45,184 nucleotides of DNA, taken from contig CAKKRE010000072.1 of assembly GCA_919902505.1 (NCBI GenBank), positions 1-45,184 of the forward strand, written 5' to 3'. The position numbers and the translations under genes are program-made. The stretch is from Nitrospiraceae bacterium (GTDB lineage: Bacteria; Nitrospirota; Nitrospiria; Nitrospirales; Nitrospiraceae). The stretch's first letter is position 1, and each line of letters begins with the position of its first letter. Of this stretch, positions 1-45,184 are shown one piece after another. Under the pieces are notes generated by a model. That model worked only from the letters and a program-made list of their open reading frames with translations, searched no databases and was not told the origin of the DNA.

Positions 1-839
1 AGTCGATACAACATCCGGGGAAAGGGAATCGTTTCCCGCACGTGATCGAGCCCACAAATCCAGGCCACGGCACGCTCAATACCCATTCCAAACCCTGCAT
101 GCGGAACCGAGCCGTACCGGCGAAGGTCGAGATACCATTGAAACGCCTCAACCGGTAGATGGTGCTCCTGAATGCGTCCCAAAAGTTTTTCGTGAGAATG
201 GATGCGTTGGCCGCCGCCGATGATTTCTCCATAGCCTTCCGGCGCCAGCACATCCATACAGAGCGCCAGATCAGGCCGCTCCGGATCCGTCTCCATATAA
301 AATGCTTTCAGCGCCGCAGGATACCGGTGCACGATGACCGGTCGATCGAATTCTTTGGACAGAATCGTCTCATCATCGGCGCCAAAATCGTCACCAGGCT
401 TCGCGGGATTTCCTTTGCGCTGCAAAATGTCGATGGCTTCTTCGTAGGTGATGCGCGGAAACGGCACCGTTACACGCTCCAGTTTCGCCGGATCCCGTTC
501 AAGCAGGAGCAGCTCGGCGCGACGACTCTTCAGCACCGCCGCCACAATATGAGACAAGAACTGCTCTGCCAGATCCATCATATCGGGCAATTGCGCAAAG
601 GCCACCTCCGGCTCCACCATCCAAAATTCCATCAAATGCCGGCGCGTCTTGGACTTCTCCGCGCGAAAGGTCGGACCGAAACAATACACCTTTCCAAACG
701 CCGCGGCTGTGGCCTCACTATAGAGTTGCCCGCTCTGAGTCAAATAGGCCGTCTCATCAAAGTATTGCGTTTGAAATAAGGTGGTCGTGCCCTCACAGGC
801 ATTCGGCGTGAAAATCGGCGCATCGATGGGTCGTCCTAT
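1..839 (-). pseudogene. asnS: Asparaginyl-tRNA synthetase, C-terminal part only (5' half missing)
   Basis: The open minus-strand frame matches the catalytic class II core of AsnS, which charges tRNA-Asn. Visible are the block [18 protein letters not shown], then [27 protein letters not shown] (motif 2), [10 protein letters not shown], and near the left edge [12 protein letters not shown] (motif 3). The last few residues lie outside the window. The frame is closed by an in-frame TGA at 840-842, just upstream of the residues DAPIFTP. The expected 150 or so preceding residues, the OB-fold anticodon-binding domain and motif 1, are not found in any frame, and the secreted-protein gene begins at 963. 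A good ribosome site (AAAGGGGGG) with ATG near 914 opens only a 38-codon frame in another phase. The gene is therefore 5'-truncated by a rearrangement, or there is an assembly join near 840. AsnS identity is confident; the pseudogene status is inference. Confidence 0.85.
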
Positions 840-962
840 TCAGATAGAGGTGTGCGGGAGGGTCGTATGGCCGGAGGGTACCGAACAGCAGCGGGCTTTT
901 CAAGCGCATCACAAATCCCCCCTTTCGTTGACACAATGTCATGCCGGGGGCATCATCACTTC

Positions 963-2057
963 ATGATGCACACCATATTGCTTCCTCATCCACGATCACT
1001 TACACCGCTGCTCGCCGGGCTTCTCCTGCTAGGCCTACTGCCCTCCGCACAGGCGGGAGAGTTCCGAACCGACAATCCCCTAAACCGGCCCGGAAAGATC
1101 TATTGGTGCCCGGACCGCACGGCAGACAAGCGGATCACCGCCACTCCCGATGCAGGCTGCACGCCCCTGTACGATGCAGAACGCGACGCCAAGAAACCGG
1201 AGACACTCGACCCGTCGGATCATGACGCATCGCCCCCGAAAGAGCCGCTCAAGATTGTTGAGATCCAGAATGAAGCGACGAAGTTTACCCGCGAGTATCG
1301 CGAGTTCCTGGAGTGCTGCGCCGGCGAGTTCGATTCCATCGAACGGATCGACGAACTCCTGGACCAGTCGAACCACATTCTGATGTCGGTACAACAAAAA
1401 GGCATCTACAACAGTGCGGGCTTCGGCGTGGGGAGCGGGGCAGAAGGACTGGGCGGCGGACCCGGTCAATCGCCGAAACTCGGCACCTTTGCCCGCCAGT
1501 GGACACTCAGCGAGATTGTCGGAACCGTCGCCATCGCTCGGGACGACCTCACGAAAATCAAGACGCGCATCAAGGCCCTTGGAGAGCGATTCGAGAAGCT
1601 CGATTCATTGGACTATGAGCAGCGCGGGAGAGAAGCACGGCGCATCGAGGATGAACGTGAGGCGATCACTCATGACATTCGAGCCAAGAGACCACCGGCC
1701 TCAGCGCCGACAGGCATGGACATCCAGGACACCACCATCCCGACCAGAATCGGCGGGGACATCGAAAACACGAATCTGAACCGATCCCTCAATCCAAGCT
1801 TCGGCGCCGACATCGGAGCCACAGTGTCGCCATACAGCAACGTCAACGAATCGCTCCGCCCCCGCAGGGGAGAAGACCTCAAAGACAGCAACTTGCCGGA
1901 CCGGGTGGGCACGCACACCCAGGACAGCACCCTACCGAATGCATTCGGCTTTGACATCAATTCGGCAGAAAACGCCGAACGCTCGTCATCGGTGCAGACG
2001 CGGGGCGTCGGAGCCGCCATCGGCGACTCTTCCCTCAATAACCAGTCCCGCCGGTAG
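963..2057 (+). CDS. Secreted hypothetical protein with degenerate C-terminal repeats
   Basis: I do not recognise a family. Starting at the first of two adjacent ATGs gives about 364 residues with a clear signal peptide (hydrophobic LLAGLLLLGLLPSAQA, cleavage before GEFR), so the protein is exported. A charged helical middle follows, including a FTREYREFLECCAGEFDSI stretch and a probable coiled coil around KIKTRIKALGERFEKLD. The last 120 residues are low-complexity and contain about six imperfect repeats of the form G-x-D-I-x-D-S/T-x-L-P (GMDIQDTTIP, GGDIENTNLN, GEDLKDSNLP, GTHTQDSTLP, GAAIGDSSLN). A longer upstream start is possible but would bury the signal peptide. It converges on the lipoprotein gene at 2085, 27 bp away. 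Confidence 0.75.
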   Translation: MMHTILLPHPRSLTPLLAGLLLLGLLPSAQAGEFRTDNPLNRPGKIYWCPDRTADKRITATPDAGCTPLYDAERDAKKPETLDPSDHDASPPKEPLKIVEIQNEATKFTREYREFLECCAGEFDSIERIDELLDQSNHILMSVQQKGIYNSAGFGVGSGAEGLGGGPGQSPKLGTFARQWTLSEIVGTVAIARDDLTKIKTRIKALGERFEKLDSLDYEQRGREARRIEDEREAITHDIRAKRPPASAPTGMDIQDTTIPTRIGGDIENTNLNRSLNPSFGADIGATVSPYSNVNESLRPRRGEDLKDSNLPDRVGTHTQDSTLPNAFGFDINSAENAERSSSVQTRGVGAAIGDSSLNNQSRR

Positions 2058-2084
2058 ACTCGCACCCTTCAGATCCACACCCGG

Positions 2085-3104
2085 CTATTCCTTGGGAAAG
2101 ACCGACGGAAGCGCCTCCCAATGCACCCCTCTGTCCGTACTCCGGTACAATCCACTGCCGTTCGTGCCGGCGTAGAACAGCTGTGGATCCAGCGCGCTCT
2201 GCGCCAGCGACCGGATATTGGTGGTCGCCAACCCCTCGTTCAATGCCACCCAGCTCGTTCCGCCATCCTCGCTCCGGTGGATGCCATCCCGCGCAGCCAC
2301 ATACATCACTCCAGGCCGCGCACGATCGAGTACCATCGACACGATCATCTGATCCTGCATCGATTCGCCGATGCGTACCCAGGAAGTGGCGCCATCGGTG
2401 GTTTTATAGAGCCCGGCCAGGGTCGCAGCATAGACCGTCTCCGTCGTGAATGGATCGACCTGCACCGACGTGACGCTCAGTGCGCGCGATGTTTTCACCA
2501 TCCCCTCCGGCACCAAACCATGATTCACCTGCTGCCAATGCGCCCCCTGATTCACCGACTTATACACGCCGCCGCTGGTGCCGGCATAGAGCACGGATGA
2601 TCGCGTAGGATCCATGCCCAACGTCACCACCATCAACACCTCCTTCATCCCGTCCATCCGCTTCGCCCACCGCTCACCGGCATTCTTCGATTCGAACACA
2701 CCCATGGTCGTGGCCAGGAAGATATGCGTATCGTCGGCGGGATCAAACACAAATTGGTTCACGACCGATGAGATAGTGGCATCGTCGAGCCCGCCGCGCA
2801 TGGACGTCCAGCGCTGCCCCCCGTCGTAACTTTTATAGACGGCGTCGCCCTTTGTGCCCGCATAAATCGTGGCGGGATAGGCCGGATCAATCGCCATCGC
2901 AATCACACGCGAGTGGCTCATCCCTTTCGAGAGATTGCTCCAGGTCTTGCCGCCGTCACGCGACTTGTAAATGTAATCGTTCGTGGCAATGTAGAGGATG
3001 TCTGGATTGGTCGGGTGCAGTTGAATGACGACGATCGGGTCGCTGCCGGTGCATCCGCCGAGGGACAGCGTCAGAAACAAAAGGCAGATGAGAAATTTGG
3101 CCAT
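2085..3104 (-). CDS. Asp-box beta-propeller lipoprotein (YCF48/BNR-like)
   Basis: A 339-residue protein with a lipoprotein signal peptide: lipobox LGGC with the modified cysteine at residue 18. It contains about seven Asp-box (BNR) repeats, each of the form S-x-D-G-G-x-x-W: SRDGGKTWSNL, SYDGGQRWTSM, SKNAGERWAKR, SVNQGAHWQQV, TTDGATSWVRI, SEDGGTSWVAL and STDRGVHWEAL, alternating with D-P-x-x-x-x-x-Y-A-G/A-T strands. This is the layout of a six- or seven-bladed propeller like photosystem II assembly factor YCF48 or sortilin-type domains. It is probably membrane-anchored on the periplasmic side and binds a protein or glycan; the partner cannot be told. The hairpin element at 3122-3252 separates it from yajQ upstream on the same strand. 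Confidence 0.8.
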   Translation of the reverse strand: MAKFLICLLFLTLSLGGCTGSDPIVVIQLHPTNPDILYIATNDYIYKSRDGGKTWSNLSKGMSHSRVIAMAIDPAYPATIYAGTKGDAVYKSYDGGQRWTSMRGGLDDATISSVVNQFVFDPADDTHIFLATTMGVFESKNAGERWAKRMDGMKEVLMVVTLGMDPTRSSVLYAGTSGGVYKSVNQGAHWQQVNHGLVPEGMVKTSRALSVTSVQVDPFTTETVYAATLAGLYKTTDGATSWVRIGESMQDQMIVSMVLDRARPGVMYVAARDGIHRSEDGGTSWVALNEGLATTNIRSLAQSALDPQLFYAGTNGSGLYRSTDRGVHWEALPSVFPKE

Positions 3105-3121
3105 GCTGGAATTGGCGGATA

Positions 3122-3252
3122 CTCTATGGGATGGTCAAACAGGTCGCCCGGCTAGGCCGCAGCGAGAGAAGGGGCGAGGCGTACTGGTTGTACGTCGAGC
3201 CGCTGATCGACGCGAGAACGAAGCTGGAGGCCTGTTTCACCATCCCAGGCTA
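3122..3252. repeat. Core hairpin element, copy C
   Basis: Inverted ends TGGGATGGT(C/G)AAACAGG (left arm from about 3127, right arm to about 3245) enclose the shared core: AGGCCGCAG, GAGGCGTAC, GTACGTCGAG, GAGAACGAAGC. The central stem is GCGTAC/GTACGT with loop TGGTT. The right end CTAG contains the TAG stop codon of yajQ (3250-3252). Confidence 0.8.
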
Positions 3253-3747
3253 GCGGTAGTTGGTGAACTGCAGATCAATCCCAAAATCCTTCCCCTTCAG
3301 GAAGGCAATCGCCGCCTGCAGATCATCCTTACTTTTGCTGATCACGCGCACCTGCTCGCCTTGAATTTGCGCCTGCACCTTCAGTTTGGACTCTTTCACG
3401 GCCTTGGTGATCTCCTTGGCCTTCTCTGAGGAAATCCCGCTCTGAATCTTGATCACTTGACGAACCGTGGCGCCGAGCGCCTCCTCGATCTTGCCGTACT
3501 CGAACGCCTTCAGCGAAACCCCGCGCTTCACGCACTTGGTCTTAATAATTTCAATGACCGCATTGAGCTTGTACTCGTCGTCGGAGAGCACCACCAGTTC
3601 CTTTTCTTTCTCCTTCAGCGTCAGCTCGGTCTTGGAATCTTTGAAATCGAAGCGTTGCTTGATTTCCTTCGTCGCCTGATCGACGACGTTCTTCATCTCC
3701 TGCATATTCACTTCCGACACCACATCAAACGACGATTGGTCAGCCAC
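3250..3747 (-). CDS. yajQ: YajQ family nucleotide/c-di-GMP-binding protein
   Basis: A protein of 165 residues in the UPF0234/YajQ family (E. coli YajQ has about 163). It opens with ADQSSFDVVSEVNMQEMKN, the family hallmark, followed by NVVDQATKEIKQRFDFK, and later KEITKAVKESKLKVQAQIQG and VRVISKSKDDLQAAI. The fold has two RNP-like ferredoxin domains. Some Xanthomonas homologues bind cyclic di-GMP and act on transcription; a nucleotide-binding role is family knowledge, not proven here. I chose the GTG at 3747 because GGAGGGG lies just upstream and the resulting N-terminus matches the family; the longer frame to 3795 would overlap the end of cstA. It is 38 bp downstream of cstA on the same strand and probably co-transcribed. 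The stop codon lies inside hairpin element C. Confidence 0.93.
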   Translation of the reverse strand: MADQSSFDVVSEVNMQEMKNVVDQATKEIKQRFDFKDSKTELTLKEKEKELVVLSDDEYKLNAVIEIIKTKCVKRGVSLKAFEYGKIEEALGATVRQVIKIQSGISSEKAKEITKAVKESKLKVQAQIQGEQVRVISKSKDDLQAAIAFLKGKDFGIDLQFTNYR

Positions 3748-3785
3748 GATCCCCTCCTCCTGCTGTTTCGTCAGGTCTTCCGTCC

Positions 3786-5801
3786 CTAACAGCATCCTCC
3801 GCCAGGCGGCAATTTAAACACGCGCTCATCATGCCGGTGAATCGCCGTCTGCACGCGACCGGCCGATCCACCGCCGGCCGTGGCGATCACTTCACTGCTG
3901 CTGAACGGCCGCTTTAGAATCACATACCCATACCACTGCTTCATGCTGTCGCTCAAGACGACCAGGCCCAACACCGCGACCACCGCCACCAGCACGGCAT
4001 CGAGATACAACGCAAAGGCCTGCCCCGCCGCAAGTGGCGCCGCCTTCGCCAAAAACATCCAGAACATTTCATACGAGCCGGCCAGCGTAATGCCTCCCAC
4101 GAACAACATCGGCAGCGCCGTCACCCAGAGATAGGGCGACTTCCACATTTTGATCAACACCGTCGTGCCGATACAGAGCGCGAGCGTGCCCAGCAATTGA
4201 TTGGCTGCGCCGAACATGGGCCAGATGGTCGAAATGCTTCCCGTCCCGATCAGATAGGCCCACGACCCCACCACAAAGGCGCTGCTCAAGAGAACCCCCG
4301 GCCACCAGTTCATCTGCCGAAACGGCGCGTAGACGCGCCCGGCCATTTCCTGAATCAGATAGCGCGCCACGCGCGTCCCCGTATCGATCGTCGTCAGAAT
4401 GAACAGCGCCTCGAACACCAGGGCGAATTGATACCAATAGGCCATCAGTCCGGCCATGCCCGGCAGCGCCGAAAAGATGGAGGCCATGCCCACTGCCAAC
4501 GACACCGCCCCTCCCGGCCGCCCCGCCACATTCACTTCAACCAGCTGCGACAACTCCGCGATGCGGGAAGGCGCAAAACCCATCGCCGTCAACGTCTCGG
4601 CCGACAACATGGTGTTGATCGCCAGGTAATCGCCGGGGATCAGCACCGACGCCGCAATCAACGCCATCACGCCGACGAAGCTTTCCAGTAACATCGCCGC
4701 ATAGCCCACCACTGCCTGCGACTCCTGCTCGATCATCTTCGGTGTCGTGCCGGAGGACACCAGCGAATGAAAACCAGACACGGCCCCGCAGGCAATCGTA
4801 ATGAAAAGAAACGGAAACAACGTGCCGGGAATAATCGGCCCGCCGCCATTGGCAAAGGCGGTCACACGCGGCATCTCGATCGTCGGCGCCATGAGGATCA
4901 CCCCGAAACCGAGCAGAAACACCACGCCGAGCTTCATGAAGGTGGAAAGATAGCCGCGCGGCACCAACAGCATCCAGCCGGGCAACACCGAAGCCAGGAA
5001 ACCGTACCCGGCCAGCAACCAGACCAGCGCCGGCTTCTCGAACTCGAAGAGCCAGGCAAGAGACGACTGCCCGACCACGCGCCCGAAGAGCACCGCCGCC
5101 ACCAGCAGCACCACGCCGATCACCGACACTTCCGCCACTGCGCCGGGACGAAACTTCTGCAGATAGAATCCCATGATGAAGCCGATGGGAATGGTCATGG
5201 CAATCGTAAATGTGCCCCAGGCGTTATGGTAGAGCGCATTCACCACCGCGAAACCCAGCCCAGCCAGCGCCACAACCACAATAAAGAGCACCGCTATCGC
5301 CGTCGCCGTGCCGGTGATCGAACCGAGTTCGTCATGGGCGATTTCAGGCAACGAGCGGCCATTGCGCCGCATCGACGCGACCAGGATGATGAAATCCTGC
5401 ACCGCCCCAGCCAGCACCGCGCCGATCACCAGCCAGAGAAAGCCGGGGAGAAACCCGAACTGCGCCGCCAGCACCGGGCCCAGCAACGGCCCGGCTCCGG
5501 CAATCGCCGCAAAATGATGGCCGAACAACACGACCCGGTTGGTGGGGTGAAAGTTAACGCCATCATTCAAACGCACAGCAGGCGTCAGGCGCGCATCGTC
5601 CAACTGCACCACGTGGCGGGCCAACCAGCGACCATAAAACCGATAGGCCAGCACATAGATACAGGCCGCGGCCACCACCAGCCACAGGCCATTCACTTTT
5701 TTCTGGGGATTGACGAGACCGACGACGTGAGCGAGAGCCACAGCACCAAAGATGGAGAGCAGCACCCAGACAAGCACGAAGGGTAATTTCATGCGCGGCA
5801 T
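3786..5801 (-). CDS. cstA: Carbon starvation protein CstA family transporter
   Basis: A 671-residue inner-membrane protein with roughly 16 hydrophobic segments. Family signatures include FHPTNRVVLFGHHFAAIAG, GAGPLLGPVLAAQFGFLPG, AVQDFIILVASMRRNGRS and CGAVSGFHSLVSSGTTPKM. CstA proteins import peptides, and related BtsT/YjiY proteins import pyruvate, during carbon limitation. The C-terminal tail ends in PPGGGCC, an unusual di-cysteine end. The small YbdD/YjiX partner often found after cstA is not present; yajQ follows instead. The start could be either the first codon (MPRMKLP) or the ATG three codons later. No clear ribosome-binding site favours one of them. Confidence 0.93.
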   Translation of the reverse strand: MPRMKLPFVLVWVLLSIFGAVALAHVVGLVNPQKKVNGLWLVVAAACIYVLAYRFYGRWLARHVVQLDDARLTPAVRLNDGVNFHPTNRVVLFGHHFAAIAGAGPLLGPVLAAQFGFLPGFLWLVIGAVLAGAVQDFIILVASMRRNGRSLPEIAHDELGSITGTATAIAVLFIVVVALAGLGFAVVNALYHNAWGTFTIAMTIPIGFIMGFYLQKFRPGAVAEVSVIGVVLLVAAVLFGRVVGQSSLAWLFEFEKPALVWLLAGYGFLASVLPGWMLLVPRGYLSTFMKLGVVFLLGFGVILMAPTIEMPRVTAFANGGGPIIPGTLFPFLFITIACGAVSGFHSLVSSGTTPKMIEQESQAVVGYAAMLLESFVGVMALIAASVLIPGDYLAINTMLSAETLTAMGFAPSRIAELSQLVEVNVAGRPGGAVSLAVGMASIFSALPGMAGLMAYWYQFALVFEALFILTTIDTGTRVARYLIQEMAGRVYAPFRQMNWWPGVLLSSAFVVGSWAYLIGTGSISTIWPMFGAANQLLGTLALCIGTTVLIKMWKSPYLWVTALPMLFVGGITLAGSYEMFWMFLAKAAPLAAGQAFALYLDAVLVAVVAVLGLVVLSDSMKQWYGYVILKRPFSSSEVIATAGGGSAGRVQTAIHRHDERVFKLPPGGGCC

Positions 5802-5926
5802 ACTAGCAACCCATCGACTTGTTGTAAATCAATGACCTTCCCGTTATTCTCATATGCAGCAACGAATTCAGGCTCGGCAGTAACCTGGGTATTTGAATTC
5901 TGAACGCTCAACACAGGGAGGTGCGC

Positions 5927-6112
5927 ATGCCTTCAGCCAAGGAACAGATCGCCAAGATTCTCCAGGACCAACCGGATGACAGCTCCTATGAGGAGATCCT
6001 CCGTGAACTTGCTCTTGCACAAATGGTGGATAGAGGGCTGGCTGACTCCGATGCGGGAAGGACCATCAGCCACGAGGAGATGGGACGCCGAATCAAAACA
6101 TGGCGGAACTAA
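5927..6112 (+). CDS. Antitoxin of a RelE/ParE-type pair
   Basis: A 61-residue acidic, helical protein (MPSAKEQIAKILQDQP, then SSYEEILRELALAQMVDRGL and a basic C-terminal GRRIKTWRN). It is followed by, and overlaps by 13 bp, a RelE/ParE toxin gene, the standard layout of a type II toxin-antitoxin operon. The N-terminal half probably dimerises and binds the operator; the C-terminal half masks the toxin. The ATG at 5927 is chosen because GGGAGG ends 5 bp before it; the GTG two codons upstream falls inside that ribosome-binding site. Assignment as an antitoxin rests mainly on context and size. Confidence 0.8.
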   Translation: MPSAKEQIAKILQDQPDDSSYEEILRELALAQMVDRGLADSDAGRTISHEEMGRRIKTWRN

Positions 6113-6396
6113 CCTGGACCGCTGAATCCGAACGATGGTTGCGCGATATCCACGACTTCATTGCGCACGATAATCCTACCGCAGCAACCCGCACCATTGA
6201 AACGCTCTACCAGAAGGCAGAGATCCTCAGAGAGTTCCCTGAATCAGGCTACCGGTACTGGCAACGACCAGACCGGCAGATCCGCATCCTTCTCCATGGA
6301 CACTACCGAATCGCCTACGTGATCAAAGATTCAGGAGCGATCAACATCCTCGGCGTTTTCCACGGCGCACTCAGCATTGATCGCTATTTGCTGTAA
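6100..6396 (+). CDS. RelE/ParE family toxin
   Basis: A 98-residue protein with the RelE/ParE plasmid-stabilisation fold. Recognisable are the N-terminal helices WTAESERWLRDIHDFIAHDN, the conserved P-x-S/A-G-x-R-Y strand (FPESGYRYW), then the R-x-L-x-x-x-Y-R-I-A-Y motif (RILLHGHYRIAYVI) and the closing ILGVFHGALSIDRYLL. The family includes ribosome-dependent mRNA endonucleases and gyrase poisons; which activity applies here cannot be decided. It overlaps the antitoxin gene, so the two are translationally coupled. Base composition is lower in GC than the neighbouring housekeeping genes, in keeping with an accessory islet next to insertion sequences. Confidence 0.9.
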   Translation: MAELTWTAESERWLRDIHDFIAHDNPTAATRTIETLYQKAEILREFPESGYRYWQRPDRQIRILLHGHYRIAYVIKDSGAINILGVFHGALSIDRYLL

Positions 6397-6502
6397 CTAC
6401 ACCTGACGGATAATCCTGGCCTTCGCCCGCAATCGGCGGCGGAGAATGATACAGCAGGAATGATCTCAACGACTTAGCCTCTATTTTCGAAACTGGTTCT
6501 AG

Positions 6503-7386
6503 GGCGTGTCCTCAATTGAGCCAGATGACGGAGGCTGCGAGATAGATTGCGCCGAGGAAATTTCTGGCGGTTTTGTCGTAGCGCGTAGCGATGGCGCGAT
6601 ATTGTTTGAGTTTGGCAAAGAAATGTTCTATCAGGTGGCGCGTTTTATAGAGGTCTTCGTCGTATTCCCGCTGTTCGATGCGGCTGGATTTTGGCGGGTG
6701 TTGCTAGCGTCATCCCGCCGGCTTCAGAAGGTTAAGAACGCGCGCCTTCGCATCGAAGGCTTTGTCCGCAAGCACGGCTTCGATTTTATCAAGAACTCCC
6801 GGCAGGAGAACATCCGCCCCTTGCAGATCGTGCGCTTGACCGGGCGTGAGATGAAAACCCGTGGGATTGCCCAAAGCATCGCATGTGGCGTGGATTTTGG
6901 TGGTCAGTCCGCCCTTGCTGCGCCCGATCGCTTCTTGTTCGCGGACGTCTTTGGTCTCCTGCCCCCCTTTTTACGCGCCCCCGCCGCGTGCTGATGGGCA
7001 CGCACGATTGTGGAGTCTATACATCGCATATTCGTTGTCGGCATCAGCGGCCAGATGTTTGAAAACCTCTTCCCAAACGCCACTCTCGCACCAGCGCGTG
7101 AAGCGCGTGTGCACCGCCTTCCACGGGCCAAACCGTTCCGGCAAATCCCGCCATGGAATGCCAGCCCGGTAACGGGATAACACCGCCTCCACGAACAACC
7201 GGTTATCTTTTGCCGTCACGCCAACCGTATCGTCGCGCCCCAGCAGCAACCCTTCGATCCGCTTCCACTGATCATCCCGCAACCCATACCGCCTTTGCCC
7301 CATCCATAAGCCCCTCCCCTGGCCTATGAATAGTAAATCACAGCCTTAAACTGTTGTGAATCCTTAAAACTAATTGAGGACACGCC
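6503..7386 (-). mobile_element. IS5 family (IS427-type) insertion sequence, decayed
   Basis: The 884-bp element has 15-bp terminal inverted repeats GGCGTGTCCTCAATT (6503-6517 and the complement at 7372-7386). It is flanked by direct CTAG copies at 6499-6502 and 7387-7390, which fits the CTAG/TA target of the IS427 group. The single transposase gene on the minus strand is broken, so the element cannot move itself. It interrupts an older open frame that continues at 7391. Confidence 0.93.
6512..7303 (-). pseudogene. IS427-type transposase, inactivated
   Basis: The transposase starts MGQRRYGLRDDQWKRIEGLL at 7303 and keeps YRAGIPWRDLPERFG and the terminal FFAKLKQYRAIATRYDKTARN. Compared with the intact copy at 9291-10048 there are several lesions. 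An extra base near 7021 shifts the frame right after NEYAM (ATGTATAGAC instead of ATGATAGAC). A G-run at 6962-6973 is probably the normal -1 slippage site. Two in-frame stops, TGA at 6710-6712 and TAG at 6704-6706, fall where CDAVIPP would be expected. The residues KIHATCDALGNPTG and LADKAFDAKARV around the catalytic DDE region are still readable. The stop codon lies inside the left terminal repeat. Confidence 0.9.
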
Positions 7387-7390
7387 CTAG

Positions 7391-7751
7391 ACAAATTCAA
7401 TTGCATGAGGACTTGAGAAGGAAGACATTTTTCTTCCTGCCCCCGATTTTAGATATAAGCCAACTGAGGGAAGGGGATCTGATTAAGTCCAGCGTCAGAT
7501 CGAGAACCGGTCTGCAGTTTCCTCATACTGGGGGCAGGGCCAATTTCGTCGGGATCAATGATCTAGACCAACCTTGCCCCAAACGAGGGTTCTTCCCATT
7601 TAATGATGAGACTCTCACTGAAATGAATCAACTCATTACGGAGTGCGCCAGGATTGTGGGGCTTGATCAGTCAACTTGGCCAATCGCACGTATTATTTGG
7701 CCCTCACCGCATTTTCATATGTTTGATTGGAATCGGTACGACGACGCCTAA
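7391..7751 (+). pseudogene. Gene remnant interrupted by the insertion sequence
   Basis: An open frame of about 120 residues continues from the insertion sequence (QIQLHEDLRRKTFFFLPP ... WPSPHFHMFDWNRYDDA, stop at 7749-7751). No start codon belongs to it: the only upstream ATG lies in the insertion-sequence terminal repeat. If the element and one CTAG copy are removed, the frame joins smoothly to the left flank (NDLNDLASIFETGSR), which is open back to a TGA near 6446. The protein family is not recognised. It is probably the 3' end of an older gene whose 5' end has been lost. Confidence 0.45.
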
Positions 7752-8103
7752 CCCTTCGCTTGAGTCCCTCCTTCTGGCGTGGTGTATGTCCAGATTCATT
7801 GTGGCTAAACTGTGACAGAATTATCTTGTCCCATCGGTTTCAATGGGTTACTCCTCTGCCTCCTCTGTAAGTGATTGAGAATGAAAGGACGAGGTGCTAT
7901 CGAGATCTATCACACTATCTCGTTGATAGGGGAGCTTACGGAAAGACCATTCATGGTTTAGTTCTGGGCCAACAGACGGGGTCGGCTGCTCCCTGGCGCT
8001 CTCGAATAACTTCCGGCACCAGCTGAAATGCATCTCCCATGTCGGCGAAGTCGTCATTTAGCGTGCCATTTGACGACAGAGGCGTCGCGTGATACCGTGC
8101 CCC
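7752..8103. other. Intergenic gap without a supported gene
   Basis: No convincing gene. Short minus-strand frames exist (around 7848-8057 and 7951-8133) but have no recognisable family and no ribosome site. Near the right end, ATTTGACGACAG at 8068-8079 is identical to part of the terminal repeat of the insertion sequence at 9250-10057, and the preceding bases (GTCATTTAGCG) also resemble that element's right end. This may be a trace of an earlier insertion. Confidence 0.4.
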
Positions 8104-9249
8104 ATGAGCCCGATACCGGTCATTGCACGCCATCTCGCCCTAGACAGTCTCCTGGCTAAGAAGTCTCACTTTCTTCTCGGCCCCCGTCAGACGGGAAAAA
8201 GCTTCCTCATCGGCCAGAACCTCAAAGGCGCACGCATCTACGATCTCCTGGACACGTCCACCTATCTCAACCTCAGCCAGCGTCCCCAACGCCTGGCCGA
8301 AGAGGCCACGCCCAAAGATCGCGTCGTGGTCATCGATGAAATTCAGCGGTTGCCCGCATTGCTGAATGAGGTGCATCGCCTCATCGAACAACGAGGCCTC
8401 CATTTCCTCCTGACCGGGTCCAGCGCAAGGAAACTCCGCCATGGCGGGGTGAACCTACTGGGAGGACGGGCCAGAACCAAATATCTGCATCCTCTCACCT
8501 ATCGAGAATTGGGTGAGCACTTTAACCTGGACACCTTCATTTCCCAGGGAGGGCTGCCGTCCATCTACTTCTCTGACGACCCGCGCGCCGATCTTGATGC
8601 CTATGCCGGTTCCTACCTGCAACAGGAAATTGTCGCAGAAGGCGCGACCAGGAATATTGCGGCCTTCAGCCGCTTCCTGAAGGTAGCTGCCTACTGCAAT
8701 GCCACCATCGTCAATTTCACGAACGTGGCCGCAGACGCGCAGGTCCCACGGACGACGGTCTACGAATATTTTGAGATCCTCAAAGACACCCTTGTGCTGC
8801 ACGAGTTGCCGGCATGGCGCGAAACCAAAAAACGCAAGCCCCTGGCCTCATCGAAGTACTACTTCTTCGACATCGGCGTGGCGGCGGCCATTCAAGAACG
8901 ACGCTATCGCCGCGGCGCGCCGGAGTACGGCGAGGCACTGGAAACCTATGTCATGCACGAGTTGAAGAGCTACACCGATTATGTATCAGGAGAACCCCTG
9001 ACCTTTTGGAGGTCGAAATCAGGATTTGAAGTGGATTTTATTCTCGGAGACCATACTGCCATTGAAGTGAAGGCCAGCGAGAACATTGGCGCCAATGACC
9101 TCAAGTCACTGAAGGCACTGGCGGAGGAACAGCAGCTGAAACGGTATGTATGTGCCTGCCTTGAGACGCGCCGGAGACAAGTCGGGGAAGTGACCATCCT
9201 GCCGATGAAAGAATTTCTGAACAACCTCTGGGACGGGGAATACTCCTAG
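8104..9249 (+). CDS. AAA+ ATPase with DUF4143 domain
   Basis: About 381 residues. The N-terminal AAA_14-type ATPase has Walker A GPRQTGKS (residues 26-33), Walker B VVIDEIQRLP and a sensor-like LLTGSSARKLRHGG. A winged-helix and DUF4143 region follows (NVAADAQVPRTTVYEYFEIL, then KYYFFDIGVAAAI), with a C-terminal PD-(D/E)XK-like segment (FEVDFILGDHTAIEVKASEN). Proteins of this class are common in accessory regions; their function is poorly known, and DNA-related or defence roles have been suggested. The ATG at 8104 is preferred over the GTG at 8089. The stop codon TAG is part of the CTAG target of the downstream insertion sequence, so the insertion occurred exactly at the end of this gene and regenerated or created its stop. 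Confidence 0.9.
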   Translation: MSPIPVIARHLALDSLLAKKSHFLLGPRQTGKSFLIGQNLKGARIYDLLDTSTYLNLSQRPQRLAEEATPKDRVVVIDEIQRLPALLNEVHRLIEQRGLHFLLTGSSARKLRHGGVNLLGGRARTKYLHPLTYRELGEHFNLDTFISQGGLPSIYFSDDPRADLDAYAGSYLQQEIVAEGATRNIAAFSRFLKVAAYCNATIVNFTNVAADAQVPRTTVYEYFEILKDTLVLHELPAWRETKKRKPLASSKYYFFDIGVAAAIQERRYRRGAPEYGEALETYVMHELKSYTDYVSGEPLTFWRSKSGFEVDFILGDHTAIEVKASENIGANDLKSLKALAEEQQLKRYVCACLETRRRQVGEVTILPMKEFLNNLWDGEYS

Positions 9250-10057
9250 GGCCTGTCGTCAAATTGAGTCCTGTGTAGTACATTGCGGGAATGATACGAC
9301 GTTATGGGTTACGCGATGACCACTGGGAGCAAATCGGTGTGTGGCTCCCTGGCCGGGTTGGCCAAGTCGGCCGCCCGGCGGGGGACAATCGGCTCTTCGT
9401 TGAAGCGGTTCTCTACCGCTACCGTGCTGGCATTCCCTGGCGCGACTTACCGGAGCGGTTTGGTGACTGGAAGAATGCCCATCGCCGGTGTAGTCGCTGG
9501 GCGGAGCGTGGGGTGTGGGCGCGTGTGTTTCAGCAACTGAGTCGTGATGCGGATCACGAATACGCGATGATCGACAGCACGATTGTGCGGGCCCATCAGC
9601 ACCGCGCCGGCGCGCGAAAAAACACGGGCCGCAAGCCATTGGGCGGAGCAAAGGCGGGGTGAGTACCAAGATTCATGCGACGGTGGATGCCTTAGGGAAT
9701 CCGCTCGGCGTGCATCTGTCAGCGGGACAGGCCAGTGATCTGGAGGGCGCGGATGTGTTGCTCCCCCAGATACACGCTCCCATCTTGATTGCTGACAAGG
9801 GCTACGATGCGGATGCGCGTGTAGTCGACCTGTTGACAGCGCGCGGCACACAGGCCGTCATTCCGCCTCGGAGCAATCGTCACACGCTGCGAACGTATGA
9901 CCGCGCCTTATATCAGGCACGGCACTTGATCGAAAACTTCTTTGCCAAGCTCAAGCCGTTCCGTTGCATCGTGACTCGCTACGACAACACTGCCCGGAAC
10001 TTCTTGGCGGCCCTGCACCTCGCCGCCTCAGTCATTTGGTTGATTTGACGACAGGCC
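9250..10057 (+). mobile_element. IS5 family (IS427-type) insertion sequence, apparently intact
   Basis: The 808-bp element is bounded by 15-bp inverted repeats GGCCTGTCGTCAAAT (9250-9264 and the complement ending at 10057). Direct CTAG copies flank it at 9246-9249 and 10058-10061. It carries one transposase gene in two overlapping frames joined by a slippery site. It is related to, but clearly distinct from, the decayed element at 6503-7386. Confidence 0.94.
9291..10048 (+). CDS. IS427-type transposase made by programmed -1 frameshift
   Basis: The first frame (9291-9662) encodes MIRRYGLRDDHWEQIGVWL, YRAGIPWRDLPERFG and YAMIDSTIVRAHQHRAGA. The second (to 10048) encodes STKIHATVDALGNPLGVHL, LIADKGYDADA, RNFLAALHLAASVIWLI and the late catalytic region. 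At 9617-9623 the heptamer A AAA AAC is in phase with the first frame; slipping back one base continues as HGPQAIGRSKGGVSTK with no stop, restoring the conserved AIGRSKGG motif. The fused product is about 252 residues, the normal size for the group. The DDE catalytic acids are present (IDSTIVRAH, DKGYDAD, the late E in LIENFFAKLK). The stop codon lies in the right terminal repeat. Confidence 0.9.
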
Positions 10058-10069
10058 CTAGACTGTCAT

Positions 10070-10519
10070 CTATTCCGCAAGCTTCTTGAGGGCTCGACCA
10101 TAGCGACGATTCGCTTCGGCCAGTGCTACACGGAAGTTCTTCCGAAGCGTGGCATCTTGATCCGGCACAGCTAAACCTTTCGTGTTGCGCTTCTTGGGCG
10201 GCTTCGACTTGGCGCACTCGACCGCTTCGTCGAGCCACTTCGTCAGACTCGATGCGGTGCGACAGCCGGCCGGGTTCACGAAGAGAAGCCCCTTCAACGG
10301 TCTGCCGGTAAAATCCATCACCGCGGTATGAGGCTTCTTCAACAGAGGCTCGTACCGATCTGCGGTCACACGGACGATCAACCGGCTCCTGTCGATCCCG
10401 CAGCACATGTGGCCATCGAGCATGAAACACAACCCGCCGAACATGCGCTGCTCTTCTACCCCTCTGCGTCGCTTGAAGCAGGTACGAATTCGCTCGGCCA
10501 GTCGTTCGTCATACGCCAT
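10070..10519 (-). CDS. TfoX/Sxy N-terminal domain protein
   Basis: A 149-residue protein. Residues 1-100 fit the TfoX N-terminal domain: YDERLAERIRTCFKRRRGV, the signature MFGGLCFMLDGHMCCGI, then RLIVRVTADRYEPLL, MDFTGRPLKGLLFVNP and LTKWLDEAVECAKSKPPKK. The last 45 residues are basic and may be a separate helical extension. TfoX/Sxy in gamma-proteobacteria activates competence genes with CRP, but stand-alone TfoX_N proteins elsewhere have no settled role. The start ATG at 10519 gives the usual N-terminus of the family. The stop is a few bases from the CTAG flank of the insertion sequence. It is divergent from the hydrolase gene at 10724. Confidence 0.88.
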   Translation of the reverse strand: MAYDERLAERIRTCFKRRRGVEEQRMFGGLCFMLDGHMCCGIDRSRLIVRVTADRYEPLLKKPHTAVMDFTGRPLKGLLFVNPAGCRTASSLTKWLDEAVECAKSKPPKKRNTKGLAVPDQDATLRKNFRVALAEANRRYGRALKKLAE

Positions 10520-10723
10520 GGGATAACCTCGCTAGAGCGTCTGCGGCCCGGCGATCAATAATTGCAGGGTGAGCGTAGGCCTGAATGATAATCCAGGAAT
10601 TGAGCGAGGTCATTGAAATCTTTGCGGCCTCCTGAATGGGACGATGCCGACAGTATGATCTCCCAACGGCGCCGCTTTCAGTCTCGTTTGCTTCCGCCGC
10701 CTCTTGCGAGTGATTATGTCTCC

Positions 10724-11731
10724 ATGCGCGGACTCAAGTGGTTCCTCGGTGCGTTGATTGCGTTGGCGACAATCGGTGCACTGTATCAGATCGTCGGTAT
10801 GGTGCTCGATCGGAAGCAGCATCCGCCCATCGGCCAGCTTATCGACATCGGCGGTCATCGGCTCCATCTCTACTGCATGGGGCAGGGCAGTCCGACGGTC
10901 GTGCTGGAAGCAGCCGCTCCCGGCTGGTCGCTCTACTGGAGCACGGTGCAACCGGAGGTGGCACAAGTCACTCGCGTCTGCGCCTACGATCGCGCCGGCC
11001 TCGGCTGGAGTGAGCGTGGCCCGTTGCCCCGCACCGGGCGGCGGTTGGCGCGAGAGCTTCATCAACTACTGACTCGCGCGGGCGTCCCCGGTCCCTACAT
11101 TCTCGTGGGCCATTCGCTCGGCGGCTTCGTCACCCGACTTTACCGCGAAGAACATCCCCGGGATATCGTTGGGATGGTACTGGTCGATGCGGGACATGAA
11201 TCGGAAATGCGCCAAGCCGAATTTCGATCCTTCGCCAACGCCGGTAAATCGATGCTGCCCGTCATTCGCGCCATGACGATACTGGGCATTCCACGCCTGA
11301 TGGCCTCATTTGACCAATTGCCGCCGCTGTTGACCGGGCAGGAAGAGAAAGTGCCGGAAGCGATTCGACCGATGCTACGTGCAGGTTGGCTGCGGACCGG
11401 CTATTTCGCAACGTTGACCGATGAAAGCGACGCCCTGATTGAAACGCTGGAGCAGGTACGCCACACAGGTTCACTCGGCGATCTTCCGTTGGTCGTCATC
11501 ACGGCAACCGGCCCCCTGTGGTGGCCGGACATGCCCGGCCAGGTGAACCCTGCCAAGTTCAGGAAGATGTGGCTGGATCTGCAGCAGAATTTAACAACAC
11601 TCTCCTCCGACAGTCGTCAGGTGTTTGCCGATCAGAGCAGTCACTTCGTCCCATTCGATCAGCCGACGCTCGTCAGCGAGACCGTTCGTCAGATGGTCGA
11701 TGCCACCCGCCGGACCGCACATACCAAATAG
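10724..11731 (+). CDS. Membrane-anchored alpha/beta hydrolase
   Basis: About 335 residues. A single N-terminal hydrophobic segment (WFLGALIALATIGALYQIVGMVL) probably anchors it in the inner membrane with the catalytic domain outside. The alpha/beta hydrolase fold is shown by VVLEAAAPGWSLYW, RVCAYDRAGLGWSE, the nucleophile elbow GHSLGG with Ser131, the following VGMVLVDAGHE strand, and a late His307 in SSHFVPFDQP. The substrate is unknown; esterase or lipase-like activity is the neutral guess. The frame is open from 10613, but the ATG at 10724 puts the membrane segment at the N-terminus as in related proteins. No strong ribosome site supports any of the candidate starts. Confidence 0.85.
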   Translation: MRGLKWFLGALIALATIGALYQIVGMVLDRKQHPPIGQLIDIGGHRLHLYCMGQGSPTVVLEAAAPGWSLYWSTVQPEVAQVTRVCAYDRAGLGWSERGPLPRTGRRLARELHQLLTRAGVPGPYILVGHSLGGFVTRLYREEHPRDIVGMVLVDAGHESEMRQAEFRSFANAGKSMLPVIRAMTILGIPRLMASFDQLPPLLTGQEEKVPEAIRPMLRAGWLRTGYFATLTDESDALIETLEQVRHTGSLGDLPLVVITATGPLWWPDMPGQVNPAKFRKMWLDLQQNLTTLSSDSRQVFADQSSHFVPFDQPTLVSETVRQMVDATRRTAHTK

Positions 11732-11793
11732 ATAAGAAACTATTCGCTGGCGCGGAGAAGGGGGGGTGCAAAAGCCGGCGGCGGAAAACTCGA

Positions 11794-12789
11794 TCAGGAG
11801 GCAGGGACGGGAGGTTCCTCGCCCTTTGGGAGCATAGCCAGGCAGGCCAACCCAATGGCAATCCAGACAAATTCACGAAAGCGCCGCAACAGGGCAAAGG
11901 TGATTCCGGTCACATCTCCATACCCGAACGCCGTCAGCAGCAAGAGATTGCCGGCGTCCTGTGCGCCTAAGCTACCCGGGATGAAGAAGGTGCCGCCCTT
12001 GATCAGTACCGACAGCGCGCCGATCGCCAATGCCGACAGCACCGTCACCGGTTGCCCGAGGCAGAGAATCATGACGAACACTTCCAGTGCTTCAGCGAGC
12101 CACCCCAGGAGAAACAGCCCGGTCGAAAGCAGAAAGGCCGAACGCTGCGTCGCATAAAATCCGGCGATGGTGCGATCCAAGTCGAGCAGTTGTTGCTCAC
12201 GCGACTCCAGATATTGAATGCGCAAGCCAAAGCGCCGGAGCATGTTCAGGATCCACCCGAACATGCCCTGCCGTTGCACCACCACAAAGGCTCCGACCCC
12301 GAATCCCAGCAGCCCGACAGAGACAAGACCGGCCATGGCAGTTTGTCCCGCCGATCCTCTCGTCCCCAACAGCCAGAATGCGAGTCCGATGCCGGACAGG
12401 ATAAAGAGAATCTGGGCGATCGTCATCGTGGTCTTGGCCGTCACCACCGAGGCCAGCCCTTCCACGATCGGCACGCCCTGCCGTTTGAGGAGAAACGCCT
12501 TAAGCGGCTCCCCGCCCACGTAGGCCGTGGGAGTCGTCATGTTCACGACCTCTCCGGCGGTGCGAATCGCCAGCACGCGCCAGAAGGGCACGTTCGTCGC
12601 CCACGCGCCGAGCGTGACCAGCCATCCGTAGGCTTCCAGAATGTACATGAGCAGGGAGGGGAGGAGAATCACCAGCATAGCGGCGGGACCGAGTTGCGTG
12701 ACCGCCTCGTAGATCCGCCCGATGCCGATATGCCAGACCAGTACAGAAAGCGTCAGAGCCCCGAGAGCGAGAAGGGCCGCCTTAAGCAC
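11794..12789 (-). CDS. Flippase-like / lysylphosphatidylglycerol synthase TM-region family protein
   Basis: A 331-residue integral membrane protein with about eight hydrophobic segments. It fits the UPF0104 family (the transmembrane half of MprF and related glycolipid-pathway proteins). Typical pieces are RTAGEVVNMTTPTAYVGGEP, LKAFLLKR, AKTTMTIAQILF, and late KGGTFFIPGSLGAQDAGNL. It overlaps the CDP-alcohol phosphotransferase gene by 8 bp and is last in a six-gene minus-strand block. In that setting a role in moving or sensing the lipid product is a reasonable inference, not shown by the sequence. No soluble aminoacyl-transfer domain is fused, so it is not an LPG synthase itself. Confidence 0.85.
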   Translation of the reverse strand: MLKAALLALGALTLSVLVWHIGIGRIYEAVTQLGPAAMLVILLPSLLMYILEAYGWLVTLGAWATNVPFWRVLAIRTAGEVVNMTTPTAYVGGEPLKAFLLKRQGVPIVEGLASVVTAKTTMTIAQILFILSGIGLAFWLLGTRGSAGQTAMAGLVSVGLLGFGVGAFVVVQRQGMFGWILNMLRRFGLRIQYLESREQQLLDLDRTIAGFYATQRSAFLLSTGLFLLGWLAEALEVFVMILCLGQPVTVLSALAIGALSVLIKGGTFFIPGSLGAQDAGNLLLLTAFGYGDVTGITFALLRRFREFVWIAIGLACLAMLPKGEEPPVPAS

Positions 12790-14233
12790 GGGCCCGTGCC
12801 GAGGGACGAATCACCCAGACCATCATCAGCCAGAAGACGGTGGAGCCGAGTGCAGCCATCCACAGAAACCAGTCCAGTTTATCCAGCAGCGCAAAGAGGA
12901 AGACCACCACGGAAAAATCACGACTTGCGACGTTCTTCAGAATGAAGTCGGACCAGGCCGCCTGCTTGGGTGTCTGCCAGCCACGCGTCGCCCCGATTTT
13001 TTGCGCCTTCGTGACCAGCCAGAACGACATGATGTTGCCGAACACCGCAGCGCCGCCCAGTGCCAACGGAACCCAGGCGCCTTCGGTCCCGGCCTGTCGG
13101 AGATAGGCGCCGCAGGCGATCCCGGCAAAGATGGCCATATGCACCACGTTGTCCATGGCAATATCCAGCCAGGCACCGAACGGCGATTCGGTAAACGTGA
13201 GTCGAGCCACCTCACCATCGCAACAATCGATGACCGCGGCCAATTGAAACAGGAGCGCCGCCACGATTCCGGCCGAATACGTCCCGATACCGAACCCCAC
13301 GGCTGACAGGATTCCGACCGCCGTCGCCACCATGGTGATCGCGTTAGGCGAACATTTCATCCGCAGAAACAGTCGAGTCAACAGCCGCGAGAAGGTCCGG
13401 TTGAAATAGCGATCGACGAATCCCTCAGCCTCGCCCTTCAACGAACGGAAGAGGGTGCGCTCCGCCAATCCGGCGCTGGTATGATCCCACACATCTCGGT
13501 ACCACAGGCCTGCGTGGGCTGCAGCCGCTACCACACGCACACGCCCTTCCACCGCCGCCCGTTCCAGCCAGCGTCGCACCGGAATCATGCCCGCCGGCTC
13601 TGCGGCACCGGATGAGGATGCAGCCGCTCCGTTCGGCGGAGTCAAGATACTGGCCGGCAACACCACCAAATCGGCGGCGACCTGGTGGCCTTCCTGTCCC
13701 GGATGATTGTGAAACGAGATCAGCCGCCCTTCCTGAAACGCCACCGCCGGATTGCGACGACCCATCGCCGGCTCAACCGGACCGGCTTCCCGTGTCACAA
13801 CAAGCGCTTCGCCGTCTCGAACGGACTGCCGCAGGTGTTCGATTAAGCCCTTGGAGAATACGGCCTGCACGCCTGCGATCAGACAAAAACCTCGCACTTC
13901 GGTGGCCAGCGATTCCCAGGTCCGCGGATCATCGAGCGGGAACTCCCGCACCGGCATCCAACGCACCGGAATCGTCACCCGGGCACCCCGTGCCAAGGCG
14001 TGCTTGAGTAACTCTTCATCGGACCCCGCCAGCACGATCAATTGACGCATGCCGCCCCGTTGCAGCGTGAGCACGGTGCGTTGAAACAGGCTCAACCCTC
14101 CGATAGAGGTCAAGGGCCCGACGTCCGTCAATCCACGCCCAAGACGATCGCCGAACAGACCCGCGCCCGGCAACAGAATGGCCGTGCTCAATCCCTGGAG
14201 TTCCGCTCCGCGCTGCAGTGTACGTTCACTCAT
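12782..14233 (-). CDS. CDP-alcohol phosphatidyltransferase with N-terminal nucleotidyltransferase-like domain
   Basis: A protein of 483 residues in two parts. Residues 15-230 resemble a GT-A nucleotidyltransferase (STAILLPGAGLFGDRLGRGL, then LQRGGMRQLIVLAGSDEE), but the usual PK-x-L lysine is replaced by DVGPLTSI, so this half may be inactive. Residues 270-483 form a CDP-alcohol phosphotransferase: VDRYFNRTFSRLLTRLFL, SPNAITMVATAVG, and the full motif D336xxDG..AR........G353xxxD357xxxD361, with about six membrane helices. The two-domain layout recalls bifunctional inositol-phosphate cytidylyltransferase/DIPP synthases. Given the AEP-type enzymes upstream, transfer of CMP-aminoethylphosphonate to a lipid alcohol is the favoured inference. 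The alternative is CDP-inositol or CDP-glycerol chemistry. Confidence 0.85.
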   Translation of the reverse strand: MSERTLQRGAELQGLSTAILLPGAGLFGDRLGRGLTDVGPLTSIGGLSLFQRTVLTLQRGGMRQLIVLAGSDEELLKHALARGARVTIPVRWMPVREFPLDDPRTWESLATEVRGFCLIAGVQAVFSKGLIEHLRQSVRDGEALVVTREAGPVEPAMGRRNPAVAFQEGRLISFHNHPGQEGHQVAADLVVLPASILTPPNGAAASSSGAAEPAGMIPVRRWLERAAVEGRVRVVAAAAHAGLWYRDVWDHTSAGLAERTLFRSLKGEAEGFVDRYFNRTFSRLLTRLFLRMKCSPNAITMVATAVGILSAVGFGIGTYSAGIVAALLFQLAAVIDCCDGEVARLTFTESPFGAWLDIAMDNVVHMAIFAGIACGAYLRQAGTEGAWVPLALGGAAVFGNIMSFWLVTKAQKIGATRGWQTPKQAAWSDFILKNVASRDFSVVVFLFALLDKLDWFLWMAALGSTVFWLMMVWVIRPSARARA

Positions 14234-14316
14234 CTTCGGTCACGTCGTTCGTCTCTGGTCATTCGTATCTCGTAAAAAAACTTGAGGCCCATAGCGATAG
14301 CGTATCGGTGCCGGAT

Positions 14317-14345
14317 ACCTCACGAAATACGTGTCACGATTCACG
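14317..14345. repeat. ACGTTTCAC-type dispersed repeat
   Basis: CACGAAATACGTGTCACG followed by ATTCACGCG lies in the 128-bp gap between the cytidylyltransferase and phosphotransferase genes. It matches the repeat at 33928-33958 (CACGAAATACGTTTCACG). Confidence 0.5.
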
Positions 14346-14361
14346 CGAGGCGAGCCTTCAT

Positions 14362-15081
14362 TTAGAGCCGCGGCAGAACCTCCCGCTCCGCCTTCGTCAC
14401 ATCCTCGGGAAAATCGATCTCCGTCCACGGCAACCCGCCGATTTTCTCATGCCCGACCTTTACGTCCCGGAAATACTGCAACAACCCGTCTTCATATTCC
14501 ATATCCCAGCGATCCTGGTCGATATACCCCTTGAGCGAGCCGATCACCTGCGCAGTATCGGCCCGTCGCACCCTGAGAAATCCGACCCCCTCGCCTGCAA
14601 TATCGTACCGCTCCGGCATCTTCTTGCTCAAGGCAACCACCCGATCACCCTGCACGACAACCATACATTCCTCGCCGGTTTGCTTCACCGTGTCGTCCAT
14701 CAACAGGCAGTTTTCGTGGGGCGAGGTCACCAACCGACGCAGAATTTCGCGATGAAACAAGACATCCGCATCCATGATCACCACGTCGTCGGACAATGCC
14801 GTCCTCGCGATCCACAACGACGAAATACTGCCCCGGTGGAACTCCTCGTTCACCAGATAGGAGAGATCGACCCCGTGGCAATGCGAGCCGACTGCGGCCC
14901 TGATCATGTCCTGCTTATACCCGACCACGATGGTGGCCTGCCGGATCTTGACCGATGCCAGGGATTCGAGATACCGGGACAGCAAGGTCTGCCCCCCGAT
15001 CTCGATCAGGCATTTCGGTTTATGCTGGGTCACCGGCCAGAGACGCTTCCCCACTCCGGCGGCAAGGATGATCGCGTTCAT
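14362..15081 (-). CDS. Sugar/alcohol-phosphate nucleotidyltransferase (LicC/PntC-like cytidylyltransferase)
   Basis: A 239-residue single-domain nucleotidyltransferase. It has the signature LAAGVGKRL (residues 7-15) with KPKCLIEIGG (21-30) supplying the catalytic lysine, and the metal site VIMDADVLF (D104, D106). The overall pattern matches phosphocholine cytidylyltransferase LicC and the CTP:2-aminoethylphosphonate enzyme PntC: small, with no trimeric hexapeptide tail. It overlaps the transaminase gene by ATGA (15078-15081), so the two are translationally coupled. In context it would activate the amino-alcohol or aminophosphonate made upstream as its CMP derivative for the phosphotransferase downstream. 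Substrate choice is inference. Confidence 0.85.
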   Translation of the reverse strand: MNAIILAAGVGKRLWPVTQHKPKCLIEIGGQTLLSRYLESLASVKIRQATIVVGYKQDMIRAAVGSHCHGVDLSYLVNEEFHRGSISSLWIARTALSDDVVIMDADVLFHREILRRLVTSPHENCLLMDDTVKQTGEECMVVVQGDRVVALSKKMPERYDIAGEGVGFLRVRRADTAQVIGSLKGYIDQDRWDMEYEDGLLQYFRDVKVGHEKIGGLPWTEIDFPEDVTKAEREVLPRL

Positions 15082-16172
15082 GCGCGGGCGACCGCTCCTG
15101 TCACCACTTCTTCAAAGGCCGCCAGGAACCCGTCGATCTGCAATTCGGTCAAGGCGCCCATGTTGGCGATCCGGAAGATCTTGGACTCCAGTTGTCCTTG
15201 GCCGGCGTAGATGACATATCCGCGGGCCTTCAATTGATCGTGCAGGGTGGCGTAGCTGATGCCGGGAGGCAAGTGAAAGGCCGTGATCGTATTCGAGAGC
15301 GAATCCGACGGCAACAACGTCTTGACTCCCAGGGTCGCCATCCGTTCCCGGATGCGCACCGCCGCCCGCTTGTAGCGCTGGAACCGATTGGCGACGCCCT
15401 CTTCCAGGAGCTCGTTCAACGCTTCTTCAAAGGCATAGTAAATTTGAACGGCCGGAGTAAAGGGCACAATGCCTTTGCCCTGATCGTCGACATAGTGCGT
15501 CAAGTGGAGGTACCAGGATCGCTTGGGGTACCCGCGCATCCGCTCCAGAAATCCCTTGCGCAGCAGGACGAACGACACGCCGGGAAAGCCCTGAATGCAT
15601 TTGCCGGCGGTCCCCGCGACCATATAGATGTGGGACCCGGCGATATCGATCGGCTCCCCCGCCAGGCCGCTGACGGAATCGAGCACAAACACCCGGTTCA
15701 GCCCATCGACCACCTCGGCAATTTCCTTGACTGGATTGATCAACCCGGTGGTCGTCTCATGGTGCACCATAGAGACGGCATACACCTCGGGATGCTGGCG
15801 TAGCGCCAAGCGGACTCGCTCGGGGTCAGGCTTGATGTGCCACTCCGACTTGAGTTCGGAGACTCCGAGTCGATGCAGCCCGATCATGCTGGAAAGCCGC
15901 TCGCCGTAAACGCCGTTGTTGAGGACCAACATGCGCTTGCCCATCGGCAGGCAGGACATGACCGCAGATTCCACCGCAGCCGTCCCTGAACCCGTCAACA
16001 ACACGGCCACGTAGTCGGATTCAGCCCCGGGCACAAAGGCTGCCAACAGTTTTTGCTGGATGCGACCCAACAGATCTGAAAATTCGGACTCGCGATGGCA
16101 GATATCCGGGCGCAACAACGCCTGCCGCACCCGTTCGCTCACGTTCACCGGACCTGGATTCAGCAGTATCAT
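15078..16172 (-). CDS. 2-aminoethylphosphonate:pyruvate-type transaminase (class V)
   Basis: A 364-residue fold-type I PLP enzyme of the class V group. It begins ILLNPGPVNVSERVRQALL, the NPGP opening shared by PhnW and alanine-glyoxylate transaminases, then ICHRESEFS, LLTGSGTAAVES, MVHHETTTGLINP and VLDSVSG with the pyridine-binding D165. The Schiff-base lysine is K191 in AGTAGKCIQGFPG; PhnW has NKC(L/I)(E/Q)G(V/F)PG at this place, which is the main reason for the AEP assignment. It would interconvert phosphonoacetaldehyde and 2-aminoethylphosphonate; here it is read in the biosynthetic direction because a decarboxylase lies upstream and a cytidylyltransferase downstream. A taurine-forming reaction on sulfoacetaldehyde is the alternative. 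Confidence 0.85.
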   Translation of the reverse strand: MILLNPGPVNVSERVRQALLRPDICHRESEFSDLLGRIQQKLLAAFVPGAESDYVAVLLTGSGTAAVESAVMSCLPMGKRMLVLNNGVYGERLSSMIGLHRLGVSELKSEWHIKPDPERVRLALRQHPEVYAVSMVHHETTTGLINPVKEIAEVVDGLNRVFVLDSVSGLAGEPIDIAGSHIYMVAGTAGKCIQGFPGVSFVLLRKGFLERMRGYPKRSWYLHLTHYVDDQGKGIVPFTPAVQIYYAFEEALNELLEEGVANRFQRYKRAAVRIRERMATLGVKTLLPSDSLSNTITAFHLPPGISYATLHDQLKARGYVIYAGQGQLESKIFRIANMGALTELQIDGFLAAFEEVVTGAVARA

Positions 16173-16241
16173 GTTCGTACCTCAGGCTGTGGATCGGAAC
16201 TGAGCGGAGCGGCCCCACACATCGCACTCAGCACATCGGTG

Positions 16242-16820
16242 CTATTCAATCGCATTCATGAATCGAGTCGTGATGGCCGGCGGCTCATGCGCCACTCGTC
16301 CGGCATCCTCGACAAACTCGTTGACCTTGACCAGCAACATGCTGGGGCCGTCTTTTTTCAACATATCTTTGAATTCGTAGACCAGGTCGTCCCGGTCCAG
16401 CACGCGCTCGACATTGACATACCCCGCAGCTCTGGCCACTTTCTCCAACTGTACGACGTTGGAAATGGTCGGCTGGTTCCCGGTCGAACCATAGACTTCG
16501 TTGTCGAACACCACATGGATAAAGTTCTTCGGCTTCAAAGCGCCCACCGTGGCCAACGTGCCCATCCCCATGAGGACATTGCCGTCGCCGTCGAATACAA
16601 TGACCTGCTTGCCCGGCTTGGACAGCGCCACACCCAGCGCAATAGCCGGTGCGTTCCCCATCGATCCGATCATGTAAAAATGGGTCGGGCGATCGGCAAG
16701 CTTGTGGGCTTCCCGCGAGGGAAATCCGTTGCAGATGATGACCGGCTGATCGGTCAACAATTCGAGCAGCGCCGCCATGGCCTGCGCCCGGCTCTGCATG
16801 GTGCCTTGTTCGGGCCTCAT
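16242..16820 (-). CDS. Phosphonopyruvate/sulfopyruvate decarboxylase, TPP-binding beta subunit
   Basis: A protein of 192 residues equal to the C-terminal, thiamine-diphosphate-binding half of the decarboxylase. It has NGFPSREAHKLADRPTHFYM, GSMGNAPAIALGVAL and the TPP motif GDGNVLMGMG ... HVVFDNEVYGSTGNQPT (GDG with about 26 residues to N). The ATG overlaps the alpha-subunit stop as ATGA, showing tight coupling. Phosphonopyruvate decarboxylase makes phosphonoacetaldehyde, the step that drives phosphonate synthesis; ComE, the equivalent subunit in coenzyme M synthesis, acts on sulfopyruvate. The two-polypeptide form resembles ComDE more than the usual single-chain Ppd, so the substrate call depends on the neighbours. 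A longer frame to 16901 is rejected because it would overlap alpha by 85 bp. Confidence 0.87.
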   Translation of the reverse strand: MRPEQGTMQSRAQAMAALLELLTDQPVIICNGFPSREAHKLADRPTHFYMIGSMGNAPAIALGVALSKPGKQVIVFDGDGNVLMGMGTLATVGALKPKNFIHVVFDNEVYGSTGNQPTISNVVQLEKVARAAGYVNVERVLDRDDLVYEFKDMLKKDGPSMLLVKVNEFVEDAGRVAHEPPAITTRFMNAIE

Positions 16821-17314
16821 GGATGCAACCCCTTGATAATACCCTTCTTGATCAGGAGCGCGACCGGAATGCGCTGCTTCATCGCGGTCTGCCCCACCCA
16901 CCGGAGATCGTCCATCATCGTCGGTTCAGACAGCGCCCGGTGTGGAATTCTCATGGTGTCGAGCAACTGCGGCATTGTCTCGCCCATCACCAGATGTTCC
17001 GGGGCGTCTTTGCCCTCGAACCCCCTCCAGGACACCAGGAGGATGCAGGGCTGGCGATAGATCATGTTCAGCGAAATGAGCGTATTCAACGACGTCCCGA
17101 GCCCGGAATTCTGCATGAGCACGGCGGGAACTTTCCCGGCCATGTAGGCGCCCGCCGCCATGGCGACCGCTTCATCCTCACGCACCGCAGGGGTGTAGAG
17201 CTTGCGCGTCAACAATTCTTCGATAATACCGCCCAACAACGAATCCGGCACACCCGTGAAAAAATTCACGCCCAGATTTTCGAGCGCTTGCACAAACACA
17301 TCGCTCTCGATCAT
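16817..17314 (-). CDS. Phosphonopyruvate/sulfopyruvate decarboxylase, alpha subunit
   Basis: A 165-residue protein equal to the N-terminal pyrimidine-binding half of the TPP decarboxylase. It starts MIESDVFVQALENLGVNFFT, followed by GVPDSLLGGI, the VREDEAVAMAAGAYMAGK segment holding the conserved glutamate that activates thiamine, and the family signature VLMQNSGLGTSLNTL followed by LLVSWRGFEGKDAPEH. The sequence MQNSGLG is shared by Ppd and ComD. It is the first gene of the minus-strand block and has a GAGCAGGGG ribosome site before the ATG. PEP mutase, which would supply phosphonopyruvate, is not beside it; 140 bp upstream a divergent secreted-protein gene begins. Confidence 0.87.
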   Translation of the reverse strand: MIESDVFVQALENLGVNFFTGVPDSLLGGIIEELLTRKLYTPAVREDEAVAMAAGAYMAGKVPAVLMQNSGLGTSLNTLISLNMIYRQPCILLVSWRGFEGKDAPEHLVMGETMPQLLDTMRIPHRALSEPTMMDDLRWVGQTAMKQRIPVALLIKKGIIKGLHP

Positions 17315-17456
17315 GACCCCTGCTCCTCTTGTCTCACCGGCCCGGGCACAAGAGGCGCATTATAGCCAAGGGGTCCGCCATTCACAAGAACAGCGCCGAC
17401 GAGTTGCCGTCACCGCGAGAACCGTGATAGCGTTTGTTGAGAAACGATTGAAGACC

Positions 17457-17999
17457 ATGCTCAACGCGTTTTGGATATGCTCCTCTCTCCGCATGGCGCG
17501 CTGCCTGGGGCTGCTCGGTGCACTCATCTTCATCTTTGCCGTGCCTGCATTTGCCATCACGATGGCAAACGATCCTCATGGCTTCGACCGTCTCACTTGG
17601 GGGGTGCCCCTGACCGACATTCCGGAACTGACGGTGACCCGATCCAATTCGCATACGATTGACTACCAGTTCCGCGATCGTCCGCCGGTCTATGCCGATA
17701 TTTCGGTTGAAAGCGTCCACCTCTCGACCGTCGATGACCAGTTTGCGCGGGTGACCATTCGCTACAGCGGCGCGAAAGCCCATGCGCAGGTGCTGCAGTT
17801 TCTCGAGCGGTCCTATGGCAAGATCGAGCGGCTGCCCGGACAGATGATGCGGGGCCTGAACCAGCAATACACCTGGCGGGGACCGGATACCGAGATCAGC
17901 CTCACCTATGAGGCCAACCGAGACCGGGGCTTTATCTTTATCGAAAGTCGTAACCTCGCACCGAGATTTCAAGACCGGATGTCGGATACGGCGGAATAA
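17457..17999 (+). CDS. Secreted hypothetical protein, first of two tandem paralogues
   Basis: About 180 residues, family unknown. There is a signal peptide (CLGLLGALIFIFAVPAFA, cleavage before ITMANDP) and a mature domain that begins MANDPHGFDRLTWGVPLTDI, continues VHLSTVDDQFARVTIRYSGAKAHAQVL and ends in a WRGPDTEISLTYEANRDRG strand pair. The next gene has the same plan with about 40 percent matching residues by eye, including NDP.GF, W.G, STVD..FARV..RYSG.. AH and GP/GD.(T/S)EI.L.Y. The start could be the ATG at 17457 or 17493; both keep the signal peptide. It lies only 1 bp from its paralogue, so the pair is an operon formed by gene duplication. Confidence 0.75.
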   Translation: MLNAFWICSSLRMARCLGLLGALIFIFAVPAFAITMANDPHGFDRLTWGVPLTDIPELTVTRSNSHTIDYQFRDRPPVYADISVESVHLSTVDDQFARVTIRYSGAKAHAQVLQFLERSYGKIERLPGQMMRGLNQQYTWRGPDTEISLTYEANRDRGFIFIESRNLAPRFQDRMSDTAE

Positions 18000-18000
18000 C

Positions 18001-18540
18001 ATGGCTCAGCACCTCTGCTTCACTCCTCTGCGGTGGCCCACGGCCCTCACCACGTTCCTCACTACGCTGCTGCTGCCGGTCGCCCTAGCGCTGGCCGTCC
18101 CCATGCAGAACGACCCGAATGGGTTCGAAGGCATTCCCTGGGGTGCATCGTTCTCGGAATCCGACACGTTCGTCAAAGTCGAAGATGCCGGCCGGGTACA
18201 GACCTATGAACTGAACACCACCGGCCGGACATTGGGGCCGGCGACGGTCGATTCGATGAAGTTCAGCACCGTCGATGGGAAATTCGCACGCGTCATGGTG
18301 CGTTACAGCGGCAAAGAGGCCCACGACCGGATACTGAGTTACCTGCAGGAACGATTCGGCCCGCTCGACCAGACTCCCGGCCAAGTTGCCGGTGGCGCAG
18401 TGAAGTTCTTCAACTGGCAAGGAGACGAGAGCGAGATCATCCTCCGCTACGACCTGCGCACCAGCCAAGGCGTCATCTTCTTCGAGAGCGAAGCGTTTCG
18501 CGCGAAGTTCAACGAGGGCAACTCGCCCTCGACGTTTTGA
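18001..18540 (+). CDS. Secreted hypothetical protein, second tandem paralogue
   Basis: A protein of 179 residues with a signal peptide (TTFLTTLLLPVALALA, cleavage near VPMQNDP). The mature part starts NDPNGFEGIPWGASFSESDTF, then FSTVDGKFARVMVRYSGKEA, ERFGPLDQTPGQVAGG and WQGDESEIILRYDLRTSQGV. It is clearly homologous over its full mature length to the preceding gene, from which it is separated by a single base after TAA. Related proteins of unknown role are periplasmic; nothing here points to an enzyme. The downstream 127 bp hold the TetR-type operator and the efflux operon. Confidence 0.78.
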   Translation: MAQHLCFTPLRWPTALTTFLTTLLLPVALALAVPMQNDPNGFEGIPWGASFSESDTFVKVEDAGRVQTYELNTTGRTLGPATVDSMKFSTVDGKFARVMVRYSGKEAHDRILSYLQERFGPLDQTPGQVAGGAVKFFNWQGDESEIILRYDLRTSQGVIFFESEAFRAKFNEGNSPSTF

Positions 18541-18631
18541 CGATCCCTCTACCGGTTTCCCACCCGCCAGAACCGCAGGACGGAATGCTCGACATCCTTG
18601 TCTTGTTTCGCCGGCACATGATAGCCTGACA

Positions 18632-18653
18632 GGTGAGTAACCACTCACTCACC
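18632..18653. promoter_or_regulatory. Candidate TetR-family operator
   Basis: A perfect 7-bp inverted repeat GGTGAGT (18632-18638) / ACTCACC (18647-18653) with an overlapping GTGAGT AACC ACTCAC (18633-18648). It ends 15 bp before the tetR start codon. The position and symmetry fit autorepression of tetR and the downstream efflux genes. Confidence 0.6.
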
Positions 18654-18667
18654 AGATTGCCGATCCC

Positions 18668-19315
18668 ATGAAGCCGACGACCACCCTATCCCGCAATCCG
18701 GGCCAAGACCGCCAGGCCAGCCTGATCTCCTCTGCCGCCAGTCTATTTGCGGCCAAGGGCTTCAAGGGCACGACTACCAAGGCCATCGCGCGCGCCGCCG
18801 GCGTCAGCGAAGCCCTGGTGTTCAAATATTTCCCGACCAAGCGGGCACTCTATACCGCCATCCTCGCTGAAAAGGCCCCGCTCAGCGAGCTCCTGAACGC
18901 CGTCGAAGAAGTGGCCCGCAAGCGCGACGATCAACGGGTCTTCACGCTCATCGCCGGGTACCGCATCCGTCCCGGCGCCGACCCCACCATGCTTCGACTC
19001 CTGCTCTTCAGCGCGTTGGAGGGCCACGAACTGGCCGACATGTTTTTCGGCAAGCAGCACCGCGTCTTCTACGACTACCTGGCGGGATACATTCGGACCA
19101 GGATTGAAGACGGCGCGTTCCGCGAGCTCGATCCGCTGCTGGCCGCGCGCGCCTTCATCGGAATGGTCGTGCACCACCGCCTGCTGCACGAGATTTTCGA
19201 CGTGCCGTTACATTGCCCGCACAAGGAGATTGTCTCCACCTACGTGCAACTGTTCCTGAACGGATTGCGGCATCCGCCCACACCCAAGAAGCGGAGGCTG
19301 TCGCGTGTCCGCTAA
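18668..19315 (+). CDS. TetR/AcrR family transcriptional regulator
   Basis: A 215-residue protein. Residues 12-60 form the TetR helix-turn-helix: SLISSAASLFAAKGFKGTTT, KAIARAAGVSEALVFKYFPT, KRALYTAIL. The remaining helical part would be the ligand-binding and dimer domain. The gene overlaps the membrane fusion protein gene by 11 bp and heads the efflux operon, and a palindrome sits just before its start. It therefore most likely represses tetR and the pump and is released by a pump substrate or related compound. The inducer cannot be told. Confidence 0.92.
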   Translation: MKPTTTLSRNPGQDRQASLISSAASLFAAKGFKGTTTKAIARAAGVSEALVFKYFPTKRALYTAILAEKAPLSELLNAVEEVARKRDDQRVFTLIAGYRIRPGADPTMLRLLLFSALEGHELADMFFGKQHRVFYDYLAGYIRTRIEDGAFRELDPLLAARAFIGMVVHHRLLHEIFDVPLHCPHKEIVSTYVQLFLNGLRHPPTPKKRRLSRVR

Positions 19316-20498
19316 TCTCATCAAACGGCATCCGATCGTAACCCTGGGCATCATGCTGTTCGTCGCCGTGGTGGCGTTGGTCGCGCTCCGCCTGAGCAGC
19401 GGAGCCAAGAGCGATCCCCGGAAAAACCGCATCCTCACCGTCGGCACGATGAGCCCCATCAAGCAGGACCTGGACGTCCGATTAACCTACACCGCCGACC
19501 TCATCCCCAATCAGCTCGTGAATATTTTTTCCCGCGTGGACGGCTACATCGCCAAGATCTATGTGGATAAAGGCGACCTGGTGAAGGCCAATCAATTGCT
19601 TGTCGAAATCGATCACACCGACTACGTCCATGCGCTCAACCAAGCCAAGGCCAATCTGTTGTCTGCGAAGGCGAAGGTCGTTCAGCAGGAAGCAGCCGTG
19701 CGCAACGCGGTGCTGACGCTGGATCGCATGCGAGCGCTGATTAAAGACCAGTTTGTGTCACAGCAGGACCTGGATACCGCGGAAGTGAACCGCGATGCCG
19801 CGCAGGCCCTGCAGGATTCCTTACGCGCCCAGGTGCAGCAAATGGCGGTGGCATTGGCCCAGGCTGAAACCAACCTGGCCTACTCCTACGTTCGCGCGCC
19901 GTTTGCCGGCTATATCGCGGAGCGTAATCTGGATCCCGGCGCCTATGTGAGCGGCACGACCGCCAGCACCTCTACCATGTCACGCGGCATCCTCAGTATC
20001 CATGACGTCGAAACCGTCCGCACCCTCATCGAGGTCGTCGAGAAAGATGTGCCGTTGATCAAGATCGGGCAACGCGCGGATGTCCGGGCCGAAGCCTATC
20101 CGAACGAAGTCTTTGACGGCACGGTGACCCGCATCGTGCAAGCCCTCAATCGCGCCACCCGCACTATGACCGTCGAGATCGACCTCCCGAATAAGGATCA
20201 TCGTCTGAAAGGCGGCATGTTCGCCCGCGTCGAGGTCCTGGTGGGAAAACATCCCCAGGCGATTCAGATTCCCCTGGATGCGGTGAGCCGGCTCGAAGAG
20301 TCGCAATACGTCTATGTCGTCAAGGACGGGAAGGCCCATCAGGTCCCGGTCGAGCTGGGAGCCCGCTCAGACAATCGTGTCGAAGTGGTGAAGGGCCTCA
20401 CGGGAGACGAACAGGTGATTGTCTCCGGCAAAGACCTGGTGAGCGAAGGCGCGGCTGTTCAAACGCAGCCGATGGATACCCCGAAACGTGACACCTAA
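19305..20498 (+). CDS. RND efflux membrane fusion protein (HlyD/AcrA type)
   Basis: A 397-residue periplasmic adaptor. One N-terminal membrane anchor (VTLGIMLFVAVVALVALRL) precedes a biotinyl-lipoyl half (FSRVDGYIAKIYVDKGDLVK), an alpha-hairpin coiled coil of about residues 105-195 (ALNQAKANLLSAKAKVVQQE ... QAETNLAYSY), the second lipoyl half (VRAPFAGYIAERNLDPGAYV) and beta-barrel and membrane-proximal domains (GMFARVEVLVG, YVYVVKDGKAHQVPVELG). It starts with GTG at 19305, supported by GGAGG 8 bp upstream. It links the inner-membrane pump encoded next to an outer-membrane channel. No TolC-type gene is in the window, so the channel must be shared. Confidence 0.93.
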   Translation: MSANLIKRHPIVTLGIMLFVAVVALVALRLSSGAKSDPRKNRILTVGTMSPIKQDLDVRLTYTADLIPNQLVNIFSRVDGYIAKIYVDKGDLVKANQLLVEIDHTDYVHALNQAKANLLSAKAKVVQQEAAVRNAVLTLDRMRALIKDQFVSQQDLDTAEVNRDAAQALQDSLRAQVQQMAVALAQAETNLAYSYVRAPFAGYIAERNLDPGAYVSGTTASTSTMSRGILSIHDVETVRTLIEVVEKDVPLIKIGQRADVRAEAYPNEVFDGTVTRIVQALNRATRTMTVEIDLPNKDHRLKGGMFARVEVLVGKHPQAIQIPLDAVSRLEESQYVYVVKDGKAHQVPVELGARSDNRVEVVKGLTGDEQVIVSGKDLVSEGAAVQTQPMDTPKRDT

Positions 20499-20534
20499 CA
20501 AGCACACGGTGAAGAGCCCTCTGACGTATCGATC

Positions 20535-20572
20535 CCGACGTTTCACTTCTCACGTTTCACGTTTCACGTTTT
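20535..20572. repeat. ACGTTTCAC-type tandem repeat before the RND pump gene
   Basis: Four close copies of the unit (ACGTTTCACTTCTC, ACGTTTC, ACGTTTC, ACGTTTTC) end 4 bp before the pump start codon and occupy the place of its ribosome-binding site. The same unit recurs in at least four other gaps of the window. Confidence 0.7.
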
Positions 20573-20576
20573 CATC

Positions 20577-23500
20577 ATGTGGCTGACACTTCTCGCATTG
20601 CGCAATCGCATCGGCATCCTGATGCTGTCCCTGGCCATGGTGATCCTGGGGGCCACCTCTCTCGACCGCCTTCCCGTCGATCTCTTTCCCAACATTCAAG
20701 TCCCCGTCGCCTTCGTCGGCGTCATCTATAAGGGCGCTCCCCCGCTCGATATCGAACAAAGCGTGGTCTACCCGATTGAAAAGGCCGTCAGTTCCGCCTC
20801 GAACGTCGAACACGTCGAGTCCTTTGCGAAGCAGGGCATCGGCGCGGTGCAGGTCTGGTTCAACTGGGGCGCGGATATCAACGTGGGACAAATGGAAGTG
20901 ATGCAGCGCATTACCCAAATTCTCAACAGCCTGCCGCCCGGCATCCTGCAACCGTTCATCGTCAAGTTCGACGTGTCTAACATTCCCGTGGCGATCGTCA
21001 CGGCGGCCGGCGGCGATATGGATGAGCGGGCCCTTTACGATCTGGCTTATAACACGATTGCCCCGCAGATCGAACAGATTGCCAACGTCGCGGCCGCCAC
21101 GGTTGAAGGCGGCAAGATCCGGCAGATCAATATCAATCTGGACCCGGCGTTGCTCCAGGCGCGCGGACTGTCCATTCTCGACGTGGTCAAGGCCGTAAAA
21201 GCCTCCAACCTGATTCTGCCCTCCGGCGACATCAAAGCCGGCAACCTCGACTACAACGTATTCACGAATACGCAGTTCAAGACGGTAGAACCGATCAACG
21301 ACGTGGTGGTCAAGATCGACCCGCGGGGCAATCCGGTGCGGGTGCGCGACATCGGCACGCTGACGGATTCCTCCGACATTCAAACCAACGTCGTCCGCAC
21401 GGACGGCAAGCGGTCCGTCTACCTCCGGGTCAACAAGCAGCCGATCGCCAACACGGTGGAGGTCGTCGATGCCTTGCGCAAGGCCATCCCCAAGATGATC
21501 GGCATTCCGCCGGGGGTGCACCTGGGCATCTCGTTCGACCAATCGGTCTACATCAGGCAATCGATCAAGAACCTCATCGAACAAGCGCTTCATGGATCGT
21601 TGCTCGCAGCGGCGGTGATTCTTCTGTTCCTCCGGAACCTGACCAGCACCCTGATTATCTCGGTCGCCATCCCACTTTCCATCCTCGTGACCTTCATCGT
21701 GCTCTATTTCACGAACCAGACCTTGAATGTCTTCACCATGGGAGGGCTGGCGCTTGGCATCGGACGCCTGGTGGACGATTCCATCGTGGAATTGGAGAAC
21801 ATTCAGCGCCATTTGAACGTCGACCGGAACCGGTGGGACGCCATCGTCAACGCCGCCCGCGAAGTCGCCATGCCGATCTTCGCCTCTACGGTCACCACCG
21901 TCGTCGTCTTCCTGCCCATGTTTTTCATCGTCGGGATTGCGCGGCTCCTGCTCATTCCGTTGACCCTCACGATCGCCATCGCCCTGTTCACCTCCTTCTT
22001 CGTCTCCCGCACCGTCACGCCGGCACTCTGTTATCGATTTCTCAAACCCGAGCAGGAGGCACATCGCAACCTGCCTCACTGGTTTGTGAACATCATGCGC
22101 TGGAGCCAGCGCCGCTATGAGGCCCTCGATGAGGGGTATGAGCGCAGCCTGCGATGGGTGCTGGCCCACCGTCGCACCTTGCTGGTTTCTGTGGTGACGA
22201 TCTTCGTCGGATCGCTGATGCTCCTGCCCTTCATCGGAACCGAATTTCTGCCGGTCTCGGACGAAAGCCAGTTCCGGATCGTGCTTCGCGGCCCGGTCGG
22301 TCAGCGGGTGGAAAAAACCGTCGATCAGGTCGCCGAAGTCGAGCGTGTGCTACGGGAAAAGATTCCGCCGGATGAACTGGAAGCGATCGCCTCCAGCACC
22401 GGAGTCCTGGCGCAGGGGCGCTCGTCGCTGTTCAATCCCAACACCGGCCCGCACACCTCGGTCATTTCCGTTTATTTGTCGTCTCCCGACAAGCGTCGGC
22501 GGAACCAGGTCGAAATCATGAATGCGGTGAGACCCGCGATCCTCAAGCTCTTCCCCGGCGTCGCGATGTTCTTCGATCCGGGAGGCCTAGTCAAACGGGT
22601 CACCAGCTTCGGTTCCCAGAAGTCCATCGATGTCGAAATTTACGGGTACGACTTCGAAAAGGCCCGCACCGTCATCCACCAGGTGCAGGAGGTCATGCAT
22701 AAGATTCCGGGCATGGCCGACATTGAAGTCAGCCGGGAGGAAAACTACCCTGAGGTCAACGTGGTCGTCGACCGAGAGAAGGCGGCGCTGCTGGGGATCA
22801 GCGAAACGGACGTCGCCAACGCCGTCCTGTATTCACTGAACGGAAACGGCCAGACCGATCCGATCATCTTTACCGACCCCCAGAACGGCAATGAATACTA
22901 CATCAGCGCCTGGCTCGCGGAAGAACATCGCAAGGACCTGTCGGCCATCGAGCACGTCCTGTTGACGACGAAAAACGGAGAGCCGGTCCTGCTCAAGAAC
23001 CTGGCCACGCTGAAACTGAACGCCGGTCCCGTGAAGATTGAGCGCAAATACTTCCAGCGCGTCGTCCACATTACCGCCAACCCCGTCGGCCGCGACCTCG
23101 GCTCGATTGCCCAGGACCTGGAGTCAGCATTCGCCCAGATGCAGCTGCCGCCGGGATTCAGCATCCGGCTCGCCGGACAAATCCAACAACAACGCGAGAC
23201 GTTCGAAGGCCTCACCTATGCCAGCGCCCTGGCATTGATCCTGGTCTACATGGTGATGGCCGCGCAATTTAAGTCGCTGATCGACCCCTTCATCATCATG
23301 TTTTCCGTGCCGATGGGAATCCCCGGCGTGATCGTCATCCTCTATTTGACCAACACGACCATCTCCACCTCCTCCCTCATGGGCATCATCATGATGCTGG
23401 GAATCGTGGTCTCCAACGGCGTCCTGCTGGTGGACTACACCAATGTGCTGCGACGCCGGGGCCTGGGCCTCGCCACCGCTGTCGTCACGGCCTCGCGCAC

Positions 23501-23756
23501 CAGACTGCGCCCCATTCTCATGACCTCACTCGCCACCGTGGTCGGGCTGATGCCCATGGCCCTCGGGATCGGGACGGGGAGCGAAACCAATGCCCCGCTC
23601 GCGCGCGCCGTCGTGGGAGGGCTCACGGTCTCGACGATCCTGACCCTGTTCCTCGTGCCGACCGTCTATGCCATGTTGGAAGAGCGTTTTCCGCGGCGGC
23701 TCGATCAGCTGGGAGAAGAGCGGGTTCAGGGTGAGTTAGCGAGTCAACAGGCCTAG
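20577..23756 (+). CDS. RND efflux pump permease (AcrB/HAE1 family)
   Basis: A 1059-residue inner-membrane proton-driven pump with the AcrB plan of 12 membrane helices and two large periplasmic loops. It opens WLTLLALRNRIGILMLSLAM, then DLFPNIQVPVAFVGV, and has the TM4 proton-relay pair D400-D401 in GIGRLVDDSIVELEN. Other landmarks are FASTVTTVVVFLPMFFI, LPFIGTEFLPVSDESQF, YMVMAAQFKSLIDPFIIMFS, IMMLGIVVSNGVLLVDYTN and RLRPILMTSLATVVGLMPM. The loops look like hydrophobe/amphiphile exporters, not metal (CzcA) pumps. The substrate is unknown. The gap from the adaptor gene is filled with repeats and no Shine-Dalgarno is seen. The stop TAG is shared with hairpin element D. Confidence 0.95.
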   Translation: MWLTLLALRNRIGILMLSLAMVILGATSLDRLPVDLFPNIQVPVAFVGVIYKGAPPLDIEQSVVYPIEKAVSSASNVEHVESFAKQGIGAVQVWFNWGADINVGQMEVMQRITQILNSLPPGILQPFIVKFDVSNIPVAIVTAAGGDMDERALYDLAYNTIAPQIEQIANVAAATVEGGKIRQININLDPALLQARGLSILDVVKAVKASNLILPSGDIKAGNLDYNVFTNTQFKTVEPINDVVVKIDPRGNPVRVRDIGTLTDSSDIQTNVVRTDGKRSVYLRVNKQPIANTVEVVDALRKAIPKMIGIPPGVHLGISFDQSVYIRQSIKNLIEQALHGSLLAAAVILLFLRNLTSTLIISVAIPLSILVTFIVLYFTNQTLNVFTMGGLALGIGRLVDDSIVELENIQRHLNVDRNRWDAIVNAAREVAMPIFASTVTTVVVFLPMFFIVGIARLLLIPLTLTIAIALFTSFFVSRTVTPALCYRFLKPEQEAHRNLPHWFVNIMRWSQRRYEALDEGYERSLRWVLAHRRTLLVSVVTIFVGSLMLLPFIGTEFLPVSDESQFRIVLRGPVGQRVEKTVDQVAEVERVLREKIPPDELEAIASSTGVLAQGRSSLFNPNTGPHTSVISVYLSSPDKRRRNQVEIMNAVRPAILKLFPGVAMFFDPGGLVKRVTSFGSQKSIDVEIYGYDFEKARTVIHQVQEVMHKIPGMADIEVSREENYPEVNVVVDREKAALLGISETDVANAVLYSLNGNGQTDPIIFTDPQNGNEYYISAWLAEEHRKDLSAIEHVLLTTKNGEPVLLKNLATLKLNAGPVKIERKYFQRVVHITANPVGRDLGSIAQDLESAFAQMQLPPGFSIRLAGQIQQQRETFEGLTYASALALILVYMVMAAQFKSLIDPFIIMFSVPMGIPGVIVILYLTNTTISTSSLMGIIMMLGIVVSNGVLLVDYTNVLRRRGLGLATAVVTASRTRLRPILMTSLATVVGLMPMALGIGTGSETNAPLARAVVGGLTVSTILTLFLVPTVYAMLEERFPRRLDQLGEERVQGELASQQA

Positions 23757-23958
23757 CAGGCTGCGGAAAAACTCGATTGTTGCGCAATACGCGACGATCA
23801 ACTCATGCGCCGTGTCGACATGACAATAACCCGCGGGATGCGCAAGAAGGCCGTCCAGCAAGGCCGCAGGAAGCACGGCGACTGAGGCGTACCCCCTGGG
23901 TACGTCGCAGGGAGGCGTGCGACCGAGCACGTTTCCGGCGGTTGTTCTGAACAGTCTG
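23757..23958. repeat. Core hairpin element, copy D
   Basis: A 202-bp segment lies between CTAG at 23753-23756 (containing the RND stop) and CTAG at 23959-23962. The ends are imperfectly inverted (CAGGCTG / CAGTCTG). The core is AAGGCCGCAGG, GAGGCGTACCC, GGGTACGTCG, CGACCGAGCACG, with central stem GTACCC/GGGTAC. It abuts copy A1, sharing one CTAG. Confidence 0.75.
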
Positions 23959-23962
23959 CTAG

Positions 23963-24143
23963 GAGTCTGTCCGAGTCATCCTTCGTTGCGAGGCAAAGGA
24001 GCTGTTGGTAGATGCGAGGCCGCAGGCGCGAAAAAACCGGAGGCGTATTCGCAGGAATACGTTGAGGATTTTTTCGGGCCGAGAACGACGCAGATGCCGG
24101 CAGCTCGTTTGCCGCAGCAGAATGGCATGACTCGGACAGACTC
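23963..24143. repeat. Core hairpin element, copy A1
   Basis: A 181-bp element with perfect 17-bp inverted ends GAGTCTGTCCGAGTCAT, flanked by CTAG on both sides (23959-23962, 24144-24147). Almost the whole length can pair with itself: AGCTG/CAGCT, GAAAAAA/TTTTTTC and a top stem GTATTC/GAATAC. It differs from copy A2 (33252-33432) at about seven positions. The right CTAG supplies the TAG stop of the SCP2 gene. Confidence 0.88.
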
Positions 24144-24488
24144 CTAGGGGCGGAGACTGGGAAAGAGGGAAGCCAGCTGCATGGCCAGGCCCATATCACC
24201 ACTGATGCGCAGCCGCCCGGTCATGGCCACCATCGTGCCGCTGACCTGACCGTTCAACACCTTCAGACAATCCTCCCCCGACATCGCCAGGGTCACATGC
24301 GGATCCGGGTGGGTGCCTTCAGAAACCTGACAGGCCCCATCCCGGATCTGCAGTTGGTACTGTCCTCCATCGGCGCCGCTCAGATTGAACTGGTAGACGG
24401 CATCCAGTCCTTCGGCTGCTTCAGGATCCAGTTTGCCGGCGAGTGTGGAGAAAAATGCCCGCACAGTTTTGGGTGGAGTCGGATTCAT
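24144..24488 (-). CDS. SCP2 sterol-binding-type domain protein
   Basis: A protein of 114 residues. The sequence TVRAFFSTLAGKLDPEAAEG, YQFNLSGADGGQYQLQIRDG, DPHVTLAMSGEDCLKVLNGQ, then MVAMTGRLRISGDMGLAMQL fits the SCP2/sterol carrier fold: a hydrophobic cavity for lipids or acyl chains, with the terminal GDMGLAMQLASLF helix that is diagnostic. Bacterial stand-alone members bind lipids of unclear identity. The ATG at 24488 is preferred over a TTG six codons earlier. Its stop TAG is contributed by the flank of hairpin element A1. It is 62 bp downstream of the SpeD-like gene on the same strand. Confidence 0.87.
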   Translation of the reverse strand: MNPTPPKTVRAFFSTLAGKLDPEAAEGLDAVYQFNLSGADGGQYQLQIRDGACQVSEGTHPDPHVTLAMSGEDCLKVLNGQVSGTMVAMTGRLRISGDMGLAMQLASLFPSLRP

Positions 24489-24550
24489 CGCGTATAGTTC
24501 CGGCAAGACAACGCTTCCTGCCGGGAACCGGAAGTATCTGTGTCCTTGGT

Positions 24551-24994
24551 CTAGTACCGCAACATGGCCCGATGGCTCGAACGACGGGCACCGAAGAAGG
24601 CCTTGGAGAATTCTTCGACGACGGCCGGCTCATAGCCCTTGCAGCTGAAAATGTCGAGATAGGCGCTGTTGGTGTCGTTGGCGAAGTGGCCGCTGATCAA
24701 GGAGGTCTCGATCAACTGCACCATGCTGTAGCCCGCCACGCGGCCTTCTCCGAAATTCACGATCTGGCAGGCGCCATACCGCTTCATTTCGATCAGTTCG
24801 CAGAGCTGCACAACGTAGGCTTCGATTTGTTTGGCGTCGCGAATGCGTTCGGGGATGCAATCGTGGAGGTCGACGGAGGTGCAAATGCCCCAGGCTTTGC
24901 CGGGTCCGACAGAGTCCGGATGGACTGCGGAGTCAGCAACCCTGGCTGAAGATGATGAGATGTCGTCGGAGGTGGCACCTTCTGCGTTGTGCAT
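24551..24994 (-). CDS. S-adenosylmethionine decarboxylase-like (SpeD-type) protein
   Basis: A 147-residue protein with the SpeD fold pattern: AWGICTSVDLHDCIPERIRD, IEAYVVQLCELIEMKRYGAC, then IETSLISGHFANDTNSAYLD and IFSCKGYEPAVVEEFSKAFF. In active AdoMetDC the chain self-cleaves at a serine in E-S-H-L-x-I-H to form the pyruvoyl cofactor. Here the equivalent segment reads E96-T97-S98-L99-I100-S101-G102-H103, so the serine is Thr or shifted by one and the His spacing changes. The later conserved Cys is kept (C118). It may be a neofunctionalised or non-cleaving homologue. The ATG at 24994 is chosen over a longer frame to 25048 because AAAGG lies about 10 bp upstream. Confidence 0.75.
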   Translation of the reverse strand: MHNAEGATSDDISSSSARVADSAVHPDSVGPGKAWGICTSVDLHDCIPERIRDAKQIEAYVVQLCELIEMKRYGACQIVNFGEGRVAGYSMVQLIETSLISGHFANDTNSAYLDIFSCKGYEPAVVEEFSKAFFGARRSSHRAMLRY

Positions 24995-25138
24995 ATGCGA
25001 TACGACCTTTCTGTTGGGAATGGTGGGAGTGAGAACACATGGTTGCAATATACTGAACGTTTGAAACCCTGTAAATATTTATCTCCGAAATTTCTCGTGC
25101 GTCTCGCACATTGACAAACTCTCGACCCCTTAGCGAGA

Positions 25139-25327
25139 ATGCCGACCATGGCTGACACGTCGACACCCCAATCCAGTCCTTCCGCATCAACCGCCGAATT
25201 GCCGGAACGTCTCTGTACCTGGTGCAAGGTCCCCATGACCAAGCGTCTGGTCGCAGGCGGCCAGTTCATTCACTACACTTGCCCCAAGTGCGTGTTTCAG
25301 CATACCACCAAGCGCGCCCCCAAGTAG
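25139..25327 (+). CDS. Small zinc-ribbon-like protein
   Basis: A 62-residue protein, not recognised. A Ser/Thr/Pro-rich N-terminus of about 25 residues leads into one zinc-ribbon-like unit: LCTWCKVPM then HYTCPKCVFQH, with four cysteines in C-x2-C ... C-x2-C spacing and a basic end KRAPK. Such ribbons usually bind one zinc ion. The start may be the ATG at 25139 or the one three codons later (25148); neither has a strong ribosome site. It is divergent from the SpeD-like gene, sharing a 144-bp AT-richer intergenic region. Confidence 0.65.
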   Translation: MPTMADTSTPQSSPSASTAELPERLCTWCKVPMTKRLVAGGQFIHYTCPKCVFQHTTKRAPK

Positions 25328-25425
25328 CACAGACGTCACCCGTCATTCGTCACACGTCTTGGAGAGGCCCTTCACCCGGCTGAGATCTTCCTGTGCCCCT
25401 GTTGACGTATGACGATCCACCTGCC

Positions 25426-26142
25426 TCACGATGAAGAGTCGTAGTACTTCTCGCGATAGATCGGACACAGCCCCTTGGCATTGAGCCTGGCCGTCACGTC
25501 CTTGATCATCCCGCTCCCGCCACACAGATAGACCGCGAGATTCCCGACGGAGGAGATCTGCCCATCGACCAGCGCCGTCACACGCCCGTTCGCCCCCTCC
25601 CACCCTGGTTCCGGCCTGGACAGTGTCGTCACAACAGAAAAATTGGGATGGTCCGCCGCCAGAGCCGTCAGTTCCTCCTGCCAATACAGGTCCCGCTGGC
25701 TTCGGAGGCCCCAGAACAGGGTCACCGACCGCGACTCCTCGCGCTCAAATTGCGCCAGGATCATGCTGCGGAGCGGGGCGATACCGGTTCCCGTGGCGAC
25801 GAATAACAGATCTCTCGCCCCATCGTCCCGCAGATAGAAGGCCCCCGCCGGCCCCTTGAAAGAAGTTCGCTCTCCTTCCCGTAAGCCGAACAGATAACTC
25901 GATCCCGGTCCACCCTGAACGAGATTCAACACGAGCAGGATCCGGTCCCGCTGACCCGGCGGCGAAGCAATGGAATAGGGCCTGGTCACCGGTCGAGGCT
26001 GCCCTTCCTTCGGCACTTCAAATGACACGAACTGCCCGGCCTTGAACGTGATGCTGTCTGGCTCCAGGAGGCGCAATTCGATCGCGCGCACGTCGTGCGT
26101 GAGGTCCTGAATACGACTCACTTCAGCTGTGAACGTATGCAC
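25426..26142 (-). CDS. FAD-binding oxidoreductase of the ferredoxin-NADP reductase family
   Basis: A 238-residue protein. The FAD domain (residues 1-100) has the flavin motif RPYSIASPP; the pyridine-nucleotide domain has DLLFVATGTGIAPLRSMI, TLFWGLRSQRDLYW and YLCGGSGMIKDV. These are the hallmarks of the FNR superfamily; there is no [2Fe-2S] domain, so it resembles stand-alone flavin reductases or ferredoxin/flavodoxin reductases. The C-terminus ends in KYYDSSS with a tyrosine pair near the end, where FNRs place an aromatic residue over the flavin. It moves electrons between NAD(P)H and a carrier; the carrier is unknown. It is 26 bp downstream of the M50 protease gene, probably in one transcript. 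Confidence 0.88.
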   Translation of the reverse strand: MHTFTAEVSRIQDLTHDVRAIELRLLEPDSITFKAGQFVSFEVPKEGQPRPVTRPYSIASPPGQRDRILLVLNLVQGGPGSSYLFGLREGERTSFKGPAGAFYLRDDGARDLLFVATGTGIAPLRSMILAQFEREESRSVTLFWGLRSQRDLYWQEELTALAADHPNFSVVTTLSRPEPGWEGANGRVTALVDGQISSVGNLAVYLCGGSGMIKDVTARLNAKGLCPIYREKYYDSSS

Positions 26143-26168
26143 AGAGACCTGGCCGTTGGCACTGGTGA

Positions 26169-26879
26169 TCAGTTACGGGAAGGGAGCAGGAGATGCGTTT
26201 CATAACTCATGATACCAAGAAACGCCGCCAGACCGAGGTAGTACAGACCGTAGCTGACCCTGGTCGAGAGCGGCACGTCGTAGTACCGTTCCGGCAGGCC
26301 GTGAGGACCGCCCCGGAAGGTCGACATCACGTGAGGGATGGCCATGATGGCAATCAACAGCAGCATGGGGCTCCGATTGATGATGAAGAGTCCGACCAGG
26401 ATCGGCACGCCCAGCCACCAGACTTTCGGCGAGATGATGGCTGTGATCCGCCCTCCGTCCAACGGTGAGAGGGGAATGAGGTTGAACAGATTGATCATGA
26501 ACCCGGCATAGGCCAGGGCCAGCAGCAATTGACTATGCGTATATTCCGCCGCGTAATAGCAGGCCATCGCGGAAAAAGTCCCGGCCACGGGACCGGCGAT
26601 GCCGACATACGCCTCGGTTTCCACATCCATCGGCTGTTCTTTGAGCTGAATCCAGGCCCCGACAAAAGGGATGAAAGTCGGTGCTCCGACGTTGAGATGG
26701 CGCTGCTTGGCGGCAGCGTAATGTCCCAGCTCGTGGAACAGAATCAGCAGCACGAACCCCACGGCATACCACCAGCCGAAGATGAAACTATACACCACCA
26801 TCGACAGCAGCATCGTGCCGCCAGTGAGCGCAATCTTGCCCAGCTTGAGGCCACCGAGGAGCAGGAGGAGAATTTTCAC
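26169..26879 (-). CDS. Site-2 protease family (M50) membrane metalloprotease
   Basis: A 236-residue polytopic membrane protein. The zinc motif HELGH (H49, E50, H53) lies in a hydrophobic segment (FVLLILFHELGHYAAAKQ), and the third ligand is in NLIPLSPLDGGRI (D141). The rest is about six helices. This arrangement is that of group III site-2 proteases, which cut within the membrane to release signalling fragments or clear signal peptides; no PDZ or CBS domain is attached. Its start overlaps the stop of the DUF2167 gene by ATGA (26876-26879), so the two are coupled. The target is unknown; the adjacent membrane protein is an obvious candidate partner, as inference only. Confidence 0.9.
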   Translation of the reverse strand: MKILLLLLGGLKLGKIALTGGTMLLSMVVYSFIFGWWYAVGFVLLILFHELGHYAAAKQRHLNVGAPTFIPFVGAWIQLKEQPMDVETEAYVGIAGPVAGTFSAMACYYAAEYTHSQLLLALAYAGFMINLFNLIPLSPLDGGRITAIISPKVWWLGVPILVGLFIINRSPMLLLIAIMAIPHVMSTFRGGPHGLPERYYDVPLSTRVSYGLYYLGLAAFLGIMSYETHLLLPSRN

Positions 26880-27769
26880 GACGACAACCCTCCGCCCCCG
26901 CCCGCCTGCTCCGGCTTGGGTTTCTTATTGAAATACTTGGCGGCCAATCCGCCGAGCGCAATAACCAGCAACATCAACAGCTTCTTTCCCGCGATCACCA
27001 ACGGAATGATGAACGCCCAGAGCTTGGCCAACAGGCCGGACTTAATCGCTGCGCCGGCGATGAGCGCCGACAGGCCGACCGCGGCCACCTTGTCCGTGGC
27101 GCTGTTGAAGTCGCTATACCGCTTCCCTTCGACGAACTCCACCTTCGACAGGAGCAGATTCACATGGGGCTTCAGTGTGGGCAGATCTTCCAACGACCCC
27201 ACCATGTTCATGCTGAGGTAGCCCTGCCGCCCCAGTGCCAGGGTGTTGTAATTGACCCCGACGGTTTCCCGTTCCTGCGCCGAGATGGCCCAGACTACCT
27301 TGTTCGCCGCTTTGTCGTAATGCGGCGTTTCTTCCCAGCCACGAATGACCAGGGGCGGAAAGCCCTGGGCCTGCCGGGTTTTATTATCCTCGTCCGTCCC
27401 CTCCTTGATGGAGGTCATCAGCGCATCGGCGTCCCAATTGGCCGCCTCATCGTCTTTGACGTAGCCTGCGTCGATATACCGGACCACCATGAACCATTCC
27501 TGCTTCTCGGTTGCGGAGGTGACGAGTCCCAGTTCGGAGCCCGACGGGAAATTGCCCATCTGTTTGAGTAAACGTTGGGTCTCCTGCGCCCCGAGAAAGC
27601 GATAACCCTCAGGCAGCTTGAGGACCGCCTGCTCGCCCAGCTTGGCCTCACCAGGCCCGACTTGCCATACAAGCGCCTGCGGCGGCGGCTCATCCGCGAT
27701 GACGGGCAGCGCACAAGCAGCCAATACCAGAACAACCACCGCCATGAGCCCAACCTGACGCCATCCCAT
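26876..27769 (-). CDS. DUF2167 membrane protein
   Basis: A protein of 297 residues with an N-terminal signal peptide (LMAVVVLVLAACALPVIA). The mature part, GEAKLGEQAVLKLPEGYRFL, EWFMVVRYIDAGYVKDDEA, NWDADALMTSIKEGT, GWEETPHYDKAANKVVWAIS and the late membrane helix pair (LLAKLWAFIIPLVIAGKKLL, LLVIALGGLAAKYF), matches the DUF2167 family of unknown function. The ATG at 27769 is preferred to a start nine codons upstream because AAGGAGA stands 8 bp before it. It overlaps the M50 protease gene by 4 bp; this DUF2167 and protease pairing suggests a shared membrane stress role, as inference. Confidence 0.85.
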   Translation of the reverse strand: MGWRQVGLMAVVVLVLAACALPVIADEPPPQALVWQVGPGEAKLGEQAVLKLPEGYRFLGAQETQRLLKQMGNFPSGSELGLVTSATEKQEWFMVVRYIDAGYVKDDEAANWDADALMTSIKEGTDEDNKTRQAQGFPPLVIRGWEETPHYDKAANKVVWAISAQERETVGVNYNTLALGRQGYLSMNMVGSLEDLPTLKPHVNLLLSKVEFVEGKRYSDFNSATDKVAAVGLSALIAGAAIKSGLLAKLWAFIIPLVIAGKKLLMLLVIALGGLAAKYFNKKPKPEQAGGGGGLSS

Positions 27770-27903
27770 AACTAAATCTCCTTGTGCCTGAATCACCCCG
27801 CCTGCGAAAAACGAGGCAGCAACATTGCCCTTACTTTTCGACGCCTGGAGAAAACCCCGGAAAACCCGGGAGGACCCGACTCAGATTCGGAATCGTGTCC
27901 CGA

Positions 27904-28149
27904 TCAACTTGTCGTATTCTCCGTGTGTCCCAATCCAAAACAGTTGATGCCGTCGGAAATGTCGAACCCCAGTGCCCGATAGTGATTACCAACTCGTGCT
28001 GACCAGAGCGTACCTATGCGCTTGAGATGAAGTGACGGATGGCGGGAATTCGACTGAAGCAGTTGGAAGTTCTTGTCGGCCAGCGAACGGATATCCTCCG
28101 GAAGCGCCTGATACGCAATCCAGAATCGTGAGGTCGCAGTATGCCTCAC
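27904..28149 (-). CDS. RelE/ParE-superfamily toxin-like protein
   Basis: An 81-residue protein: FWIAYQALPEDIRSLADKNF, QLLQSNSRHPSLHLKRIG, LWSARVGNHYRALGFDISDG and INCFGLGHTENT. The R-V-G-x-x-Y-R-A-L and HPSLHLKRI pieces are those of HigB/RelE-like toxins in the ParE superfamily. It starts with GTG at 28149, overlapping the stop of the upstream gene as GTGA, the tight coupling of a toxin-antitoxin operon in which the antitoxin comes first. Its target (mRNA or gyrase) is not decided by sequence. The 1-kb region here is lower in GC than its neighbours. Confidence 0.82.
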   Translation of the reverse strand: MRHTATSRFWIAYQALPEDIRSLADKNFQLLQSNSRHPSLHLKRIGTLWSARVGNHYRALGFDISDGINCFGLGHTENTTS

Positions 28150-28346
28150 AGGGGACGGGTCTTCCCCTGCTCGTACTCGGTACGGGCCTCAGCCAACAGG
28201 CTATCGAGCTTCCCTGCCTTAAGATCGGATGCAATCTGCTCATCCCACACACGGACATCAAACTCAAGAAACCACGCCCGGAACTGAGCCAGATCCTTGG
28301 GGGAAAGATTCGAGACCGTCTGCTCAAGCTGCTCTATCTCACTCAT
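28146..28346 (-). CDS. Antitoxin partner of the RelE/ParE-like toxin
   Basis: A 66-residue acidic helical protein (MSEIEQLEQTVSNLSPKDLA, WFLEFDVRVWDEQIASDLKA, GKLDSLLAEARTEYEQGKTR). This is a widespread small antitoxin type always found before a ParE/RelE-like gene, with a Phd/RelB-like role of neutralising the toxin and repressing the operon. The ATG at 28346 is chosen because GGGAGG lies 6 bp upstream; a longer frame to 28391 has no ribosome site. It overlaps the toxin start by 4 bp. Confidence 0.82.
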   Translation of the reverse strand: MSEIEQLEQTVSNLSPKDLAQFRAWFLEFDVRVWDEQIASDLKAGKLDSLLAEARTEYEQGKTRPL

Positions 28347-28531
28347 GCAGCCCTCCCTGACGTGATTAAATTTTACACCAACTAGTGACACTTGTCCTTT
28401 GTTTCCTGATGAGTCACGACGATGACGAGATCCTCACTGTAAGTCTGGCTGACCACACAGGTACGGCTGGAGTGGTAAGAGGGGTACCTGTCTCAAAATG
28501 GTAGGGCGATCTAAGGAGTAGCATTTCGCTG

Positions 28532-28783
28532 TTATTTCACTTCACGAAGAACGCGAACCCCGAGGCACAAGAACACCAGAGCTACGCCTCCCAAGAGAAG
28601 ACACAAGACTTCGGCAATGACCGGTTGCCTACAACGAACATCGTCATGAAAGAACGTATACCGACAATCGCACGTTATGCAGTTCAAGCTAGCAGAGGAG
28701 TACATCCATAACAAACTCCAAATTGCCCCCAAGAAGCATATCGCCGAGAACCCGAGCCAGATGATTCCAGTCTTTTTCGCCAT
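28532..28783 (-). CDS. Small hypothetical membrane protein
   Basis: An 83-residue protein with two hydrophobic helices (IIWLGFSAICFLGAIWSLLW and VLCLLLGGVALVFLCLGVRV) joined by a short loop rich in cysteine (NCITCDC ... DDVRCRQP). It is not recognised. GGAAGGG directly before the ATG supports translation. It lies in a low-GC stretch with the TA pair, so it may be an accessory gene. The four loop cysteines could form disulfides or bind a metal. Confidence 0.55.
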   Translation of the reverse strand: MAKKTGIIWLGFSAICFLGAIWSLLWMYSSASLNCITCDCRYTFFHDDVRCRQPVIAEVLCLLLGGVALVFLCLGVRVLREVK

Positions 28784-28850
28784 CCCTTCCTAACGGGCAA
28801 CGTACGAACTTCGGACGAGTAGGCCCGTACGTATAAGATAAGCAACCAGT

Positions 28851-29270
28851 TCACCTTCTTGGTCTCGCCGTTGGTGACGATGAATATTCATGCATTTCCC
28901 TCACCCACAACTCGACCACCAGCACCGCATCTGGAGGAATGAGGCCGGGAACTCCTTCCTCCCGGTAGGCCAGGTGTGGACTGATGCGAACCTTCCGGTA
29001 ACCGCCGACTTTCATCCCGATCAGCGCCTGCTCGATGCCGGCAATGACCTGACGACGTCCGAGTACGATCGAATGGTCGATCAAGGTCGCACCGCCCTCC
29101 ATCCGCACCATCTCAGACGGCAGGTGCGCCGCCTGTCGCTCGTTCAGCGGCACCTCGTCGCCGCGATTCAAGAATAGGCGCATGTTATAGACGACCCGAT
29201 CGCCTTTTTGCGCGACCCGGCCTGTGCCTTCCCGCTCGTCCAGCAGCTCCAATCCCTTGATCGGCCTCAT
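28851..29270 (-). CDS. FKBP-type peptidyl-prolyl cis-trans isomerase
   Basis: A 139-residue single FKBP domain: GLELLDEREGTGRVAQKGDR, VVYNMRLFLNRGDEV, then VIAGIEQALIGMKVGGYRKV, RISPHLAYREEGVPGLIPPD and AVLVVELWV. The G-M-x-x-G-G-x-R-x-(V/I)-x-I-(S/P)-P-x-L-A-Y core is diagnostic. No signal peptide is visible, so it is likely cytoplasmic. The insert between the first strands (VPLNERQAAHLPSEMVRMEG) is longer than in classic FKBP12. The gene follows the DUF5924/DUF2914 gene by 18 bp on the same strand, so the two are probably co-transcribed. Folding help for that membrane protein is only a guess. Confidence 0.88.
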   Translation of the reverse strand: MRPIKGLELLDEREGTGRVAQKGDRVVYNMRLFLNRGDEVPLNERQAAHLPSEMVRMEGGATLIDHSIVLGRRQVIAGIEQALIGMKVGGYRKVRISPHLAYREEGVPGLIPPDAVLVVELWVREMHEYSSSPTARPRR

Positions 29271-29288
29271 GACGCCCCCAACCGCCGG

Positions 29289-30398
29289 TCAGTACACAAT
29301 CGTCGTCAGCGACCGCGATGCATCGTCCCGTTTCTCCACATGCACCGGCACCCGGCCGATCACGCGCCCGTCTTCGGTTTCCACGTCCACGCGCCAGTCG
29401 CCGACATCCAACCCTTGCTTAAACGTATAGGCGCGATACCCACCTTCACGCCCTCCGGAAATTTTGAGGGGTATCGTGTCGGCATGGCTGAAGGGCTGAC
29501 TGGTATCGCTGCGATAGTACCAGTGGTGATAGACCGTGGTCTTCAGCGTCACCGGTGCAAACACCGCGGTGAAGCAATAGATCGGTTCGTCGGCGGCCAC
29601 GGTCGTATTCGATCGCTGCCACACATGAAACCACCGTTTTTCGTAGGACAGTTCGAAATGGTCGCCGGATCGCTTGATCTCGTGATACATCCCCCCGAAC
29701 TTCATCGAGAGCGGCACAGGCGGAATCCAGTTCAGAAAGTAGAACCCGACCAACAGGCCGATCAGCGCCAGCGCGGGCGCGCCGGCCAGCAGCGCCTCAC
29801 GGTTGGTACGGGCCGGGTTTCGCCGATAGATCAGGTGCACGACGCGCAGCACGACCAGCACCGTGAGTGCGGCCCCGGCAAGAAAAATGGCTTGGTTCAT
29901 CAAGCCGGTCATGACGGGCAGGAAAAACGTGAAGAATCCGAAGCAGACCAGGGCATAGAGGCCAACCAGCAACTGCACGTTCGAGAGCCGGTCGCGTAGG
30001 AATTCGTTGGCAACCAGAAATCCAACCAGCAGGCAGAAAAAGACCGCGGTCCCGGTAAAGGTCGCGCTCTTGGAATAGAAAATCGTGTAGGCGCTGAAGA
30101 GGCCGCCCAGCAGGAATTGAATGGCCATCGGCGCATAGGGCTTGGCCTGCACGATCCATCTCATAAGCCGAGGCGCATCCGGCGGGAGATCCTCGACCGT
30201 CGCCTCGTTCGTGCCCAACCGGCCGGTCAGCACAATGAGAAAGCCCAACAGGGCAAGATAGAGCAGCAGCAACAGATTGTCCTGCAACCGGTCGATACGG
30301 GTCAGCGTCACCGTGTCGTACGTCACGCCGCTAAAGAAAAACAGCGGCGGAAGGTAGGGCTTCCCCAACACCGATTGAAACCGTTGCATCGAGACCAT
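29289..30398 (-). CDS. DUF5924/DUF2914 membrane protein
   Basis: A 369-residue protein. About nine hydrophobic segments fill residues 35-230 (for example LLLLLYLALLGFLIVLTGRL and LFSAYTIFYSKSATFTGTAV). A C-terminal soluble domain follows, with FTAVFAPVTLKTTVYHHWYY, then FKQGLDVGDWRVDVETEDGR and VIGRVPVHV. The C-terminal part is DUF2914; the membrane part fits the DUF5924 type that is fused to it in other bacteria. DUF2914 domains look like periplasmic beta-sandwich modules. The function is unknown. It precedes the FKBP gene by 18 bp. Hairpin element B and the unknown gene at 30592 lie upstream. Confidence 0.8.
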   Translation of the reverse strand: MVSMQRFQSVLGKPYLPPLFFFSGVTYDTVTLTRIDRLQDNLLLLLYLALLGFLIVLTGRLGTNEATVEDLPPDAPRLMRWIVQAKPYAPMAIQFLLGGLFSAYTIFYSKSATFTGTAVFFCLLVGFLVANEFLRDRLSNVQLLVGLYALVCFGFFTFFLPVMTGLMNQAIFLAGAALTVLVVLRVVHLIYRRNPARTNREALLAGAPALALIGLLVGFYFLNWIPPVPLSMKFGGMYHEIKRSGDHFELSYEKRWFHVWQRSNTTVAADEPIYCFTAVFAPVTLKTTVYHHWYYRSDTSQPFSHADTIPLKISGGREGGYRAYTFKQGLDVGDWRVDVETEDGRVIGRVPVHVEKRDDASRSLTTIVY

Positions 30399-30466
30399 GG
30401 GCTAGATTTCAGGAGAAGCGGACGATTGTCAAACGAAGAGAGGAATCAGGCTAGATAATTTCACCC

Positions 30467-30587
30467 GGCGGCTCAAAATGATCATCCAGCAAGGCCGCAG
30501 GAAGCGAGGAACCCGAGGCGTACATGCCCTTGTACGTTGAGGGTCCGTAGCGACCGAGAACGAAGCTGGGGATCATTTTCAGCCGCC
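30467..30587. repeat. Core hairpin element, copy B
   Basis: A 121-bp element with inverted ends GGCGGCT(C/G)AAAATGATC (30467-30483 and the complement at 30571-30587, one mismatch). It contains the core AAGGCCGCAGG, GAGGCGTACA, TGTACGTTGAGG, CGAGAACGAAGC with top stem GTACA/TGTAC. It sits 4 bp past the stop codon of the gene at 30592. Confidence 0.85.
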
Positions 30588-30591
30588 GCAG

Positions 30592-31653
30592 CTAAAGAAA
30601 GGGGGGAAGCGGCGCATACGTGACATCATACCCCAGCAGACGTTCCAACCACGCAGTCATATGTTCTTCAGGCAAGGGCGCACGATTCAAGCGGGCCTCC
30701 AGTTGAAAGCCTCCGGCTGTGCCGACAATCCCGATAATGGCCGACGCATCGTCCCCTTCCGGCATCAACTCCTGTGTTTGAAATTCGCACAGCGTGCTAT
30801 AGAGGCGGCCCTGCGGCTCGATCGTGGCGAGCACTTCCGGCAATTCGCCCAGCGCGCAATGCACGGAACAGCGATACACCGAACGGGCGCCTGGTTGTAC
30901 CGCCGCAAATGCGTCCAGCGCCGGCTCCGAAAAGCCCGTCAGGTAGGCGCGCACACCGGCCGGTTGTGGCGCGAAGGTGGCCGCCAACCGGCTTGCCGGC
31001 ACGAGAAACTCGTAGGCATCTAAGGAGTTGTATTCGAACTGACAGGGGCCGAAGGCATCCGGCCAGGAACAGAAAAACGGCGTTGCCGGATCCGCCGGCC
31101 TCAACACCAGGGCACCCTTCTCCACGGAGGTTTCCACCGGCAGGTCCAACGTCCCGATGGCGTCGAGAAAGATCGCCCGCCGCTCATCGATCCATTCAAC
31201 CCGCCGCGCGTCCTCACGCGTTTCCCCGGGCGTCACCACCTCTTGGGTATGCAGGCGCACGCGGATAAAGGCATGGTTGTGACGAAAGCCGAACCAGAAC
31301 ATGCAGGTGGGATGATGAAATCTGAGCCCCGGTTTCGTGCGCCAGGGATGGCTGATGGAACAGTAGGTACCGACGTCCTGAAACCGCTGATAAACCGTGT
31401 GGTAGCCACCGGCGAGCAGAAAGAAATCGCCTTGCCAGGCCTCGCGGAGGTGCAGAAGCGTGACGTCCTCCGTCGCCCAGTGATCGAGTTGATCGAATGC
31501 ATCAGGGGAATCGACCGCCCAATCCTCCACGTAGCAAATCACATCCTTGGCGGGATGCGCGGGCTTCAGTCCCAAAGTCGCCAGCCGCTCGCCGACCGCC
31601 AGTACCTCGCGAAAGGTCAATCGGCCAGGGGTCTCCCACCGCCGTTCACGCAC
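30592..31653 (-). CDS. Hypothetical protein, 353 residues
   Basis: Not recognised. It has no signal peptide and no long hydrophobic segment, so it is probably cytoplasmic. Its composition is rich in aromatic and histidine residues (FRHNHAFIRVRLHTQEVV, HPWRTKPGLRFHHPTCMFWF, CSWPDAFGPCQFEYN), and it ends LLGYDVTYAPLPPFL. The GTG at 31653 is chosen as start because GGAGGG lies 5 bp upstream; the frame is open five codons further. It is 45 bp downstream of the lipoprotein gene on the same strand and probably in the same transcript. Confidence 0.7.
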   Translation of the reverse strand: MRERRWETPGRLTFREVLAVGERLATLGLKPAHPAKDVICYVEDWAVDSPDAFDQLDHWATEDVTLLHLREAWQGDFFLLAGGYHTVYQRFQDVGTYCSISHPWRTKPGLRFHHPTCMFWFGFRHNHAFIRVRLHTQEVVTPGETREDARRVEWIDERRAIFLDAIGTLDLPVETSVEKGALVLRPADPATPFFCSWPDAFGPCQFEYNSLDAYEFLVPASRLAATFAPQPAGVRAYLTGFSEPALDAFAAVQPGARSVYRCSVHCALGELPEVLATIEPQGRLYSTLCEFQTQELMPEGDDASAIIGIVGTAGGFQLEARLNRAPLPEEHMTAWLERLLGYDVTYAPLPPFL

Positions 31654-31698
31654 AACCACCCTCCGCACTCGCCACGCGACGGCCGAAACCGGACCGCT

Positions 31699-32349
31699 TC
31701 ATTTGGCCGACTTCAGCGTGCGGCCCTCGATTTTGGTATCGGTGATAAACCGCTCAATCCCGTCTTGCAGGAGGCCGGACATGACGGTTTCGACATCTTC
31801 GCTGGTGAACCAGAACACCAGCTTGGTCTGTTCGCCCTGAATGTTGCGCACGGTGCTGCTGTCGTCCGCGAGGTTCTTGGCCTTGACGACCAGACGACTC
31901 TCACCGGTCAATTTGGTATTGAAGACCCGGCTCTTCGCGTTCGTCGAGAAGTCACGGATTTCTCCCCCGATCACGATATCCGCGCCTGACACTCCGACGC
32001 CCGCCTGTACGACGCGCGCGTCCCAACCGCGGCGGTTCCATCCCCGCTGGCGCAGCGTTTCGGCCAGCGCCTCGGCAATCGTCACTCCCGGCGCGCCTCC
32101 GTTGACGTTGAAATTCGTGACCCCACCGCCCAAATGGGTACGTTGGCCGATCTTCGACCGGTCGGTTCGCAAATCTTCAAACGGTTCGATCACAATCTTC
32201 AACGGCTCAGTCTGGCTGCTCTGCGCGAACGGCTGTTGCGTCTGAAGATTCAGCGAGACCATTTCTCCCGTGCCGGCACAGCCCAGCAGCAACGCCAGGC
32301 CCACTGCGACACAACACTGACCCACCATGCGACATCCCTGTGCAATCAC
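31699..32349 (-). CDS. Hypothetical lipoprotein
   Basis: About 216 residues with a lipoprotein signal (CCVAVGLALLLGCAG; lipobox LLGC). The mature part, QTEPLKIVIEPFEDLRTDRS, GAPGVTIAEALAETLRQRGW, SGADIVIGGEIRDFSTNAKS, GESRLVVKAKNLADDSSTVR and FITDTKIEGRTL, follows the pattern of YajG-type or CsgG-like outer-membrane-associated lipoproteins that begin with a V/I-x-P-F-x-D-x-R strand. I assign no family with confidence. The GTG at 32349 is chosen because AGGGAGG stands 5 bp before it; the ATG seven codons later is the alternative. Confidence 0.75.
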   Translation of the reverse strand: MIAQGCRMVGQCCVAVGLALLLGCAGTGEMVSLNLQTQQPFAQSSQTEPLKIVIEPFEDLRTDRSKIGQRTHLGGGVTNFNVNGGAPGVTIAEALAETLRQRGWNRRGWDARVVQAGVGVSGADIVIGGEIRDFSTNAKSRVFNTKLTGESRLVVKAKNLADDSSTVRNIQGEQTKLVFWFTSEDVETVMSGLLQDGIERFITDTKIEGRTLKSAK

Positions 32350-32518
32350 ACATGCCTCCCTGTCAGTAAGTGACGTTCCCCAAAGACGCGCACAGTCTAC
32401 CCAACTCCCAGCCGGATGACAAACGGGAAGGAGGCCTGGAAGAAACGCGTCGGCGCGGCGCGCTGAATGCCGATGACGGAGAACACGCACGGCTGGAACA
32501 AGTCGAATGCAGGGCCGA

Positions 32519-33148
32519 TCAAGGCGTCAGGAGCGGCAGGAGGCTCCGGAAAGTCTCACGGCCCACCTCCGACAGTCGGCCTTCGGACATAGCCGGCTGA
32601 TCCAACGGTACGAACCGGGCAATCTTGAACCAGGCCCGACCGGACAAGACGGCCGCCAATTGAGCCTTGCGGTCATGGGTGATCGGCAGGGTGTAGCCTT
32701 CGCCCCGCTTCCATTCCCAGAGCGTGGGAGCGAGGGACAGCTCCAGCCCCTGACCGGCCAGCTGGTGGAATCGATCAAAGAAGTTCTTCTTGCACTGTTT
32801 GACCTGCCCCCCTTCCACAATTATGGCAAAGACCAGATGGTGGCCCCACCAGCAGAGCGAGCGAAAGGTGAACTTGTCGTCTCCGAGGAAATGTTTGGGG
32901 TAATCCAGGTATTGATAGGGGCACTCTTCGAGCCGCTCGCCCTTCACAACCTGCATTTTTGATGGATCGAACCCGGGCGGCACCAGCAGCGCGGTCCGGC
33001 CCAGGTCTTCCTGCAACCCTGCCTGGAGCTCGGTGAGCAGATCCCGCACCTTGAGGATGATACGTTCCTTGGCGCGAAACAGCTCCCCGTCCGCAACCAA
33101 GACGAGTTCAACGGGTGTCAGCGAGGAGTCCTGTGGCGGAGAAGCCAT
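32519..33148 (-). CDS. Conserved hypothetical protein
   Basis: About 209 residues, soluble, not recognised. It reads SLTPVELVLVADGELFRAKE, RIILKVRDLLTELQAGLQED, VPPGFDPSKMQVVKGERLEE, CPYQYLDYPKHFLGDDKFTF and LPLLTP at the end. The pattern of a helical N-terminus followed by an aromatic beta-rich core (RSLCWWGHHLVFAIIVEGGQ) looks like a real, conserved protein. The ATG at 33148 is taken in place of 33193 because upstream codons run into repeat sequence. An ACGTTTCAC-type repeat and hairpin element A2 lie directly upstream. Confidence 0.7.
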   Translation of the reverse strand: MASPPQDSSLTPVELVLVADGELFRAKERIILKVRDLLTELQAGLQEDLGRTALLVPPGFDPSKMQVVKGERLEECPYQYLDYPKHFLGDDKFTFRSLCWWGHHLVFAIIVEGGQVKQCKKNFFDRFHQLAGQGLELSLAPTLWEWKRGEGYTLPITHDRKAQLAAVLSGRAWFKIARFVPLDQPAMSEGRLSEVGRETFRSLLPLLTP

Positions 33149-33183
33149 CGTTCGTGATCCGTGACGAGTCGCATCCGGCAAGG

Positions 33184-33212
33184 TACGTTTCACGTTTTAC
33201 ATTTCACGGCTG
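33184..33212. repeat. ACGTTTCAC-type dispersed repeat
   Basis: ACGTTTCACGTTTTACATTT followed by CACGG lies upstream of the gene starting at 33148. It is the same unit as at 20535-20572. Confidence 0.6.
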
Positions 33213-33251
33213 TTGCGCGAAAGGCCGGCGGACTGTTTCAGCACCGGCGAG

Positions 33252-33432
33252 GAGTCTGTCCGAGTCATCCTTCGTTGCGAGGCGAAGGAGCTGCCGGTAG
33301 ATGCGAGGCCGCAGGCGCGAAAAAACCGGAGGCGTATTCACTGGAATACGTTGAGGATTTTTTCGAGCCGAGAACGACGCAGATGCCGGCAGCTCGTGTG
33401 CCGCAGCAGAATGGCATGACTCGGACAGACTC
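33252..33432. repeat. Core hairpin element, copy A2
   Basis: A 181-bp element with the same 17-bp inverted ends as A1 (GAGTCTGTCCGAGTCAT) and about 96 percent identity by eye. The top loop differs (GTATTC-ACTG-GAATAC against GTATTC-GCAG-GAATAC) while the stem is kept. The flanks are CGAG and CTAA, not a clean CTAG pair. The right end gives the TAG stop of the next gene. Confidence 0.88.
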
Positions 33433-33807
33433 CTAAGACTTCTGGTGGGATTCGAACACCGACACCTGCAAATCGAATATCCGGCGACAGTCGGCGCAAC
33501 GCAGGCCTACGCTGTCCCGGATCACATCCAGTTCGCGAATAGTGACGGACACGGGATGCGCCTGAAGGCAGGCCTCTAGCAGTTCCTTCGCCGTCGGGAG
33601 CGCCTTGGCACCCGACATGTCGCCGTCAACCGGCACAGCCGCCACCCGCGCCACCACCTGGTCCGCTGCCATGTGGTGCATCATGCGACAGGACGTGCAG
33701 GCGATGATCAGCCGCCCCGTCTCGTCGATTCGCTTCAATGACAGGCACAAGGGATGGACGGCGAAACACTGTTGCACGAAGGCGCCGCTTTGAAATCGTT
33801 GCCCCAT
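33433..33807 (-). CDS. Hypothetical protein with duplicated HP...CxxCR unit
   Basis: About 124 residues, not recognised. Two halves repeat one pattern: FVQQCFAVHPLCLSLKRIDE ... LIIACTSCRMM and LEACLQAHPVSVTIRELDVI ... GLRCADCRRIF. Each unit is C-x3-HP-x(4)-(L/I)-x-x-(I/L)-D, then C-x2-C-R about 25 residues later. Each could bind one metal ion through the Cys pair and His. The ATG at 33807 follows CAGG; the GTGs just upstream are alternatives. The stop TAG is shared with the end of hairpin element A2. Confidence 0.65.
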   Translation of the reverse strand: MGQRFQSGAFVQQCFAVHPLCLSLKRIDETGRLIIACTSCRMMHHMAADQVVARVAAVPVDGDMSGAKALPTAKELLEACLQAHPVSVTIRELDVIRDSVGLRCADCRRIFDLQVSVFESHQKS

Positions 33808-33831
33808 CACCACCTGATAGAAGAGCCAAAA

Positions 33832-33958
33832 GAGCCTATGGCGTATAGCTTATAGCGGAAGGCAAGAAATCGAGAGCGGGCGTACTTGCTGTCAGCTCTA
33901 TGCCATCAGCCATACGCTCTTACCCCCACGAAATACGTTTCACGTGGCACGCTTCACC
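33832..33958. repeat. AGCTGATAGC/GCCATACGCT-type repeat plus ACGTTTCAC-type unit
   Basis: Two inverted arms (GCCTATGGCGTATAGC and GCCATCAGCCATACGCTCT) lie about 50 bp apart, followed at 33928-33958 by CACGAAATACGTTTCACG. The same arms recur at 37326-37410, 40556-40595 and 41099-41178. Confidence 0.65.
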
Positions 33959-33964
33959 ATGCCG

Positions 33965-34300
33965 CTATAGTTTCGCCAACCCCAGCATCATGAGCACCCC
34001 GAGGGCGTAGGGAATCATACAGGAATACAGCACGGCGTTGAAGGCTCGCTCCGGCGAAGTCGATCGGACGGTGTGATCTTTGTAAATGAACTCGTAGGCG
34101 AGAATCAGCAGCGTGAGGGTCAGCACGAAGACCCGACTCGTGCGAGGCCAGGTGTAGTGCCCGCTCACGATGAAATTGGCCGTAAAGAAGCCGCTGGAGA
34201 TAAACAGAAGCGGCGCAAGCACATAGCGAAGGGTGTGGGAAAAGTAGACGTGCCAGACAGGTCTGGTGGATCGTTGCTGCGGATCGAGTAAGAGGGTCAT
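33965..34300 (-). CDS. Small hypothetical membrane protein
   Basis: A 111-residue protein with three or four hydrophobic helices (LRYVLAPLLFISSGFFTANF, RVFVLTLTLLILAYEFIYKD, VLYSCMIPYALGVLMMLGLA). Not recognised. Its ATG at 34300 overlaps the stop of the upstream zinc-finger-like gene by ATGA (34297-34300), so the two are coupled. A longer frame to 34429 is an overlap artefact. The gap to the next gene on the right is zero, and an intergenic repeat lies on the left. Confidence 0.68.
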   Translation of the reverse strand: MTLLLDPQQRSTRPVWHVYFSHTLRYVLAPLLFISSGFFTANFIVSGHYTWPRTSRVFVLTLTLLILAYEFIYKDHTVRSTSPERAFNAVLYSCMIPYALGVLMMLGLAKL

Positions 34301-34587
34301 GACCCGACTGGTGCGGGTTGGCTGGAAGGCGGCGGAGCGGCTTGCTTCGCCTGTTCCTCGGCGGTCCGGCAGGTTTTGCAGATGCGCGGACGCTGCTTGA
34401 GGAAGCTGATCTTCCCGCTGGCGAGACAACTATAGTGCACAAACTCATCGCACACCGCGCAACGCGACCACCCGCCGCGGAGCATCGTTTTGTCGCGGTA
34501 GAGGCCTTGCTGACAGACCTTACAGTTCCGTGGTTCGATCCCCAGCAACATGGGTGCCCACTCACCGGCAGCTTTTCGAATACTCAT
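34297..34587 (-). CDS. Small cysteine-rich zinc-finger-like protein
   Basis: A 96-residue protein with eight regularly spaced ligands: NCKVCQQGLY, RCAVCDEFVHYSC and RICKTCRTAEE. The C-x2-C ... C-x2-C-x4-H-x2-C ... C-x2-C order recalls treble-clef or RING/PHD-like cross-brace fingers, which bind two zinc ions. The C-terminus is a disordered Pro/Ser tail. The family is not identified. It is coupled by a 4-bp overlap to a small membrane protein, so the two may act together at the membrane. Confidence 0.7.
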   Translation of the reverse strand: MSIRKAAGEWAPMLLGIEPRNCKVCQQGLYRDKTMLRGGWSRCAVCDEFVHYSCLASGKISFLKQRPRICKTCRTAEEQAKQAAPPPSSQPAPVGS

Positions 34588-34704
34588 GGCACGGGAGTAT
34601 AGCGAACGGGTCGAAGGAAAAACAAGGAGGGAGGGCGCCCTAGACTGTCCTTCGAAGACACGGCCGGCTCACCGTCTCGCCGGCGTGCGCAAACATGACG
34701 CTCA

Positions 34705-34830
34705 TTATTCTTCGCGTCGCGCACCTCGCGCAACGCGCACGATCAGAATGTACTCGTCCGACGCGCGCAGACACCACCAGGGCACCCTCACGAGGGGAAG
34801 AAAGGGCGAGAAGAACGCCAGGCACCTTCC
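34705..34830 (-). pseudogene. Possible 3' remnant of a ParE/RelE-like toxin gene
   Basis: In the 300-bp gap between the zinc-finger gene and the frameshifted toxin, a minus-strand frame reads PWWCLRASDEYILIVRVARG followed by ARREE and TAA at 34705-34707. The segment ILIVRVARGAR is the typical last strand of ParE toxins. No start, no upstream toxin sequence and no antitoxin are visible, so only a fragment remains. The call is tentative. Confidence 0.3.
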
Positions 34831-34887
34831 TTGTGGAGAAAGCAAAAAACCGGTCGGATCGGGTGGTAGATTAGGATGAATTGTGGC

Positions 34888-35176
34888 CTATTGCCCCAGA
34901 GAAAACAGGCGAGCCGCATGGTGCACAGTCAAAATATGCACCTGCTTCTCGACCAAACGATAGACACTGCGATACGAGCCTTGAACAACTTCACGAATCT
35001 GCGGATCGGCAAGTTCAGGCACAATCCTCCCCTCCTGAGGAAACAATATCAAACGGTCCACTGCAGCCAGTAGTCGCTGCGTCACCAATCTGAGCAGCAT
35101 GCGGAGAATCTTTGGCAATGAATTGTTTGATGGCCTGAACGTCAACGATCGCCCGACGCGTCCAAAGGAGGGTCAT
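34888..35176 (-). pseudogene. ParE-family toxin, frameshifted
   Basis: The gene begins at the ATG overlapping the antitoxin stop (ATGA, 35173-35176) and encodes MTLLWTRRAIVDVQAIKQFI AKDSPHAAQ in one frame. The sequence then continues only in another frame as LVTQRLLAAVDRLILFPQEG, RIVPELADPQIREVVQGSYR and VHILTVHHAARLF. Together these are a full-length ParE/RelE toxin, with the usual P-x-x-G-R-x-V-P-E and Y-R-x-V-Y-R motifs. The break is near 35087-35092 (CAGATTGGTGACG where about two bases are missing). Either the toxin is dead or the base call is wrong. If read in one piece the protein has about 97 residues, normal for the family. Confidence 0.85.
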
Positions 35177-35355
35177 CCGAGCAGTTGGCGAACGGCATCC
35201 TGGTGGGGGATCATCTCGACGGCATGAGATTGACGGAGCCCTTCCTCTGCCTTCGAGAGAAAGCAGAGCCGTTCAATGGCATCTTCGAGCGTCGCGTTGT
35301 CGGGCAGTCGCTCAACAGCCTCAAGGATCTTTTGCTTGGCAGTCTGAGCACCCAC
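35173..35355 (-). CDS. Antitoxin of the ParE pair
   Basis: A 60-residue helical protein (GAQTAKQKILEAVERLPDNA, TLEDAIERLCFLSKAEEGLR, QSHAVEMIPHQDAVRQLLG). The pattern ERLPDNATLEDAIERL with a C-terminal E-x-I-P-H-Q-x-x-x-x-x-L is that of widespread antitoxins paired with ParE. Its stop overlaps the toxin start by 4 bp. GTG at 35355 is chosen because GAGGAG lies 8 bp upstream. The reading frame is intact although the partner toxin is frameshifted. Confidence 0.82.
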   Translation of the reverse strand: MGAQTAKQKILEAVERLPDNATLEDAIERLCFLSKAEEGLRQSHAVEMIPHQDAVRQLLG

Positions 35356-35486
35356 GGCTGGCACTCCTCGGTGTAGGACCTACTCTATGCCACTTGCATA
35401 CTGTCATCGATTTGAGGGCCAGCGCCTGCGGCCTCAAACGGGTACAAGCCTATGCGACGATAGGAGAAACCCATTCACACAATCCG

Positions 35487-35738
35487 TCACGCCGGAACTT
35501 CGTTCAGTCGCCGCACATGCAAGACTTCGTTATTGGTGAGCAACTCAATCTGTGACTCGCGCACAGTCACGACCGCCAAGGTTTCTCCAACCGCGTTGAA
35601 CACCTCCAGGGAATAGCCTGCCTCTTCTCCCGGCCGGCCGGGGTGAGCTTCCACGATCGAAGCCACATCGCCTTTTCGAAGTTTGTAGGAGGGTACATCG
35701 ACCTTTAAGGCCACCTTGCTGAACAGTTCAAACGCCAT
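35487..35738 (-). CDS. DUF4926 small protein
   Basis: An 83-residue protein: MAFELFSKVALKVDVPSYKL, RKGDVASIVEAHPGRPGEEA, GYSLEVFNAVGETLAVVTVR. The pattern L-x-x-V-A-L-x-x-D-(V/L)-P ... L-x-x-G-x-x-G/A-x-I-V-E ... G-Y-x-x-E-F-x-x-x-G-E-T fits DUF4926, a small beta-barrel found next to DUF6883 proteins. Its ATG starts one base after the stop of the DUF6883 gene, so both are made from one message. The role is unknown; two-gene pairs of this sort are often toxin and immunity modules. Confidence 0.82.
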   Translation of the reverse strand: MAFELFSKVALKVDVPSYKLRKGDVASIVEAHPGRPGEEAGYSLEVFNAVGETLAVVTVRESQIELLTNNEVLHVRRLNEVPA

Positions 35739-35739
35739 A

Positions 35740-36069
35740 TCAAACTCCCTTCGTCGGATAGAGCGTGATGAATTTGGTGAGGCCGTTCGCCGCCTCAACC
35801 ATCCAGATGCTTTCAACCTGCAACCGCCGGCCGTTTGGACCGATCAATGTTCCGCTGATCCGATACTTCGTCCCATAATCGTTCGTCTCTTCGAACAGCG
35901 CCTCTACAGGAAGCAATTGCGCGCGAATATCGTCTACAAGCTGATCGGCCTGGGCAACCGTATAACCTGCCGATCCTAAAAACTGGGACTTATCGTTTTC
36001 CGGCCGCCACTCCAAAAGATAACCCGCCACTTTTGCCCTGGCGATCATGGCATCAGGAGCCAGTTTCAT
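35740..36069 (-). CDS. DUF6883 protein
   Basis: A 109-residue protein (MKLAPDAMIARAKVAGYLLE, NDKSQFLGSAGYTVAQADQL, FEETNDYGTKYRISGTLIGP, LQVESIWMVEAANGLTKFIT). K-x-x-Y-L-(L/I) ... D-K-S-x-F-x-x-x-x-G-Y ... G-x-x-Y ... G-x-x-x-x-V-x-(S/T)-x-W is the DUF6883 pattern, whose fold belongs with small ADP-ribosyl or RNase-like (BECR-type) domains found in toxins. That functional hint is inference. AGGA stands 9 bp before the ATG. It is followed directly by the DUF4926 gene. Confidence 0.8.
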   Translation of the reverse strand: MKLAPDAMIARAKVAGYLLEWRPENDKSQFLGSAGYTVAQADQLVDDIRAQLLPVEALFEETNDYGTKYRISGTLIGPNGRRLQVESIWMVEAANGLTKFITLYPTKGV

Positions 36070-36254
36070 TTGTAGAGTTCCTGCAATGCGACTCTTCCAC
36101 TCCGTTAGGTCACGAGGCTACGCCAATCTCAATAAACCTGCCAGGAATCTAGCGGGAAATCAATCTCCGAGCCTCACTCGAAGCTCCTTCCAAGCTCGCT
36201 CGTGCCCTTCTCTCCCCAGGGCTGGCATCCGGCAATCCTCAACTGTGCGCGTCG

Positions 36255-36359
36255 AACGAGGGCCTTCTGAGGCCGCGCGTTCTGCGAGCAAGAGGATGCG
36301 GAACGCTGGCCCTCTCTCCCCCCCTCCCGTTTGACACTCCCCGAACCCCTTTGTTACTC
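36255..36359 (+). promoter_or_regulatory. Candidate sigma-70 promoter with a shared upstream block
   Basis: TTGACA (36331-36336), a 17-bp spacer, then TTACTC (36354-36359) precede the isoprenoid synthase gene. About 76 bp upstream of TTGACA stands AACGAGGGCCTTCTGAGGCC followed by GCGCGTT, which also occurs 72 bp before the TTGACA at 43802. The rest of the gap 36070-36254 shows nothing recognisable. Confidence 0.45.
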
Positions 36360-36434
36360 TCTCGCGCACATGAAGACGCACAGCCCCCTGAGCAGTCCGG
36401 CATGAGCCCCACGGGCCAACTTACCCCGACCGGT

Positions 36435-37325
36435 ATGGACATCCGCCAGTACCTCGAACGGAAACGCGAGGAGGTGGACCAGTATCTGCAATCGGTCATC
36501 CCGAGTGCCGAGACCATGCCCACGACGCTGCATGAGAGCATGCGGTACAGCCTGTTCGCAGGCGGGAAGCGGGTCCGGCCCATTCTGGCCATCGCCGCCG
36601 CCGAAGCGGTGGGCCACGCAGGGAAGGCCGTCTTGCCTGTCGCGTCCTCATTGGAATTGATTCACACCTATTCCCTCATTCACGACGATCTCCCGGCGAT
36701 GGACAATGACGACTTTCGCCGCGGGAAACCGACCAACCATAAGGTGTACGGCGAAGCGATGGCGATCCTGGCCGGCGACGCGCTGCTGACCATGGCCTTT
36801 GAACTCTGCGCCCGCGCGAATGCCGAGCACAGTCTCGATGCCGCGCGCCAGGTTCAGCTGATCCGTGAACTGGCCGTCGGATCCGGCAATCTCGGCATGG
36901 TCGGCGGACAGGTCCTCGACATTCAGGCCGAAAACAAGGACATCGACCTCGCCACATTGCAGTCCATCCATAAGCACAAAACCGGCATGCTGATTCGAGC
37001 GGCCGTGCGGATGGGCGCGATCACCGCCGGAGCGACGCCCGCACAACTCGACAACCTGACCTTCTACGCCGAACAGATCGGCCTGGCCTTCCAAATCGCC
37101 GACGATGTGCTGAACGTCACCGGCACGCGCGAGGAACTCGGCAAGAATCCCAACACCGACGCCCAACGCGGCAAAAAAACCTATCCGACGTTTTACGGCG
37201 TCGAGGGAGCCAAGCAACTGGCGGAAGATTGTGTGACCAGCGCCAACGACCGGCTTACCTCCTTCGGCACAAAAGCCGATCCTCTCCGCGAACTGGCCCG
37301 GTACATTACCTCGCGGAAAAATTGA
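36435..37325 (+). CDS. Polyprenyl diphosphate synthase (farnesyl/geranylgeranyl type)
   Basis: About 296 residues. The E-type trans-prenyltransferase motifs are all present: GGKRVRPIL, the first Asp-rich motif DDLPAMD (D84, D85, D89), the GKPTNHKVYGEAMAILAGDA segment, HKTG for substrate binding, and the second Asp-rich motif DDVLN (D223, D224), followed by GKKTYPTFYG. The second motif and the small size fit an IspA/CrtE-like short-chain enzyme making C15 or C20 diphosphate from IPP and DMAPP. Product length cannot be fixed by eye. Starts at 36351 and 36402 are possible; 36435 (MDIRQYLERK) matches the family best. HpnA and CruF-like genes follow, so it belongs to an isoprenoid-lipid block. Confidence 0.92.
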   Translation: MDIRQYLERKREEVDQYLQSVIPSAETMPTTLHESMRYSLFAGGKRVRPILAIAAAEAVGHAGKAVLPVASSLELIHTYSLIHDDLPAMDNDDFRRGKPTNHKVYGEAMAILAGDALLTMAFELCARANAEHSLDAARQVQLIRELAVGSGNLGMVGGQVLDIQAENKDIDLATLQSIHKHKTGMLIRAAVRMGAITAGATPAQLDNLTFYAEQIGLAFQIADDVLNVTGTREELGKNPNTDAQRGKKTYPTFYGVEGAKQLAEDCVTSANDRLTSFGTKADPLRELARYITSRKN

Positions 37326-37410
37326 AGAGCCTATAGCTGATAGCTTATGGCTGATAGTCTGACAGCTCCTCTTCCTGCCATACGCCATCGGCCATTGGCC
37401 ATCAGCTCTC
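37326..37410. repeat. AGCTGATAGC/GCCATACGCT-type repeat
   Basis: AGCTGATAGCTTATGGCTGA and GCCATACGCCATCGGCCATT followed by GGCCATCAGCTC form inverted arms filling the gap between the prenyl synthase and hpnA. Confidence 0.65.
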
Positions 37411-37414
37411 CATC

Positions 37415-38398
37415 ATGAAAGCTCTCGTCACCGGCGCAACGGGTTTTGTCGGCGGGGCCGTGGCGCGTGCCCTGGTCCAGACGGGCATCGAGGTTCGCGT
37501 GCTCTCGCGGAAGGGCGCAGACCTCCAGAACCTGGCCGGGCTCCCCGTCGAGCAGGTCGATGGAGACCTGCGCGACCCCGAATCGCTCCGGCGCGCCCTG
37601 ACCGGTTGCCGGCAGCTCTACCATGTGGCCGCCCACTACGCCCTCTGGGCGAAAGACCCTTCGATCTTCTACGACATCAACGTCACCGGCACGCGAACCC
37701 TGCTGGAGGCAGCCCGCGCGGGCGAGATCGAACGGACCGTCTATTGCAGCACCATCGGCGCGATCGGCCTGCCGCCGGGCGGGGGGCTGGGAACGGAAGA
37801 CACGCCGGTATCGCTGGAACAGATGGCCGGCCATTACAAGCGTTCAAAATATCTGGCCGAGCAGGAAGTGCTGAAACTCGCGCGCGAAGGCCTGCCGGTC
37901 GTCATCGTGAACCCCAGCGCACCGGTCGGGGAAGCCGATGTGAAACCCACCCCCACCGGCCAGATCATCGTCGACTTCATGAAGGGCCGCATGCCCGCCT
38001 ACATCGAGACCGGCATAAACCTGATCGACGTGGACGACGTGGCCCAAGGCCATCTGCTTGCCATGCAGAAGGGACGGCAGGGCGAACGCTACATTCTCGG
38101 CAACAAGAATCTGCTCCTCAATGAAGTGTTCCATATTCTGAGCCGCATCACGGGCGTGAAGGCCCCGACCATCAAATTGCCGCGCCTCGCCATTCTGCCG
38201 CTGGCCTACGCGAATCAGTGGATCTCGAACCTGACCGGCCTGCCGCCCCGCATTCCGCTCGAAGGCGTGAAGATGGCCAAGTACAAGATGCATTACGACT
38301 GCAGTAAAGCGATCCGGGAACTCGGCCTGCCCCAAACACCGGTCGAGGTGGCGCTTGAAAAGGCGGTGCGGTGGTTCCGAACGCATGACTATGCCTAA
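37415..38398 (+). CDS. hpnA: Hopanoid-associated sugar epimerase HpnA
   Basis: A 327-residue extended short-chain dehydrogenase. The N-terminal Rossmann motif TGATGFVGGAVARAL binds NAD(P), followed by VEQVDGDLRDPESLRRALTG, LYHVAAHYALWAKDPS and NVTGTRTLLEAA. The catalytic Tyr-Lys pair sits in YKRSKYLAEQEVL, and NPSAPVGEADVKPTPTGQII is the HpnA signature. HpnA homologues are found with squalene-hopene cyclase genes and act on the sugar side chain of extended hopanoids. Here the partners are a prenyl synthase and a CruF-like gene; no shc is in the window. The start ATG at 37415 is immediately before the Rossmann strand, as usual. Hairpin element E follows 2 bp after the stop. Confidence 0.9.
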   Translation: MKALVTGATGFVGGAVARALVQTGIEVRVLSRKGADLQNLAGLPVEQVDGDLRDPESLRRALTGCRQLYHVAAHYALWAKDPSIFYDINVTGTRTLLEAARAGEIERTVYCSTIGAIGLPPGGGLGTEDTPVSLEQMAGHYKRSKYLAEQEVLKLAREGLPVVIVNPSAPVGEADVKPTPTGQIIVDFMKGRMPAYIETGINLIDVDDVAQGHLLAMQKGRQGERYILGNKNLLLNEVFHILSRITGVKAPTIKLPRLAILPLAYANQWISNLTGLPPRIPLEGVKMAKYKMHYDCSKAIRELGLPQTPVEVALEKAVRWFRTHDYA

Positions 38399-38400
38399 TC

Positions 38401-38564
38401 GGATGCTGAAAAAGGCCTCCAGCTGCGTTCTCGGCTTGACAAGATCCTCAACGTACCCACGGAGAACGAGCTGTCCCGGCAGCTCGGGGTGGGTGGGTGA
38501 GAACTCGTACGCCTCCGGTCTTGTCGTCGCCTGCGGCCTTGTTGGCTGACCTTTTTGAGCATCC
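38401..38564. repeat. Core hairpin element, copy E (reverse orientation)
   Basis: Inverted ends GGATGCT(G/C)AAAAAGG (38401-38415 and complement 38550-38564). On the minus strand it reads AAGGCCGCAGG, GGAGGCGTACGAG, GTACGTTGAGG, CGAGAACGCAGC. The second stem is GACAAGA/TCTTGTC (38438-38444 with 38519-38525), where A1 has GAAAAAA/TTTTTTC. The top loop carries an extra small hairpin. It ends 12 bp before the next start codon. Confidence 0.85.
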
Positions 38565-38576
38565 TCAACTTGCCCG

Positions 38577-39389
38577 ATGGAATTCTTCTTTCTGTTCCTC
38601 AAAACGATTTGGTTTCGCCCCTACGTGTTCGCCTTTCTGGCGGCGTTCTTGTTTTCAGCCATTGCCTTGATCGGCTGGCCGCGGACCTGGCGCTTCTGGC
38701 TCATCAGCTGGATCACCGCCTTCGTCTGCGAATATTCGTCCACCCGCAACGGCATTCCCTTCGGCTGGTACTTTTACAACGGTTCCACGGTCGGGCAAGA
38801 GCTCTACTTCTCCAACATCCCCTTCATGGACTCGATTTCGTTCTCGTTCCTGCTGTTCGCCAGTTATTGCCTGGCCCTCTTGTTGCTGCTGCCGGTCCAA
38901 TCGAGTTCACGCGCCGACACGACACCGCGACTTCCCGATCTGAAGTTCGATCTGCCGCTCCGGACCAGTTGGCCGGTGTTCGCCCTGACCGTGCTGTTCT
39001 TCGCCTTCATCGACATGGTGATCGATCCGGTCGCATTGCGAGGTGACCGTTGGTTTCTGGGCAAGATTTACTATTACCCGGACCCGGGTGTGCATTTCGG
39101 CGTCCCGATGGCGAACTATATCGGCTGGGCGGTCGTCGGCGCGATCTCCCTGTTGATCTACTTCCCGTTAGACCGGAGGCTCAACGAGCCCTTGCCGGCG
39201 CATCGCCCTTCAACTACCCATCGCCTGCTGCTGGGCGGCGGGCTCTACTATGGAGTGCTGGCGTTCAACCTGGCGATGACCTTCTGGATCGGCGAAACCC
39301 TTCAAGGCACCACCGGCCTCCTGATGTATGTGCCGGTGACGGCCATCCTGCTGCTACGCCTGCTCACGCCCGCAACAAAATCTACATAA
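38577..39389 (+). CDS. CruF-like carotenoid biosynthesis membrane protein
   Basis: A 270-residue polytopic membrane protein with about seven helices. It carries EYSSTRNGIPFGWYFYN, IPFMDSISFSFLLFASYC, FFAFIDMVIDPVALRGDRWF and YYYPDPGVHFGVPMANYIGW. These acid and histidine motifs are those of the carotenoid biosynthesis protein family that includes CruF, the gamma-carotene 1',2'-hydratase. It would act on an acyclic carotenoid end in the membrane. No phytoene synthase or desaturase is in the window, so the pathway must be completed elsewhere. The start ATG at 38577 lies just past hairpin element E with no evident ribosome site. Confidence 0.87.
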   Translation: MEFFFLFLKTIWFRPYVFAFLAAFLFSAIALIGWPRTWRFWLISWITAFVCEYSSTRNGIPFGWYFYNGSTVGQELYFSNIPFMDSISFSFLLFASYCLALLLLLPVQSSSRADTTPRLPDLKFDLPLRTSWPVFALTVLFFAFIDMVIDPVALRGDRWFLGKIYYYPDPGVHFGVPMANYIGWAVVGAISLLIYFPLDRRLNEPLPAHRPSTTHRLLLGGGLYYGVLAFNLAMTFWIGETLQGTTGLLMYVPVTAILLLRLLTPATKST

Positions 39390-39496
39390 ACACACCCGAA
39401 GCAGGGCCGCTACGAACGCACCGTCATTGGCATTCATTTGATCGAGACTGTATAGTGTTCAAAGGCGTTGCGCCTGCACTGGAAGGTTCGTCTCCG

Positions 39497-40114
39497 ATGA
39501 AGAAACTGTGCGGACTGTTGATGATCGGCTTCCTCGCCACCATGGGAATCCTCGGGTGGTTCGGGTATCAGTCCTATAGCACCGGCTTTAGCGCCAAGGC
39601 CGAACCGAACGAGCTGGAGGTGCTGATCGCCAGACAACTCCGCCATCTGGCCATTCCGTATGAGAATCGGCAGCTCCGGAACCCGCTGCCCGTCACGCAG
39701 GAGCTGATGAAGGAGGCCCGTGCCCACTTCGCCGACCATTGCGCCTCGTGCCATGCCAACAACGGCAGCGGAGAGACCGTGATCGGCAAGAACGTTTATC
39801 CCAAAGCGCCGGACCTTCGCCTGCGGGACACGCAAACCATGTCCGACGGAGAATTGTTCTTCATCATTCAGAACGGCATTCGCTTCACCGCCATGCCCGG
39901 CTGGGGAACCGGCGATCCGGCGAAGGACAGCGGCAGCTGGCAACTGGTGCATTTCATCCGGCATCTACCCAGCCTGACCGAGGAAGAATTGCAGGAGATG
40001 GCCGGCTTGAATCCAAAGACTAAGAAAGAACTCCAGGAAGAAGCCCTGTTCGACCAGTTTCTGGGCGGGGACGATGCCGCAGCCTCCAAGGCCGCCGGCT
40101 CCCATCATCATTAA
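39497..40114 (+). CDS. Membrane-anchored cytochrome c
   Basis: A 205-residue protein with one N-terminal hydrophobic anchor or uncleaved signal (LCGLLMIGFLATMGILGWFG). A class I cytochrome c domain has heme site CASCH (C82, C85, H86) and a likely sixth ligand Met in FTAMPGWG. The order ARAHFADHCASCHANNG ... YPKAPDLRLRDT ... GELFFIIQNGIRFTAMPGWG ... SWQLVHFIRHLP is typical of mono-heme, periplasm-facing electron carriers. The C-terminus is a charged tail ending in SHHH. GGAAGG lies 10 bp before the ATG. A small secreted protein gene follows 22 bp later. Its redox partner is not indicated. Confidence 0.9.
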   Translation: MKKLCGLLMIGFLATMGILGWFGYQSYSTGFSAKAEPNELEVLIARQLRHLAIPYENRQLRNPLPVTQELMKEARAHFADHCASCHANNGSGETVIGKNVYPKAPDLRLRDTQTMSDGELFFIIQNGIRFTAMPGWGTGDPAKDSGSWQLVHFIRHLPSLTEEELQEMAGLNPKTKKELQEEALFDQFLGGDDAAASKAAGSHHH

Positions 40115-40136
40115 TTCGTCAACGAAAGGACGACCC

Positions 40137-40457
40137 GTGACATTCCTTCGACTCTTCATTGCCGCGTTCCTTCTGATCTGCGCCCCGGCCGTGGTGGCCG
40201 CCCACGGGAGCGGACAGCATGTGCTCGGCGTCGTGGCCGCCATCGACGCGACCCACATCGAGGTCAAGACGCCCAAGGGCCAGGTGGTGTCGGTGCGAAT
40301 CACGGACAAGACGCAATACAAGGTGCGGAACCTTCGCCGCCCGAAAAGTCCGCCGCAGGTGGGAGACCGTGTGGTCATCGAAGCGGAGAAGGGGACCGAC
40401 GGCCTGACCGCCACGGAAGTCCACTACTCGGACTCCAAACCCAAAGAGGCACAATAG
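40137..40457 (+). CDS. Secreted DUF5666-like small protein
   Basis: A 106-residue protein with a signal peptide (FIAAFLLICAPAVVAAHG). The mature part is all beta in appearance: GVVAAIDATHIEVKTPKGQV, VSVRITDKTQYKVRN, VGDRVVIEAEKGTDGLTATE. This is the pattern of DUF5666-type OB-like domains, which occur in periplasmic proteins. GTG at 40137 is supported by GAAAGGA 7 bp upstream. It follows the cytochrome c gene closely and is probably co-transcribed, perhaps as a metal- or heme-related accessory (inference). The stop TAG is overlapped by a repeat remnant (TAGCAGGCTGCG). Confidence 0.75.
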   Translation: MTFLRLFIAAFLLICAPAVVAAHGSGQHVLGVVAAIDATHIEVKTPKGQVVSVRITDKTQYKVRNLRRPKSPPQVGDRVVIEAEKGTDGLTATEVHYSDSKPKEAQ

Positions 40458-40620
40458 CAGGCTGCGTAAAAGTGGCCATCGTTATCTCCGTCGTTCGGCG
40501 CTCGCCTGCCTGAAAAGAGCGAGGGACGTTTCACGTCTGACGTTTTACGCTTCACTGTGCTACCAGCTATACGCCATTAGCCATACGCTCTGAGTCCCCG
40601 CGAGGGACGTTTCACGATTG
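40455..40620. repeat. Partial hairpin element F and short-repeat cluster
   Basis: TAGCAGGCTGCGTAAAAG copies the left end of element D, but the core is degraded. ACGTTTCACGTCTGACGTTT (40526 onward), a GCCATACGCTCT arm (about 40582-40593) and another ACGTTTCACG (40608-40617) follow. No gene is seen. Confidence 0.55.
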
Positions 40621-40631
40621 AAGAGAACCGT

Positions 40632-41090
40632 ATGCGAGTGTTTCAGTTACAGGGAAGCCAGCCCAGCACGAGCGGCAGCAACGGCCTGCGCCCCATTGTC
40701 ATGCGGGCACTGATCATGGGACTGGCCGTCTTTCTCGCCGTGACCATCGTGCCCGGCATCGAATCGGAAAACGTCGGCGCCGGTCTGGCAGCCGTCCTCG
40801 TGCTGACGGTGCTGAATACGCTCATCCGGCCTCTGCTCTACCTGCTGGCGCTCCCGCTGATCGTCGTCTCGCTGGGCCTGTTCATGGTGGTGATCAACGC
40901 CCTCCTGCTGCAACTGACCGCCGCCCTTGTCAAAGGCTTTACCGTGGTTGGATTCGGCGCGTCCTTCTGGGGCGCCCTCGTCATCAGCGTCGTGAGCAGC
41001 CTGCTCAACATGATCCTGGTGGTGGAACATACCCGCGTGGAACGGCACGATCATCCCCAGCGCCCACCCACGATCATCAACCCTGGCTAG
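40632..41090 (+). CDS. PF04020-type (phage holin family) membrane protein
   Basis: A 152-residue protein with four hydrophobic helices. The sequence RALIMGLAVFLAVTIVPGIE, GAGLAAVLVLTVLNTLIRPL, LYLLALPLIVVSLGLFMVVI, NALLLQLTAALVKGF and FWGALVISVVSSLLNMIL is the pattern of the mycobacterial 4TMS / phage holin 4_2 family (PF04020), with its N-T-L-I-R-P-L-L loop. Despite the family name most chromosomal members are not holins; the function is unknown. A GLRP basic cytoplasmic N-terminus of about 25 residues precedes helix one. The gene stands alone between two repeat-rich gaps. Confidence 0.85.
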   Translation: MRVFQLQGSQPSTSGSNGLRPIVMRALIMGLAVFLAVTIVPGIESENVGAGLAAVLVLTVLNTLIRPLLYLLALPLIVVSLGLFMVVINALLLQLTAALVKGFTVVGFGASFWGALVISVVSSLLNMILVVEHTRVERHDHPQRPPTIINPG

Positions 41091-41098
41091 CAGAGGAG

Positions 41099-41178
41099 AG
41101 CTGATAGCGTATGGCGTATAGCACAAACGGCGGGAGGCCCCATGGACCTTGCCATAAGCTATTGGCCATGTGCTCTTC
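41099..41178. repeat. AGCTGATAGC/GCCATACGCT-type repeat
   Basis: GCTGATAGCGTATGGCGTAT and CCATAAGCTATTGGCCATGT followed by GCTCTTC form inverted arms about 35 bp apart. Nothing else recognisable occurs in the gap to 41381. Confidence 0.6.
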
Positions 41179-41381
41179 AAATTCATGTGCTTCCTTGAGT
41201 TACCTTGATCCGGCTGCTACAATGCCGCCCGACGCTCGCCATTCACCGCCGAGAGCGCACAACCTATAACGAGCACCATGTTCCGAACATGCTGCGGGCC
41301 ATGACTCACAATCGGAGTCATCCATACCGGAACACCACCGGTAGCCCCCTGCGTAGCCGGCAACATCCTGCATAGAGGTCG

Positions 41382-43214
41382 ATGAGTCCTCCAGCCGAAT
41401 CAGAAAAAAAAACCGCCGCTGAAACGCATCTGCAACGCACCCTGACATCCGTCGTCAACGGCTTACCCGCCGATGCCGCCCTGGTCGCGATTTTCCACCA
41501 GGAGCAGGGACCGCTCACGACGCAGGTGCATCGCGGGTTCACCCCGCGCGATGTCCAATCGATCGTCCGCACGCTGTCCTCGCAGAAGGTGCTGACCTCC
41601 GTCCCCGTCGGCAACGATCCCGAAGCCTCACGCACCATGCGCCTTCGTCTGGTCACGCCAGGCGCCAAGTCGCTGCTGGGCGTGCCGCTGCGCCACCGTC
41701 AGCGCACCTTTGGCTTCTTGGTGATCGGACGGAAAGATAATGCCGTCTATGCCAAAAAAGACAAGACGATGCTGGAGCAGGCCGGCGACGACATTACCAA
41801 GGCGCTCGAACGGGACAGCCTCTTCGATCTCAACGTGCTGCTGAGCCGCCCGCTGGTCGTGCAAGAGCCGCAGCCGGTCATCGCGACCCCGGATGTCTAC
41901 AACGCACCGACCTCCCATGCGACCCCCGAGATCCAAGAAAAAATCGTCGTGCTGCTCAACGAACTGGGTCAGACCCTGGCCTTCGACCGCGCCTGGATCG
42001 GAGCCTATGACCCGCTTGCCGGCAATGTCGAAGTGCTCGGTATCGCCGGAGAACAAAAGACCGACCCGAAAGACCAGAAGAAAGATCTCAAAGCGGGCCA
42101 GCGCCTGACGCTCGACGCCTCCGCCGCCGGATGGGTGGTGCGCCACCGCAAGCCGCGTGTCGATCACGATCTCGCGTCGACTCAGGGCCGCTTCCTCGAT
42201 CACAAACATCTGTACAAAGACCGGTTCCAGTCGTCGCTGGTGCTCCCCTTCTTCCTGCGCGGCCAAGTCGGCGGCACCATCACACTGGCCTCGAAAGAAG
42301 CGGACCGTTTTGCAGTGACCGATGCGCGGTTGCTCGAGCCGATCAATCTCAAATTGGTGGACCTGCTCCAGGCTACCCCACCCGCAGCACCAGGCGCCGC
42401 CACAGCTGAAGGCGCGCCGGATTCCGAGGCAGGTTCAGCCGCGTTGATTTCGGCTGAACCGGTGATCAGAAAACAAGAACGGCAGGCGGCCATCGGAGAG
42501 TTCAGCGCTTTCCTCGCGACTGAAATCCGGGAACCGCTGGGTTCGATTCGGGCGCAGTTGGAAGAGGTCACGGCCGAGGGCATCCTCGACTTCGACCCGC
42601 AAACCCGTGTCGAGAACGCCATGCGGGATCTGATCCGCATCGAAGCGATTCTCAACGAAATCCTGGACTTCGCCAAACCACTCGACCTCATGCGTCGGCT
42701 TTGCCGCGTTCCGGAAATGGTCGAAAATGCGTTGACCGTGGTGGCGACGGAACTGGAAGCCACTCGCATCCAGGTGGTCAAAGAATATGCGGGGCTCCTC
42801 GCCCCGGTACGGGCCGACGAAGCCAAAATGCAGCAGGTCTTCCTCAGCATTTTCAAAAATGCGATCGAAGCCATGACCCCGGGCGGCATCCTGACCATCT
42901 CCATGAGCAACCAGCGGGCAGGACGACATCTGGAAGTCCAGATCCTGATCAAGAACAACGGGGCGCCGATTCCCCCCGAACATGTGGACAAGGTGTTCGA
43001 GCCGTTCTTTACGACGAAGCGGTCCGGCACCGGCCTGGGCCTCGCCACCGTGAAGAAAATCGTCGAGGAACATCAGGGCAGTATCGGCATTTCCGGCACA
43101 CCCGGCGAAGGGACCACAGTGACGATCCGTCTGCCCGGTGTCAGCCGAGGTCCGGCCCATCGGTATCGAGGGCGCGGACGCCGTCCGCCACGCAGACCAA
43201 CTGCCGCATCCTAA
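41382..43214 (+). CDS. GAF-domain histidine-kinase-like protein without the phospho-accepting His
   Basis: A 610-residue soluble protein. Two GAF-like regions occupy about residues 20-150 and 185-330 (AFDRAWIGAYDPLAGNVEVL; SSLVLPFFLRGQVGGTITLA). A dimerisation/phospho-acceptor-like helix follows, then an HATPase_c domain at about 450-590 with FKNAIEAM (N box), NNGAPIPP, FEPFFTTKRSGTGLGLATVK and GEGTTVTIRLP. The H-box that normally reads H-E-(I/L)-(R/K)-N-P-L is F-L-A-T-E-I-R-E-P-L: the His is Thr380. The G1-box Asp is Asn525. Both changes predict loss of normal autophosphorylation. No response regulator follows. It may sense a ligand and act as a scaffold. The C-terminal 25 residues are basic and Arg-rich. 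Confidence 0.88.
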   Translation: MSPPAESEKKTAAETHLQRTLTSVVNGLPADAALVAIFHQEQGPLTTQVHRGFTPRDVQSIVRTLSSQKVLTSVPVGNDPEASRTMRLRLVTPGAKSLLGVPLRHRQRTFGFLVIGRKDNAVYAKKDKTMLEQAGDDITKALERDSLFDLNVLLSRPLVVQEPQPVIATPDVYNAPTSHATPEIQEKIVVLLNELGQTLAFDRAWIGAYDPLAGNVEVLGIAGEQKTDPKDQKKDLKAGQRLTLDASAAGWVVRHRKPRVDHDLASTQGRFLDHKHLYKDRFQSSLVLPFFLRGQVGGTITLASKEADRFAVTDARLLEPINLKLVDLLQATPPAAPGAATAEGAPDSEAGSAALISAEPVIRKQERQAAIGEFSAFLATEIREPLGSIRAQLEEVTAEGILDFDPQTRVENAMRDLIRIEAILNEILDFAKPLDLMRRLCRVPEMVENALTVVATELEATRIQVVKEYAGLLAPVRADEAKMQQVFLSIFKNAIEAMTPGGILTISMSNQRAGRHLEVQILIKNNGAPIPPEHVDKVFEPFFTTKRSGTGLGLATVKKIVEEHQGSIGISGTPGEGTTVTIRLPGVSRGPAHRYRGRGRRPPRRPTAAS

Positions 43215-43393
43215 GCCCGGACTATTCATGAATCCCTGCTCCGGCGTCCGATCCTCTCGCCCGGCGGGGCTGTTCTCGTTCGGCCTCCTCGACGGACTGC
43301 CAGTACGCCTGCGTCGGCCTTACGGGCGAGAAACCCCGGCGGGCTTCGGTCTCGAACGCCTCGCGACGGCATTCATGAATAATCCGGGCTAAG
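43211..43393. repeat. Core hairpin element, copy H (reverse orientation)
   Basis: A 183-bp element with 26-bp inverted ends (three mismatches) beginning CTAAGCCCGGACTATTCATG on the left. The minus strand carries a variant core: TAAGGCCGACGCAGGCGTAC, CCGTCGAGGAGG, ACGAGAAC. The left end contains the TAA stop of the kinase-like gene (43212-43214). Confidence 0.75.
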
Positions 43394-43801
43394 CCCTGGT
43401 TCTTGTCCCGGCCCGACGAATCAGGTCAGGTCTCTGTTGGCCACCCTCTTTTGTGCGCCCACGTGCCCCTGAACCCCTTCTGAGGCACCGCAGGCTCCTC
43501 TATATCAGCCAGCGTGACGCCCGAATCCAGGTCATCTACCCGCATAGGCCGCGCACCCCTTTCCCGCGTCAGCGGCAGTTTGGGAGGGAGGGGCTGCTCC
43601 TGCGCGCGTCCCCACAATATCAATCAACGTGACGACCAAGGGCTATCCAACTGCGAGCATGGGCCGAGCACGCCGACGTTCTTCGCCTTCAAAGTGACAG
43701 GCGAGGTGAGCCTCCTCCTGCGCGCCTCCAACGAGGGCCTTCTGAGGCCGCGCGTTGCGCGAGCAAAGCAGGGCCCCTCCTCTACCGCCTCCCCTTTCTC
43801 C
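43394..43801. other. Intergenic stretch without a supported gene
   Basis: About 400 bp. A 65-codon minus-strand frame (43426-43623) has no recognisable family and is not called. At 43730 AACGAGGGCCTTCTGAGGCC followed by GCGCGTT repeats a block found at 36255, in both cases 72-76 bp before a TTGACA. Confidence 0.4.
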
Positions 43802-43830
43802 TTGACACGGCTTCTTCAGATAGCTAAGAT
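43802..43830 (+). promoter_or_regulatory. Sigma-70 promoter of the small secreted protein gene
   Basis: TTGACA (43802-43807), exactly 17 bp, then TAAGAT (43825-43830). Transcription would begin near 43838 and the start codon is at 43904, after AAAGGAG at 43890-43896. Confidence 0.7.
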
Positions 43831-43903
43831 TCCCGCACTCATCAGGCTTTTAACGTCTATAATCGACCACCATACTTTCACATTCTTTCAAAGGAGTAGG
43901 GGT

Positions 43904-44272
43904 ATGAAATTCGTGATCGGCAGCGTCGCGACCCTTGCAGGTGTATTGTTTATGTGTTCGATGGCCTCCGCGAATCCGGCCCTGTTGCCGAAGCACGAAG
44001 GTTATCCGATGAAGAACGACGGCAGCCCGGTGAACGGACAGCCGACAGCTAATGACCCAGGCCAGAAGGCTGGGGGGGGCGAGTCCACCCTGCTCAAGTC
44101 TGCTGATTCCTCCAGCAAGCATGCCGAACAGAAATTGGTGAAGTCGGACAACGCGCGAATCACCGAAGGCCAGGGCGCCGGCCGGTTACCGAACGTCCAG
44201 GGCCCGCAGATCAAGATTGAGCCACCGGTGACCTCTGCCACGAAAATCACTGGCGACCGTAAGATCGACTAG
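43904..44272 (+). CDS. Small secreted hypothetical protein
   Basis: A 122-residue protein with a signal peptide (MKFVIGSVATLAGVLFMCSM followed by ASA, cleavage before NPALLP). The mature part is hydrophilic and probably disordered: EGYPMKNDGSPVNGQPTAND, QKAGGGESTLLKSADSSSKH, KLVKSDNARITEGQGAGRLP. No family is recognised. It has a full set of expression signals, a consensus-like promoter, AAAGGAG ribosome site and a strong terminator, so it is likely well expressed as a single gene. Confidence 0.78.
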   Translation: MKFVIGSVATLAGVLFMCSMASANPALLPKHEGYPMKNDGSPVNGQPTANDPGQKAGGGESTLLKSADSSSKHAEQKLVKSDNARITEGQGAGRLPNVQGPQIKIEPPVTSATKITGDRKID

Positions 44273-44293
44273 TTTCCACTCGATAGAACGAAG

Positions 44294-44334
44294 ACGGGGC
44301 CGTTGTCTCACGACAACGGCCCCGTTTCTTTTTG
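44294..44334. terminator. Intrinsic terminator, probably serving both directions
   Basis: A perfect 13-bp stem ACGGGGCCGTTGT (44294-44306) / ACAACGGCCCCGT (44313-44325) with loop CTCACG, followed by TTTCTTTTT. It lies between the convergent secreted-protein and glycosylase genes. Confidence 0.93.
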
Positions 44335-44348
44335 TCCCATGATCGCCC

Positions 44349-44900
44349 CTACCGCTTCTTTCGACTTGAGCCGGCCTCCGTCTGCAATCGAAACCTCCAC
44401 GGTTTCGTCGCCCATTCCCCGGCATAGTCCACACCGATCCGCGGATAGGTTTTGAGGGCGTCTTGTGGCAACGAGTCCCCGCGATCCTCAAACCAGAGCG
44501 TGTCCCCGGCCGTGAGATCCCACCGATTCAATCGGCGATCGATGCCGAACGCACGGGTCAGCCGGCCCGGTCCATCGATGAGCGACCCGTTGCATTCCAC
44601 CGCCCGCAAAAGGACGGCTGACGGATAACCGTCCTGCTCGGTCACCACGTTCAACATCTCGTGCATCCCGTAGCAGAGATACACATAGGCCATTCCGGGC
44701 GGCCCGAAGAGCACCTCCGTTCTGGCCGTTCGTCCTTTCGACGCGTGGCAGGCCTTGTCCTCCGGACCAACGTAGGCCTCGACCTCGATGATCTTTCCGG
44801 CCATCAGCTTTCGCCCCTGCTCGCGTACCAGATACTTCCCAACCAACGAGCGGGCCACCTCAATGGTCGAGCGATCGAAATAGTCACGAAGAAGGATCAT
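44349..44900 (-). CDS. DNA-3-methyladenine glycosylase (AAG/MPG family)
   Basis: A 183-residue protein. It shows LRDYFDRSTIEVARSLVGKY, KIIEVEAYVGPEDKACHASK with the catalytic Glu and Tyr of the EAY motif, GRTARTEVLFGPPGMAYVYL, CYGMHEMLNVV, and AVLLRAVEC followed by DGPGRLTRAFGID. These are the signatures of the AAG/MPG fold that flips out and removes alkylated purines such as 3-methyladenine and hypoxanthine. The ATG at 44900 (MILLRDYF) matches the family start; the frame stays open to 45002 without a good ribosome site. The tail is basic (SSRKKR). It converges on the secreted-protein gene across the terminator. Confidence 0.93.
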   Translation of the reverse strand: MILLRDYFDRSTIEVARSLVGKYLVREQGRKLMAGKIIEVEAYVGPEDKACHASKGRTARTEVLFGPPGMAYVYLCYGMHEMLNVVTEQDGYPSAVLLRAVECNGSLIDGPGRLTRAFGIDRRLNRWDLTAGDTLWFEDRGDSLPQDALKTYPRIGVDYAGEWATKPWRFRLQTEAGSSRKKR

Positions 44901-45072
44901 GGCCGCTCCAACACACACGTATCTGAACCAGCTCGAATCGTAGATGTTGACAGCCTCCACTTTCAATCGATGCGAGGGCCGTACTAGGACTTCTCCTCTC
45001 ACAGCCTCTGTATCTGCCGATAGGCATCCGCTGCTCGCTCACCCATCCCGGACGCACCACGCGCGCCCCCGG

Positions 45073-45110
45073 CAAGGCCGCAGCCGACGGCAGCACCGGA
45101 GGCGTAGCGG
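45073..45110. repeat. Partial hairpin element G
   Basis: GGCAAGGCCGCAGCCGACGG and CACCGGAGGCGTAGCGG match the left half of the shared core. The right half is absent before the window ends. Confidence 0.5.
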
Positions 45111-45184
45111 CTGATCACTCAGATGTATCTAAAGGGCACCTCTATTAACCGCTAATTGAAGCCAGAAAAATCATGTCTCAAAAA

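Follow-up and report, generated by a model that had tools for sequence, protein, structure and literature searches.

A gene for a GAF-GAF pseudo-histidine kinase occupies positions 41382–43214 (+ strand, ATG start, 610 residues; assigned from the open reading frame and its orthologues) of the stretch of Nitrospira DNA analysed here, which spans 45,184 nucleotides and is referred to as the window. Judged from its sequence, the protein would be classed as a pseudo-histidine kinase, being recognizable as a histidine kinase, having lost the residues on which activity depends and being encoded by a gene that has been kept; it is predicted to be catalytically inactive. Loss of the catalytic residues under strong selection suggests that it probably signals by binding partners and not enzymatically. 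The account we favour is that this cytosolic GAF-domain protein probably works in the manner of DivL, binding a two-component partner without phosphotransfer. It shares 98% identity with its orthologue in Ca. Nitrospira defluvii (FP929003.1).

Domain organization and altered motifs

Four Pfam domains are recognized on the protein: GAF (residues 15–142, positions 41424–41807, + strand), GAF_2 (residues 191–320, positions 41952–42341, +), HisKA (residues 372–432) and HATPase_c (residues 479–585). The HATPase_c match is strong (86.7 bits against a cut-off of 26.4), and the HisKA match lies barely above its cut-off (28.7 against 26.9 bits). Within the second GAF domain (GAF2) is a near-invariant stretch, S247–D273, whose invariant columns in 18 aligned sequences read SAxGWxxRHxKPRxDxxLASTQGRFxD, with R254, H255 and D261 among the conserved residues. 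Below the GAF domains are a HisKA-like DHp region without a phosphoacceptor His (residues 366–436, positions 42477–42689, +; assigned from Pfam, the alignment and a dN/dS of 0.005) and a CA (HATPase_c) domain (residues 445–585, positions 42714–43136, +; from Pfam and the structure model) that keeps its fold in the model.

The H box reads FLATEIREPLGS, and alignment with same-genome paralogues places Thr380 (codon ACT, positions 42519–42521, +) at the phosphoacceptor His. Four residues further on, Glu384 (positions 42531–42533, +) takes the H+4 place, which is Asn or Thr in HisKA phosphatases, in agreement with the title of the HK853 T264A PDB entry. In the altered G1 box, NNGAPIP (positions 42954–42974, +), Asn525 (codon AAC, positions 42954–42956) replaces the Asp and Pro529 the second Gly. 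In the N box, Ser489 stands for the first Asn and the second, Asn493, is retained, as are the G2 box GTGLGL (positions 43026–43043, +) and the F box FEPFFTT. The His-to-Thr and Asp-to-Asn changes reported by the first-pass annotation are thus both real, and the GTGLGL motif, F box and GAF domains that it listed as retained are present by motif and Pfam; its count of two key changes, however, overlooked the losses at Glu384 and Pro529.

Forty-one further places in the same genome match, of which 40 were compared. His stands in 32 of the 33 readable H boxes and the G1 Asp is present in all 40, so the losses in the window protein exceed chance. The one exception (G000:C50, about 22147–22881) has Asn for the H-box His (LANEFNQ) and retains the G1 Asp (DNGGG). 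A published share of HisKA domains without His, as given in the part of the source available, is 0.9% (722 of 76,471; PMC12632262).

An AlphaFold2 model built from 28 sequences is of middling quality (mean pLDDT 70, pTM 0.35); the ATP lid (residues 539–552) has pLDDT below 50, and the lid and the domain orientation are left uninterpreted. The CA part superposes on ThkA with a Z-score of 20.6 and r.m.s.d. of 2.0 over 147 residues, and the DHp-CA part on ZraS (Z-score of 21.5, r.m.s.d. of 8.6, 215 residues) and DivL (Z-score of 20.6, r.m.s.d. of 9.6, 218 residues), the three being almost tied; the predicted DHp-CA fold also matches HK853. The large r.m.s.d. over two domains means that the domain arrangement either differs or is poorly modelled.

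Conservation and selection across Nitrospirales

All 29 genomes in a search of the genus match, the window's own counted and one match (G027) being a fragment at a contig end. Across the class, a match at E 1e-50 is found in 222 of 269 genomes; among the matches listed all are in Nitrospirales, and among the genomes listed at least 13 of that order have no match at this threshold. The orthologue set comprises 105 distinct proteins of the order, the window's included and many of them closely related, with matches below 150 bits excluded.

Of the 102 distinct proteins readable at position 380, 101 have a residue other than His (Thr 84, Gln 7, Ala 5, Ser 2, Gly 2, Met 1, His 1). All four Thr codons (ACG, ACT, ACC, ACA) are used, which indicates that Thr is held at the protein level. 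The residue that follows is acidic throughout (Glu 98, Asp 4), and the H+4 position is never Asn or Thr (Glu 89, Arg 9, Pro 2, Asp 1, Gln 1; 102 readable). Outside a small family, f3, the G1 Asp position is Asn in all 100 readable proteins, Asn493 is kept in 100 of 100, Pro529 in 99 of 100 and the G2 glycines in 99 or 100 of 100. As to whether orthologues keep the two residues singled out by the first-pass annotation, Asn is therefore fixed outside f3, and Thr is the commonest residue at a site that also admits Gln, Ala, Ser, Gly, Met and His.

The prevalence of Thr and the constant acidic neighbour would fit a genuine kinase that uses another residue, either Thr380 itself or a different His, but this is highly improbable. 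The G1 Asp is lost, and the occurrence of Ala, Met, Gln, Ser and Gly at position 380 rules out Thr as a conserved phosphoacceptor. On a quick tree of 74 rows, which warns of long branches meeting at families f2 and f3, the three rows with Ala at this position require three separate changes, and these independent changes speak against a phosphorylated Thr. A conserved His nearby, which the first-pass annotation had named as the finding that would overturn its reading, was looked for as an alternative phosphoacceptor: across residues 355–444, which take in the DHp, His occupies any one position in at most 12 of the 105 proteins, and it reaches at least 80% of proteins only at His255 (GAF2) and His564 (CA). 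The single orthologue with His at position 380 (L131, family f2) has a Gln-bearing relative as its neighbour on the tree and still carries Asn in the G1 box; its His is either a regain or a relic. Two small genomes of about 1.8 and 2.0 Mb (G185 and G105; loci L305 and L306), with ten first-look candidates each, retain the pseudokinase, and L306 has Met at position 380.

Family f3 (4 proteins) has an eroded ATP site, with Cys for Asn493, no G1 motif (Arg at the Asp position in the 3 readable proteins), the G2 glycines mostly missing and the F box absent where readable. The GAF2 core and a DHp-like stretch are retained, and the loss of most ATP-site motifs alongside them makes catalysis look dispensable. 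Three of the f3 proteins stop normally after about 532–535 codons and the fourth (L133) is truncated by a contig end; the reported in-match stop is the ordinary C-terminal stop in both cases shown.

Selection on the gene was estimated as Nei–Gojobori dN/dS of genus sequences against the window copy (27 comparisons), giving 0.005 for the DHp, 0.017 for GAF2, 0.026 for the CA domain, 0.051 for GAF1 and 0.041 for the whole. Two canonical kinases of the genus gave 0.036 and 0.037 (DHp), 0.091 and 0.118 (CA), 0.061 and 0.074 (N-terminal part) and 0.080 and 0.083 (whole). Compared with these, the pseudokinase is about 7-fold more constrained in the DHp and about 3.6- to 4.6-fold in the CA domain, and its whole-gene value is about half; with dS of about 0.7–1.5 the ranking is safe and the values are not, and the controls are two kinases. 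Pairs with saturated dS were removed, the first control keeping 23 (DHp), 26 (CA), 24 (N-terminal) and 27 (whole) of 27 and the second 24 of 24, with second copies in one genome (L251, L277) omitted. GAF2, DHp and CA are unusually constrained; GAF1 is not, being no tighter than the N-terminal parts of the controls.

These values bear directly on whether the gene is decaying, as the missing catalytic residues and the stripped ATP site of f3 might suggest. Decay can be dismissed almost entirely: the match in every genus genome and a dN/dS half that of canonical controls rule it out at the level of the genus, and in both cases shown the in-match stop is an ordinary one. Our results thus uphold the first-pass description of a maintained pseudokinase, given the low dN/dS, the 29 matching genus genomes, the near-absence of His at position 380 and the fixed Asn outside f3.

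The DHp is the most conserved region, with just 2 of 71 columns variable among 28 genus sequences. Over the 93 rows of f1 and f4 (all rows outside f2 and f3) it has the highest proportion of columns with 97% identity or more (34 of 71, against 36 of 130 in GAF2, 47 of 141 in CA and 15 of 128 in GAF1). Half of these DHp columns (17 of 34) are charged or Gln, a pattern fitting an interaction surface. The positions H+8, H+11 and H+15, which specify the response regulator in HK853 according to a PDB title, are conserved at 73, 83 and 94% across f1 and f4, and this variability is a weak argument against a single fixed partner.

The retained parts of the ATP site bear on two further readings. The protein might work in trans, as a heterodimer with an active kinase, its CA domain binding nucleotide and phosphorylating the partner's His or its DHp joining an asymmetric dimer. 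The constancy of Asn493 and the G2 glycines outside f3 would agree with this, and ChrS is described, in the available part of the source, as forming heterodimers with HrrS, a paralogous kinase, although these were not observed with the truncated pseudokinase form itself (PMC9491836). Against it, Asn replaces the G1 Asp in all readable proteins outside f3, and no same-genome paralogue shares the GAF-GAF part at E 1e-8; on balance we regard this reading as unlikely. The G1 Asp is the usual adenine contact, and its change to Asn is expected to weaken or abolish ATP binding. The invariant Asn525, near-invariant Pro529, kept Asn493 and G2 glycines and the scrambled site of f3 together suggest a selected ligand site. 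From these residues the former CA domain could be read as a sensor of another ligand, perhaps GTP or (p)ppGpp, that would report nucleotide state through the DHp helices, although we think this unlikely, much less probable than the binding of a partner and slightly less so than action in trans.

A His-bearing ancestor of the kinase that shares its sensor was sought among 16 genomes from other families of the class and among the listed matches outside Nitrospirota, and none was found. In those 16 genomes the GAF-GAF profile has no match at E 1e-8 and the full profile gives DHp-CA matches only. In a collection of 84,980 species, the matches listed from outside Nitrospirota span only about residues 334–604; the search patterns were derived from the window protein, and distant relatives could escape them.

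Genomic neighbourhood and the small downstream protein

Upstream of the pseudokinase gene in f1 and f4 there are often genes for a prenyl diphosphate synthase, HpnA, a CruF-like carotenoid protein, a cytochrome c and a Phage_holin_4_2 protein, the names being taken from the window's genes. The corresponding neighbour clusters 2, 3, 5, 6 and 7, delimited with a crude ORF picker, occur in 19, 19, 16, 13 and 13 of 35 stretches. The few neighbouring genes identified include no response regulator next to the pseudokinase gene. In f3 (L165, L166, L167 and L169) the eroded gene is preceded by a long Cys-rich protein, which by eye resembles a radical SAM–methyltransferase fusion, and by a small, membrane-like protein.

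The most consistent neighbour lies downstream, an open reading frame for a small protein of 122 residues (positions 43904–44272, +), which by eye looks secreted, with a signal-peptide-like start followed by NPALLPKHEGYP. It belongs to a family of about 110–130 residues whose members begin, again by eye, like signal peptides and share an ANP..H.GYP stretch that is invariant in 26 aligned members; against Pfam nothing scored above a family cut-off. A consensus scan placed a sigma-70-like promoter match ahead of the gene (positions 43802–43830, +), possibly by chance (2 such sites in the region against 0.9 expected), and a terminator-like hairpin of 16 pairs past it (positions 44292–44327, +).

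In 65 of 71 distinct loci, each with 1.2 kb of room (8 loci with too little room were excluded), the small gene follows the pseudokinase gene on the same strand at a distance of no more than 1.2 kb: 49 of 50 in f1 or unassigned, 6 of 6 in f2, 10 of 12 in f4 and 0 of 3 in f3. At L143 about 3.5 kb separates the two genes. Among the genomes tested, the family is present in 13 of 13 of f1, f2 and f4, 0 of 4 of f3 and 0 of 11 of other families of the class. The small protein has thus been lost where the ATP site is eroded, in f3, a coincidence that counts as a single event. Two copies occur in 9 of the 13 f1, f2 and f4 genomes; the second sits elsewhere in all 7 f1 genomes tested (in the window's genome at G000:C52:31004–31363), and the single copy in each of two f4 genomes (G215, G220) is away from the pseudokinase gene. 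Such second and distant copies argue against a tight link between the two proteins. Nine stretches with further copies were inspected as a guide to the function of the small protein; the gene is visible in six (L288, L289, L291, L293, L294 and L295) and was not shown by the ORF picker in L290, L292 and L296. They gave no such guide, as none of the six has a kinase-like ORF as next neighbour (L289 has one five ORFs off).

Proposed mode of action and relation to known systems

We propose that the GAF domains monitor the cell interior, by binding a small ligand or by some other means, and that this input would alter the shape of the DHp-CA dimer. The dimer would dock a two-component partner, whether a response regulator or a kinase with catalytic activity, and the activity of the partner would be changed through binding alone, as for DivL with DivK~P and CckA. 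The family makes it testable whether the histidine kinase fold can persist for binding alone, offering more than 100 natural variants that run from an ATP site that is near-intact, with a single fixed Asn, to one almost erased. Within the genus the pseudokinase is under stronger selection than two active kinases. It is a candidate for a core regulator in Nitrospira, a genus of importance for nitrite oxidation in soils and treatment plants.

By profile the nearest named kinases are AtoS and ZraS, the best NCBIfam matches over residues 361–587 (187.8 and 150 bits). These scores are far below the curated cut-offs of 646 and 479, and the present protein differs in its GAF sensor and in the loss of the His, the H+4 residue and the G1 Asp. 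ZraS is the top solved relative by profile and by VIA-align, and ranks fourth in Foldseek.

Functional work on pseudo-histidine kinases, in the parts of the literature covered, concerns DivL and a laboratory-evolved ChrS (PMC4211667, PMC9491836). The ChrS of Corynebacterium glutamicum is, in the text available, a histidine kinase that has lost its kinase activity yet retains an effect by way of a paralogous kinase (PMC9491836), but its defect is a CA-domain frameshift evolved in the laboratory, whereas the present family has been kept across an order. DivL is described in the accessible part of its source as having no kinase or phosphatase activity, binding ATP weakly, and engaging DivK~P in much the way that regulators are bound by canonical kinases (PMC4211667). 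In the same partial account, it resembles the Nitrospirales proteins in having the fold of a histidine kinase but no phosphoacceptor His, a patch of high conservation close to that site and, in one orthologue, Ala in place of the His, as in some Nitrospirales members; the loss of DHp-CA in some alphaproteobacteria is a further likeness. It differs in that DivL, as described there, is alphaproteobacterial, with PAS domains, Tyr (or Ala) at the His position and an intact G1 box, whereas the Nitrospirales family has GAF domains, mostly Thr, and a G1 box of the form NxGxP. The window protein would thus be DivL-like at most in its working, and is not a member of the DivL family. Pseudo-histidine kinases are an already described kind in the available portions of two sources (PMC12632262, PMC9491836), and among the matches listed from the openly licensed literature there is no report of an order-wide GAF-GAF family with a fixed NxGxP G1 box. 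The family described here is a new, order-wide one of this known kind.
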